Assembly (NCBI GenBank): GCA_030674185.1
Contig: JAPXFY010000013.1
Span: 51,097,567-51,161,566, forward strand
Length of the DNA stretch: 64,000 nt
From: Monoplex corrugatus
Lineage: Eukaryota > Mollusca > Gastropoda > Littorinimorpha > Ranellidae
Direction: 5' to 3'
The position numbers and the translations under genes are program-made. Positions 1 to 64,000 of this stretch are shown here, piece after piece (position 1 is the stretch's first letter; each line of letters opens with the position of its first letter). The notes under the pieces are model-generated. The model worked only from the letters and a program-made list of their open reading frames with translations, searched no databases and was not told the DNA's origin.

Positions 1-105
1 TGCGGGTGTGTGCTGATGTAGAGATGAAGGTTTGTGATGGAGGCACATGCCATCATGCACACAGTGCTGCTTAAGAGTTGTTTTATGGTTTTTAACATAA
101 ATTGC

Positions 106-435
106 TTAACCCTTTCCCATTTTATCCCGCCGCAGCCCGCCGACCGGGAAACCCAGCTTTTTATTTACACCCGCCGCAGCCCGCCGCCTATCACTTAGGC
201 CTGGTGGGGAATTTCCATCACGCTCTAAGCACTAGGGATTACACACACCTCATGAATGAAGTTTCCCGTGAAAGTCAGGATTAACCAATGAAAGAATGAT
301 GCTGAGTTTGGTACCACACATCGCCTCATTTACAAGATATCGGTCAGCATCTGACCTTTTCATTCACACGCTTTCGGAAATCTCTGAATACTAGGAAGAG
401 TTTCTGAGCAGAATCTGCAAATGGGAAAGGGGTAA
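106..435. mobile_element. piggyBac-type TTAA MITE
   Basis: The left end reads TTAACCCTTTCCCATTT and the right end, read inward on the other strand, TTACCCCTTTCCCATTT, a 17-bp terminal inverted repeat with one mismatch. TTAA is the piggyBac target site; one base of the right copy has changed. The interior of about 330 bp is GC-richer than its surroundings, holds repeated CCCGCCGCAGCCCGCCG motifs and has no coding capacity. It is inferred to be a non-autonomous element mobilised by a piggyBac transposase. Confidence 0.6.
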
Positions 436-1050
436 TGTAACATATCTTTTTGTAAATCTTGAAAAATACTTGAAGCTAGTCTCAGGTACCAGTAGCTTAG
501 ATTTAAAATTGTAGCAAAAAAACAAAAGCAAAAAACAAAAAACGGGGCTCATGCCCCCAAAATTTCGTTTTTTCTATAATGCCTACAAACTTTCCTTTTT
601 TTTTTCTGTCAATTCCCATGCCTGTATTAAGTGAAAACAACGGTGAGGTGGGTTCAGTTTGCAACTTCCACCCAAATTGTAGTTGTTTGGTAGGGCAAGT
701 TTTGTGTCAGTATTGGTTTAGTGACAATGACATGGTTTCTGTAGAATACTGTGCTCACCAGTAAAAGGCACAAAAAAACCTAACAAAACTTTACATAGTC
801 ATTTAGTTAATTCTTCTGTTGTTGTTGTTTGTTTGCTAAGGTTGAGATCTGAAAAGGTATTACCTGCTAGCCATGTCATTTGCACTGTACGTAAAATACA
901 TGGATATGAAAGGAAAAGTTCCACAGTTTCATCAAGGTACGTAACATTATTGACAATACCAGAGTGCTAATGATGACATTTATTTTTTGATTAGCTTTTT
1001 GTCAAGTTGCAAATCTCAGCGAGTTACATTTTTGTACAGGCTGTTCATCT
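436..1050. other. noncoding stretch with one possible exon
   Basis: AT-rich DNA with A- and T-runs. The only feature that stands out is a possible 96-bp exon at 841-936: a polypyrimidine tract and TAAG acceptor before it, AAG|GTACGT donor after it, and one of three frames open throughout. I do not recognise the translated segment and find no neighbouring exon, so no gene is called. Confidence 0.3.
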
Positions 1051-1123
1051 ATAACTCTTTCACTCCCTCATCCTATCCCTCAGCTCCTTGCAGCAGTGGT
1101 AAGGTGCAGGAGTGAAAGGGTAA
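1051..1123. mobile_element. short TTAA-type foldback MITE
   Basis: ATAACTCTTTCACTCCCTCA at the left is mirrored by AGGAGTGAAAGGGTAAAG at the right around a central GCAGCAGTGG loop. It matches the TIR of the MITEs at 30,023, 33,998 and 60,031 (TTAAcyCTTTgACTCCC). The terminal TTAA is degraded on both sides, so this is an old copy. Confidence 0.5.
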
Positions 1124-2780
1124 AGTCTCTGTTCACTGTTCCATTCCCATCAGTATTGTGAATGGATACAAATGGCTTCTCACTCTCAAGTCAGTGAAAA
1201 TATTCATTGTGTTGAGTTTTAGTATGATGATGTGTTATTTCTTTGTTGATAAAGAGAAGGCATTTTGTCGTTGAAAAAAAGGGCGTTACATATTATATAT
1301 TCCAGAAATGGTGTAAAGCATTTTCTTTGCAATTCACAGTGTGGACTAATAGATCATGCTCTGAATTATGTGTTCTCACACAAAAGGGTCTGTTTACCTT
1401 TGAGATTCCCCACCTTCACCCATATGATATGATGTGCATTGTATTTGAATCAGCACTGTATACATACATAAAGATTTAGACTCAGTATTGTCAGATGTGC
1501 ATTCTTGGTACATGTCCAGTGGCATACTGCATATTGTACCTATTTCAGAGATTTTTTTTTGATTTTTTTTTTGTTGGAATTACTGGTATTGTTATCTGTG
1601 TTTGGAATGATTCTGTTGGTGTTCTCTCAAGATTATCTGCCGAACGAATGTGCAGCACGGTCCATAGAACAATACCATTATCCTCAACCTTGTCTTGTCT
1701 GCTTACAATTCTCATTATGTATTGTACTCACCAGAGTCACAGAATTGTATGAATGACTTGTAAAGATTTAACACTGATGTCTGAAGACAAATTGAGACAA
1801 ACATTTTGCCTTACAGTACATGTTTATTATTGTACATAGATTATGGTATGTTTATGGTTAAGATTAATTATGATACCTGTGCGTATTCCATGATTCATTG
1901 TACAGTTGTCATTGTGTTGTATGTGATCTGTAGATTGTGTTGACAAGTGTTGGATAATGGATCTAACACTCATGCAGTTCAATTTGTTCAAAAAGATAAC
2001 TCACATTAACTATTTTTTTCATTGGGCAGATGTACCCTTCACATCAGTATCTTTTGTTGTTGTTGTTTTGGTCATTTCGTTTGTATGTGAGATGTCTTGA
2101 TATCATTTCTGATTTGTGATGTAGCAGCAGTTTGTTGAAAGATATCAACATTTTTGATACAGTGATTGGGTAGTGGTGTGGATTTTTTAGTATTTTGTTA
2201 AGTAAACACCATGCCAGTTTGCTGGTCTTTCGGACAGCTACCCATTACTTAGAAGATAGAAACATATATGTAAGCTGGACAAGTCATATCTATTATCAAA
2301 CACATGTCTTGCTCTGTGTGTGTGCATTTGTATGGCTGTGTGTGTGTGTGTGCATTTGTGTGGCTGAGGGGAGTGGGGGGGAGGTCGGGGGTATTAGTGC
2401 AAAAGAGAGAGAGTGTGTGATCGTTATATGTTTTGAATTTTGTGCCTGTTCGATTTGATTTATATCATCACATCAGTAAGCTGATTATATCATGTTATCA
2501 GTAAGCATTAAAGACTCAAAGATGCTTAGGCTGTTTTAAAATTATAGTATGGTTTTATTCTTTTAAGCTTTAAATGTGGTATTGTGCTCACAGTTATTTC
2601 AGTTAACTGAGGTTGAGGGGGTAGACAAGGGAAATCAATCTTTCCCCATCATTTCCTGCATAATTATGCTAATCTCGGTTGTTCTTGCCATGACACAGTG
2701 ATGTTACTCTAACTCAGCACTTAATTGAAGACAGGAGACAAGTCCCTTCATGTGGTAAACACTTATATGCATTGCTTCGC

Positions 2781-2814
<34 letters not shown>

Positions 2815-3671
2815 GCTGGTTTGGCAAGAGAGAACCTAATTACTCAACATGGTGCCTACCTAATCTTGGAATAGTTGGAATTGAATTATTTTAATGTAGA
2901 TGCTTAATTATTGTATTCTTCTGAATCTGAATGGAATGAAAGGAGATAATCTTTAACATTCTAAACATCCAGTTTGGAGAATTCTTTTGCAAAGAAAAAA
3001 AAGACCAACAAAACAAAATAAAAAACCTGGAATCTCAGAATCCGGAATGAGGCAGAAACAGATGTAGTCTTTATACAGAATGGTACCTGATATGGTATGC
3101 TCTCCAACTGATAAGAGTGGGAGAGGTACAAAATGAAAGTTTAGATTTTATTATTATACCAGAAACAATCTGTCCTTCACTCTCACATCAGTTAAGTTCT
3201 GAATTGTTCACAGAAACAGTTGCATTAGAGGAAAATATATCTTGGACATGGATACATGCAGTAACAAATAGAAAGTTTGGTAAGAAGTGTTTTTGTGAGT
3301 TTGGTGGTTTTGTTTGTTTGTTTGTTTTTACTGTCTTCTTTGTGCCTTTTTCTGAGATTTTTGTTTTGTTTTGTAACAATCTGCAAAGTAGAATGGATCA
3401 TTTCAAATTCAACAAAATGTTTGATTTATTCATTCTTGGAAATACAGAAACCTTTAGTTTGATCAGCTATCAGGTATTTCACAAGATCCTGTCATTTTTT
3501 CTAATTACCACTTTATTCAGTGGCACAAGTTGTTTGTTTACAGTTTTAACTTTCTGAAGGGCATAGGGTGTTTATATACAGTTACATATTGCATTTACAG
3601 TTGGGATTTTGTGTGTGTCCATATTTGGTTGAGTGTGATGACACTGATTTGTACATGTACGAACATGTGTG

Positions 3672-3708
<37 letters not shown>

Positions 3709-5090
3709 GTATGTTGATGTGGGTACTGACTAGTGTATGTATACATGGCCAGTGAATGCTAAATGTGTAGGTGTGCATAGTACATTAGTAGTGATTGTAC
3801 ACCTGCTCGTTTAGGCCTGTGTGGGTATGCTGGGCATTCAGTATGGCATTTCTGTTTGTGTGTGCTCATTTCACTTTCATGCTCACAGTTCATACCATCT
3901 AGCAATTTTTTTCTTTTAAGAAGAGGGGGTGGGGAGGGGGAATTGCATTTGAAGAAGTTCAGCTTATTTCTGTCTCTGTGCAGCCTGTGCAGTCTTCATA
4001 ATTTTGTGTGGACTGGAAATACGGGTTCAAGTTTCAAAATAAAGTGATATAGTTTCTTGGAACCAATGAAACACTGCAGGCTTTCTATATTCCATTTGAC
4101 ACATCCAAACAACAGAAAACATGAACAGTCATGCATATCTCATAAACTTGCATGGAAATATTTGCTTGGTCACATGTGAGATGTCTCTACTTAATCGCAC
4201 CGTCTCATTGTATGTGGATGTTTTGTTGATGTGATGCTTCTAGTTTTCCATTCCTTGGTTTCTTGGAATGCATTTTATTGATTTCTCTAGGATGTTGAGT
4301 AATCAAAATTAATGACCATGAAATGATCAGAAATAGATGGGATTGAAATGTTCTGTTCACCATCACCAATTTTCATGGGAATTTTTCTCCATTGTATTTT
4401 CTCCCCATTCACCTTTGTTTTTATGTATTATTTTAGTGTAGCATTGAATAAAGAAATTTTAAATTGGAATACTGCAAGCTTTGTTGTTTTGTGTTTTTCT
4501 GGTATGTGTATGTATTGCAGTTCCCAGCTCATACAGAGAAACACGATTCGCACCTTAAAATTTTGAACAGTTTGGGGATCACTGAGACACAAGCTCAATC
4601 TATTATATGTTACTGGTAATTCAACTGAACAAGTTCGAGAATTTCATGTCTTGTCATAGAGAACACAGACTCATTTGCAGGTCTGTGAAAAATTTGGAGC
4701 ATTCTAATAATTTGTAACATGTCACTGAGCTTACATCAGAAATGTAATCTCCGAGTCCACCATCAGTTTAATGTATTGTCATGAAATAGTCTTTGTACAT
4801 TTGATAAATGGAGACAGTGTTACTGTCTCTGAGGATATAGCAGTTTCTTTATAAAGCACTTGAGCCACAAACACAATAGCTGTTCCATAATAAGTTTTAA
4901 AATTCCTTTGACCGAGTGAGAGATTGTGGCACAGAGGTTTGCATGTATATTCTGTGAACACAAACTAAAACCAAACTACTGATTGGCGAGAATTCCTGAA
5001 CCACTTGTGAACAGGTCTTTATCAAATTGTGTTTGAATTAATGGATGCTAGCATCTGTACTGCCTTCTTGGTAGTCCCAAACATATACAA
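1124..5090. other. gene-free stretch
   Basis: No supportable gene. AT-rich, with many TTTGTTTGTT and A/T runs, a (GT)n microsatellite at 2783-2813 and a (TA)n tract around 3673-3716. Open frames here (the longest 146 codons at 3117-3557) have the composition of translated noncoding DNA and match nothing I recognise. It could be 3' UTR or intron of a gene lying left of the window. Confidence 0.5.
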
Positions 5091-5094
5091 AATT

Positions 5095-5345
5095 GTATGT
5101 CGCCTAAAATGTTGCATGCCATACATTGTGGGTATTTTATTGACTTGTTCTTTTTGTGAAGGAACAACCCCTTGCTGTACATCATTAGGTCTCTAGCAAC
5201 CCCTGCTTTTTGTAAAGGAACAAGCTTTGTCACATATTGTGGGGTCTCCAGTGACCCACACTTTTTGTGAAAGAATAAAGTCTTGCTGTACATCATGGAT
5301 TTCCATTTACCCATTCTCTCTTCTTCTGTCTCTGAGGAACAAAAT
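5095..5345. mobile_element. decayed piggyBac end with subterminal tandem repeats
   Basis: The first ~39 bases here match the left end of the intact piggyBac element at 55,876 from its GTACGTCGCC motif onward, with 7 differences that are mostly C/T or G/A changes at CpG sites. They are followed by about four degenerate ~54-bp units, each opening with a form of GCTGTACATCRTGGGG and ending with a form of AAAGGAACAA, resembling the 54-bp units in the right array of that element. No TTAA or transposase remains. Inferred to be an old relic of the same family. Confidence 0.5.
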
Positions 5346-5963
5346 TGTGCTGTAGGCATATGCTGTGGCCATGTACACACTACCCAATTTCTAAAATTTG
5401 TGATAAATTTTGAAGTGTGGAATAGAATGTTATTCTTCTTATGTTTGGTCTAGGATACCTGGTGTAGATCGACGCCAGTACAAAATGATGATGAATCTAG
5501 GCCCATACAAAATGACAATGACAAAAGACAACGACTCTGATTTTCACACCACTGTTATCTAGATGTTTGTATTCACTGCAGATCATTGAATAAATTAAAA
5601 ATGTTAAGTTCAGCTGAAACTGGAAACACATGAGCATGTGCATCGGCTATAGACACGCTTTCAATAGGTAGATACAAAATATGTAATTACAAAGAAGACA
5701 GATAAGAGACAAATTCAACGGCCAAAATCAAAGTAGACCAGAGCAATAAGGCATTCATGCTAAATTTAAGAAAACTTGTCTGTACAAGCTGAATTTTAGA
5801 AAGTACAAGTTTATAAAACAGTAAAGCATTGCACATTTTCAGTTTCACACATATGTTATCAATTGGAGAGAGCCAACAGTACTTATGAAATAATGACAAA
5901 CACCCTGCATGAGCTATGAGGTGAATAAGTCACGTGTGTCAAACTATCAAAACTATAAACAGT

Positions 5964-6001
<38 letters not shown>

Positions 6002-7139
6002 GGTATGTCAGGATGTTACCCTCTATTCTTCATACTACACTATAGGCAACAACTGAAACTTTTCAGAACTTATCATGCTGTGAGAAAGAACAATGACAAT
6101 CAACTAATCAAGCCAATCTGAAGTGGAATTCAGAGTCTATCAAGACAACAAAGAAAACAAAATACCCATTGACACACAACCGCTGCACCAATAAGGGAGT
6201 CCACTAGTACATAAAAGATCATTGTTGTCATTATTTGTTTAAAATTGAAGAGATAAGCATCAGAACATAAAAAAGGGGTCACTGTTGTCACCATTTTCTA
6301 AAAAAAGAAGTGACAGTCAGAAACACCAAATGAACTGACACCGTAACAGTATCTCCAACATGAAAATTGTTTTCTGACTGCCATTTCAACGTAAAAATAT
6401 ATATTCAATGTTATCTGATTTTATTTCCAGAATGTTCCCTGAATGCTGTCCACAAATGTGTTCAGATCTAAATTTATGTTCTCATTTCATTTGATTTTTT
6501 TTTCAAACTTTGTTAGTCATGCTTGACAGGAAAGTTAGAAGATATTTCATGTTGTTTGGGTTTGTTGGGTTTTTTTTTGGGGGGGGGTTCCTTTGCTATT
6601 CAGCCCTCTCTCTCTCTCAAGTGCCCGAGACACCATGAACTGCTATAATGCATGGTTGCATGAAGCTGATGGACAGTTTATAAACATTGCGTCATGTGGC
6701 ATGCAGTTACAGATGAGTACATAACCTGAAATTCATGGAGCTTGAAAATTTTTCTTTGTTGGCTGTAGCTAAAAGCCAAAGCAAAAACTCAGCTTGGAAG
6801 AAGCTAGAATACCAGGGAAGACCTCCAATATTGTGAACAAGAGATGGTGCTTCTTCATTCTGACCAGTCTATCCTCCTCCTCCATTGGTGGCTCATGCCT
6901 TCCGTATAATTTATACAAAATTATTTTCTATGACATTTCAAATCAATACTATTACTCTTTTTATCTCTATGAAAATGTATATTGTGATCATAAGTAAAAA
7001 GCATGAAACGGGATACAAAATCTAGGCAATCAAAATGTCTATAAAAAAAAATTACTTTCATAGAAACATTGGGCTTGATCAGTCTGACTAAAATTCTACT
7101 TTGGTAATTGGGATGCAAAGGAATGCATGACTTTACCAA
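5346..7139. other. gene-free stretch with (CA)n
   Basis: No gene supported. A (CA)n microsatellite lies at 5965-5998. The rest is AT-rich with a poly-T/poly-G run near 6570-6590 and a short (TC)n at about 6607-6620. Confidence 0.5.
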
Positions 7140-7189
7140 CAAAAAAAGTCTGGTTATAATCTGTTATGAACAATTCAAATATGAAATTT

Positions 7190-7290
7190 ACATCCCAAGA
7201 GGATGTGAACCCACACTTTGGTGACATGTCTCGCAGTCCACTGATAACCACTCTTGTCTCACTCCTGATTGCAAGCCCACAAGGGTACCA
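7190..7290 (-). mobile_element. tRNA-derived SINE head
   Basis: Read on the minus strand there is a B-box-like GGGTTCACATCC (7201-7212), and about 30 bases upstream an A-box-like GAGTGGTTATCAGTGG (7238-7253), the spacing of an internal pol III promoter. It does not fold into an intact tRNA (no matched acceptor stem or CCA context), so a SINE relic is more likely than a tRNA gene. Confidence 0.45.
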
Positions 7291-7695
7291 TTCCATACTA
7301 ACAACATGATGAAGACGTCTTTAAGACAGAGTATCTGTACTCACAAATAAAGACAGATCAATGAAGCTAAATAGGCCAACAGACGTTTTATTGATGCACA
7401 TGAAAACTGTTTTGCCTCCTGCCTCTCTCTCTCTCTTTGTCTCTCTCACTGAGCGAACATACGCTGGAAAAAGATTTCCATTGGAAAGATGAGAATTCAC
7501 CCCCACACATTTATTCAAGCCTTCTTACCCTCCTGGCTACGCTTGTATCACACCATGTTTTGCATCCATATGGTCAAAAGTATCTTTGATATTTGCAAAA
7601 CAAGAATTTATCAAGAAACAAACTTATAGTTTTAGATATCTGTTTCAAAAATCACTGCAACTTTTAATGATTTCCCTGTCTTACATAATTTTTCT

Positions 7696-7696
<1 letters not shown>

Positions 7697-7734
<38 letters not shown>
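7697..7734. repeat. (CA)n microsatellite
   Basis: Pure CA dinucleotide run of about 37 bases. Confidence 0.95.
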
Positions 7735-7735
<1 letters not shown>

Positions 7736-7799
7736 GTTTTCAAAGAGCACAAAATCAAATTTAAAGCAGATACTACAGTTTTTCGGTTGTCTGTGTTGT

Positions 7800-7925
7800 A
7801 TTCAGTTCCAGAATATGACGGGAGTCCCCTTCCTCCAACAGAGCAGAGTCAGAGTAATGGTCTGGGTGCCAGTCTTTCTGATGTTAAACTGAGGTCCTAT
7901 GGGCAGCATACATCATTATAGAGCA
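7800..7925 (+). mobile_element. possible gastropod SINE fragment
   Basis: The stretch around CTGATGTTAAACTGAGGTCC followed by GGGCAGCAT resembles, from memory, a very common repeat in caenogastropod snail genomes. Only a fragment is present, with no pol III boxes. The assignment rests on recognition alone. Confidence 0.3.
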
Positions 7926-8499
7926 TGCATGCATGTAAATATGCTCTGTTATAAAACATGTAACGCTCTTGCAGACTAATCTAAGGGCCATTGACTGGAA
8001 AATAGTAACCAAATCATTGCGGCTATTTTTCTCTCTGATATTTATAAAGACCTTTATTAAAGAGTTATGTCTTTAGCAACTTAGAATATATATGTTATCA
8101 TAACAATGACTGAGAACAATGTACCCCGGTAACTTTAACCTGGAGTCCTATTTTCTAGAGAAGAGTTGAATTAACAACAGTCTAATGTTGGGGTCACTGT
8201 TCCGAAAATACTAACCAGAATACTTTATCTGATGTTTATGAAGGGGCTAGATCATTAGCAAATATGGTCATAAGTTTACTCTGAGGGTGGCATCCTATTT
8301 TCATGGGAATGATTCCTTTTACAATAAAATGCACATGAACACATTCTTGGTACCAGAATAATGATAATTCTCATATCTATATTGTCATTGTTCCCTGAGC
8401 GTTCACCCGCACCCTCTAGTTCTTTTAAATAAATTTTGTCCACCATCTCCAGGCAATACATCAAGGAATGGAGTGCCTCACGAGGAATACTGTCATTGG
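7926..8499. other. gene-free stretch
   Basis: AT-rich sequence without coding signal, repeat structure or recognised motif. Confidence 0.4.
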
Positions 8500-9038
8500 T
8501 AAGCTAGACAAACAGTCCTGTTCAGGTAAAAAACAGGGCTGTGATCTCCAGATTGAGGTAGTCACCACGGAGCTCAGTTGTCATTGGAGTGTCCAGCGAC
8601 CACACATCTCGTCTTGCTGGTTTATGAAGGGAGAATCTCTTGAGCACATATCCCACAGTCTGATCTTCCTTCCACATGGACAGGTTAGTGAGGGCACCAG
8701 TTTCAGTTCCAGGTATATGTGATTGTTCAGTCCGCTGTGCCCGATGTGAATTCTCACCAGAACACTTTGCTGCTCTCTGGACAACAGGTGGTAGTTGTCC
8801 CTGGCCATTATTGACACTGTGAATGCCCTGATGGTACTCTGCATTTCACTGTAGCTGATGCTGTCAGGTTGTTGCACCCTACTGATACTCTGCATTTCAC
8901 TGTAGCTGATGCTGTTAGTTTGTTGCACCCTCCTTTGCAAGGTATATCAGCATGTTCATTCCTATGGACTCCACATGGGCCAGAATCCTCTGCAGCATCA
9001 AGTGTTTGGCAATGGCAGCTTATTGTAGTGCTTTGCTC
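8500..9038 (-). pseudogene. LINE pol C-terminal fragment (RNase H / zinc knuckle)
   Basis: A minus-strand frame at 8581-8940 carries LLSREQQSVLVRIHIGHSGL, then an NHIYLELKLV segment and LTCPCG. This is the C-terminal tail of RNase H-bearing LINE polymerases (LSREEQ...RTGH...N..L..L...CPCG). Just upstream in another frame (about 8940-9020) is a remnant like the RNase H end (..LAKEGA). The zinc region breaks down after CPCG. A 54-base segment encoding VQQ.DSISYSEMQS is directly duplicated. It is a 5'-truncated, frameshifted retroelement relic; the clade cannot be fixed from this piece. Confidence 0.6.
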
Positions 9039-9562
9039 CTGTTGTTGTTATTGCTGCTTAAAGCCTAGCCGACCGTGTAGAGCCATATCAGGGCTATAAC
9101 CACTTCAAAACACAAAACTTCAACAGGAAAAAAAAAACAATTTTGTACACATGTCAATGCATTCGGGCAGATCATCTAAGGACATGCCCCTGGCATTGAC
9201 CACTCCATCCAATTTATCAAACTGGTGATATAAAAAACACACCTGAATACAAATATAAGCATATCTAAGGACGCCAAAACATACACAAAAATAGGTGTAA
9301 ATTACCTGAAATTGCATCCCTAGAGCCAAAAATGCACTAAATACATGTACCCAATCATCAATCCTAAGAAAAAGTATGCAAGGCTTTATCAAACACATAC
9401 ATGTGAACAGTCCATTAAGGCAAAAAATAATGGTAGAAATGACAGAAAGCAAAGGAACAAGGCAGAAACAGAGTGACAGAAAAGAGGAAATTTCTAGCAC
9501 AGAATTTCCTGACGGTGGGGATACTATTTATACTGAGAGAGCCCCCAGCATCCCCAAGGGGA
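9039..9562 (-). repeat. dispersed repeat family A, copy 1
   Basis: Family A is a ~500-bp interspersed repeat. In its forward sense it opens near GGGATGCTGGGGGCTCTTTC and ends with GGTTATAGCCCTGATATGGC then GGCTGGGCTTTAAACAACAA. Ten copies or part-copies occur in the window in both orientations. The ORFs inside are short and not conserved between copies and no pol III boxes are seen. The 3' AACAAYAAC run suggests target-primed retroposition of a SINE-like or LINE-tail element. This copy is nearly full length. Confidence 0.75.
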
Positions 9563-10094
9563 TGCTTTGTTCCTCAGGAGGAATGAAAAAGGCAGAGTCA
9601 AAACAATCATTACACAACAGACTCTCATAACAACACACATGTAAGTTGTAGAAAATCTCCCCTTTTATTTACTGGTAACAAAAATAAATGAAAATGAATT
9701 GGCTCAACATACCAATCAATTGGATGGGCTTTTCAACAACATAAACTTCTTATGATCTCAAGAATGAATAATAAGCACACAACAGAAATACTAACATCTC
9801 TAAGCTACTTTGTCACAATGCACAAGGGGATGCTTTGTTCCTCAGGAGGAATGAAAAAGGCAGAGTCAAAACAATCATTACACAACAGACTCTCATAACA
9901 ACACACATGTAAGTTGTAGAAAATCTCCCCTTTTATTTACTGGTAACAAAAATAAATGAAAATGAATTGGCTCAACATACCAATCAATTGGATGGGCTTT
10001 TCAACAACATAAACTTCTTATGATCTCAAGAATGAATAATAAGCACACAACAGAAATACTAACATCTCTAAGCTACTTTGTCACAATGCACAAG
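9558..10094. repeat. perfect 268-bp tandem duplication
   Basis: The segment beginning GGGGATGCTTTGTTCCTCAG at 9558 recurs at 9826 and both copies run through CTACTTTGTCACAATGCACA with no difference that I can see. The 5' edge coincides with the 5' end of family A copy 1. It is either a very recent duplication or an assembly artefact. Confidence 0.85.
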
Positions 10095-10875
10095 CGCCAA
10101 AACTAATTCACAACTGGACAATCAAAATCCATACATTCTGTTTCAGTTATACATCTCAAATCTCTTCTGGTCACATTTCAGTATTATAAGTGCTTTGACC
10201 TCTACATCCTTTTTGCGAAAATCTCTAGCAGTCAATATATTGTTTATGGAGAGCATACTACAGACTAAGTAATCTAGTGAAAGTCTACACTTTAAATCAT
10301 AACAATAAACTATTTCCGTGAGTGCTAAATGGATCTAGAACCCATCAACAGTACAGCACAGACACACCAGGAACATAACCTGCCTGCCCAAAATCATTTA
10401 GCCCTTGGACTTTTCAATTGCAGATCACTGTACACCAAGAATTTGTAAACAAAGCTCACTTTTCACAAGAAAAGGGTTGACCCATATTACACCAAACAGC
10501 AGGGTTGACCCTTAAAAATACACAAAACAGCTTATCTCTTTTTAGATCATGGTCCTATACCACAATTTTGTTCCATATTACACAAAATAGCTCATCTCCT
10601 TTAGTCAGTTTAGATCATGGTTCTACACCATTATTTCCATATTACACACAGTAGCTAATCTTAATATCACGGTTCTACACCACAATTTCCAAATAACCAA
10701 AATCATTACACACAAAACTACAGGAACAACAAAAACTGACTGACTGCTTCTCACAGGCAAACACATCATTCTGTCAGGTAACAGAATATGAGATGTAATT
10801 ACTAATACGGAAAAAATAATCATCTCAAATACTGGCAAAATGCCATAACTAACTGATACAAATAATATCTTTTGG

Positions 10876-10876
<1 letters not shown>
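10095..10876. other. noncoding stretch with short reiterated motif
   Basis: No gene supported. A loose reiteration of CATATTACACMAAAYAGCTYATCT with TAGATCATGGTTCTACACCA occurs three to four times between about 10,480 and 10,690, a degenerate minisatellite. Confidence 0.45.

Positions 10877-10964
<88 letters not shown>
10877..10964. repeat. long (CA)n microsatellite
   Basis: Uninterrupted CA run of about 88 bases. Confidence 0.97.
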
Positions 10965-10966
<2 letters not shown>

Positions 10967-11340
10967 TTAGAATGCAATACCAGATTGTTTTCTTTCTGGA
11001 CAGCAAAGGTAAATATGATTTTATATCACATGTGTGTGTGTGTAAAGTGAACATGTTGGCATGATTTCCTCAGCTGTTTAAATATAAAACTGGACCTTAT
11101 AAAATGTTCATTAAAAGCCCTGGAGTGACAAGTTTCAAATGTACATAAACTGATAAAGATGGTAATACTACCGAAGAAGACTAAAATTAGCACTCTCAGT
11201 CAAAGAGACCACTAGCTTTTAAATTCATCAGAACCAAAAACACAAGAAAATGGAATGTATAAAGAAAACATTCATGCAAATCAGAACGAAACATCAAAAC
11301 TTGAATACATTTCATAAACAAATAGACCACCAACTTTCAA

Positions 11341-11778
11341 GTTATTTGTTATTTTTCTTTAAAGCCCAGCCAACTGTGTAGAGCTATATCAGGGCTATAA
11401 CCATTTCAATACACACACAATACTTCAGATGGGAAAAACGGAAAAGAAAATTAAGTACACATACCAATGCATTCAAGCACATATATGCCCCTGGTGTTGA
11501 TCATTCTGTCCAATTCCTTACAGCCCTCATTTCCCTAGAGCCAAAAATGCACTTAATATGTGTACCCAATTATCAATCCTAAGAGTATGTATGTAAGACT
11601 TCAAACACACACAGGTGAATGGACCAACAAGGCAGGATATGATGGATGAAATGACAGAAAGCAAAGGAACAAATAGAGTGACAAAAAAGAGGAAATTTCT
11701 AGCACAGATTTTCCAGAAGATGGGGATACTACATGTATATATACTTGAAGTGTCCCTGGCATCCCCACAGGGGATGGG
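11341..11778 (-). repeat. dispersed repeat family A, copy 2
   Basis: It has both ends of family A (AAAGCCCAGCCAACTGTGTA at the low coordinate; the CCCACCTTCTGG-type segment at the high coordinate) but lacks part of the middle. It abuts a 19-base G run at about 11,774-11,792. Confidence 0.75.
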
Positions 11779-12162
11779 GGGGGGGGGGGGGCAGTTACTT
11801 TCAAGTAAACCAGAATCAAAAATGCATGAAAAGAGAACTTATAATACATTAAAACAACTGTCAAGTATACCAGCACCAAAATCATATAAAAACAGAATAT
11901 ATGTAATAAGACAGGCAAACATTTTCGGCTTAGCCAAAAAAAAGAAAGTGACAACAAGAACAAAATAATGAAGCTAACTAACCAAAGAAACACAACAACA
12001 AGCTCCAGGACATCTATGATTTTTTATTTGTGTGTGTGCTTTTCCCCTCCCAGGTTCACATACATCACAAATTTTGTACCCATTTAAAATATAAATGACA
12101 ATGATTTTGCATGCTATAGACTGACTGAAAAATAAAAGTCACAACTAGCTAATATGAAACAA

Positions 12163-12213
12163 TCTCTCTCTCTCTCTCTCTTTCTCTCTATTTCTCTCCC
12201 CCCCCCCCCCCCC
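12163..12213. repeat. (TC)n and poly-C tract
   Basis: A (TC)n run at 12,163-12,191 followed by about 16 C residues. Confidence 0.95.
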
Positions 12214-12660
12214 TCCCTTTTCTGAAGGGAGTTCAAAAAAACCAAATGGTCAAACTACAGTGATTTATGTAATATAAATAGAAGTATTTTCTTATCAGAG
12301 TCGGCTATTACCAAGCGGATGATGTTTCAATCTCTTCATAAAGAAATCAATTATCTCTGGTAGGGAAATGTTTCAGTACATAAGGTATGGCAAATTTTAA
12401 GTATCAATCTGTATTCACATACATTAATTTAGTTTTCATTTCTATTATTAAAATTCATGCATTTGCAAACACTGAAACCCTCAAGCTGCTGTTCACATAA
12501 AATCTACATTCATATACAATCGTAAATTTTTTTAATTTTCACTGACGAAATAAACACATCTGCAGATGGACACATACTCTTTTTCACAAAATTCTTTCTG
12601 TAAAGTCCCACACCGGAGCATTATCATTTGTTTCTAGTGAAGTGAGTGAGTCGCTAGCAA

Positions 12661-13732
12661 AAAAAAATGGAAAAGAGAATTAAGTACATAATTATATCAA
12701 TGCATTCATGTACATAATCTAAGGATATACCCTAGCATTGACTACTCCATCCAATTTATCACCAGATGGATTTACAAAAACATGTAACCTGAATACATGT
12801 AAATACTGTTATTGTTATTTCTGTTTAAAGCCCAGCCAACTGCACAGAGCTGTATCAGGGCTATAACTATCTCAAAACATACACAATACTTCAACAGGAA
12901 AAAGAAACTGGAAAAGAAAATGAAATACACATATCAATGCATTTTTGCACATAACCTATGGATATGCCACTGGCACTGACCACTCCATCCAATTTATCAC
13001 ACCTGAGATTTAAAAAAGCAAGCCTGAAAACAAATTCAAACATAACTAAGGACACTAAAATACAAAAACACACTAAATCACCTGAAATTACTTCTAGTTC
13101 TACACATCACATTTAAGTCAAAAAAACACTTAGTACACGTACCCAAATATCAATCCTAGGAGAAAATATATATTTATGGCTTTACAGAACACATACAAAT
13201 GAATGGACCAGGAAAGTAGAAAATGACAGGAAGAGATGACAGAAAGCAAAGGAACAAGAAGAAACAAAGACCTGACAGAAAAGAGGAAATTTCTTCCACA
13301 GAATTTCCAGAATGTGGGAACACTACTTATACTGAAAGAGCCCCCAGCACACCCATGGGTGGCAAATGTAAACATAACTAAGGACGCTAAAACGTACACA
13401 TACAAATGGGCCTAAATTACCAAAAATTCCTTCTCCACATCATACTTCCTTAGAGCCAAAACTGTACTTAATACATGTACCCAATTATCAAACACTTAAC
13501 ACATGTACCCAATTATCAATCCTAAGAAAAATTATGTAAGACTTTATTGAACACCCACAGGTGAATGGTCCAGCAAGGCAGAAAATGATAGGAAGAAATG
13601 ACTTCTAAAGCAAAGGAACAAGGCTGAAACAAATAGTGACAAAAAGAGGAAATTTCTAGCATTGAATTTCCAGAAGGTGGGGTGACTATTCATACTGAAA
13701 GAGCCCCTGGTATTCCCAAAGGGAGTTTCTCT
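12661..13732 (-). repeat. cluster of three family A copies (3-5)
   Basis: Partial copy 12,661-12,806, near-complete copy 12,807-13,359 and partial copy 13,366-13,732 lie head to tail on the minus strand. The second keeps the full terminal AAAGCCCAGCCAAC...GGGCTATAAC block; the first and third begin inside the element. An inner segment near 13,480-13,520 (ACACATGTACCCAATTATCA) is locally duplicated. The cluster probably arose by nested insertion or tandem duplication. Confidence 0.7.
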
Positions 13733-13972
13733 CAAATAAGTACATCCATAAAACCTATCATGAACATGCACACTATCACAAACTGATCAAATTATAGTTG
13801 TGTGAGTGCAGTGTGTATGCAGAAATTCAAATTCGACTTCGATCAAATATGTATGTCTCAATGCTATGAAAGTAAAAAGCACACAGATAAAAGAAAGAAA
13901 AAGACCTGTGCTTGGGTAGATGGATCAGTGTGTGTAAGCACTGACAGACTTGATTCTATCAAAAGTAAGTTG

Positions 13973-14025
13973 CTGTTGTTGTTGTTGTTATTGTTGTTGT
14001 TGTCGTTGTTATTGTTGTTGTTATT
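13973..14025. repeat. (TTG)n microsatellite
   Basis: Impure GTT trinucleotide repeat of about 53 bases. Confidence 0.9.
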
Positions 14026-14792
14026 TGGGAGTGGTGGTGGTTGCTCCTGTTCTTAATTTACTGACAAATATAAGTGGAACACATACAGAATTGTCCCAGT
14101 GCCAGGAATCTTTCTTGAACAATCTCATTGCCATGAATCGTTCTTGAACAATCTCCAAACTACAAATTAATATCAGTCATCAATAATTAACCAAATAAAG
14201 ATCAGATCCCTGAAACAAGAAGACTTTTGGATAAACATTAAATCAAGGCAAGATTAATCCTTTATCTAGTGAACCACTTTAACAGATGCCAGATAAAAAA
14301 ATCATCAATTTTTTCAGTTCTCATATCTTTCATCTTTTAAATATACTGTTAAAAGAAAAACAGTTTTTGATTATAAGTCTCATACCAAGACTGAACTGAT
14401 ACATTCTAACTTCAAAAATAGAAACCACGACCTTTATAAGTTCAGATATCCACATCTCACCATGCAAAGCCTGTGACAGAAATCTGGCAGCAGAATCCTT
14501 GCTAGCCAAGTTGAACAGACAGGCAAGACTTAGTTCAAATAAGTAAGTCTGAATGAAAACTCCTCCTTGAAAGCAAACAAAATATATGTGTCTGTATGAT
14601 AATGCTTCACGAAACAGTCATGAATGATCTGTTAAGCATTTTAACGGATAAACACTAATTCACCATAATTAACTTAAAAGAGCATGCATACAGATATGAG
14701 GTGGTTATTTTTGTTTTGGTGTTTTTTGTTTTTGTTTTTGTTCTTTTTTTTTTTCTTTTTTTTTTTCTGTGTTGATCAGAAATTGTAAATTG
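14026..14792. other. SNRNP35 3' flank
   Basis: Noncoding. Beginning within 30 bases downstream of the SNRNP35 stop (on the minus strand) is an A-rich tract at 14,705-14,768 with runs of 9-14 A. No AATAAA is seen close by on the minus strand, so the cleavage site is unknown. Confidence 0.4.
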
Positions 14793-15527
14793 CTATCTTC
14801 TTGAATGACTGTCATTGTATCTGTATTTATCACTGCCAGGAGACCGTGAGCGATACTGATGATGGTGATTGTCTCGCCTGTCACCATCTCTGTTTCGCCT
14901 TGGTCTCTCATAATCATGCTCTCTTGATTCTCTCAAGCCTCTGTCTGAATTTCTATAATTCCTAGAATTTTCTCGAGGACCTGACCAATGTGCAGTATCT
15001 GTTGGTCGTTTCATGGGGGTTGCTGTCAACGGCTTTCGAAAAGGTCTATCTCGTCCTCCAAATCGAAGCTGACCTGATTCTTTCTTGCCACCAAAGCCAC
15101 CCCCTAATCGACGAGGAATCCAGTTTTTCAGTGTTCTTTCATGTTCATAGTCAACGAGGATTTCCTTTTCATCAATAGTCATATTCTTTCCATCTGAATA
15201 AGCATGACGAAGGGATTTTTCACTTTCAAACTCAATAAATCCATAACACTTTGAGAATCCAGTCACAATGTCCCTAACCAAACGGTGCTGTCGGATTTTC
15301 CCAAACTGTCGAAATGCTGAGTACAAAGTCTCTTCATCTGTCTTTGGAGAAAGACGGGCTACAAATAAAGTCAAACTGGGATCTCCTTTCACGTGCTTGT
15401 TGGGTTTGTATTTGGCAGACAGTGCACGAGTGATGGCACGATCATGTGGAATTTCATCGGTCCCATCAATGCTCCCTGACAACAGTGGATCGTAGACTTT
15501 GTCTAGGTATGGTGAAAACCCTTCCAT
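14793..15527 (-). CDS. SNRNP35: U11/U12 snRNP 35 kDa protein
   Basis: A component of the U11/U12 di-snRNP that recognises introns of the minor (U12-type) spliceosome in the nucleus. The 244-residue product (human about 246) keeps the family order: an N-terminal YDPL..GSIDGTDE..PHDRA block (residues 12-31), an RRM with RNP2 LFVARL (54-59) and RNP1 KCYGFIEF (93-100), the hallmark IPRRLGGGFGGKKESGQLRF (127-146) and an Arg/Asp/Ser-rich tail. The ATG at 15,527 is chosen because homologues begin here and a strong acceptor (TTTGTGTTTCAG) lies 7 bases upstream; the open frame extends 13 codons further but across that acceptor. A 5' UTR exon must lie at higher coordinates and was not located. The second RNP1 position is Cys instead of the usual Gly. 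A single coding exon is normal for this gene. Confidence 0.93.
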   Translation of the reverse strand: MEGFSPYLDKVYDPLLSGSIDGTDEIPHDRAITRALSAKYKPNKHVKGDPSLTLFVARLSPKTDEETLYSAFRQFGKIRQHRLVRDIVTGFSKCYGFIEFESEKSLRHAYSDGKNMTIDEKEILVDYEHERTLKNWIPRRLGGGFGGKKESGQLRFGGRDRPFRKPLTATPMKRPTDTAHWSGPRENSRNYRNSDRGLRESREHDYERPRRNRDGDRRDNHHHQYRSRSPGSDKYRYNDSHSRR

Positions 15528-15886
15528 TTGGACTGAAACACAAACAAATCTTTTGTCATTCTGCACACAAAAAATATCTCAACATAACAAATCTGACTTG
15601 CTTGTTTCCTTGCAAGTATTCAGTAAAGTTTTGACACATTTTGACAGGGTGCTGCTAAGAAATAGTTATATAATAACATCAGTTTGTATGCAGGGATTCT
15701 AATAAATGCATGATTGTCTTACATTCCGACAGAGTATATTATGAGCTATATAATAATATATGCATTCCTGCCTCCACATATGTGAAAAGAATAGAGCGTT
15801 TATCAAAAGAAAATCACATATAAAGCTACAACTGTGTTATTCTTCAAATGACAATATCCCTTTTCTTCATCAGTTTCCACCACAAA

Positions 15887-16015
15887 ATTCCTGGCCAGTT
15901 CATGGGTTTATGTGCAAGCTTAAGGCTTGTGCCATGATCACCATCACATGCACCTGTGATGTTAGTGCATATGGAATTAATTCCGAGCCCGGAGATGTCA
16001 TCTTGACAAACTGAA
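15887..16015 (+). repeat. dispersed repeat family C (LINE tail), copy 1
   Basis: CTGGCCAGTTCATGGGTTTA, then GGCTTGTGCC, GATGTTAGTGCATATGGAAT and GTCATCTTGA recur in the same order at 28,443-28,590. In both places a minus-strand LINE polymerase fragment lies just beyond, so family C read on the minus strand is probably that LINE's 3' untranslated tail. Confidence 0.6.
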
Positions 16016-16439
16016 ACTTTCTTTCAGCAACAGGTCATGCACTGTTCTGCTTAAAAAAAAAAGAAGCCTAGGATCTGGCTTAGGTAATATAGAGCCTGAG
16101 TTAAAATTCTTATGACAGTCTGACCTCTAACTCTAACCTAACCATATACTGGACTAGCTCCAGACTTTATTCCTTTGTCAAAGCATAAAACACGCCTTGC
16201 TAATGCTACTTTCTAAATTTACTGTCAGGATCCACATATATGAAGATGGAATTGTGCTTCATAGAGATGCTCTTGTCCTTCCATACAGGTTTCAACCAGG
16301 ACAATGTTGTTGTCTTTGCTGCCCTTGAGAGGATTTCTGGCTTGGAACCCTCATTGCCAATGATGGATCCCAGTTACCACTAAACGAAATGTAGAAGTTC
16401 CTAACTTCAGTCCATAGACAGTTACATCAGTAGTGATGG
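16016..16439. other. probable LINE 3' region, noncoding
   Basis: Lies between the family C tail and the reverse transcriptase fragment. No open frame of note; probably the 3' UTR and decayed C-terminal coding part of the same LINE. Confidence 0.35.
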
Positions 16440-16905
16440 CCTAACTTCATACACAGACACTTATATCAGAAGTGATGGTGGTGTGGTAACTGGCTACCAC
16501 TTTGGACTTCTTGGTTCTGATTTCCATGAGTACCTTGTTGATATTTCATCAGACTTTTAACAAGTTTAACACATTCTTGCTCAGTACCTGCCCGGCCAAA
16601 AACATCATCTGCTAAGCAAGGATTTCTGATTGTTCTTTCTCCAATGCTGACTGTGCAGACATAATCTACAAGTGCATATATCATGATGTATTTCAAGAAT
16701 ATGTTGAAAAGCATGGGAGACAGAAGGCAGCCCGAATGAACTCCAACAGAAGTATGGAACCACTCTCCAATAACATCCTTCACTGACTGCTTTAGCATAT
16801 AGCTGATGGGAGGTGTTAACCAGTTTGTGCCCGATGTTAAATTTCTTGACTATGGCCCAAGTGCTTTTCGCTGGACTAGAACTCCCTCTGGTACACCATC
16901 ACAAC
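16440..16905 (-). pseudogene. LINE reverse transcriptase fragment
   Basis: A 110-codon minus-strand frame contains GCLLSPMLFNIFLKYIM (RT motif B region; family form QGCLLSP.LFN.FLE.IM) followed by a CLADDVFGRAGTEQE segment that aligns with the RT catalytic FADD box; here the Phe is Leu and the two Asp remain. Upstream (16,800-16,900) another frame reads AIVKKFNIGHKLVNTSHQLY, the preceding RT segment, so a frameshift separates them. It is a 5'-truncated non-LTR retrotransposon copy. Confidence 0.75.
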
Positions 16906-17786
16906 TGTGAAAAACTGAAAATATTATATTCAGTTTTCAGCTGCCCTCACGACACTCACTGGTGTTACAAGATACAGCTACTTTCATTCTAGTCCAACAT
17001 GATGCAACTAGTCCTGAGGATGTAAATTTATACAACAAGCTATCCAGCCAGACCCCTTTCTCTAGCTTTCCCTTCTCCATCTTTCCCCAACCCCGCACAG
17101 TCCTTATGTCAACCCCCTCCCCTCCCTCTCCTGTCTCTTTGAAGGAAAGCAATGAAAATCTTTCTTCTGGTCTCTATCATTTCTGGCACTATTCTCATTG
17201 TTGGGTTTGTTGTTGTTGTTGTTGTTTTGTTTTGTTTGTTTGTTTTTATTGAAATACCACATTTTTCATTTCATAAATAAGTGGAACAATCTGAGCTGAT
17301 AATAAAGAGATGCATATCTTTGAATTTTGATTAACATGCCAAAACGTACAGGGAAAAGGGGAGAGAAAGAAGATGGGAAAAGGTGTAGTCTTGACACATT
17401 TGCCATGCAATAAAAGAGGCCTTATAATGGGGTCCACTCCACTAAGGAGGAGAAGAGAAGGAAACATTAACCTTGAAGCTGAACTTAAGTGTTATCCAAT
17501 GTATAGCTTTTCAAGGCAAAAAACAAAACCAAAACACAGGAAATAAAGTCTTAACCTTGAAGTCAGCCTCCTGATGCCAATTTTTATGCTCATTCTTTCC
17601 TGGCAGGAAATGTAGATTTATGTTTATCTGAGATGTTTTTAAATGAAAACAATCATTTTCTTATCTATCATTGTTAGATATAAAGTAGAAGAAGACACTT
17701 TAAGGCAAATATAGGAAATTTGTAGTTAGAATTAAAGTGTGCATGTGCTGTTGCATGTGACTGTCTCTAGCACTAATACTACTGAC

Positions 17787-17971
17787 AGGGTTGGTGACAG
17801 CAGATTGTATTGTTCAAATTGCTGACATACTCTAAAATACCATCATAATTGTGCCCAATGCTTCTGGATTCACTTTCAGGGTTGGTGACAGCAGATTGTA
17901 TTGTTCAAATTGTTGACATACCTTAAAATACCATCATAATTGTGCCCAATGCTTCTGGATCCACTTTTTTT
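17787..17971. repeat. 92-bp tandem duplication
   Basis: GGGTTGGTGACAGCAGATTG and the ~90 bases after it occur twice in tandem (starting about 17,789 and 17,879) with only a few differences. Noncoding. Confidence 0.85.
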
Positions 17972-19898
17972 TTCTTTTTTCCTCACCCATTTGGCCAGTG
18001 ACAGATTTTGCACAGTAACAGGTAGGCCTACAGAATATTCTTATACCTGAAGCCATTGTCAACATTGGTGTTAGTATACCTACAAAAGAAAGAGCAGTCA
18101 GATGGAACCAATGCCAGTTTGTTTTTGTGAGCAGTGTATTAATCATCAACAGTAGCTATTATGTTGTTACTTCGAAAGTCTGTTGGAACTGAAACTAGCC
18201 AAGGTAGGCCTACTTAACTATCATTGAATAGTTGACATGTCATATAATATATAATATATGTACGAGACTATCATTGAAAGGAAGCAAGAAAGATGTAGTT
18301 TCTACAGAAGCCTGGACATGGGCACACATTAATTAAAAAGTCAAGCATTGTATTCATGAAAGGAATTTGGACACGGTGATGTTCAATGAAAGTGTAGTGA
18401 TAATATACAGTTTGTGAAATAAAGTCAGACAGTGTGCCGCCATTGTTGAGAGATTTGAATCCAAGCCCTACCAATACACCATACAACAGGCACAGGCTAT
18501 GGTCACCATAGATCGGTATTATATTCGCTTACTCCTCTGATGCATGGATACCTGGGATGTCTAGGGCCTACCTGTTTCTGCATGCTCAGACAGTAATGTT
18601 TTACTTGCTTCCTTACACATGCTTTTCTGTTTGTGGTTGATATGCCAGTCGAATATGCAGTTGCACTGCAATATGCTTGAATCAGATTTTTTATTTTCGA
18701 AATAAATACACATAACCATACTTCTAATTACAAAATTTATATATATCCGAATCAAAGGCAATCTTTGCGATTTCACTCTGTAACAAATATGAGTCATGCA
18801 GATTCCCATTTGCTTGAGAAATTAAATGTATTCAAAGCATATGTGCAGGAGTTGGGTTTTTTTTTCCAATTCAATTGGCTTCCAAACTGCCTCCTGCCTT
18901 ATTTACTTTGCTGTCTCCTTTATTTGAATAACACTCTTCCATTGTTCAGTCACATAAAATGTTTGTGTAAGACTTAGGTGCTGTCAGTTTGTACAAGAGG
19001 GCAGGATGTGTTTTTCATCTACTTTTTGTTTTGTTTTTCTTTAATCATTATTTTTGGCACTGTAGATGGAGATATATACACATTTCTATACAATACAGCC
19101 TAGGTTGTCCCAATGACAGATTAATACAAACACATAAAACCAATACTTAGGGAGGACTGAAGACCTTGATAGTGCACTGGGCTTAAGTGCAGGCTTATGG
19201 CTTATGCCTTGACCATTCTGAATCTTCTCCATCGCATGGCATCACTATCAGTGCATAAGAAATTTACTCCAGGCACAGAAACACTACCTTGAGAAACAAA
19301 CTGAAAATGAAACTTAATTCACAAACCTTCACACTACCAAGGAAGTAGCTATTCGATCAAACTTACAGTTTGGACCCACATATAACACAGGTAGGCTTAC
19401 TTTTTTACCCCTGTTTCACAGAGGAGTTAATTAAAACCATATTCTGAGGTATCCTACATGGCATGCATACAGTATAATGGGTTTTACACTTTTTAATAGT
19501 TTTATCCTTCTAAATTTTTCTTTGAAAATCGTAATGGTACCATTTAGCTCTTTTATGGATTTTAGAAAAGGATAAATGTAATCGGTAATGCTTATACTAA
19601 CCCAATCTCAAACCCTCATGGTCATTTTTTTCTGTGAATAGATTGCCAACCCAATGGTAATGGTAAGGGTTTAGGGGTATGGTTATGCTCATGGCCTACT
19701 TTAGGTCTCTCACAGACTTCCACATCTCTCCACTGAACCTTCACATGTAGGCCTCTACTTCTGGCAAACTCCAAAAGCGGCAAAGCTTTACAAATCACAG
19801 AACGAAATCTGTGCGAGACCTTTTTCTTCTTCCTGGTGTTAAGTGACTGCAATCGTCATGTCTTCTGTCACCATAAAACATTACCTGCACTGAAGTAG
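17972..19898. other. gene-free stretch
   Basis: No gene supported. A tRNA-like B-box (GGATTCAAATCTC, minus strand, near 18,460) is too isolated to call. A weak match to the family C repeat lies at about 19,175-19,320. Confidence 0.4.
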
Positions 19899-19900
19899 TG

Positions 19901-19991
19901 GAAGGCACTGAACACTGACATGATTTACAGGATATTTAATGTATATAATACATTAAACACCCTGTAAGTCATGTCAGTGTTCAGTGCCTTC
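19901..19991. repeat. 91-bp near-perfect hairpin
   Basis: GAAGGCACTGAACACTGACA at 19,901 is exactly mirrored by TGTCAGTGTTCAGTGCCTTC ending at 19,991. Pairing continues through ATG/CAT, TTACAGG/CCTGTAA and TTTAATGTAT/ATACATTAAA to a 3-4 base loop, with only short interruptions. It could be a foldback mini-element or a transcribed hairpin. No flanking target duplication is evident. Confidence 0.85.
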
Positions 19992-19998
19992 TGCCAGT

Positions 19999-22900
19999 TT
20001 AACTGTTTTCCCGCCATGGTCGCAATCAAGCGACTTCCCGTACAACCGCCATGGTCGCATTTCTGCGACTTGGAGGGGTCATGCTAAATGATAACTTTTC
20101 ACACAGGTACAAAGCTTCTGTCAGCTCCACTGGTGAATGCAGGCGACTGTGCTATTTTTAAACTTTACCCAGCGACCTGGTTTTTCAGCAGTAAGGCCAA
20201 AGTGTGGCTTTGTTAACTGTCGGAATTTATGTCACATTTTCTCCAAAGCGTTTTCTCCAAAGTGGCTGCAAATCGACATGCACTGTCTACTACTCTGAGT
20301 AGAATGAGCAGACAGCTGACTTTGTGTGTAGATTTTCCATTGCTTTTCCTCACTTATCACAATGATCTGGCGCACAACTCACGAAACAAGGTCAGTAGTA
20401 CAACTAATAAACCCTATGAAAAAAAATGTTTTTCTTTATAATAAGATTATCTGTGGAATAATCAATCAAGCACATAAACAAAACCAAGCATTCATATGTG
20501 CACGTCTACAATACTGGAATAAGACCTGGGACATGAGGGTGAAAAATTAAAAGTAATTAAAAAAGCAAGCAAAACACATTTTTGAAGAGTTCAGACATAC
20601 CTTTAATAAACAGGAACAAAGTAAACAGAGTTCATTTAAAGACTTCACTAAAAATCAGCAAAATGTAGACCAAGTGACTGGTGTGATGTGCATTACATGG
20701 TTTCCACTTGGTACTGCTTTTTTAGATAAAATAACCAGGCTTCATGGAAAGGATGATACCATCAATACAGACACCTAAGGTCATGTGTCCAGTATTAAAC
20801 TTGAACAGAAGAACTTAACCATGTCCTGAATATAAACTTATGTATAGGTGGAAACCGTAACCCACGCAACATTGTGGCGTAACAATTTTTCACTGACAAT
20901 GGTAGAGCTGTGATATGGAGGTATCTTGATTTATTTTAGACAACATATTAAAAGCTTTCTTTCTATGACAATGATGAGCATTTGGGCATAGCCATATTTA
21001 TGTAACTGGGAAATGTTGCGTGCATTACATGGAATCCAAATGGGAAACCATTCTTGTATTCCATCGAGCAACATCAGAATAAATCACTGTTTTTACATTT
21101 AGGTGCTCTTGATGCATTAGATTGTTTTCAACATTGTTAATTTTTGTTTGCAGGACTTAACAATATGCTGTATCATTGTATGCAATGACTTTGCTGGATT
21201 TTGAGCAATTCATTCAAATTGACTGGATTTTATAATTTCTTGGATTTCAGTGATTATTGAATTCTATTTGTTAGATGTCACACAGTGATACATACAAATG
21301 GAAATGGACTAATTCAGTTGATTCATCCTTTCACTAATTCATTCTTTGAATTGGTCCATTCTGGGATTGCTGGAAGTCATAAGCAGGAGGGGGGGGGGGG
21401 GGGGGGGGGACTAGTTCATCAGTTCATGTTGAGATTCCATTTTTGGTTACATTTTCACAACTTTAGCTGTAAAGTCACTGCATTGGTGTAGCTTTTAAAC
21501 AGTAAAAATATGGTGCTCGCGTTGGTTAATGGTCGGTGGCTGCAGGAGACTCAGGTTGTCATTGGCCACCCAAGCAATGTCATCAATATCTGGAAAGCTG
21601 AATTGTCCATTCTGTCTCGCAGAAATTTCACCAGCGTCTCACCACCTTCTGACTTCAGAACCTGGAAATCACACACACAGCTCTGAATAAATGCTTTGAT
21701 TATTGTATAACGTGGAAAAGGTGAACTAAAAGTTTCAACATTAAGAAGTGTAAGCGACATTGTATTGATCAGATCTTATGCCTATGTACATTTTTAAAAC
21801 CTACAGCAGGTTAATTTTTTTTTATAACTAACTGTCCTATTGGACAAAATTATGACCATGGTACTGCCTTCAAAACAATGTATCCTTACCAGTCCATTGT
21901 AGAATACTGAATAATGACTAGCAACAATAATACTGATATTAATTTTTGTAATGATAATAGTAAAGATAATAACAAGACAAGGAGTGAGAGTGGTTTCTCC
22001 GTAGTGCACAAACAAGAAGTATAATCCAATCCGTTGTTTTAACAAGTAATCTTTTAATAGCCATTCAAAAGTAAGGCATAAAAAGCACAATGTAGATCTG
22101 TATGATGAGCCAGTTTCAGGTAAGTCCGATCAAAAATGTGCGTAAGGAGGAAGAAGCTCAACTGTCATCTCAATAGATCTGAATCACTTCCACTGTAACC
22201 AACGAACTTTTCTTTTGGCACGATAGTTAATATGGCTTTCCTTCTCCCTTAATTTGCAGTTGGAGTATTCATCTTCAAAGAAAGAATAGATCTAGATCTA
22301 CAGTTCAGTGACTGGGAAAAAGAAACATAATAGTAAAGACTGTGACGTGCATACCTTGAAACAAAATCTGCAACAGTGTTTCGTCTCTGCAGCAACTCAC
22401 GTCACAAAGTGCCGACTTTTAAAAATTCTCTGTAGATTTCAACAGCTGTATGTCTTTAAGTTTAACTGGACCATGTAATTGGAATACCATAATCGTTTGC
22501 TTTCTGTCCAAAGACATCAATTTGTTGCGAAACGGAAATTGATAACAATGATTCAGCAAGCGTGCGTTGCTGTGGAATCTAAAACCAGTGGCACTTAAAT
22601 TAGTTAAAACTATTCTACAAAATTTCCTTTTTGCTGAGAGCGTTCCTTTCCGAAACACAAACAGTAGGGCTCACAATATTTTTGTTAGTCACAACACACG
22701 CAGTAAAGCTTGTATAAACAAAAAGTGTCAACGAAAATGCCCCATATAACGTTTATTCGTTACGTGCGCTACAAGAGAAACAACAAATTACCACTTTCGT
22801 TTCTGCAGAATCCCACGACAATGATTACACGTAACATCATGAATGCATGCTGAGTTTTGCAAAATAAAAGAGACTTGCCTGTACACTGTAAACTTAAGAA

Positions 22901-24133
22901 AGTTTCCACATTTTCATGCACAGTTGAAATCGTATTGAAACGTTTGTGGTTACTACAGAAACAATCGCAAATGCTCACATTTGGTTCTCATTTAGAGAGA
23001 ATCGATCATTATTTACTCTTTTACTGAGTTTTATCCGGTAAAACTTATCTATTTTTAATAAACAATAAAAGCAAAATTGTATCCTTACCTCAGTTTGCTT
23101 GCCACACACACACACCAAACAGGAGATGCCGACACTTGTGGTGACGTCAAGCAGATGTGATGTGCATTTCAAAGCGTCGGTGGAGACGAGTCAACCAATG
23201 TCCAGCTTGTGTTTGAGCATACATGGGCCATGTGCCGCTTGTCACGTACGCATTTTCTTTGTTCTCAAACACTTTAGATTCAGAGGATGGGGCCAAGGTA
23301 ATTGACTTTGATGATGAGTTAGGAGGATAGGTTGCGTGCGTTACACTAGGAAGCAAAACGTGCCACGCTGTAAGCACCATCAGAGAAACTTGCATTCAGC
23401 TTCATATTTCAACGAACTGAATCGTGAGCAGGAAGAACGATCCCCAAAGATGCATTTTGGAGTAATTTTGAATCAGTTGAAGCACAACTGTGTTGTGTGG
23501 GTAGAACGGAATGCAAGCATTATCAGTGGAAACTAATGAAACGCATGATCGCCATATTTTTGGATGCACCAAACGCAACTTATTGCATGAAGTTTTGCAA
23601 TGGCTTATTGTGAGTGGGATTAATGTTTTATTTACTAGCAGGACACACACAATTCATTTGTGTGTTGCTTGTTCTGATTAAGTTGCATTGTTGTACAAGT
23701 TTCAACCCAAGCCATGTCCCACTTTCTGGCGCCTTTTTTGTCACAACCACAGACAAAATAAAAACAATAAAAAATCAGGCAAATACAAATGGTGATGAAC
23801 AATGCTTTATTTTGTTGAAGAAACATGTCGCCAAACCAACTGAAATAAAAAAAAAACTCCACCAACATATGCAAAGGCAGCTATAACTGAAGCTGAAGTG
23901 AGGGCCCTATCATTCTATTGGGTGATTCCAGTATTGTAGACGTGCACATATGATATATATAAATACAACATGCGCCCTTTACACAGCAAAAAAAAAAAGT
24001 AAGTGAAAATCTTTAACAGTCTTTGAGATATAAGCTTTTAAAGATGCATACTGCGCTGCAAAATTGGCTGCTCAAAATATACTTGGCACTGAGGAGTGCT
24101 GTTTCTTGGGAAATTTAGCGGTGAAAGAGTTAA
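19999..24133. mobile_element. possible piggyBac-like element (weak)
   Basis: The left end reads TTAACTGTTTTCCCGCCA and the right end, inverted, TTAACTCTTTCACCGCTA: 14 of 18 positions agree and both begin with TTAA. Just inside the left end are two tandem units containing CCGCCATGGTCGCA with short hairpins GTCGCaatcaaGCGAC (20,019-20,034) and GTCGCatttctGCGAC (20,054-20,069), like piggyBac subterminal repeats. No transposase is visible in between and the 4.1-kb span is long for a MITE, so the two ends may belong to unrelated elements. Confidence 0.25.
21389..21410. repeat. poly-G tract
   Basis: About 20 consecutive G residues. Confidence 0.9.
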
Positions 24134-25696
24134 GTGGAGTGAGGTCACAGTGGAGTGAGGTCAGCCGTGGCCTTCGCGAAACATACACTCATTTCGCAAA
24201 GGCTGTGGGACTGGTCTCAGCCTAGTAAGAGCTTGAGTTCTCCGTGCTCCACTAAAATGTCCGATGTCATATCTGTAATATCAATATGCAGCGGATCCGA
24301 ATGAGTTGGGGAAAAGCTTAGGCCCTACAGACCAACAAAAATTATTTATAATGACAATGATAATAATAATTACAAAGACGATGAAAAGGATCATGATGAA
24401 AATAATAACAATCAGCATCATAAAAACGACTACCACAATTACGGTTATAGTCACATGATGATGATGATGATGATCATGATGGTCATGCAAAATAATATTA
24501 ATAATTTGAGTTTGGTTTCACTCGCTTCGGCACATTGCGCATTTGAACGCACGACCGAGCTTTAAATTAATATTTTGACAAACTAAATTAAATGTTGATT
24601 AAACCCTGACCGTAACATTGGCCTTTGGTAATGGCTGTTAAATGTTACGTACTTATTCTTCTGAGTTCACATTTACAATACAATGTCAACTTGCAAGGCT
24701 GTGTGGTTCACATGCTCGTACACCGGAAGTCAGTGCCAGATACAAATACATGACTGTGGTGACAACTTATAATAACGACAACTGAACCGAGCTCAGTCTA
24801 AAGGAATGTGATGATATGTCTCAGTAATATTAATTTTGTTCGTTGCAGAGAATAGTGTTGCTCAGCTGTTTCGGTTAAAGCCTTTCCCCTGTGTATTGTA
24901 TTATGCTAGTGTCGTAAATAAGGGCTCTGAAAGGAAATAGCCTCCGTTTCATTCTAGATTTTTCTCAGCGTGGAGTGATACCGAAAGTAACTTCAAGGAA
25001 GTCTAAGCCTGTACAAGTATGTAGGCTTCATAATTTTGACTGTTTTTAAAACATTATGGTTAATTAATTTGTTTTGTTGCTTCGTTGTGCTTTTGAATTT
25101 TGTTATGTAATTGATGAACATGAACATCACCATTGTGCCCTTGGGCCAAGTTGGGCTTACTCGTTTTGCTGCCGGTTACGACTTGCGTTGTAACCTCTAT
25201 CAGTCTATGATGATATGATCTATCACTATCACTAGAAAATCTACGGATCCCTAAACCCTTCGACTCCATTGATTGTTACTTTTAGGAGGAGTTTCCTCCA
25301 CCTGTCTCAGTTCTTTGCCACTCTCTTGGGCAAATGTAAACTTCACCACCCCATTTTTCTGCGCATCGAAAATCAAGCTGTTCTGCCTTCCTCCTTTAAC
25401 GTTGCGTATAGTGATTGGCCACAACACTAGCCCTGCCCCTGATCTTTGTAAACCCTTTTAAGGACTTTGTGTACCAGCAGGTTTATAAGTGAGATGGTTC
25501 GAGTTGGTTAAGGGGGGGGGTAAGTGATGGTGATGATATTTGCTGTGGTGGTCGTTTGAATCCAGAGCAGAAAGGGAAGTCTCTCAATCAAAAGACAAGT
25601 CCTCGTTTTGTTACTTGACTCTTTATTATTGAGAAAAGAAGACGAGGAAGGAGACGGGTAAGAAGACGTCAAAGAAGATGTCTACATTTACAAACC

Positions 25697-25860
25697 AAAG
25701 CACTAGCATTTGTAAACATGCAACAAATAATTGATAACAAAATGTTGTGTAAAGAACTACTACATTATACCAGAATATGTGGTGTCGATATTTACACTCT
25801 AAAGCACTAGCACTTGTAAACATGGAACAAATAATTGGTGACAAAACATTGAGTAACCCT
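25697..25860. repeat. ~103-bp imperfect tandem repeat
   Basis: AAAGCACTAGCATTTGTAAA with ACAAATAATTGATAACAAAA at about 25,698 recurs at about 25,801 with a few changes. Noncoding. Confidence 0.75.
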
Positions 25861-26020
25861 TTGATGAGTTGAGGGTAAACTACCGTACTGCTTGTTCGAT
25901 AGCCTTAGCATAGAGTAGACTTTCAATAATGTACTGGCAAAATAATGCACAGTCATATTAAGCTGTTCGGCCGCCATGGGCTGAGTTAGTTGTAACATAA
26001 CATCTGAGTGGGCAGCAATT

Positions 26021-26770
26021 GGACAGTTAATATTCAGGAGTGACGACAGACATAGTATTTGACTATGTGAACTGTCATCACAAACATTGGGTCTACCTTA
26101 TCGAATAGCAGTCAACACACTTGAGTCATCCATTAAATATTTGCTCCATGTAGTTATGTGTAATTCTATATCTAGTGCTAGAGATAGTGACGACAAAATA
26201 GCATAGCATATTACTAATTAAGCTATGTCATCAAAGCAACATTCAATAATGTTTAGTGGTGGTGCTGAGCAGACAAGGGATATACAACAATTGGATCAAT
26301 TTGCTGAGCACATGTTTCATCAACTACCATTATGTACACACATACAACATTATCAAATATAAAATAGTGCACAATAATGCATTGCATCCTGGTAGCTTTC
26401 AGACAGTTAATATTCAGTGGAGATGACATAGTAGGCCTATTTGACAATGAGCACTATGTCATCACAAACAGCACCTAATCAAATAGCAGTCAGCAGTGTT
26501 GAGAGAACACTTGAGTAATCTTTTACCCATTATCTCTATGTGATTAAGTATAATTCTAGATCAAGTGCTAGAGACAATGATAACAAAATAGTATACTAGC
26601 ATATTACTATTAAACCATGTCATCAAAACAACACTCTATACATGATTATCAGTGGTGCTGATCAGCTAAGGGATAGACTAAACAGATCAATTAGCTGAGC
26701 ACGTGTTTCATCAGTCATCATGTCAGTATGTAAAAATACAACCTTGTCAAGTATAAAATACTCTTCCTCT
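26021..26770. repeat. ~378-bp imperfect tandem duplication
   Basis: GACAGTTAATATTCAG at about 26,021 and 26,400 begins two copies that share AATAGCAGTCA, GTGCTAGAGA, CATATTACTA, TGAGCAC.TGTTTCATCA and ATATAAAATA in the same order with moderate divergence. Noncoding; old duplication. Confidence 0.75.
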
Positions 26771-27199
26771 GCACAACAATGCCTTGTATCTTGGTTTTTG
26801 GCAGAATATGGTTGTTGATAGTCCTACAATAGCCACATGAAAATAGGGGCTAAATCTATAGTGGTTATTACATTTAAACCTCGGTCCCATCTTTACAATG
26901 GTGGCCGCCACGCTAAGTGCTACAGATCTTGTGAAATAGCACATCGTTTAGATCAAAACATACTTTCTCGCTGTGCGAATTCTGCAAATCTAGCGCGGTA
27001 CTCAATAGACTCGAGCTAGAATCTAAAGAAATAAGAGGCACTAAAGTCTAAGCTTACTGCAAATGACAATGAATAATAAAGTGATAAAACTCCAGAACTT
27101 ACTACAGTAACGCCGTGAAGTTGATCACCTGCTGTGAGATCAAGAGTGGTGGCAGGAAAGGGCACCTCTGGTGAGACTGAGAGTGGCGGTGGAAAAGCA

Positions 27200-27600
27200 C
27201 ACACTATGACGCGCCTTGTTATTTTATACTTTGGGAACCGAGCATGGTCATACTTTCAAACCTTTCAGATAATAAGGTCTGATTGGTTGTTCTCACCTAC
27301 CCAATCAATCAACACTTGGGGCGTGGCGAAAAGTCAACTCCGTTTGAAATTAATGGAGGTCTAATTAATGGAGGTCTTACATAAGTGCAGTGCCTCGGTA
27401 CACGCAACCAGCATACTCGTCTGGTGGTTTTGTTGGTGGCTATTGGCTATTACGCCACAAACACCGAAGGGCGGCATGAAACAAAGACAGTCCGCCCCGG
27501 GCTCCATACAACCGCAACATAACCTGCGGTCATTGTACGTGGGTTTCCGCGGGTCACACAATGGCTATTAGGACGGTGGTTGTACTACAATTGGCTGGAG
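27200..27600. promoter_or_regulatory. possible promoter region with CCAAT boxes
   Basis: This stretch is clearly richer in C+G and CpG than its surroundings (GGGGCGTGGCG, CCGCCCCGGGCTCC, TTTCCGCGGG) and has several CCAAT/ATTGG boxes (GATTGGTTG near 27,280, TATTGGCTATT near 27,436, CAATTGGCTGG near 27,588). FKBP8 translation starts about 2.8 kb downstream in an exon preceded by a splice acceptor, so an upstream noncoding first exon is expected; this is the best candidate site. Inference only. Confidence 0.3.
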
Positions 27601-28442
27601 GCGGCATAGATTAAAGACTGTCTCCTCTACGTTCTGTAGGACGACAACGTAATACTGACTGGAGATGACGACAAAATCTTGTCGTAGGCCCGCTTCTGAA
27701 TACATGTACACATTGTAGATCTGCTCATTGTTTAGCAGTGTGTTATCTATATGCGTCATGTATTGGTTAGATCTTTGGAATGATTAATGCATAGCTATGG
27801 ATAGGCAGAGGCTGTGAAATACCAGTAATAATTAGGCCAAGAGAATGCAAGGCGTTTTTGATCTAGGCAAGCACGCTACACAGTGTTGCCTTTGAGTGTT
27901 GTAGGTAAATGGGGAAAGATCGTAACAGAGCAAGGCATTCTGTTACATAAGTTTCAAGATTTTTAACAATATAGATGACGTAGATAGAACACAATTTTTT
28001 AAACTGACAAACTATGACAAAACAAGAAAATAGTACTGATAAAATATTTATAGAATACTGCAAGACTAACATTAGAAAGTTTTATTTTACAAATAGAATT
28101 GCACATGTACGGAATAAATTACCAATCGAAATTTAAAGAGCACAAAACACAAACTCATTTAAAAACCAGCTTGACCATTGGAAACATTACATTGAACTTA
28201 AATACAAATATGATGAATGAATCATCAAAAGAACTGGGCGTACGACAAACCTGGGCTATGTGTGTTGGAAAAGAAAAAGAAAAATGATGGGACTTTGAAT
28301 TCATTGAATATGAATTTGAAGCAAGGGAGAGGGATGGGTGCCACCCTCGTGGTGCTGGCCTTGGGGGGAAAAGTTGAGGTCTCTACCACCTCACTTCCCT
28401 ATGACACCAGGGTTATGGAGCTTTTTTTTTTTTATAGGATCT

Positions 28443-28590
28443 CAGGACCTGGCCAGCTCATGGGTTTATGTACAGGCTTAATTAAGGCTTGTGCCGTAAT
28501 CGTTCTGGATCTTCTCCATCACATGGCACCTGCAATGTTAGTGCATATGGAATTCATCTGAGAGCAGAGACGTCATCTTGAGAAATTGAA
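28443..28590 (+). repeat. dispersed repeat family C (LINE tail), copy 2
   Basis: Shares CTGGCCAG.TCATGGGTTTATG, AGGCTTGTGCC, ATGTTAGTGCATATGGAATT and GTCATCTTGA with the copy at 15,887-16,015. The minus-strand LINE C-terminal fragment follows immediately, supporting the LINE-tail reading. Confidence 0.6.
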
Positions 28591-28599
28591 ACTGATACT

Positions 28600-28895
28600 G
28601 GAACTGCTAAAGTTCCAGACTCTTCATTCATGGATATGGCCTACACATCCTGTCTTCTGCCTTCTTCCTCTTCTTCCCCTTGCCGGCTCTGGATTTGTGC
28701 CTCGCAGTTTTGTTCTGTGTGGTTTTTTGTTTGTTTGTTTTTCCCTGAGAATCTTGTGACTTGTTCGTGCCACTTCATTTTGCATGAAGTGCTGAGTAAG
28801 GTCTCCAAAACTCATGGGCCAATAGCTTGTTTAATTCTACTACGCAGAGTCTCATTGGTGATAATGGTTGGTGTATAGATATGAGATAGGCTGCT
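28600..28895 (-). pseudogene. LINE pol C-terminal fragment
   Basis: The minus-strand frames read TNETLRSRIKQAIGP and then, after a frameshift, a GRRGRRQK-type basic segment. This is the C-terminal block common in non-LTR polymerases (T.E.VR.RI..AIGP...RRKL.WYGH...GRR.GRQ..RW.D.I..W.G). The WYGH part is badly decayed and contains an A/T-run insertion. The family C tail follows downstream on the same strand. Confidence 0.55.
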
Positions 28896-29638
28896 TGGCA
28901 TTTTGCTTAATAGCTGATTTCTCCTGGGAATGTTTTTGTTTTGTTTTGTTTTGTTTGTTTGTTTCATTTTGTTTTTAGCCTTCTGACTTTTTGTGGATAT
29001 AGTATTTACATTGTTTTCCCCATACTGCACCAGCACTATGTTCAAGTCTGCATGCTCCATCAGTGGATATGAATGCCAGATGTTTTGATGTTTCAATATA
29101 ACTTTCTGCATGCATGTGTATGTATACATACATGCATAGGGGTTTTAGGCATTAAGAGGTATACACACATGTTTACCTGAGAGATCTCAGATCTAAAAAA
29201 ATATCCACACTTTATCCACCAGGCCGGAGGTTGCTAATGATGATACATCAATTTCTTCTCCAGGCCCTAGAATATGTCCCACCACAGCCCAGTTCTGTCA
29301 AAAAATCTGACAAAATGTCAGCCTAGCTAACTGTCTACTCTCATGGCTCAACTGCATACTGTGAGAACATATGATCAAGTGACAGTACAATGTGGCTCAT
29401 GAAATTACAGGATCTTTAGAGCTGAACTTTGTGCAACCAAATACAACAAATTTATGACACCTGCCAAACATGATCTATTCTATACCTAATGAGCACAAAA
29501 TGGTTAAAACATAGACAACAACTAAATTTGCAAGGGAATGCTCCCCCCACCCCCATCCCCACACACATAACCATACTCCTTCACACGCACACACATGTCT
29601 GCACACATACAGCGGGCATGTGCATGATCACACAAACT

Positions 29639-29726
29639 GCTGAGCTAGAGTACACTCACCCTGTTACTAGTGTTAGGTAATGACCTTTGACCCAAGTTGT
29701 CTGCCCCCTCTCTCTCTCTCTCATTG

Positions 29727-29765
<39 letters not shown>

Positions 29766-29870
29766 ACACACACACGCACACACACCACATCACATATTAG
29801 AGAGAGAGGGAAAGCATGCTGAGCTATGGTACACAGCCTCTTCTGTATGTGACCTTTGATCCAAGTTATT
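29639..29870 (+). repeat. dispersed repeat family D (two copies around a microsatellite)
   Basis: CTGAGCTAGAGTACACTCAC...TGACCTTTGACCCAAGTT (29,639-29,700) recurs, diverged, at 29,817-29,870; a (TC)n and (CA)n block separates them. A minus-strand copy lies at 62,901-62,955. Function unknown. Confidence 0.55.
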
Positions 29871-30022
29871 GACAGAACCCTCCCTCAACAAGCTTGATGG
29901 TAACTGAAATCCTCGAACTAGGCTGCTTGCTGTGATCATGAACTCCACAGAGTCTGATTGCCCTAGCCATCCACTTACTTGAGGAAGTATTTCTGCCTAG
30001 TGATGTTGTGTTAACATGTAGT

Positions 30023-30221
30023 TTAACTCTTTGACTCCCGCACCCTATCCACCACCAACAAAAATTTAATCTTTTGATTCCCTCATCACATCCGTCAGCT
30101 TCCTGCAGGAAGCTGGTGGATAGGGTGAGAGAATCAAAGGGTTCAGTTTCTGCTTTGCTAGCATGGTTGACAATGCATTATCATTATGCCAGTAAACAGG
30201 ATGCAGGAGTCTAAGGGTGAA
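30023..30221. mobile_element. TTAA foldback MITE, nested
   Basis: The outer inverted ends are TTAACTCTTTGACTCCCGCA (left) and TGAACCCTTAGACTCCTGCA (right, inverted). An inner inverted pair (about 30,066-30,143: CTTTTGATTCCCTCA against GAGAATCAAAGGGTTCAG) forms a second hairpin around CAGCTTCCTGCAGGAAGCTG. It is the same double-foldback design as the copy at 33,998 but more decayed, and it sits about 100 bp before the FKBP8 start exon. Confidence 0.65.
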
Positions 30222-30319
30222 CCTGATAGTGTGAGCTGGTGTACTTGGGTGTAGGGGATACAGCATTCAGAACAGTCTTATGAAACAGACAGCATGATCA
30301 TAGAATTTGTTTGTTGCAG

Positions 30320-30718
30320 ATGGATGTTGAAAATATTGGTCAGGCAACTGGGAACGGGGATGCTTCCTCAGACTCGCAGGCTGGGGACAAACCCATTGAT
30401 GTTCCCAGTGGAGAGTCACCCAAAGAACAGAACAGTCATAAAGAAGGAGTTGGCACTAATTCAGTTGCCACAGCTGCTGCAGTAAATTCTGACAAAGAAG
30501 TTAAATCTAACATAGAAATGGTAGCTGCTGCAGCAACTTCTGACCAAGAAGTAAAATCTGACAAAGACTCATATGTAAAATCCGACGAAGACGTGAATTC
30601 TGACAAAGGAAGGGCAGCTGCTGCAGTGAAAGAAGAGGGTGCTGAAAGCTTGCCATCATCACCTGAGGAAGAAGACGAATGGCTTGATCTTTTGTCAAAT
30701 GGAAAACTGAAGATGAAG
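30320..30718 (+). CDS. FKBP8: FKBP8 coding exon 1
   Basis: Residues 1-133. ATG follows the acceptor TTTGTTTGTTGCAG immediately; the donor is AAG|GTAGGT. The segment is acidic and disordered, with alternating Ala runs and reiterated SD(K/Q)EVKSD-like blocks (residues about 55-95), ending in the conserved EEEDEWLDLLSNGKLKMK. The ORF runs on past the donor, but only into intron. Confidence 0.9.
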
Positions 30719-33700
30719 GTAGGTAACAACCAACATTACAGAACATCAAAACCATGCATTTTATTATTTGGGAATATAGATAGCTGACTCTGCTGTGCTT
30801 TGTAAAATGAAATGATCTTTACCAGAATCTTTCAGTTGTTGATGTTTCAACCTCTCTCAAGATCTTTGTCAAGATGATTATTGGCTGTTTGGCTGGACTT
30901 GTTTCCATGGGATTAGTGGAAGCCTATGGAGTGTTGACCATCAGTAAACAGGGATGTTGGGTTTGAACTTCCTGTCATCTACAAATGGGTCCTAGAAATT
31001 TCCTCTTTTCTGTCACTGTCTTAGTTTCTGACTTGTTCCTTTGCTTTCTGTCATTTCTTCTTATCATTTTCAGCTTTGCTGGTCCATTCATGTATATGTT
31101 TGATATAGTCTTACATACGTTTTCTTAGGATTGATAATTGAGTTATTAAATCCTATTTTGGCTCTAGAGAAGTGAGATATGCAGAAGCAATTTAAGGTAA
31201 TTTATGCCAGGTTTTAGTTATGTTTTAGTGTCCTTACTTATGTTTAAATTTGTAGTCAGGTGTATCTTTTGAATCCTCTGTGTGATAAATTGGACGGAGT
31301 GGTCAGCGCCAGGATTCCTTAGATTATGTGCGCGAATGCTTTGATATGTGTACTTAATTTTCTTTCATTTTTTTCCTGTTGAAGTTTTGTATGTTTTGAA
31401 ATGGTTATAGCCCTAATATGGCTCTACACAGTCGGCTGGGCTTTAAACAACAACAAAAATAAACAGTGAATAATTCTTACATTTGAAATGTGCACCTGTT
31501 GAGGAATCTCATCCCCATAAATTGAACTTTTTTATTTAATGAAATGTTCAGCATTCTGCGTTTTCTGAATATAAAGTGTGCTTATCATCTCTGTGTGTTC
31601 ACAAGGTGGTGAAGGCAGGCCAGGAAACTTCAAGGCCACCAGAAGGCAGCCTTGTCACCGTTTCAATGAAAGGATGGCTGATGGATGGCACTCTTGTGAT
31701 GGACTCCGTCGAAACTTTCATTCTAGGAGATGGAGATATAATTACTGGTAGGTGTATTTAGATGTTTCTCTTTATTTTTCTATACTTTCTTTTAGTGTTT
31801 TCTTGAAATATATTATTGTTAAAAGCAAAATGATAAAGCCATTCAACAGACTCCCTCTTTCTATCTACAGAAATTGGGGGGAGGGGGGGGGGGGAGAGAG
31901 GAAATAGATGTTTCTAACACAAGCATTTCTGATTGCAAATCTTTGTGCAGGTTAGAAAAAATTTCAAAGAAAGAGGAAATAATTGTTTCTAGCACAAGCA
32001 TAATTTCTTATTGCAAATCTTTATGCAGGTTACAAAAATTGAAAAAAAAAACCCCAGAGGAAATAATTGTTTCTAATATAAGCAGTTCTGATTGTAAATC
32101 TTTGTACAGGTAAGAAACTATTGGTTTAGACAGAGGCACAAAAAACGGTTTTGGATAGAGGTATGATGGCCTGCAGTTATAACAAAAAATTTTAGTCAGA
32201 TTTTTATACAGTCAAAAGGTACAATAGAACTAGATCTACACTTACCTTAATATGTGTGTATAGACCTGTCTGTTGTAAGAGAGAATCAAATTACCTCAGT
32301 TTGTCGAAGTGAGATCATCTTCTATTTACTCTGGGAAGACTAAGAAGTGCTGCTGTGTAAATTTACTTTGATAAAAAGATCAAGATCTTGCACCACTTTA
32401 AATGGTGCAATGAATCCTCAAATCAGAATCACTTTGTGACCAGCACCATGGTGTAGTGGTTAACACAACGGACTACCAACTGGAAGACAGTGGGTTCAAA
32501 TCCCCATCAATGCCTTCAAAATCATTCTGGGATTTTTCGGCTCTAACCAGCTCCTATCCAAAGTTGGATGTGCTAGGGACTTATTTTGAAGACTGGGACC
32601 ACACACACAGTTGAGTCTCATCCTTTTCACGGGTGCGTCGTTGAGGGTGTTGCTCAGATCTTCTGACCAGCACCACAGTTATCTGTATCTCTCGGGCCTG
32701 GTTGACGCCAGGAAATATTATGATAGTAAGCATAGAGTACAGCCCTGTCACTCAGTCTCAACCCTAGATGGAAGTCCATAGCATCATGATTACCATCCTC
32801 ATCAACGTCATCATCATAGCATTATAAGAAAACTGTCCCGGCCTCTGTGGTCATCAATGTAAGCGTAGACAATGGAGAAAAAAAAAAAGAAAAAAGAAAA
32901 AGAAAAAAAAGGTGAGCACAAAGGTAACCTCCCTGAGTATGATGATCCTTAAAAAATATAAAAAAGATTCACTTTGTGACTTGCTGTCTGGTTTCAAAGT
33001 AAGACACAAGACAACTTCCATGTTTTTATACTTGTAATAATCATTCCTAGTTTTATGTACAACTGAGCTTCATTTTCAGGAAGGGAGATTAAGAGTGAAG
33101 AAAGTGAAAGTCTGTTGCCTGAACTTAATGTGTATAGATATATGCAAAATAACAAATCCTGTAAGCCTTGTTTTCAGTGTGCAGATGTTGCCCAGGTAGT
33201 GTCTCCTTTGTGTGCATAGATATATATGCAAAACATCATATATGTACGTTAAGGATCCTGAAAGCCGTGTTATCGATGTCCTATGGAAGTATGAAATTAC
33301 CCAGAATGCATGCCCATGAACAATGGAGTAGGCAGATAAATCAGCAACAAAACATGCGCACTCCGTGTATGCATGTGTCTGAGATAACATTTCTCAGAAC
33401 GAAAAAAAAATGCTCTTCTGTTTATCTTTCTATTTTCTTTCTTTTTCTTTGTTTCTCAGAACTTTCTTTTCCTTTCTTTTTTTGTTATTTTACCCCCACT
33501 TTTTTAACATAATGTCTTCTATTAATTGTTTTGTGTTTAGCACTTAGATTTCTCTTTCAGCAATTGACCTTTTATACATATCCCTTTGATCAATTCTTGT
33601 ATATTTTATCACTGTAAACTTTCTTCAGCACTTGACCTGTGTGTCGCCCTGATGAACACGGGAGAAGTTGCCGATGTCTATACGGACCACAGATTTGCTT

Positions 33701-36700
33701 TTGGCAAAGTTGGAAGGTATGTTGCTATAGTAGCCTTTTACCATTCATGTCTGGAAAAGCAAAAATATGAAAATTCACTTTTCTTTCTCTTTTTCTTGAT
33801 GATGATGATGATAATGATGAATATTGTTCTTCTTGCTATGTTTCAATTTGGAATTTATTCCAGCAGTGCAGACATTGTATTGAGACTAAAACTGGTTGGT
33901 TGGTTTGATTTTGATTAATGTAGCTTTGGTTTTGTATTAAATATTATGTGCTTGTAAACCTGATTATTTGTTGTAAAATCAATTCTCTTGTAAAGTGTTA
34001 ACCTTTGACTCCCGCACCCTATCCACCAGCTGCAAAAACTGAACCCTTTGATTCCCTCACCCTATCCACCAGCTTCCTGCGTGAGGGAGTCAAAGGGTTA
34101 AATTTTTGCAGTTGGTGAATAGGATGCGGGAGTCAAAGGGTTAACAAAGAAGATTGGGAATAGACAAGCACCATTTATGGGACATTTTTTGAGGAAAGGG
34201 GAATTTGGAGCACCAGGTCACAACAGGAAAATTGGAGGGAAAGAGAACACCAGGTAGACCCAGGGAGAAAATGTTGGACAGACTTGCAGGTGACTGAGGA
34301 CAGAGAGGGTTGTAGATGTACTTGAAGCGACGAGGGATAAGTTTGTATGGAGGGCCATGATCGCCGACGCCATGCCGCAGGCATGTGATGATGATGATCT
34401 TAATTAATGCTCCAGTCAGTTTGGTGGTGTCAGTGTTTTATAGGGCCCATTACCCTTCCTCGTTCAAGACTTTGCCTGAGCATAGGATTTTGCTGAGGAT
34501 CAAAAAGTTTGCCAGATAATTGCTGACAGATTTTGATGAAGGACATATTCATTTATTTTTGTGTTTTGGTTTGTTTTCCAGGCAACCTGACATTCATCCA
34601 TTTGCCAACTTGAATTTGCAGCTGAACTTGATGGAAGTGCGGTCAGGTCCAGACTTGGCCAAAATGACTGCAGAAGAACGTTTGGATTTTGGGTAAAAGT
34701 TTCAGTCCACTTAATGACATTTTTTTTTACTACTCAGTCTATATTTTTGTTCATTATTCTCTATTTTATGACCTTGCCAGTGCACAGGGTTTTGTATAGG
34801 CTCAAGGTGTCTGCCAGATGATGATTGGGTGTAGGGCATATGGCATTGTTGGAGTGCTATGAATCCATCTTCAACTCCAGGCTCCTACCATGATGATTCT
34901 CCCGTGGGAATGCTGGGGACTCTTTCAGTATAAATAGTAACCCCACCTTCTGGAAATTCTCTGCTAGAAATGTCCTCTTTTCTGTCTCTGTTTCTTTCTT
35001 CCTCCTTTGCTTTCTGTCATTTTTTCCTGTCATTTTCTGCCTTGCTGGTCCGTTCACCTGTATGTGTTCGATAGTCTTATGTACTTCCTCTTAGGATTGA
35101 TAATTGGGTACATGTATTAAGTGCATTTTTGGCTCTGGGGAAATGAGATATGCGGAAGCAAGTTTAGGTAATTTAGGCCTGTTTTTATGTATGTTTTAGC
35201 GTCCTTAGTTATGTTGAAATTTGTATTCAGGTATGTTTTTTAGAATGGTCAACGCCGGGAGCATCTCCTTAGATTATGTGCACAAATGCATTGGTATGTG
35301 TACTTAATTTTCTTTTCCTTTCTTCCTGTTGAAGTATTGTGTATGTTTTGAACTGGTTATACCCTTGATATGGCTGTACACAGTCGGCTGGGCTTTAAAC
35401 AACAATAACAGTAACAATAACCATGATTGGTGTTTTGTATGTGTGGGTAGATGGGTAATGTTTTGTATATGTGGGTAGGTGGGTTGTTTTGTACGCGTGG
35501 GAAGGTGGGTTGTTTTGTATGTGTGGGAAGGTGGGTTGTTTTGTATGTGTGGGTAGGTGGGTTGTGTTTTGTATGTGTGGGTAGGTGGGTTGTGTTTTGT
35601 ATGTATGGGTAGGTGGGTTATGTTTTGCATGTGTGGGTAGGTGGGTTATGTTTTGTATGTGTGGGTAGGTGCGTTGTGTTTTGTATAGGTGGGTTGTTTT
35701 GTATGCGTGGGAAGGTGGGTTGTTTTGTATGTGTGGGAAGGTGGGTTGTTTTGTATGTGTGGGAAGGTGGGTTGTTTTGTATGTGTGGGTAGGTGGGTTG
35801 TGTTTTGTATGTGTGGGTAGGTGGGTTGTGTTTTGTATGTGTGGGTAGGTGGGTTATGTTTTGTATGTGTGGGTAGGTGGGTTGTGTTTTGTATGTGTGG
35901 GTAGGTGGGTTATGTTTTGCATGTGTGGGTAGGTGGGTTATGTTTTGTATGTGTGGGTAGGTGGGTTGTGTTTTGTATGTGTGGGTAGGTGGGTTATGTT
36001 TTGTATGTGTGGGTAGGTGGGTTGTTTTGTATGTGTGGATAGGTGGGTTACATTTTGTATGTGTGGATAGGTGGGTTACGTTTTGTATGTGTGGATAGGT
36101 GGGTTATGTTTTGTATGTGTGGATAGGTGGGTTGTGTTTTGTATGTGTGGGTTATGTTTTGTATGTGTGGATAGGTGGGTTATGTTTTGTATGTGTGGAT
36201 AGGTGGGTTGCATTTTGTATGTGTGGGTAGGTGGGTTATGTTTTGTATGTGTGGATAGGTGGGTTGTGTTTTGTATGTGTGGGTTATGTTTTGTATGTGT
36301 GGGTAGGTGGGTTATGTTTTGTATGTGTGGGTAGATGGGTTATGTTTTGTATGTGTGTGTAGGTGGGTTATGTTTTGTATGTGTGGATAGGTGGGTTATG
36401 TTTTATATGTGTGGATAGGTGGGTTGTGTTTTGTATGTGTGTGTAGGTGGGTTATGTTTTATATGTGTGGATAGGTGGGTTGTGTTTTGTATGTGTGGAT
36501 AGGTGGGTTATGTTTTATATGTGTGGATAGGTGGGTTGTGTTTTGTATGTGTGGTAGGTGGGTTATTTTTATATGTGTGGATAGGTGGGTTGTGTTTTGT
36601 ATGTGTGGATAGGTGGGTTATGTTTTGTATGTGTGGATAGGTGGGTTATGTTTTATATGTGTGGATAGGTGGTTATGTTTTGTATGTGTGTGTAGGGGGG

Positions 36701-39700
36701 TTATGTTTTGTATGTGTGGATAGGTGGGTTATGTTTTATATGTGTGGATAGGTGGGTTATGTTTTGTATGTGTGGATAGGTGGGTTGTGTTTAGTATGTG
36801 TGGGTAGGTGGGTTGCGTTTTGTATCTGTGGGTAGGTGGGTTGTGTTTTGTATGTGTGGGTAGGTGGGTTGCGTTTTGTATCTGTGGGTAGGTGGGTTGT
36901 GTTTTGTATGTGTGGGTAGGTGGGTTGCGTTTTGTATCTGTGGGTAGGTGGGTTATGTTTTGTATGTGTGGGTTATGTTTTGTATGTGTGGATAGGTGGG
37001 TTATGTTTTGTATGTGTGGATAGGTGGGTTGCGTTTTGTATGTGTGGGTAGGTGGGTTGCGTTTTGTATGTGTGGGTAGGTGGGTTTTGTTATGTTTTGT
37101 ATGTGTGGGTAGGTGGGTTGTGTTTTGTATGTGTAGTAGTAGATGGGTTATGTTTTGTATGTGTGGGTAGGTGGGTTGTGTTTTGTATGTGTGGGTAGGT
37201 GGGTTGCGTTTTGTATGTGTGGGTAGGTGGGTTATGTTTTGTATGTGTGGATAGGTGGGTTATGTTTTGTATGTGTGGATAGTGGGTTGCATTTTGTATG
37301 TGTGGGTAGGTGGGTTGCATTTTGTATGTGTGGGAAGGTGGGTTTTGTTATGTTTTGAATGTGTGGGGAGATGGGTTATGTTTTGTATGTGTGGGTAGGT
37401 GGGTTGTGTTTTGTATGTGTAGTAGTAGATGGGTTATGCTTTGTATGTGTGGGTAGGTGGGTTGTGTTTTCAATGTAAAGTGAAAACAGATCTGGTGACA
37501 GAACACATCCCTGCCTAATCCCTCTTTGGATTATTTTGGAAAGAGCTTATATCATTTTCTACTCTTATTGCGTATTCCTTATCATTCTTAGATCCTTTAA
37601 ATCAACATGGAGCATTTGTAGTTGGCTGATCAATTCTTTGTGTCTTTCCTGTTCAAAAAACTTTGTGTAATCAGTAAAACATAAATATAAGTGCTTATTC
37701 AACTCAATTGATCTTTCTATGAGAGTTCTTAGGGTGTATATCAAGAGTAAGATTTCCTGATGCACACTGTAAGTGTCTATTTCTTGGGTTTGGTAGACAC
37801 CAAGATAAATTAAGAGAGTAGGCGTAACATACAGTGCTGTCATGTGATGTAATCTCAGTCCTAGATGGATTTCCATAGTGTCATGATCATCATCATGAAA
37901 TAATCGTCTTAGCATCTTGAAAATTTTCCCAGATTCTGCAGCTCTTTGTGTGCTGATCTTGTGATGACTTCAGTATCTATTTCATCTACTGCTTTTATGC
38001 TTGAGATGAATTCAGTGTGCAGTTTTGTGTGTTAGTGGTTCATGGGTATTGTCATTCAAAGACCATGATGGTGGTTTCCTCACCAGAGGAGATCTCCCAT
38101 TTGGTCTGGCCCTGGAAATTAGCAATTACTGTCATTACTGTCATTAGTGTGTGTGCTCAGTAAGTTGAACCAGAACAGGCACTGTTGAACTCCATTCAAA
38201 GTGATTCAGAAGCAGTGCAGGGTCTCCTCTGGTAGGTGGCATAATTACAGCATGACATCACTGGCTCCTATGGGAAACACTAGGACTTTGACTGACTTAA
38301 CTTAGAATTGGTGGGATGTTGGAGAGCCAGAATGAGCATGTGGGATCTACATCACTAAGGCAGTGCAAAATTTGAGACAGCAAGGAAAACAAACAAACAA
38401 ACAAATAAAAAAAAACCAGAAAAGACAGAAAACCAAAAAATTAAAAGATAAAAATTCTCTTGAATGGTTCTTGAGTGATCATGGGTTTATTGAGCGTTGT
38501 CCTTCACAAGTTACATAGCCACAAACAGCCAGGCTGTTGGAAGGCTGTTTGGGATGTAAGATTTGCAGGGCTGATAAGGTTACATACATAAAATGTTAAT
38601 TTGCTTGGTATTCCAATCTGGCATATATTCTTTGTGTTGATAGAAGTTAACTAAATGTTTTCCCCCCTCAGAGATGCCAAAGCTACTTTCAGGATAAATA
38701 GTATCCCCAACTTCTGGAAATTCTGGCTAGAAATTTTTTCTTTTCTGTCACTGTCTTTGTTTCTGTTTTCTCGTTTGCTTTCTGTCATTTCTAAGATTTT
38801 CTGCCTTGCTGGTCCATCCAAATGCATGTTTTCCATAAAGCCTTTCATACTTTCTATTAGGATTGATTATTGGGTACAGGTTTTAACTGCATTTTTGGCT
38901 GTAAGGAAATGTGATGTGCAGAAGCACTTTTAGGTAATTTAGGCCAGGTTTTATATATATATATGTTTTAGTGTTCTAAATCATGTTCATACATTTGTAT
39001 TCAGGTGGGGATTTTTTAACCTCCTCTGGTGATAAATTGGGCGGAATGGTCATTATCCTTAGATTATGTGCGCAAATGCATTAATGTGTTTCCTGAATTT
39101 TCTTTTCCAGGTGATTTGTTTTTTCAGTCAACAAGATGTGTTTTGGGATGGTTCTAGTCATGATTTGGTTCTGTACAGTTGGTTTGGCTTTAAACAATAA
39201 TTAAATCATAATAAGCAAATGTTTACTAAAATTATTCCTTGTTAAGGTGAGTGTTTATTTTGTTGCTTGTTGCTGGCACAGGGAGAAGAAGAGAGAGCGA
39301 GGAAATCAGCTTTTTGCTCGAGGAGACTATTCAGTTTGCATCAATGTGTATTCAAAGTAAGTTCAACCTTGCTGGTGGGGAGAGGGTGTGTGTATATGTG
39401 CGTGTGAGAATGTGTGCTTTTCGCGATCTACTCTTTTTTTGAAGAAAAAGAAGAGGGGAAAAAAGAAACTATTTTATATCAGCCAGTGAGAGGTTGTTTC
39501 TGTCTTGTCTGTCCGCCTGTCTGTGACGAAACTTTGTAGGCAAGATTTTTTCAGTTGTATCTGGATCATTCTCTACCAAAATTGGATTGAAGGTGTTGAA
39601 TGTTGAGGAGTATCTGTGTATTAATTTGGAAGATATGGCACCAAGGTTATGATCATGCGGATTAAAAAGAAAAGCACTAATTTCAGCTTTTCTTGAGGAA

Positions 39701-42656
39701 GGTGCGTGAACAGACTTTCTCAGGAACTTCTCACAGTATTTACAAAATTCTGAATATTGTGATAATACTTATTACAATAATTACCAAATTCTCAATGTTG
39801 TGACAGTTTCCCACTGTCCTCAGTGCATTTCAGCATGTGCTTTTTCAAAGTCACAGTGACCTGGAGAAATACAAAAATCTGAATTTCATTATTTTGCCTG
39901 AGATTGTTAGATTGGCTTGACTGTCTTGAACTCATTTTGGCTGCCTTAGAGTGTAAGGATTTAAGGGTTAGAACACAGAGTCTGTTTTTTTGCATGTTAA
40001 TGTATAAACTTTGAAATTTTGACACGAGTTAAAAGCTCGAAAGTGAAAACTTAGCACCTCAGCCTCTTTTTCCCATGGAGGGTCACCAATATCTCCATCT
40101 TGTACTCAACAGGTGCTATCCAGACAGGATTAGTCTTGAAACTTTCCATTGGAAGTCGCATGCTCTTCTCAACTTCACTATTGTACCTGTCACCGGTGTA
40201 TTTTATACATCAAATTTAAGGGCTCATTGTTGAATATATGCTGGGTTTGTGTTGTCTTTATCTATGATGATTAGTCTTTATTATGTTATTATTTCTCTGT
40301 GTGTCTCCATCGCTGTCTTTTGCACTCATTCTTGCCACCGTATCTCTTCTTGACCCTTTGGACTTGTGACATGGCTACTGCCTTTACCCTTGCTGTGAGA
40401 TTGCAGAAGCTTAGATAATGTATGTGTACATCATGGTGACATGGCTAGCCTTGAGAAGTATGGCCACGTTTTAACCTCAGAAAAATGTGTACCAGACAGT
40501 AATAATAATTTGTACAGTGCAAACAGTCGACATTAAAGGTATGATCATTGCACTTTACAGAAATAGAAAATTGTTAAACTTACACACAAACACACCACAC
40601 ACACCACACACACACACCATACACACACACGCACACACGTACGCATGCACGCACTGTCAATTAGCCTAATGGTACAGCAAAGACAAATGAAATGCAGTGC
40701 TCATCCTTTCAGTCTGAGTCCAGAGGGTTAAGTTTAATGTGCAGTATTTTTATTTTTATTTTTTGACCAGGAAAAAGGTAAATGCTTAAATGGCTCAGTT
40801 ATTAAATGCCATTTCTTATTAAAAAACAAATAAAAAAGAGAAGAAAAGAAACGTTTCAGTGTTCACTATTTTGTCATGTTAATTCTTAGAACTTCATCAG
40901 TGGCTCATGTCCATTTACAGAGCCATCAAAATTCTGGAGGCAGGTAGAGAGGGTTTGTCGGGGGATACTTCAGTTCTTCAGAAGATTCTTGACTCACGGC
41001 TCCATTGTTACAACAACATGGCACTTTCACAGTTGAAGGTAAGTATCCAAGTGTGTCCGTCATTTGTCTGTGTAATGCATGTGTATATGTTATACATATG
41101 CAGCACAGTGTGATCCCTCATGTGTAGATGCTTATGTGCATGTACACATTCAAGACAGTGTTGTCATTCATTTCCATATGCATGTTTATATGCATGTACA
41201 CATTCGAATTAGTGTGGTTCGTCATTTGCACATGTATGCATGTTCACTTGCAACACATATGTGCATACACATACATGCACGCAGTCACAAGTTCATGTGT
41301 GTACACACAGAGACTCTCATGCATGTGTGCACTCACATGCACACATACATGTGTGCATGCACACGCACGCACACATGTAGCGACCACAAGCGCGCCCGCT
41401 GATGGTGGAAAACATGGATTTGTGCAGCAACGTACAACTTGTGCTGTGTATCCAAAACAACATGTATACACATATCTGATAAGAATTTGAATGCTTTAAA
41501 GAAAGAATGATTATACAGAATGGTATGCACACTTACACACACATATTTATACATGCAAACAAATGCGCAGACATACACACACATGAATGAAACACACGTA
41601 CAAACACACACACATCGAACATACACATTCACACATGCACATACAGTCATTCAGGAGAAAGGATGGTACATCATAGGAATATAGAAAGGCAAATTGCCTG
41701 AAAAATTTTTGTTTTGTTTTGATTTATTTTGTTTTACATTTTCATAGACATATTCTATTTATTTGATTTCCCTTGTATGTTTGTGTCAGTGTATATGTGT
41801 GGGTGTGTTTACTGTGTTTACCTATGGGGGGTGTTTATCTGTGTGTATGTGTGTTTGCACAAGTCCCATGACTTACTGCAGTTGTCTGAACATTCCTGAT
41901 ATTTCTTTTTATCTTTGCATTTTCCCAGCTGAAGGCGTATGATGCTGCCATTCGTTCCTGTGAGGAGGTGTTCAAGATTCAGCCTAAGAACGCCAAGGCA
42001 CTGTACAGACAGGGCAAGGTGAGGACCACTGGCTGTGGGCATAGACGTCTATAGTTTGAGGGTTGGAATTTGTTCAGTAGGGGTTATTGCATTCTGTTCC
42101 ATATGCACTAAACACATATCTGCCAGCAGTTACCTGGCAGACTCCAGTAACCTGTCCATAAGTGTACACAGGCATGGTCTTGGACTGGAGAGGGAAGTGG
42201 GACCTGTGGAATGCTAATACCACCGGAATGATTGGAGCATTAAGATGGGCAGCAAATATGTCAGCTTTTATTTTGTGGCATGGGATTGAATGAATGGCTG
42301 GCCACATGACTTGTTTCACACATGTGCAGGGTCTTCTTGGGAGGGGGTGGCCCCATGGCAGCTTAAAATCTGTGGCTGCCATAGGCTTTCAGGCAGTGGA
42401 AGTTGGGGTTAATAGTGTGTTGTAGAGCTTGGAATGAGCAGCTTTCGGTCAACACTGCTGAGGCAGCGCTTATTTTGGAACAAAAAAGGACAATTAAAAG
42501 ACCAGGCTGTACCAAAGTAAACAGCAGTATCAGATGAAGACATTTTCAGACCCACACAGAAATCTAATCAATACAGTTCAACAGTTTGCAAACAAATAGT
42601 TCTGGACATACAACTTATTAAAAAAAAGGCACACACGCATGCACGCACGCACACGC

Positions 42657-42735
<79 letters not shown>

Positions 42736-45700
42736 AGAAAACAGTTAAACCTCATGAGGTTCATGTGGATTTTTTATTTGTATTGATTTCAGGCATACAG
42801 TGGCAAAGGAGACCTCAAAAAAGCCATTCACCTGATGCAAAAAAGCCTGGAAACAGACCCAGAGGCAAAGGTGGTGTTTTGATTTTTGCCATCAGATGTT
42901 TTCCCATGTACAAAAGGTTCTATTCTTTCTCATCCACATTGTACAGTTTTCATCCAGGTTACAACTTCAACACAATAATCCCCCATTGGGTTACTGGGGA
43001 CTCTCAGTATAAATAGTATCTGCACCTTCTGGAAACTCTTTGCTGGAAATAACCTTTTTTTCTCACTCTATTTGTTTCTGCCTTGCTTCTTTGCTTTCAG
43101 TCATCTCGTCCTATCCTTTTTTCTTTCTTTTTTTTTTTGTTACCTATATATGCTCTGTAAAACCTTACATAGTTTTTAGAAGGATTGATAATTGGGCACA
43201 TGTATTAACTGCATTTTGGGGCTCTAAGGAAATGTGAAGTGCAGAAGTAGTTTAAGGTCATTTAGGCCACGGGTTTTTTTTTCTGTTTTAGTATCGGTAG
43301 TTTACATTTGTATTCAAGTTTGTTTTTTTAAAATCCCCAGGTGATAAGCAGGGCAGAATAGTCGGTGCTTGAGGCATGTCCTAAGATCACATGCATAAAT
43401 ACATTGATACATGTATTTGATTTTCTTTTCCATTTTTTTTTCCATGGTCAACAAGGTATTGTGTATATTTTGAGATGGTTATGGCCTTGATATGGCTGTG
43501 TGCAGTCAAATGGGTTTCAAACAATATTGATAATACTAATCCCAAAGTTGTGCAAGAAGGATTCATTGCATGCAAAAGTTCCATATGGGTCAACTCGATC
43601 TCACACAGAGTTTCCCACAGTGTCTGCAGGAATCAAACTGCACAGGGCCTCAGCATGTCATACTTCACAGTACAACAACTGTGTCTGCAATTTCTGAATG
43701 TTTGAGAAAGTTTTAATAATGACTGGTAAGAAAAAGTTTGAAAAATCTAGGGCCCATCTTTAACTCTTAAAGCGCTTCATAAAATAAAGTACTGTTTTAA
43801 GAAAGTGTAGTTAAAATCAAGAGACGTTTATCTAAAACTACGTACTCCAGGTTTTGCCTATTTTCTGTACCTATTATTCACCCTACATATATAAACCTAT
43901 ACATTTTTAGAAAGAGGACAGTCTGGAGATAATGAATAACATAAAATAAAATATGTACCTTGTCAGTTGTGGGAGATATCCTTGCTGGTAATAAGCACAA
44001 AATATTTACACAAATTGTCCAAAAACGTTGTCTTGTCTTCAGCACTCTTGAAAACAGTCCAGATGGCAACAAAATCACAAAAAACAGTTATATACAGACA
44101 CATTGTTCACTCCTCTTAGAGGAAAAACAGGTTTTGCAGACTTTCCCCTCCTGGGACGCTTGTGGTAGTCCACAAAACAAGTAGCACACAGGCCAATGTT
44201 GCACGCCGGACACTCGTACACGGAGCGCACACGAGTATCATGTCCAGCAGCACAATTCCTCCTCTTGCCTTTTGCCAGCTTGACTAGTTGATGCCCTCCA
44301 TGTGATGGACCAGCCTCAGGATCAGGTGGGGGTGCTGGGGCCACTTGTAATTGGGCATGAGCCCTGGTAGCTTCAATTTCTGCCCTAGTCCGCCTGTGAC
44401 GCACAACCTTGGGGGGGTGGTAGTCCCCTGCCAGGCTGTGCACCAGAGACATCATAAACTGAAGCTTGGTTTTCTGTGGGGTGTCAGTGGTGTTGAGCTG
44501 GTACAGGATGTAACTGTTCACTGCTGCCCTGCCAAATAGGGAAAAGGCCAGCTTTGTTGACCATTTCATTTTCTTCCTCTCAGCCAGGTAGGCGTAGAGT
44601 TTGGAGTCGCTCATGCCTACTCCTCCCATGGACTTGTTGTAGAGGCTGACAATGTTGGGTCTTCTCACTCTCTGGCCTCTTCTGTTCTGTACCTCTGTGT
44701 ATCCAGCACGGGCAGCAGTGGACAGAAGCACTGGTCTGCTTGCACCATCTTTGTACATGACACAAAGCAGTGGACCTTTCCTTCGCTCAGCAACTTCTTG
44801 GTTCTTGAGTTTTTTCTTCAAACAGGCTTTAGGAAGGCCTTTCCTGTTCACTCTCACAGTTCCTGTTGCTGTAGTCTGCTGAGCATACAGGTCTTGGAAC
44901 AGAACTGGAGAGGAAAAGTAATTGTCCAATCCTAAGTGGTATCCCTGATTGAAGAAGTTGCACTTGTTCAAGAGGCGCATCACGATGGCATAGGTGACAC
45001 CCTGCTCAGCTCCAGCATCATCTGCACAACCTCACACACTGTGCCTTTTAGCCGCCCAACCATAGGTCATGACCTCGGCCCGTGGCGCGCAGCTGATGCC
45101 AGCTGCCAAGCGGGCAGCAGACACACAGTGCTGCTCGGCTTGCTTGGCTCACTCAGCGGGAATAACGCTATGTTCGTAATTTGTGTACCATCGCAAAACT
45201 CCCTTAAAACAACATTCTGTAATGACTTGCAATAGAAAGGGAAAAGAATGAGCTTGAAACCAACACCAAACACAACATAGATAGGGTTACTGCTTTAGTT
45301 ACTGCAGCAGTTCAAAGTTTCATCCACACAAACAAAACAACTTCAAAAAACATATTACTACAATGAATGGGTCGTGTTCCAACACCCTTAACTTAAAACA
45401 TGCACTTATGACAGCACTTCCACGAACAGCAACAGAAAGTACAACCATTTAGCATTCACACCCACGTATCTGTCTGTGGGCAGTATTTTTCTGTGGGCCA
45501 GGAGCAGGGGGGTAATTAACACGCTGCTGTGGGTTTACCAGTGGCAGGCGCGAGGTGGAGTGGTGGGGGTATGTTGGCTTGGCAACCAGCTTATAGTTCA
45601 CGCCTGACACAGGCCTAATTATTGTTTATCAGGTGTGGGGCTACACATCAGTCCCTGGCATCAGTGTTTTGGGAGTTCAATTCTTTACTTTAACTGTCTC

Positions 45701-48700
45701 TGCCGGAGACAACTTACTGTTTATACCGCTGAATTATGATAATAATAAAACTGCTCGACATATTGAAAGCGACCTGGAACAAGTTCTCTTCCGCAAATAA
45801 AAATCAGTTTCTGCTCACGTAGTTAAAACGCAATCAGCAAAATGTAAATCCATGGATATGAGAAAATGATGAGAATAAAAGAAGACTTGTCAAGAGTTAT
45901 TTTCGTGGCTTTGAGGCGACAGGAAGCACACACCGCAACCGAGGTGACACAGTTGTCAACTGTTCTTGCATTAAGACTCGGATTTGCTGGTCTTCTGCAC
46001 GAATTCCACGCACCCGAGCCTTAAGACCATTAACAAAAGCATGAGTCTCTTCACCTCCTTGCTCCCCCAGCAGTCCCAATCCAAATTTCCAGTCTTTCAG
46101 GAATTGAACACAGTGGCACTCTAGCATGTGTTGTTTTGGTGTGATGTTTATATGCGGAAACTTGATTCTGTAGAAATGCATGTATTGTGAAATGTTTTCT
46201 TCTACCGTTTGTATGTCTTCTTCTGTCATGGGTCGTGTATGTGAGATGTGTTTATGTACAGCTGAGAAGTGTGAGTTAAGCTGTTCAAATTTCTCTGCGA
46301 TGTCATGTGCACGCTGGTGAAGTGTGAGGCTGTCTGTCACTTGAAATGTTTTTCTGACTATGCTTTGACAGATGTTTTTTGTGACTTGAGGTTGCAGATA
46401 TTTGTGGCAGTGATTGCCTACAAAGGAACGGCCGTGGTATGCTTGCACAGTGATTTTATTTGCTTTCAGTTCACTATCTAAATTTGATGTGACAGGGCCT
46501 TCACGGAAAGGCAGGTCTGTCAGTGCCTCATTCTTTTCTTCTATTCTGTCATAAAGTTCGTCAATGCAGTCCTGCACCTGCTTCTTCTCCTCCTGTAGTG
46601 TGTGCTTCATTTGCTCATTTTCCCGTTCTAACTGCTGTATTTCTGAGAGCCTTGTCTCGTATGACATCTTCTCTTTTTCATCTTTCTCTATGTCTTGTAG
46701 TGTGTTAACATGCTGTTCGAACACTGTGATGTTTTCATGTCCCGTGTTAATTTCTTCCGCTAGTGCCCTAGCTATGTGTGTGTCTAGCATGTGACACTCC
46801 TGTTCCAACAGATCATGGTGTTTTTTTACTATGCCTAACAAAATGTGAAGGTAGGGAGGAGCGATTTGTGACAAGGATACATTGAAGAGGGGTTTGTGGA
46901 TAACATTATTGTATGCTTTTGCTGTTTTCTTGTCTGCACCATGGTGACAGAACTGTCTGTGATCATGCTTAATGTTTTGCAGCGTTCTTTTGGGAATGTT
47001 TGTTTGCTGAATGTGCGCGTTTTGCATCTGTTTCTTTGAAGTCTTGCACCACAAACAAGGGTGTACTGACTGCGCTCCTGAAATGCCATATATTTTAAGT
47101 AAATAGTCATAATCACCAAAGAAAAAAACACGGACCTGCTTGCCTTTCCATACCATCTTCTCTAAGTTGGCGATTTGCTGTTTGTATGGATAGAGGATAG
47201 TTTTTAGGTTTACCTGTGAATCTTTGCAATTGACCACAGATATGAGGCAAGTATTGCGCTTTGAGTTAGGTTCACTAACATTTGCAACCTGCAGCATAAA
47301 CTTAAAACTACCTCCACCATGGTCTCCGCCGATCTTTATCCATACTTCATTTCTGGGAATTGTATCATCATGCCAAGAGAGCAGATGTTCTTCCTCGTAC
47401 TGGTCTAACAGAGAAGAGACAAACTGAGTAAGGTCAGTGTGTCCCACATAGCCAACAGGCACTTCAATTCTCTCTGAGCCAGTGTCATTGTCAACTAATT
47501 TGTGTTCTACCACTATGTCTCCACAGACTGTTTCACGTTGAAACTGCCTCTCTGCTCGTTCACTCTCCATGACTACTCCTATGCCTTTGAGAAACCGTCT
47601 CTGTGCTCTCTGCCTGCACCAGCTAAGTCCTAAAGTTGTCCTAAGAGCTGACCCATGTTTAGAGGAGATGGTTGGTCTCTTAATGCCTGCCTGATGTAAC
47701 ACCTCCTCCCTCTGTTTTGTGCTGGACTTTTTCAGTTCACTGCTGTGTTGTTTTACCGAATCTTCTTGGGTTTTGCCTGATACATCATGTCTAAACTTTT
47801 CCACTGTTCTGGCTCTCTTTTTTCTCAGAGGAGAAGAAGCTTCTAATGATCTCTTTCTTGGCATCACTATCTTTTTGAGAACGAGAGGCTGACCTTTCGT
47901 TTTGCAGGCAACAGTGGATTTGTCCTGTGACTTATTCATTATCATTTTGGTGATTTGTGTGTGGTATTCTGTTTCTTCTGCAGTGAGTGGAAGAGTCATG
48001 TCCTGAATAGAACGCAAGCTTTGCTTTTGGGCAATAGGAGATGTTGCTGCGTCTGTAACCTGCTGTCTCATAGATGTCTGTGATGGCCCTTCGTTTATGA
48101 CTGTCTTTTCTGGTGTGTACATTTCCTGCCTAATGGGTGATGCATGCGTGTCAATCATGCGAGGCCTTTTTTCTGGTGTGGATGTTACTGGTGGCAGAAA
48201 GACTGGCCCTTCACTAATTGACTCGGGGGCACTTTCTTGCTTTGGCCGACCTCTCTTTTTTCTCACTGGCCTGCCTGCCGTGAACTGCGAGGCAAAATGT
48301 GAACAGACGCTGCATTCACTTTGTAATATGGATGAATTGAAATCAGTCCACAAATGGGATGCACCTTCAATGTCAATCTTGGCATTTTGTAGCGTTGTGG
48401 CAGAGGGTGATTCCACTTCTTTCTTTAAACTCTTCAGTCTTGTGTAACAGGGTCGGCACAGCGTGGTCGAGTGAACATCACATTTGTCTTGCATAATATC
48501 AATATCATGAAACTGCTGTAGCTCTGACTGAACATATTTACACAGATGAACTGCTTTATCAGAGTTGCGTTTTTTTTATCTTCCACCACACACTCTACAA
48601 AGCGAGTTTAGTCTGTCACTATGTAGTCTTTCACTGTGTTCCTCCATCATCAGAGCTGAAGTGCCAGTATGACTATAAATGCTAGACAAACACAAATGTC

Positions 48701-51635
48701 AGTTGCTAACAGTAGTCTAAAAGGGTAACCAAGTAAGTTAGATAAAGAACACAAAGCCGCCTTACAGTCACATCACAGAGTACACATTCCTAAAGTCTTT
48801 GGTCACATACACTTCACTGAACCACTTGCTCACGGTTGCAGCACATCACCATTCCAAAGTCAAATATCAAAGGAACAAAAAAAACTGTCTCAGCATCACC
48901 TCCACCAATGGTCTGAATAAGCATTGCAAGTTATCACAGCAGAAGTTGAAAGTCACAGGAAATGAAACACGCTCATAAAAGCACATTATAAACATGTAAA
49001 CACACTAACACTCCACCACTGCTAACAGAGAACAAAGAGGGGTACCGTGCCTACGGCGCGCGAAGCCTAATCGCCTGCAGGGGAGGGGGGAGGAATGTCT
49101 GGCACTGGGAGAGATAACACCTGGTGGTGGGCTAGCATCTAAAGAGCACTCTTTATCGCCTGGCTGTACAGCAGTGTCTGGTTTGTGCCTTCCTCTGAAG
49201 ACTTCAAAGTTGCTGGTGTAGCCATTCTTGCTGTCTGAAAGGCACCACAGCTTGATGCCAAAGCGAGCATGGCGCTTGTTTGGCATGTACATGCGCAGAT
49301 GTGGAGTTTTCCCCTTGAAGCCAACCATGCTTTCGTCAATCGAAATGTTGACATCAGGGTTGTAGTGGTGATGAAAGGCCCACTGCAATGTATCAATGAG
49401 AGGCTGGACCTTGTAGAGCTGGTAATTTGGGTCCTGCCTATCTGGCATGGCTGCAATATCTGCAAAATGCAGGAATTTCAACATAAATTGAAAGCGGTCC
49501 CGCGAGAAATGCTCCAGGAAAAAGGGTGTACTCATGCAAGGTTTGAGGAGTCCCAGTAAGAACTTAGGTTTGACTTTTTGATCAGTCCCATGTTGAAAAC
49601 TATTCCCAGAAAAGCCCTAAATTCCTCTACTGTTGTCCTCCCTTGCTTGATCCAGAGGTGCACCCTTGATCTGGGTTTTTCTTGCAGGTACTGCTGGTGT
49701 GAAGCCACCCACTGGTCAGCATAACGGTTGGTTTCTGTTACAATTGTATCAAGAAACCTATCAGGAAAAAATAAGTTCAGATACTCAGTGGGACTGGAAT
49801 CAGGAGCAGGGGCATGTTTTGGGCCATGGTGAGCAGTAAAAGTCACAGGATCAGGGCCAGGATCATCCCCTGTGATGGGCGTCCACACACCTCCAACAGC
49901 AGGCACGCCCCCTCCAGTGGCTCCAGTCTCACCTTCACTGTCAGTGTCCCTTCGTCAGTCTCCCACTCTGTAACAATAAAAACAAAACCTAAACTGAATA
50001 AATTTTATCTAAATAAAGTCTTAGAATAAACAATAATCAAGCAACAGTGTATCAGCTATCGTTACTGTGTACAATGAACAGTAAAACTTGAGGGGTGACA
50101 CGAACACCCATTGTAAACAGCCACTCAGTTTTCCATAGCAGATGACATAGCACAATGACACAGCAGAATACTACAACAGTACACTGAACTACTTTCTCAT
50201 TAGCGAAGCTGAATAAAGTTTCCACCTACCTTCCAAAGGTTCCTCACTGTCAGTGTCGGTAACATACTCTTCACTTGTCTCACCGTCATGCCCACCAACA
50301 AACTCTTCAGGATCGCTTTCAATATCACTCATTTTTACAAAAAAATTCTGCGCCAAACTGCGTACTTTGAATTGACAGCGTCAGCCGAACACACAGGAAG
50401 TGGTGGGCAATGGAAACGAGGCTATTCGGAAGGTTTCTGAATATTACCGAGCAAGGTTTTGTTGGTACGGTCAACCGGCCCCTCGAGGGGCCCATTGCGC
50501 TTTACGGGTTAATGTCTCCTTCTCCATTTAAATAACTATAACTGGGACACTATTAACATTAGAGATTTGATCTCAACACCATTGGAAGGAGCATTTCTTG
50601 TATTTTTCAGTGCTTTGAATATCTTTATACCATGACAAAGCGCCTTTGTGCCCCCTTTTGTAAGAACAGGTTACATATTCTTGAAATCTACAATCATTCA
50701 AAATGAAGTTTGTTTGCTTGTTTGTTTGTTTATATGTTGTTTGTTGTTGTCTGTAATTGACACAGGCCAGTATAGTATAGCAGTAGTAAGTTAAAGTCAG
50801 TAGTCACATTATAGCCAAGACTCAGACTCAAACAAAATCTGGTTTAAGATGTATCCATCATGCTTAAGCAGTTCCATACAGGCTCCAGAATCCTACACGC
50901 TAGCAAGGTCTTGAAATGGAAGTTGGCAGGCAGGGAGTTGAGTTTTGATTGAAAGACAAAGCTGACAACAGCAAAAATGATTGGGGCATTAACAAGAGCA
51001 GCAGACAAGCCAGTTTTGATGTTAGGGGATGAAATTGAACTCAGGATTTTCAAAATGTTGGTGATCGTTTTCAGGTAGTGCACAAGTGATATCTTTATCA
51101 AAATGTTGGTAATCTTTTTCAGATTGTGCACAAGTAATATTTTGGTGATTGTTTTCAGGTAGTGCATAAGGAGATAGCCCAGCTGAAGAGCAGAATGAAA
51201 GACGCTATACAGTCAGAGAAAGCCATGTATAAAAAGATGTTTGGGTTTATGGCATCTGATTCAGCAGCAGCAAAGAATTCAGGGGCTTCATCTAATGCCA
51301 GCAGTAGTGTAAGTGTGTGTTGTGCACATTTTTTCTTCTTATTATGAACTTGTGTTCTGTAGGCAACATCTTTTGTTGTTGTCTTTGTTTAAAATGGACT
51401 TGTTCTTTTGCATTGGCATATACACACAATCGTGCATGCATGCACACATGCGCGTGCACACACACACAGGCAAACACACACACACACACACACATGTACA
51501 CACACACACACACACATTTTCATTATCTCTCGCATGCACTCTGTCTCTCTCTCCTCTCTCTCTGTCTCTCTCTCTCTCTCTCTCTCACTCTCTGTCTCTC
51601 TCACCCTCTCACTCTTCTCTCACTCTCTCTCTCTC

Positions 51636-51675
<40 letters not shown>

Positions 51676-52018
51676 CACACACACACACATATATACACAT
51701 ACAGACACGTTCATGATTGTCAGAACCATTTATTTTTAAGTTGACCTAAAAATCGTACTGATATACCTAGAATCAGTATAACTCAACATGGAAATGATTA
51801 ACACACACACACAAACACACATTCAAAATTTCAACAATAGAAACTAACATGTCACAGGTTGTAGTCAGACAGCTCTCGTTTTCCAGAATAATCTTACTGT
51901 GCATGTGCATTAGAGGTAAATTCATAATGAAGTGAAGCATTGTATATTGATAGAAGAAATGATGATGCCAGTTATAGTAGTTGTAATAATAATAATGATG
52001 AGATATAAGTGCTCATAA

Positions 52019-52064
<46 letters not shown>

Positions 52065-52143
52065 ACACACACACAACCACACACACACACACTACACACA
52101 CTACACACACACACCAACACACACACTCACACACACTCACACA

Positions 52144-52212
<69 letters not shown>

Positions 52213-52919
52213 CACATGCAAATACACACACATGCACACACACACGCTCACACATTTGTTTTTCAAGTTGATAAACAGTAGTACTGATAAGCAAATTGAT
52301 TAATTATTTGAAAAATCTTACAATACACTAAGTGCTGATAAGCAGATTAATTAACTAATTTGAAAAATGTTCCAGTAAAGTAAGTATTGATAACAGAACT
52401 GATTAATTAGAAAAGTTTCCAAGTCTTTTTGATCAGTGTTAGTACAAGCACAGCCAGCTTCCATCCATTGTTCTTATCTGGGATGAAAATGCTAGGCAGC
52501 TTTAGTGATAGATTTTGAGATGACAGTTTTCTTTGAAGCGTCTGAAAATGGATTTGAGTAAAATTAGGCATACTCACATGTATGCGCGCACACATGCACA
52601 AGCATGCATGCACACACATACTTTTTTTAAATAATACTGTTGTCCACAAAAGTCAAGACAGAGAGGTCTGGAGGGAGATGGTGGTGTCTAGGTGTGCAGC
52701 GGCCAACACCTGTTGAATGGTGTAAACAATGAACATTGTTTTATTGTGTTGTGAACACTGCCCTGTTAAGTTGTGCAAACAATGGACACTTGTTGAATAA
52801 TGCAAATATTGAATATTTTCTCTTGACTTGTGCAGACAATGAAGTGGGCTCTGGTTGTTGGAGGCCTGTTCGCCACAGGCTTGTCCATAGGTGCTGCTTA
52901 CTACCGTGCCACACACTGA
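30320..52919 (+). CDS. FKBP8: FKBP8 (FKBP38), whole gene span
   Basis: A membrane-anchored, non-canonical FK506-binding immunophilin. In vertebrates it sits on mitochondria/ER, binds calmodulin, Hsp90 and Bcl-2 and takes part in mitophagy. Ten coding exons (30320-30718, 31606-31747, 33629-33716, 34582-34692, 39282-39356, 40921-41038, 41929-42018, 42793-42870, 51159-51308, 52836-52919) give 444 residues; every donor/acceptor is GT/AG and all phases join. Order: acidic, Ala-rich N terminus with EDEWLDLL (about 120-127; human EEWLDIL), FKBP domain (about 134-240), TPR helices (about 247-380), a basic linker and a C-terminal tail anchor (about 421-440), as in human FKBP8 (412-413 aa). Intron 4 holds a 2-kb minisatellite and intron 8 a nested transposon, so the gene spans over 22 kb. 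The start ATG directly follows a splice acceptor, so the 5' UTR lies upstream. Confidence 0.93.
30990..31463 (+). repeat. dispersed repeat family A, copy 6
   Basis: Lies in FKBP8 intron 1 in the sense orientation, from TAGAAATTTCCTCTTTTCTG to GGCTGGGCTTTAAACAACAA; the extreme 5' part is diverged. Confidence 0.75.
31606..31747 (+). CDS. FKBP8: FKBP8 coding exon 2
   Basis: Residues 134-181, first half of the FKBP domain (GSLVTVSMKGWLMDGTLVMD ... FILGDGDIIT). Acceptor CACAAG, donor ACTG|GTAGGT, ending in phase 1. The segment matches human V.V.......GT.V.....F.LGD.DVI.ALDL. Confidence 0.9.
31874..32112. repeat. three imperfect ~70-bp tandem units
   Basis: GAGGAAATA(A/G)(A/T)TGTTTCTAACACAAGCA followed by TTTCTGATTGCAAATCTTTG and CAGGTTA recurs three times (about 31,900, 31,973 and 32,056). 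Intronic; it gives an artificial repetitive ORF. Confidence 0.75.
32438..32826 (+). mobile_element. tRNA-derived SINE (family B)
   Basis: The A box TGGTGTAGTGGTT (32,449-32,461) and B box GGGTTCAAATCCC (32,492-32,504) are spaced as in a pol III promoter, giving a tRNA-like head. A unique body with TCTCGGGCCTGGTTGACGCC follows, then a 3' tail rich in ATC/CATCAT repeats. The tail recurs at 37,745-37,912. It is not a functional tRNA, since no acceptor stem pairs. It sits in FKBP8 intron 2. Confidence 0.75.
33629..33716 (+). CDS. FKBP8: FKBP8 coding exon 3
   Basis: Residues 181-210, FKBP domain (ALDLCVALMNTGEVADVYTD...FAFGKVGR), matching human ALDLSVPLMDVGE. Acceptor TTTCTTCAG, donor GGAAG|GTATGT, ending in phase 2. 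Confidence 0.9.
33998..34144. mobile_element. intact double-foldback TTAA MITE
   Basis: TTAA flanks both ends. The outer TIR TTAACCTTTGACTCCCGCA... pairs with ...GCGGGAGTCAAAGGGTTAA over about 40 bp, including CACCAGCTGCAAAAA. Inside it a second, related inverted pair (34,040-34,101: TGAACCCTTTGATTCCCTCA with GAGGGAGTCAAAGGGTTAA) forms a smaller copy, as if one MITE inserted into another. Lies in FKBP8 intron 3. Confidence 0.85.
34145..34400 (+). pseudogene. LINE pol 3' end fragment
   Basis: A plus-strand frame reads LEHQVTTGKLEGKRTPGRPR followed by EKMLDRLAGD, the C-terminal end of a non-LTR polymerase (G...G.R..GR.R..WLD.L), then decays and ends in (GAT)n. It adjoins the MITE at 34,144. 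Confidence 0.6.
34582..34692 (+). CDS. FKBP8: FKBP8 coding exon 4
   Basis: Residues 210-247, end of the FKBP domain and linker to TPR1 (PDIHPFANLNLQLNLMEVRS ... MTAEERLDFG). Acceptor TTTTCCAG, donor TTTGG|GTAAAA, ending in phase 2. Confidence 0.9.
34900..35415 (+). repeat. dispersed repeat family A, copy 7
   Basis: Near-complete sense copy in FKBP8 intron 4, from GGGAATGCTGGGGACTCTTT to GGCTGGGCTTTAAACAACAA. Its 3' AACAATAACAGTAACAATAAC run leads directly into the minisatellite. Confidence 0.8.
35425..37470. repeat. ~2-kb G-rich minisatellite, 26/28-bp units
   Basis: About 70 tandem units of the type GGGTTRTGTTTTGTATGTGT followed by GGGTAGGT (28 bp), with 26-bp variants lacking two bases. 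Variants form blocks (GGGAAGGT, GGATAGGT, GGGTAGGT). Each unit has two GGG runs and one GG on the plus strand and often contains GGGTTA, so G-quadruplex formation is plausible. The minus-strand ORFs here (THLPTHTKHNP-like) are repeat artefacts. It lies in FKBP8 intron 4. Confidence 0.97.
37476..37740 (-). pseudogene. LINE reverse transcriptase fragment
   Basis: The minus strand encodes TLRTLIERSIELNKHLYLCF then TDYTKFFEQ, which aligns with RT motif A (..CF.DY.KAFD..), with the first Asp kept. After a frameshift RQGCVLSPDLFSLYIEN, RT motif B, follows at 37,477-37,530. The copy is cut off where the minisatellite begins. Confidence 0.75.
37745..37912 (+). mobile_element. SINE family B 3' tail copy
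   Basis: Shares TAGATGGA.TTCCATAG..TCATGAT and the ATC-rich end with the SINE at 32,438-32,826, but lacks its tRNA-like head. It directly adjoins the minus-strand RT fragment. Confidence 0.55.
37913..38660. other. intronic, no feature seen
   Basis: Part of FKBP8 intron 4. No coding signal; an A-rich run lies at about 38,388-38,420. Confidence 0.4.
38670..39205 (+). repeat. dispersed repeat family A, copy 8
   Basis: Sense copy in FKBP8 intron 4, from the CCCCAACTTCTGGAAATTCT block to GGTTTGGCTTTAAACAATAA, ending about 75 bases before the exon at 39,282. More diverged than copy 7. Confidence 0.75.
39282..39356 (+). CDS. FKBP8: FKBP8 coding exon 5
   Basis: Residues 247-272, first TPR helix (EKKRERGNQLFARGDYSVCI; human NRKRECGNAHYQRADFVLA). 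Acceptor GCTGGCACAG, donor TTCAAA|GTAAGT, ending in phase 2. Confidence 0.9.
40921..41038 (+). CDS. FKBP8: FKBP8 coding exon 6
   Basis: Residues 272-311, TPR1/TPR2 (AIKILEAGREG ... LHCYNNMALSQLK; human LKVKCLNNLAASQLK). Acceptor CCATTTACAG, donor TTGAAG|GTAAGT, ending in phase 0. Confidence 0.9.
41039..41928. other. intron 6, CA/TG-rich low complexity
   Basis: Interrupted (CA)/(TG)-rich sequence with reiterated GCATGTACACATTC motifs (about 41,090-41,650), giving several overlapping artificial ORFs on both strands. Confidence 0.6.
41929..42018 (+). CDS. FKBP8: FKBP8 coding exon 7
   Basis: Residues 312-341, TPR2 (LKAYDAAIRSCEEVFKIQPK then NAKALYRQGK; human ALRSC...P.N.KAL.RKGK). Acceptor TTTTCCCAG, donor GGCAAG|GTGAGG, in phase. 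Confidence 0.92.
42638..42732. repeat. long (CA)n microsatellite next to a splice site
   Basis: About 90 bases of CA repeat with GC variants at its left, ending about 60 bases before FKBP8 coding exon 8. Confidence 0.97.
42793..42870 (+). CDS. FKBP8: FKBP8 coding exon 8
   Basis: Residues 342-367, TPR3 (AYSGKGDLKKAIHLMQKSLE then TDPEAK; human LAQQGEYSEAI). Acceptor GATTTCAG, donor GCAAAG|GTGGTG, in phase. The following 8.3-kb intron carries the nested transposons. Confidence 0.92.
42980..43535 (+). repeat. dispersed repeat family A, copy 9
   Basis: Sense copy in FKBP8 intron 8, from the GGGGACTCTCAGTATAAATA block to GGTTATGGCCTTGATATGGC and a diverged GGGTTTCAAACAATATTGA end. Confidence 0.75.
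44075..45013 (-). pseudogene. piggyBac transposase, C-terminal part
   Basis: The C-terminal half of a DDE_Tnp_1_7 (PGBD) transposase. It has HLGLDNYFSSPVLFQDL, the second catalytic Asp (D20 of the 302-codon frame), LYNKSMGGVGMSDSK at about 114-128, where the family has GGVD.SD so the third catalytic Asp is replaced by Gly123, and a C-terminal Cys/His zinc module (CPACNIGLCATCFVDYHK). The coding frame continues upstream to the GATGCT repeat at 45,019-45,014 (..DAGAEQGVTYAIVM), where it meets the inserted element; the N-terminal part resumes beyond 49,134. Non-functional. Confidence 0.85.
45014..45019. repeat. target-site duplication, left copy
   Basis: AGCATC (GATGCT on the minus strand) is repeated at 49,134-49,139. 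Together they bracket the inserted element; one copy plus the flanking piggyBac sequence restores a continuous reading frame (SLDA-GAEQG). A 5-bp core ATGCT is an equally possible reading. Confidence 0.75.
45020..45896. other. 3' noncoding part of the nested transposon
   Basis: No coding frame. It includes a GC-rich patch near the left end and AT-rich DNA before the transposase stop codon. Confidence 0.5.
45897..48494 (-). CDS. RAG1-like DDE-type transposase (N-RAG-TP-like)
   Basis: An uninterrupted 865-codon frame. Visible blocks: residues 6-16 DVHSTTLCRPC, resembling the second half of the RAG1 N-terminal zinc region (..IHP..FC..C); a basic linker (70-90, 200-300); then a core with GGDHGGGSFKF (D391), SEPNSKRNT (407-415), VFFFGDYDYLL (D451/D453), HPCLWC (C480, C483), a predicted coiled coil (about 600-658) and QAYHGRSFVGNHCHKYL (684-700). 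The end is KQHMLECH (H789, H794) and GLLGEQGGEETHAF (E811/E815/E816). The C..C and H....H pairs have the spacing of the RAG1 core zinc site, and the last Glu falls about 17-22 residues after the second His, as in RAG1. This supports a D-D-E nuclease that cuts and joins transposon ends. The true start is probably 48,650, behind an in-frame TAA. Exact superfamily uncertain. Confidence 0.75.
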   Translation of the reverse strand: MQDKCDVHSTTLCRPCYTRLKSLKKEVESPSATTLQNAKIDIEGASHLWTDFNSSILQSECSVCSHFASQFTAGRPVRKKRGRPKQESAPESISEGPVFLPPVTSTPEKRPRMIDTHASPIRQEMYTPEKTVINEGPSQTSMRQQVTDAATSPIAQKQSLRSIQDMTLPLTAEETEYHTQITKMIMNKSQDKSTVACKTKGQPLVLKKIVMPRKRSLEASSPLRKKRARTVEKFRHDVSGKTQEDSVKQHSSELKKSSTKQREEVLHQAGIKRPTISSKHGSALRTTLGLSWCRQRAQRRFLKGIGVVMESERAERQFQRETVCGDIVVEHKLVDNDTGSERIEVPVGYVGHTDLTQFVSSLLDQYEEEHLLSWHDDTIPRNEVWIKIGGDHGGGSFKFMLQVANVSEPNSKRNTCLISVVNCKDSQVNLKTILYPYKQQIANLEKMVWKGKQVRVFFFGDYDYLLKIYGISGAQSVHPCLWCKTSKKQMQNAHIQQTNIPKRTLQNIKHDHRQFCHHGADKKTAKAYNNVIHKPLFNVSLSQIAPPYLHILLGIVKKHHDLLEQECHMLDTHIARALAEEINTGHENITVFEQHVNTLQDIEKDEKEKMSYETRLSEIQQLERENEQMKHTLQEEKKQVQDCIDELYDRIEEKNEALTDLPFREGPVTSNLDSELKANKITVQAYHGRSFVGNHCHKYLQPQVTKNICQSIVRKTFQVTDSLTLHQRAHDIAEKFEQLNSHFSAVHKHISHTRPMTEEDIQTVEENISQYMHFYRIKFPHINITPKQHMLECHCVQFLKDWKFGLGLLGEQGGEETHAFVNGLKARVRGIRAEDQQIRVLMQEQLTTVSPRLRCVLPVASKPRK
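48495..48650 (-). pseudogene. N-terminal zinc segment of the RAG1-like gene, with stop
   Basis: ATGATGGAGG at 48,650 opens a frame with SLCRVCGGR (24 codons), the first CxxC of a RAG1-type N-terminal zinc region, then an in-frame TAA at 48,578-48,576 beside an 8-base A run. The same frame continues into the 865-codon ORF with the DVHSTTLCRPC second half. The stop separates the two zinc half-sites. It may be an inactivating mutation, a sequencing error at the homopolymer, or a short unrecognised intron. Confidence 0.55.
48651..49133. other. 5' noncoding part of the nested transposon
   Basis: No coding frame of its own. Minus-strand translation from the piggyBac gene runs through it as an artificial 45-residue extension ending at 49,005. 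A GC-rich patch (CGGCGCGCGAAGCC) lies near the right end. Confidence 0.5.
49134..49139. repeat. target-site duplication, right copy
   Basis: Second AGCATC copy flanking the nested transposon; see the copy at 45,014-45,019. Confidence 0.75.
49134..49967 (-). pseudogene. piggyBac transposase, middle/N-terminal part
   Basis: Two overlapping minus-strand frames. 49,532-49,906 encodes LNLFFPDRFLDTIVTETNRY and TVEEFRAFLGIVFNMGLIKK, the PGBD N-terminal domain. 49,140-49,535 encodes STPFFLEHFSRDRFQFMLKF and ISIDESMVGFKGK with the first catalytic Asp, then KLWCLSDSKNGYTSNFEVF, and stops at the insertion. A one-base frameshift near 49,533 (after YWDSSNLA) separates the two. An acceptor (TGTTACAG) at 49,968-49,970 would join the first exon, but an in-frame TGA lies at 49,957-49,955. 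Confidence 0.8.
50230..50332 (-). pseudogene. piggyBac transposase, first exon
   Basis: ATG at 50,332 opens a short acidic segment (MSDIESDPEEFVGG...TDTDSEEP) typical of PGBD N termini, ending at donor GAAG|GTAGGT. The phase does not join cleanly to the downstream frame, in keeping with decay. It lies about 165 bp inside the right TIR, where the first exon of a piggyBac gene is expected. Confidence 0.6.
50477..50492. repeat. 16-bp perfect palindrome in the piggyBac right end
   Basis: GGCCCCTCGAGGGGCC, immediately inside the right TIR of piggyBac 1. The left end has no counterpart. Confidence 0.9.
51040..51158 (+). repeat. reiterated splice acceptor before FKBP8 exon 9
   Basis: The block (A)TTTTCAGGTAGTGCAYAAG that forms the real exon 9 acceptor (AG at 51,157-51,158) is preceded by two imperfect copies: AG at 51,073-51,074 followed by GTAGTGCACAAGTGA, and AG at 51,121-51,122 followed by ATTGTGCACAAGTAA. 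Both run into a stop at once (TGA, TAA), so only the last copy is usable. Confidence 0.8.
51159..51308 (+). CDS. FKBP8: FKBP8 coding exon 9
   Basis: Residues 368-417: the last TPR-associated helix (VVHKEIAQLKSRMKDAIQSE then KAMYKKMFGFM; human KKHAAQRSTETALYRKMLG) and a Ser/Ala-rich linker to the membrane anchor. Donor AGTAGT|GTAAGT, in phase. Confidence 0.9.
51421..51690. repeat. (CA)n then (CT)n compound microsatellite
   Basis: CA-rich 51,421-51,515, CT-rich 51,538-51,671, then a short CA/TA tail. Several long ORFs on both strands here are simple-repeat artefacts. Confidence 0.97.
52021..52240. repeat. (CA)n microsatellite
   Basis: About 200 bases of CA repeat with scattered interruptions, in FKBP8 intron 9. 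Confidence 0.97.
52700..52835 (+). repeat. reiterated acceptor-like motif before FKBP8 exon 10
   Basis: The real junction TTGTGCAG|ACAATGAAG is preceded by GGTGTAAACAATGAAC (about 52,720), TTGTGCAAACAATGGAC (about 52,773) and AATGCAAATATTGAATA (about 52,800). Only the last has an AG acceptor, so the copies look like decayed duplicates. Confidence 0.55.
52836..52919 (+). CDS. FKBP8: FKBP8 coding exon 10
   Basis: Residues 418-444 and the TGA stop. TMKWALVVGGLFATGLSIGA then AYYRATH is a single hydrophobic helix with a flanking Lys and a short basic tail, a C-terminal tail anchor as in vertebrate FKBP8. Acceptor TTGTGCAG. Confidence 0.92.
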   Translation, partial: TMKWALVVGGLFATGLSIGAAYYRATH

Positions 52920-53372
52920 TTGGTCGCAGCGTTGTCTGTAGTGTGGTCGTCACATACTGTTATGTCACACATGGAAACATGCTCTGGTTGGATGCTGGCT
53001 GCGTGAACTGGCTTTCAGGAGAGGAGAGGAATCATGTGAAGTATGTGTTCTGAATGGTATGTGCAAGCTTTGGGAAGTAAAAGGTTTTTGATTCATATGT
53101 GACCTGTTCTCACCAGAACACCATAAAGTTATATTCTGTACATTTTTAATTTAACCTATATATGCAGGAAAGTACAGACTGTACAGTTTATGATAATACC
53201 AGTTTTATTTATCTTCTGTAAAAATTGATGGGGATGAGGCGTTTTCAAGTCTGTAAATGTAGTAGCATCGCTTCATTTCTGAGAAAAGCGTCAAAGATTT
53301 TGATCATGCGACGGATTAAAGACCTTAGTAACAAGTCTAAATCTCATCAAAACTTTCAAAAACTTTGTATTC

Positions 53373-53378
53373 AATAAA
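53373..53378 (+). terminator. FKBP8: candidate FKBP8 poly(A) signal
   Basis: AATAAA 450 bases after the stop. Another AATAAA at 54,403-54,408 is followed by TGTTCTGTTGG, a plausible GU-rich element, so a longer 3' UTR is equally possible. Confidence 0.4.
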
Positions 53379-55875
53379 ATACAGTATTGTTTGCAATTTT
53401 CATGTATTCTGTCAACATTGATGGATTTTGTTGGTTTCTTTAGCTGTCAAAATTGTGCGATTGTAGACATCAAAAACAGCAAAGTAATCCTAGACTCCCT
53501 TTTTTATAGTAACAATGTTTTCAATATGAAGGGGAGATAATGAAACGGACAGCTATGTGCCTAAAACTGCAAACATGCCAGTTTTTACCATCTGATCCCT
53601 GGTCCGTTTCGTGGGTTTCAAATGCAACTCAGCCTGCGTGATTTGTAGTTGATTTTGTCAGAACAGGTCACCTGTGTAAATATTCCTGGATTTCGTTAGT
53701 TGACAGAACCATTGTGTGCAATGATTTCTGATTTTTGTAGATTGATAGTGCTGTGTGATTTGCAAAATGTACTGTGTGAAAATCTGTCATTTTTATGTGT
53801 GTTGTGTGCTGGGATTTCTGAAGTCAGAGTGTGTAATTTGCAAGATGTATGCTTGTGAGAATCAAATTACCCTATTTTCTTATATTGTTCTGTGCTGGGA
53901 TTTCTGATCTTTTGTTGATTAGTAGAAATGTTTGTCTGTTGCAGTTCGGAGTCTGTAATGTCAAGGTGTTGTATAAGAGTTGTTTGATGATGCTGTTGTT
54001 GTTGGGTTTGTTTTGTTTACATATTTGTTGTGTTCTGGAATTTCTTGTTCTTGTTGATCAAATGAAATGTCTGTGTATTGCTGTACTAAGATGAAATTAA
54101 TGTTGTTTCTGTGCTTTGTGTATTTTGAAAGATGTCATATGAGAGAAACTTTACCTATTTGTTATTTTATTTATTCAGTCATATTTGAGAAACTTTTCAT
54201 ATTTTTTCTTTATTTATCAAAGATTCCAAAGGGTCAGAAATATCTTTCAATCCTTTGTTGCAGACTGCATTCATTCTTATTGAGCAAAAATGTTAAAAAG
54301 TGATATGTACTGTGTTGTCAGTGGTGTTTGTGTGTTTTATGTTTCGATTTTTCTTCTTGTACATTCATATCTTCCTTTTATTTTCGCCCCTCTTTTCCCT
54401 CAAATAAATGTTCTGTTGGCAAATATGATGTGAAAATAGACAACTTGTTACAAAATTAGATCATGTTGCATAAGTCTCACTATTTTAGATACTTGGGGTG
54501 GAAATCTGTTCTGTTTTGCCGTGAAATTTAGTGATACGAGACAGACTGATAAAAAGAGTACCAACATATTTTCAAGTGTAGTTAATTTGGAGCACAGGTC
54601 ATATTTCAAGTTTATTTGGTGGTTTGCCTCCCCCCCACCCCCCCCCCCCCCTTAACCAGACTTGGTTGCAGACTTCTCTTTATAGTCAGCATTGTTTGTT
54701 ATACATTTTGTGATTGTATGTGATAAATTTGTGATCGCTGTTGTTGTATATTCATATCGATTCTGCTGCAGGAGATATTGGTATGCGCGGTACTTTTATA
54801 GTGAGAGAATTGATGGACTAAAGAGAGAATGGTACTGGTAGTTCAGTGGCAAAGTTTGTATTAACTTTTTAATCCAATATTTTCTGGTGTTTGAAACAGT
54901 TCTATATTGTCTGTTAATGTGTGTATAAGAAGAGCATTAGCGCTCTGTGTTATCAGGTAGTGATTCTGGATCGTTTTTTGTTTTATTTTTTTTATGATAT
55001 ATAATTGCCAGTGATTCAGGTTGTATGTTTAAAAAGTGTGCAAGTTCTGCATGGAATGAAGAAATGATTTCCAATTTTGTAGTTAGTGTGTGATACTTAG
55101 AAACCGATTGTATTTAATGATAAATCAGTGTCTCCCCATCCAGGGATACTATTTATGAAGAAACTGTGTTTAGTGATAAATCAATGTCTACCATCTTCAG
55201 ATACTATTAATGAGATACTGTACAAAACAATCACCAGAACATGGCTTCTGTAACTTCCTCCATCCACTAAAACTATTCTGAAAAATAATTCTGAAACATT
55301 ATTGAGTGTTTTGTTTGTAATGTGCCAAAAACAGATTGTGTTTGTTAAGGTATTCATATTGAGTGGCTTGTTCGTAATGTTTCAAAAACAGATTAACAAA
55401 TGGTAGATTTGTTTGTCAAGGCATTTATTCATCTGCACTTTTCTAGTTTAGACATACTGGCAGTTTGTACAGTCTTTGGGCGTAATTAAGATATAAAGCT
55501 AGTGTCCTGGTAACAAATGTCAGGTGCTGGATGCCAAAGTCTAGGTATTCAAAACCTAGCCAGTGCATATTGTTTTGCGTAGGCTTATGTTTGGGATTGT
55601 CAGAGTACAATGAATCTCTCTTGTACAAGCTCTGAACTCCCATTTGTATTTTTGAAGCTCACTCCATACCAAGAGTTATACCCTCAGTATCCTGTACACA
55701 AGGCATATGCCAACATGCTGTACGCTTACCAGAAAGATTCCAGCTTTACATGTTAGTTACAAATACTAAAGGTCATTGGAGCATTGAGAAATTTTAAACA
55801 TGATGCACATGGTCATGCACATTGGGAGATGACTATCGTCCTAACCATGTCCATGAGACACTTTGTGGATTTTCA
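53379..55875. other. FKBP8 3' flank, no gene seen
   Basis: AT-rich; probably 3' UTR up to about 54.4 kb and intergenic after. A poly-C run lies at 54,631-54,651. No coding signal. Confidence 0.4.
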
Positions 55876-55910
55876 TTAACCCTTCCCGTACGTCGCCTAA
55901 AAACTCGCAC

Positions 55911-56230
55911 GCCGTACATCGTGGGTGCACACACACCCATGGTTTTTTTATAGGCAGTGCAGTGAATAGTCCTCGCCGTACATCGTGGGTGCACACACAC
56001 CCATGGTTTCTTTATAGGCAGTGTTGTGAATAGTCCTCGCCGTACGTCGTGGGTGCACACACACCCATGGTTTCTTAAAAGGCAGTGCAGTGAATAGTCC
56101 TCGCCGTACATCGTGGGTGCACACACACCCATGGTTTCTTTATAGGCAGCGTTGTGAATAGTCCTCGCCGTACGTCGTGGGTGCACACACACCCATGGTT
56201 TCTTTATAGGCAATACAGAGAATATTCATT
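55911..56230. repeat. left subterminal array, 5 x 64 bp
   Basis: Five units start at 55,911, 55,975, 56,039, 56,103 and 56,167, an exact 64-bp period. Each has GCCGTACRTCGTGGGTGCAC ACACACCCATGG and a TTTATAGGCAGTG tail. GGGTG...CACCC can form a small hairpin in every unit. Probably transposase binding sites; inference. Confidence 0.92.
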
Positions 56231-56369
56231 GGGTGCACACGTAAACACGTTTTTATCACCTGAAGATATTGCGTACAGTCAGTTTAGTGTGTGTGCATCG
56301 CTTTGGTGTATGCTTGCATGTGTGCTTGCATGTTAGCATGTGAGTTTGCGTGCATGAATGAATGTGTAT

Positions 56370-56407
<38 letters not shown>

Positions 56408-56564
56408 CACCATCTCTCACTCTCAATGCTAAAAGAACAAGATTGATACGACAACAAAAGTGTTTATTGAACAAGCTTCAAAACAGGTTTTCACCTATTA
56501 TCTTGAAATATATTACACAGGCACACGCACGCAAACACTATGATGTATAGAAGCACGTCCGCAC

Positions 56565-56595
56565 AAAAATAAAATAAAATAAAATAAAATAAAAA
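56565..56595. repeat. (AAAAT)n tract
   Basis: About six AAAAT units between the left array and the transposase stop. Confidence 0.9.
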
Positions 56596-56829
56596 AGGAA
56601 TTTTATTGACAATGAAATTGAATAATACCACGGAGTGTATACAAAATTTTACGAAGTGGTAAAATATCAATGCCTTTCAGTGGCAACATCTTTACTGAAA
56701 ACTGAAAACTTCTTTTCATTGGGATCACTGGCCATCCTGATTTGTGACCAAGAACCGTTTGTTGCAGCTGCTGAACATTCAAAGGAAGATGTCAGGTAAA
56801 AGTTGGAAGATGACCAAGTAGGAGGTGTC

Positions 56830-58143
56830 TCATTTGTTTACAACAGTGATGCACTCCACCAATGACATGGAATCGGCACACTGCTTGCAAACAATCACGG
56901 TGTGTTCTTTGCACACCCATGAGCAGCATGAGAAGCAAGACTTTCGGGATTTCCGATCAAGCTTCCAGCTGCATGAGCCACAGCGACCTTGACTCTGTTT
57001 TGGCTCTTTCTGCCCAATTTGTTTGCTGGTAGAAGGCCTCTGTGCTGATGCCGGTCTTTTTCTCTTGCCACCAGCACGGGCAATTTGTCGTTGGTCCAGT
57101 GAAGTTGCTACCTTCTGTTGAAGGTGTTGAACGTACATCTCCACTGTGTTTTTCAGGAGCTTTGGCATGTTCCTTGCACAAAGTCTCCTCTTCATATGGT
57201 CAAGTGACAGCTGTTCAGCGATCCGAAGGATGAACTGAGGCCTGGCGTCCTTTTTGGAAAGTAGATGGCCTGGAAACTTGATGCTCCACACAACACGGGC
57301 AGCAATGGTGCTGAGATCCACCGTGTTGTAAAAGAGCACCATTGGCCATCGTTTAGTGATGCGTTTGGTGGAATACGCATGGGCCATCTGATCAACAGAA
57401 TCAACTGCCCCTTTTGTTGAGTTGTAGAAGCGAACGATGTCTGGCTTCTTCTTTGGGGCGTCAGGAGCTACTGCACAGTCATGGTGCATTGTGCTCATGA
57501 CTACAACGTTTTTGTTTGCTTTCGTCTGATAGTTGACGATGGTGGTTTTGTCCTGAAAGAGGAAGGATGACGCATGCAGCTGCAGCCCTCTTTTGTTTTT
57601 GAAGGACTCAGGAAGAAATCGTTTGTTGGCGCGCACAGTACCAACAAACGTCAGCCCATTGTTCTGAAGACCATCAGCCAGCTCCTTGTCAGTGAAGAAA
57701 TTGTCAGTGGTGACATTTCTCCCAGTGTTGAAGAAAGGAGCTGACAGGCGGAGGGCAACATTTCTCCCCAAGTTGACTTGTCTGTCAGCACCCAGTGGTC
57801 GCCCCAGATAGGGCTCTGCGACAAGGGGGAAATTGTTTTCAGTATCCGCTGCCCAAAAAATTTTTATTCCATACTTGTCTGGCTTGGAAGGCAGGTACTG
57901 AATGAAGGAACATCTGCCACGGAATGGGACAAGTTGTTCATCAATGGTGATGAAAGGGCCAGGGATGTAGTGGTCACTCAGGTTCTTAGTAAAGTCATCC
58001 CAAAAATCTCTGAAAGGAGCGAAAACATCTCGGCTCCTTCTGGCACTCCTGGTCTCTTTGTCATCGAACCTCAAAAAGTTCAGCAACTGCAAAAAACGGT
58101 TGCGGCTGAAGGATGCACGAACAAACCCACCACAATTTTGCAC
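56830..58143 (-). pseudogene. piggyBac transposase, N-terminally truncated
   Basis: A 437-codon open frame of a PGBD/DDE_Tnp_1_7 transposase, the enzyme that excises and inserts TTAA-flanked elements. All three catalytic Asp are present: ITIDEQLVPFRGR (D68), NVTTDNFFTDKEL (D147) and KGAVDSVDQM (D248, with D251). RWPMVLFYN follows, and the end is a Cys-rich zinc module (CGSCSWKL...CFSCCSWVC...CKQC). The first codons (SRNRFLQLLNFLRFDD) already correspond to the middle of the N-terminal domain of relatives. The frame is open about eight codons further upstream (HPRLTDYC..) before a TAG, and no ATG is available, so 100 or more residues are lost or lie in an unseen exon. The GTG at 58,143 is not a credible start. 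Confidence 0.85.
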
Positions 58144-58262
58144 ACGGCAGTAGTCTGTGAGTCTTGGATGATGCTACTACACTGTCTGGGAACACATGAG
58201 TCAGTTCTGTGCATTTGCTGTAACAACGTGTACACACTTAGTGATGTGTGCAGTCTTTGTTC

Positions 58263-58425
58263 CTTCTTTTAGAGTGTGGGTGTGTGTGCACCCACGACGT
58301 ACGGCGCGCATAGTTTCTTCTTTAGGAGTATGGGTGTGTGTGCACCCACGACGTACGGCGCGCATAGTTCCTTCTTTAGGAGTATGGGTGTGTGTGCACC
58401 CACGAGGTACGGGGAGGGATATACG
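58263..58425. repeat. right subterminal array, 3 x 54 bp
   Basis: Units at 54-bp spacing (GTAC at 58,299, 58,353 and 58,407) with GGGTGTGTGTGCACCCACGA and GTACGGCGCGCATAG, inverted relative to the left array. A further lone unit (GGGTGCACTTGCACCCAC) lies beside the right TIR at about 58,575-58,600. Confidence 0.9.
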
Positions 58426-58916
58426 ATGTTTTTGTTGTTTGTTTACATGTTTACTATGAGACAGAATTGTGTCATTTTTTGTCAGCACACAGTCAGTCCC
58501 CTTACTAACAAAGTCATAAAATTTCAGCATGATTGCTTGAATAATATTTAAAAAATGAACCGATGAGTGAAAGTATGGGTGCACTTGCACCCACAGTGTA
58601 CGGGAAGGGTTAAAACAGATACACATATGTTCTAGGTTAAAATGAATAACAATATGTCAATCTATGCAAACTTCATCATCAACTGGTGTAACACGTTTTG
58701 TTTGCAGAATCATGTACATTATATTCAGTTCATCATCCAAATTTGCAGAACCATTTGTCTGAAACATGCTTCATGTACTTCTGTTATTCATTTGATTTAC
58801 ATTTGCTAATGTTTGTGTACTTATTTATTTATTTACATGTTTATATAAATTTTAGGTTCATTCCCTTTCCAGCCCATTGATTGAACTTTAAGTACAGCAT
58901 GTAGTAATTTTCGAAG

Positions 58917-59412
58917 CACACACACATTGCACAAAAAATGTAAAACATACACAAAATTTCAATTTGAATTTGCTGGTTTAAAAAAATCTTACTTCTGTGA
59001 ATTGTTTCATTACTTGTTGAAGCCAACTTTGCCATCCATTGGGACCATATTGTTTTGTGCTTGAACTGTTGATTGCAGATTGTTGAGTTTTATCGAAGAT
59101 TGCTGGGGAAACTCCTTGTGCTGTTTATATGCAAAGTATTTTAGTGTTTGTTTCTGTGTGTTCAAATATTGCCTCTGGCAGCTTTTTGTCCTTGACATAA
59201 AGTTGCTTTTTTCCTGTGGTGGTTTTATTTTTGTCACAATGAATTTATCGTGTGAAATTTTGGTTAGGAGAGTATGCTGCCACATACAGGTCTACATTTG
59301 TTTCCGTTTTCAAAACACACACATTACATAAACATTGTCAGACATATACAAAATTTCAATTTAATTTTGCTGGTTTAAAAATATATTACTTCTGTGACTT
59401 GTTTCATTATTG
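58917..59412. repeat. ~98-bp repeat pair 398 bp apart
   Basis: ACAAAATTTCAATTTGAATTTGCTGG with TTACTTCTGTGA.TTGTTTCATTA (58,917-59,015) recurs diverged at 59,315-59,412. Noncoding. Confidence 0.7.
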
Positions 59413-60030
59413 TTTTATCTGTGAGAGTGGACTTTTCAACAGAATGTAGTCAGGGACAATTCCTTTTTGTTTCGGATATTTTTACATGCACTGAATGCAT
59501 GCTGCTCAAAGGACCTCAGTTCATCATCTCATTGATGACTGTCACTTGACCCTTATTTGATCAAGGCCTTGTGGAATGAAAAAAGTCCCTTTACATTCTT
59601 AAATCAAACCTGGGACTGTACCTTATGCAGCAGTGGGTCTGTCCAGCTGCAGCAGTCTGTTGCATACAGCAAAAGGCTTAGGACAGTGCAAAGAAAGATT
59701 GTGTAGTCCTTGAAACATTGCACATGTTATCTGAGACCATGACTGCTAGTGCATTGGCAGTCTTTCTGTTTGTCTTTTTACGTGGGACAAAGGTGAGCAT
59801 CTCCAAAATGATTTATTACTGCTTATTGCCATAGTATTTTATATGCGATGTTGACCATAGGTGGCAAAATGGCACCCATCATGACTATCTTGAGAAAGCC
59901 TTCATCTTGTGAAAGATCTTGCCTTCTTTTGTCTTCATGTACTGAAATATTGAAACATTTGATTTTGTATTGTATCTAAAGCTGCATTAATCAAAGTGAG
60001 GACAAACATTTATTCAAAAGATTTTTCTGG

Positions 60031-60086
60031 TTAATCTTTGACTTCCTATGGGGAACTGGCTGATAGGGAGAGGAGTGAAAGTTTAA
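60031..60086. mobile_element. 56-bp TTAA foldback MITE remnant
   Basis: TTAATCTTTGACTTCCTAT at the left pairs with ATAGGGAGAGGAGTGAAAGTTTAA at the right around a CCAGTT-type loop (GGGGAACTGGC). Same TIR family as the copies at 1,051, 30,023 and 33,998. Confidence 0.55.
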
Positions 60087-61330
60087 CTGGAAAGGTATTT
60101 GAAATCAGAATGGTCATGCACATGTTCTAATCTGAAACCGCCAGTTTAACTTTTTACTCACCCTTCAGTTTAATTTGTCATTCATTCATGTCAGCGCGCA
60201 CTTGTTTGTATTTAATGCTTGCATGATGAGATTGTTGTTCTGGATATGTAGATTTGTCATTGTATGAGCTGGGAAGAAAAGGCAAAGGACTGTGCGCTTT
60301 ACTTATATCTCGTTTGTCTGTATCGTGACCAGTAGAGTTAAATGCGTAAACAGAATGCACACACTCAGTTTCTGATTTTGGAACAATGAAGAAGTAATGG
60401 AGCCTGTGTATTTATATAGGTGATGCAGCAAGAGAAAACCTCGCTAAAGTTGCAGCCTACCATTGACAGCTGTGGCTGAAAATAGCTGGACAGTCAGAAT
60501 TGAGTCAGCGGAAGTCTTTCCATATTTCAAGTCTTTAACATCTGATTTGCAGTTTCATGATTTTTTTTCATATTGTATTACTTAGAAGCACCCTAAAAAG
60601 CTTTTTTTTTTTCAATTTCTATGAGTGTATTACTTCCTTTGTCAAAAATACCTTTCCAAAGTTCAAATGCATCTAACACAAAAACTAGAATGGATGAATT
60701 AGTTTGCTGTTTGTATTAATTTATAAATTTTAAAACTTTAAAATGAGTTGTAAACTCAAATGGTTAGATGTTGCACTATAGCTTGTTTATTTTTCCCATG
60801 TTGGGTTATGTGTGTGTGTCTGTATTTGTATGTGTGTATGTATATGAAAGAAAGTTGGAGAACACGGTTTGACATTTTCCGTCACCCCTCCCCCCCCCCC
60901 CCCACCATTCCCAAAACAAAATGGGTATTCTGTTGGTTTCATGGTATACATGTTTATTTCTTGGGTGAGGGATGGTGGAGAATGATACCTTTTTTTCTGT
61001 ACAAAGTTTCTTTATAACTTTTAACATTCAGTTGGATACTTCCTGCTGTGCCAACCCACCTCTGTAAGTCATAATGGTTAGATGCACACAAAAAAAGGCT
61101 TGAAACATGATGATGGAACTAAAAATGAAACAAGTGAAGTATTGAGAAGAAAAGGAGGTGGCTTTAGTGCATACTTTGTAGATTTCATCAGTTTGTTTTG
61201 CTGTCCTGCTGTTGTAATGGAGGAAGGAACCATTATTTCATATCTGTTCACAATTGTGATTCTAGAACATCCCACCTCATCCTCCACTTTCAAATGACAG
61301 TTTACCAGCAATCAAATAATTCACACGCCT
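60087..61330. other. gene-free stretch
   Basis: No gene supported. Poly-C run at about 60,889-60,902. Confidence 0.4.
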
Positions 61331-61858
61331 TGTGGGGATGCCGTGGGCTTTTTCAGTATGAAGTATCCCCATCTTCTTAAAATTCAGTGCTGGAAATTTC
61401 ATTTTTTCTGTCACTCTGTCTGTCCTTTGCTTTCTATTCTTCCTGTCATTATTTGCCTTGCTGGTTCATTCACCTGTATGTCTTCTATAAAGCCTTACAT
61501 ACTTTCTTTAGGGTTTTTAATGATAGGGTACATGTATTATGTGCAATTTTGGCTGTTGGGAAATGTGATGAGCGGACCAATTTTAGGCAGTTTAGGCCAG
61601 TTTTTAGATATGTTTTAGTGTCCTTAACTATGTTTTGCATTTGTATTGTTTTTTTTTAATTCCCTGGAGGTGAATTATATGGAGTGATCAATGCCAGGGC
61701 ATGTTTTCAGATTATGTGTACGTTGCAAATGTATTGATATGTGTTCTTTTTTCCATTTTCTTTTTTTCTCCAGTGAGGTTTAGTGTACTTTTTGAGATGG
61801 TTATAGCCCTGATTTGGCTCTGTGCAGTTGGCTGGGCTTTAAACAGCAATAACAGTAA
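61331..61858 (+). repeat. dispersed repeat family A, copy 10
   Basis: Near-complete copy, from GGGGATGCCGTGGGCTTTTT to GGTTATAGCCCTGATTTGGC and GGCTGGGCTTTAAACAGCAA. Confidence 0.75.
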
Positions 61859-64000
61859 TTCATACAGTAACAAGCTTCCAACAGGAGGTCTGAGAATAAG
61901 CTGGACAATCAGAATAAGGTTGTTATTTTTTGTTGAAAAGAGTATCTCTGTCTTCACACAATGTTGAAAAATCCAGATTGCTATTTCTGTATGTCATAAG
62001 ACAGACCAGGAATTTAAGGAACAGTTGATAGATAAATATTGCTTTTAGACAGATAGGGCCTACATATATTTTGTGTAGCCTACATTTTGTCATCCAAGAG
62101 CCTTATATATCAGGAATGTTAGCTATCGGGAACAGAAAGGGGTAAGACTGAGAAACGAGCATGTATACTGATCTTTCTAACAAAGAACAAATTTCATGGA
62201 CAGGCCTAGATTATGTTGTGAAATATGCTTTATTTGATGTGCCTTCTGTTACTAATTTGTCAGAAACTTCATTCTGGTGAAGTTCACAATGTGAGGGAAC
62301 CCAGCAAACATTTATATAACATGGCTTGATGAAATTCCATGGATGAAATGATTGATCTCAGAAACAATTTAATGACACTTTGCCTTTGGTACATACTTTG
62401 GGGATGGGACCAAGTTAACGTCAGCTCCGTTTGAATGTGACACAAAACGGAAATATGTTGTGGTATGCATCAGTAATGTTTTGCACTAAATTGTTGGGTT
62501 TTTTGTTTGTTTCATTGTTTCATTGTTGTCATTGTCATATTTGAATGTTTCCATAGGTGTGTGCATGTCACCGTTTCATTTCACCTTTTCCTTGCAGATT
62601 ACATGTATTTTCTCTTAAATAAGAAAGTAATTGATAGAATCATTCTGAATAATGGATATGGTTTTGCACATGGATAACTATATATCTGCTTGGCAATATG
62701 CATCACAGCTTCTTTTTCTTCCTTTTATTTATGAAAGTATAAATTTATTCAGTTCATGACATGGTTGTCTATACTTAAGCATTGGCAGTGTGTTTGTGTG
62801 TATAAATACATGCATGTACTTTTCTGAAGTCTTAGTAAGAAAAAAGGAATAATTGGAACAGTGTGTGTGTTTGTGCGTGCATGTGTGCAAAGAATATGAT
62901 ACCTTGGGCCAAGGGTCATTTGCCAGATAAGTTTGAGTGTACCCTAGCTCAGCATCTTGTGTGTGTGTGTGTGAGAGAGAGAGAGAGGGGGAATGACGGC
63001 TTGGGTCACGGATCACATATCTTACTCCCCTCCCATCTTCTCCCCCTCCTGAGTTTGCTTGTGCTTTGTGCCCTTGAGATTTCATCATTGTTGGTGACTG
63101 CTTTGGTGAATGATGAGAGTGCATGCCTTGATTTGATTCTTGAATCAAGATTTGGCACCTTGTAAATGTCATTATTATATGATTATCATTCTGATGATGA
63201 TGATTATTATTATGCATCCATTATGTGTATGTGCACTTGGGTTTCCAAGCGTGTGCACTTTTGTGCAAGTCGGTGTATGCGTGCGTGTGATGAGGTACGT
63301 ATCAAACTGTACGCATGCATGAGAGACTTTTAATCAGAGAATGAGAGATGCAAAAGGACAGACTGCATTCAAAATTGCGTCCATGAAAAGAAGTTCCTGC
63401 AACATTGTAACAGATAGTGCAACCATTTGTTTTCATGCATTTATTGCATACTGGCTGGCTAGTTGAAATATCCATGAATTCAAGATTTCACATTGATCTA
63501 TAGTTAAATTCCAGCTCGCAGCATAACACTTGTGGTGTTTTCTGCCCATCTTATGATCCCTTCTTTCTAGTGGTGTCAGCGTTTCATATATCCTGTCTGC
63601 CTGCTCCAACCCCACTTGAAGAGTTTTGCACAGACAAGGAGTCAGCTTGACCATTGCAGGCAGTTGAGTGAAGCACATATGGAACTGTTGAGTGCAATGA
63701 ATCTTCCTTGAACGATTTTCTAATTCAAACTTGCACTTTTCGTGAAGTGGATGAAAATCAATTCTGTTCTGAAGAAAATTGCTGCGAAAATATTGCATAA
63801 CTTTTGCAATGAACGGAAAAATTACATGTGATAATGAATCTGTTCTTCTTGCAAGGATAGCAATAGCATTAAGTTACCCTGACATGAAGGTGAAGGTTAT
63901 CCCATAACCTCAGATCGTAGGGCGCTCTACTTGTATCTTCTCCTTTGCTGCTTTACATTCCCTTCTCTGTAGTAGACCTAAGCTGGAGTGATAGTCTGGA
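61859..64000. other. gene-free right edge
   Basis: No gene supported. A minus-strand copy of repeat family D lies at 62,901-62,955, a (GT)n(GA)n at about 62,959-62,989, and a TTATTATTATGATGATGAT-type tract near 63,170-63,215. A 121-codon minus-strand frame at 63,433-63,798 is not recognisable and has no supporting signal. Confidence 0.4.

Follow-up and report, generated by a model that had tools for sequence, protein, structure and literature searches.

In a 64,000-nt window of the Monoplex corrugatus genome (GCA_030674185.1, contig JAPXFY010000013.1, positions 51,097,567-51,161,566, forward strand), we identified an intron of FKBP8 that holds a piggyBac transposon, whose transposase gene is in turn split by a Chapaev transposon. 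This three-level nesting, with the piggyBac element arriving first and the Chapaev element much later, is the best explanation of the locus as a whole, and we put its probability at about 95%. The features are as follows, in coordinates of the window (the whole stretch of DNA analysed).

42,793-42,870, plus strand: FKBP8 exon 8 (our count), TPR segment AYSGKGDLKKAIHLMQKSLETDPEAK; based on reading frame, splice sites and stitched-exon match
42,871-51,158, plus strand: FKBP8 intron with the nested transposons; based on exon ends and splice sites
43,760-50,512, minus strand: piggyBac transposon including its TTAA duplications; ends common to paralogues, Pfam DDE_Tnp_1_7
44,075-45,020, minus strand: 3' portion of the piggyBac transposase gene; continuation of the Pfam profile and paralogue matches
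45,014-45,019, minus strand: GATGCT of the piggyBac gene itself
45,021-45,024, minus strand: target site duplication CAGA (TCTG on the plus strand), copy at the 3' end of the inner element
45,025-49,176, minus strand: inserted Chapaev transposon (N-RAG-TP/Chapa type as classified below), 4,152 bp, ends CAC...GTG
45,897-48,575, minus strand: Chapaev transposase frame, 892 codons, core open; nonsense codon before the frame at about 48,577
49,134-49,139, minus strand: GATGCT inside the inner element, within the 5' end stretch found at 17 of 17 places
49,177-49,180, minus strand: target site duplication CAGA (TCTG on the plus strand), copy at the 5' end of the inner element
49,177-50,332, minus strand: 5' portion of the piggyBac transposase gene; putative intron, two 1-bp deletions private to this copy (near 49,951 and 49,542)
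51,159-51,308, plus strand: FKBP8 exon 9 (our count), VVHKEIAQLKSRMKDAIQSEKAMYKKMFG...; based on reading frame, splice sites and stitched-exon match

The host gene and the piggyBac element

Judged from its predicted protein, the host gene is FKBP8. The exons, stitched by eye, encode an FKBP domain (FKBP_C, E 3.3e-10) followed by TPRs, and the top natural protein in PDB was FKBP8 (5mgx_E, E 6.9e-54), with FKBP4 next (2.2e-41); two engineered TPR proteins outscored FKBP8. A homologue search of another database with a shorter FKBP8 query (four exons stitched) returned 635 candidates, none of them significant. Both exons neighbouring the intron are open, in agreement with the original prediction of an insertion between intact exons 8 and 9. 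When an 889-bp flank of the intron was searched in the genome, no second allele or paralogous FKBP8 intron with an empty site was found; the matches listed comprised one full match, which is the window itself, and at least 39 partial matches (72-75%) to an interspersed repeat within the flank. Scanning the window against Rfam yielded no matches.

The outer element shares with piggyBac both the TTAA duplication (43,760-43,763 and 50,509-50,512) and the DDE_Tnp_1_7 transposase, here as a broken copy. On its 3' side, the end G(G/A)GTTAA was present in 13 of 19 paralogue alignments. On its 5' side, 22 paralogues were scanned and the end stretch was found in 16, nine of which have the exact TTAACCCGTAAAG start; the ends of the remaining paralogues (6/19 and 7/16, respectively) are divergent or broken off. 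These paralogue ends bear out the predicted TTAA ends at 43,760 and 50,512. The window copy has one subterminal repeat unit, in contrast to two in the 16 paralogues compared.

The transposase gene of this element was recognised by Pfam DDE_Tnp_1_7 in three pieces. Upstream of the insert the match ends at profile position 183 (residue 148, about 49,173), and the profile picks up again at 185 in the 3' part, which the closest paralogues match from residue 4. The frames suggest an intron in the 5' part. Two 1-bp deletions in the same part were seen in the window copy and in none of the other compared copies, so the transposase would lack a single open frame even without the insert. That the gene is split had been predicted correctly, but not the inner limits of its two parts (49,134 and 45,013).

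Ends and empty sites of the inner element

Near-identical copies at unrelated genomic sites have the segment 45,025-49,176 in common. All of the 17 5' ends and 15 3' ends of this family found in the genome fit these ends, and not the predicted 45,020/49,133; for two of the 17 5' ends, no 3' end was found by the same kind of search. Perfect 4-bp target duplications flank 14 of the 15 two-ended copies (7/7 and 7/8 in two sets), the exception being a copy at C24:21.58 Mb with TGGC/GCCA in place of a direct repeat. Among 12 loci of sister families, examined with end patterns that were chosen after an earlier search, 4-bp duplications were present at nine of the ten with both ends recognised. The CAC...GTG termini occur in the family itself and in the sister families. 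In contrast to the latter, the 3' end of the window's family is almost unlike its own 5' end beyond CAC.

Uninterrupted sites were found in the same genome. The survey covered 30 piggyBac loci, including the window itself and nine relatives (67-73%) too loosely aligned to judge; the other 20 are paralogues of 87-99% identity without the insert, 13 of which align gap-free over 596 bp. Over the corrected empty site the piggyBac frame reads GRHKPD|DAGAEQG. The restored frame proposed before, SLDA|GAEQG, did not hold, and the two private deletions had been missed.

Classification of the inner element

From its sequence features, we assign the inner element to the Chapaev transposons (N-RAG-TP/Chapa type) and not to the RAG1 or Transib elements. 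Chapaev is described with 5'-CAC ... GTG-3' termini, target duplications of 3 to 4 bp, and C(2)C, LH and H(4)H motifs alongside a DDE triad (PMC4079192), and the Chapa domain is characterised elsewhere as a RAG1-like N-terminal zinc region (PMC4411706). The inner element has such termini, a 4-bp duplication, the triad and motifs and, by family profile, the zinc region; it differs from Chapaev (CMC group) as presented there in that its family's two ends are nearly unlike beyond CAC. In 56 rows, numbered by the frame of copy L005, the triad columns hold D443 in 56, D513 in 55 and E867 in 52 (4 gaps). The remaining columns are C532 (56) and C535 (55), L601 (56) and H602 (56), and H841 (53, 3 gaps) and H846 (52, 4 gaps). 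Their assignment to the named Chapaev motifs is our own matching by spacing.

In the N-terminal region, the first two CxxC pairs are conserved among rows with a residue at C18 (30/30), C21 (28/33), C65 (31/34) and C68 (32/33), and the third at C113 (37/37) and C116 (34/36). The family profile matched the RAG1 N-terminal zinc region in PDB with E 9.8e-11 to 3.7e-10. Single-sequence Pfam searches found RAG1_imp_bd in 13 of the 56 rows, the window's own family not being among them, and a RING model in 6. Searched singly against Pfam, the window frame had no match to RAG1 at E<=0.1, and the longer frame of L005 none at E<=1; the link to RAG1 rests on the family profile. The catalytic core had no significant match to RAG1, and by these comparisons the RAG1 likeness is confined to the N-terminal part of the protein. 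The earlier label 'N-RAG-TP-like' was apt for the kind of element, but 'RAG1-like' did not extend to the catalytic core.

Transib elements have CAC ends. Such ends, common to the inner element and RAGL/Transib, together with the RAG1-like zinc region, would also be expected if the insert were a RAG-like (RAG1L/RAG2L) or Transib transposon. We consider this very unlikely: target duplications are 4 bp here and 5 bp in the descriptions of Transib and RAGL that we draw on (PMC8355894), the core is not significantly RAG1-like, and the family conserves the Chapaev motif columns (C(2)C, LH, H(4)H). RAGL elements are described with RAG1-like N-terminal zinc motifs, which the inner element has as well, and with a convergent RAG2-like gene (PMC7204232). 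No RAG2-like gene was present among frames of at least 100 codons wholly inside 45,025-49,176, where the only others besides the transposase (108 and 146 codons) both overlap it.

The Chapaev assignment places the element within an already known transposon kind, of which it is a further member. Panchin and Moroz reportedly presented N-RAG-TP of Aplysia in 2008 as a molluscan transposon encoding a RAG1 N-terminal-like protein; compared by description, the inner element is likewise molluscan and has a protein of this sort. N-RAG-TP is portrayed in one account as made up entirely of RAG1 N-terminal-like sequence (PMC8355894), whereas the inner-element frame has a DDE-type core too. Among the matches listed from the open-access PMC literature on Chapaev, N-RAG-TP and the Chapa domain, there was no report of the inner element.

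Order of events

Against its family majority, the inner copy shows 5 differences in 4152 sites (0.12%); the corresponding figure for the surrounding piggyBac is 58 in 2543 (2.3%), which suggests that the piggyBac element is the older. Empty paralogous sites, independent ends and divergence agree with the predicted chronology, in which the inner element followed the piggyBac and the host exons were preserved. It is most likely that a TTAA in the FKBP8 intron served as the target of the piggyBac, which then diverged in place, and that a 4,152-bp cut-and-paste Chapaev element later entered the piggyBac transposase gene, duplicating the 4 bp CAGA. The reaction would involve binding of the CAC...GTG ends by a DDE transposase whose N-terminal zinc region is RAG1-like, excision of the element and its joining at a 4-bp staggered cut, with the duplication arising as the gaps are repaired. 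The nonsense codon of the window copy stands after the first of the CxxC pairs in the zinc region, the remaining frame being open, and the same codon is found in 4 of 13 compared copies; thus, the window copy probably arrived defective and was mobilised in trans by the transposase of another copy, unless translation starts downstream.

Multi-copy repeats are prone to misassembly, and the nesting might be an assembly artefact. This is extremely improbable, as both inner junctions fall at a target duplication, the piggyBac carries on both sides many differences from its family majority as well as two deletions in no other compared copy, and the contig holding the elements is 90 Mb.

There is virtually no chance that the insert is instead the predicted 4,114-bp segment at 45,020-49,133 with a 6-bp GATGCT duplication: GATGCT does lie near both junctions and its use preserves the frame, but the 43 bp beyond 49,133 are present in 17 of 17 5' ends in the genome and absent from the 20 uninterrupted piggyBac paralogues, and the Pfam piggyBac match already stops at about 49,173, before it reaches 49,133. 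These limits omit the 43 bp at the right end and include 5 bp too many at the left. One GATGCT belongs to the piggyBac (19 of 20 uninterrupted paralogues) and the other to the inner element (12 of 14 compared copies; changed in L004 and L011), CAGA being the true duplication. Copies of the insert with other ends, and GATGCT in uninterrupted piggyBac copies, are the two findings that the original prediction had named as refuting it, and both hold for its limits and its repeat. A common 6-mer near two such points occurred in 75% of shuffles; for random position pairs in the window the figure was 88%, or 55% for a 6-mer that keeps the frame, so a 6-mer like GATGCT at both junctions is expected without duplication. 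Taken together, the original prediction is partly confirmed in what it observed and partly supported in its interpretation.

Implications

Nesting as such is ordinary transposon biology. In the inner family, the 3' terminus lies 12 bp further out than the position of a sister-like end (CACTG...). It is possible, if rather doubtful, that the family spread with a shifted 3' end, a chance CAC in flanking DNA having been taken as a new end and inherited by later copies; equally tentatively, the original 3' end would have been CACTGCTGT-like. If such a shift occurred, transposases of the group with RAG1-like N-termini would tolerate very unlike ends, which would bear on the origin of unequal recombination signals.

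The locus offers a clean, relatively dated case of a Chapaev family with a RAG1-like N-terminus. Its 5' end at 17 places and the 0.12% divergence of the window copy imply that the family was recently active, and the genome also contains several sister families whose frames are open. Together with its sisters, it provides material for asking what role the N-terminal region shared with RAG1 plays in transposition.

Host gene and genomic setting

The window occupies positions 51,097,567-51,161,566 of contig C13 in an assembly (G000) that totals 3.02 Gb in 7,621 contigs. Host exons in the 30.3-51.3 kb interval, selected by eye, were stitched into 264 residues, whose best natural PDB protein was FKBP8 (5mgx_E, E = 6.9e-54; a single stretch, residues 3-262), compared with 2.2e-41 for FKBP4 in PDB; Pfam gave FKBP_C (3.3e-10) and TPRs. 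Two engineered TPR proteins outscored FKBP8 in the PDB search because of the TPR repeats. A 239-residue stitch of four host exons had no significant match in a large protein database. An additional candidate exon at about 52.83 kb codes for a hydrophobic tail similar to the FKBP8 anchor. The nested features are:

42,871-51,158: FKBP8 intron, between exons 8 and 9 (our own count)
43,760-50,512, minus strand: piggyBac, from TTAA at 43,760-43,763 to TTAA at 50,509-50,512, ends common to paralogues
45,025-49,176, minus strand: inner element of 4,152 bp, target duplication CAGA, splitting the piggyBac transposase gene

Exons 8 and 9, on either side of the transposon-bearing intron and described as intact in the original prediction, are both in frame and open. 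No alternative allele with an empty intron was present among the matches listed when this assembly was searched with the 889-bp flank of the intron. The 3' splice-site stretch of this intron is present in three imperfect tandem copies (51,047-51,178), the last of which alone is joined to exon 9, and an interspersed repeat at 42,972-43,540 occurs in at least 39 further genomic places at 72-75% identity. Elsewhere in the window, minisatellite-like arrays on the minus strand code for PTYPHIQN/THLPTHTK repeats (35,304-37,259), and a 261-codon open frame (14,793-15,578, minus strand) contains an RNA recognition motif (RRM_1, 4.2e-16) and is similar to the U11/U12 35-kDa snRNP protein.

The outer piggyBac

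The piggyBac transposase matched DDE_Tnp_1_7 of Pfam in three pieces. Of 19 alignments with paralogues at the 3' end (identity of at least 85%), 13 terminated in the same G(G/A)GTTAA, and the other six differed or broke off. At the 5' end, a subterminal motif was sought in 22 loci and occurred in 16, of which 9 had the exact start TTAACCCGTAAAG; these 16 paralogues carry two subterminal repeat units versus one in the window copy. The latter also has two 1-bp deletions, near 49,951 and 49,542, seen in none of 18 paralogues. Another, distinct piggyBac-like transposase frame of 447 codons lies at 56,830-58,173 on the minus strand (DDE_Tnp_1_7, E = 9e-52).

Ends of the inner element and the empty site

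The protein of the insert matched at least 59 genomic places. Among 30 fetched loci, homology of the near-identical copies ran from 49,176 to 45,025, with only few-base chance extensions outside. All 17 genomic matches to the first 150 bp were full length and contained the 43 bp that the original prediction, with its right end at 49,133, had given to piggyBac. Likewise, every match to the final 200 bp (15 of 15) extended to 45,025. The 4-bp flanks were identical in all seven complete copies of the fetched loci (CAGA, CTTA, ACAC, CAGA, GTAA, AGAT and TGGA) and in 7/8 further copies; the exception, at C24:21.58 Mb (L019 and L023), has the reverse complements TGGC/GCCA and no direct repeat, and is perhaps rearranged. 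Two 5' ends without a 3' match (C24:11.36 Mb and C19:12.63 Mb) were left out of this count.

The predicted pre-insertion piggyBac, 49,177-49,476 joined to 44,725-45,020 (596 bp), detected insert-free paralogues across the junction at 20 of 30 loci (87-99% identity), 13 of them ungapped over the full length; the other ten were the window itself and nine relatives at 67-73%, whose alignments were too loose for a verdict on the site. These empty sites and the nesting itself bear out the proposed order, piggyBac first and the insert second. The GATGCT repeat, previously regarded as the insertion duplication, was already present in 19/20 uninterrupted paralogues, and CAGA was retained in 18/20; one GATGCT is therefore piggyBac sequence, and the other is a coincidental match inside the element. 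A shared 6-mer arose in 75% of shuffles of the 100-bp stretches around the two previously assigned ends, and random position pairs of the window shared one in 88% of cases and a frame-keeping one in 55%. As independent evidence, the Pfam piggyBac profile is matched upstream as far as position 183 (residue 148, at about 49,173) and is taken up again downstream at position 185.

Identity of the inner element

The 892-codon frame of the inner element matched DUF1280 (6.6e-16), and the top-scoring organism-named relative of its transposase was a Littorina saxatilis protein (57% identity), which makes a gastropod host likely. We aligned 56 proteins, comprising four frames from this genome (the window's family represented by copy L005) and 52 of 68 database relatives, picked mostly by length. 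This alignment gave D443, D513 and E867 as a candidate catalytic triad. The C(2)C, LH and H(4)H motifs that PMC4079192 lists for Chapaev, along with CAC...GTG termini and target duplications of 3-4 bp, are matched by C532/C535, L601-H602 and H841/H846.

The family profile matched PDB RAG1 chains at 9.8e-11, 2.4e-10 and 3.7e-10, the last covering the N-terminal zinc region alone. The C-terminal stretch around E867 aligned with RAG1 in the same order at -2.1 bits, which is not evidence. Searched singly, neither the window frame (E ≤ 0.1) nor the L005 frame (E ≤ 1) had a RAG1 Pfam match, and one sister frame missed the cut-off at 0.17; across the 56 rows, RAG1_imp_bd was found in 13 and a RING model in six (E ≤ 0.01). 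Some Hydra relatives are annotated with RING and DUF1280 jointly. PMC4411706 describes a Chapa zinc domain that Chapaev has in common with RAG1; in two subgroups of Chapaev a RING comes after it. Considering the Chapaev-like triad, motifs, ends and duplications and the RAG1-like N-terminal match, the inner element is best filed as a Chapaev of the N-RAG-TP/Chapa type.

Other Chapaev families are present in this genome, with protein identities of 45-60%, and many of them have open frames longer than 900 codons. With end patterns chosen after first inspection of sister ends, both ends were recognised in 10/12 sister loci, nine of these ten with perfect 4-bp duplications; L015 had mismatched flanks, and L020 and L028 no end pair. 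Sister ends are alike, such as CACGGCTGT at both or CACGGCTGT plus CACTGCTGT; the family in the window pairs CACTGCTGTACAG with CACAACCTCACACACTGTGCC. Situated 12 bp inside the CACAACCTCACACACTGTGCC end is a CACTG similar to CACTGCTGTACAG, which is only suggestive of a shifted end in this family.

State and age of the inner element

Thirteen inner-element copies among the 30 loci (match of at least 3,500 bp at >90%) had a median pairwise difference of 0.22%. Tandem duplications lie inside the coding part of three copies (L013, L017 and L018); in L013 they recur many times, with unit lengths of about 63 and 43 bp. The window piggyBac was compared with 18 paralogues per part (from L032-L053; matches of at least 1,200 bp at >90%), and differed from the family majority at 36/1,288 sites in the 5' part and 22/1,255 in the 3' part. 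This divergence of 2.3% is about 19 times that of the inner element (0.12%), although it could be inflated by subfamily structure; the insertion order is independent of these figures because the nesting and the empty sites already give it.

The window element differs from its family majority at 5/4,152 sites, two of which are shared by other copies. One of these two, at 48,577 (4/13 copies), creates a nonsense codon right behind the first CxxC pair, and it is probably older than the insertion of its carriers, since four copies at different sites have it. Translation may instead start downstream of the nonsense codon; the simplest reading is that the window element was mobilised in trans.
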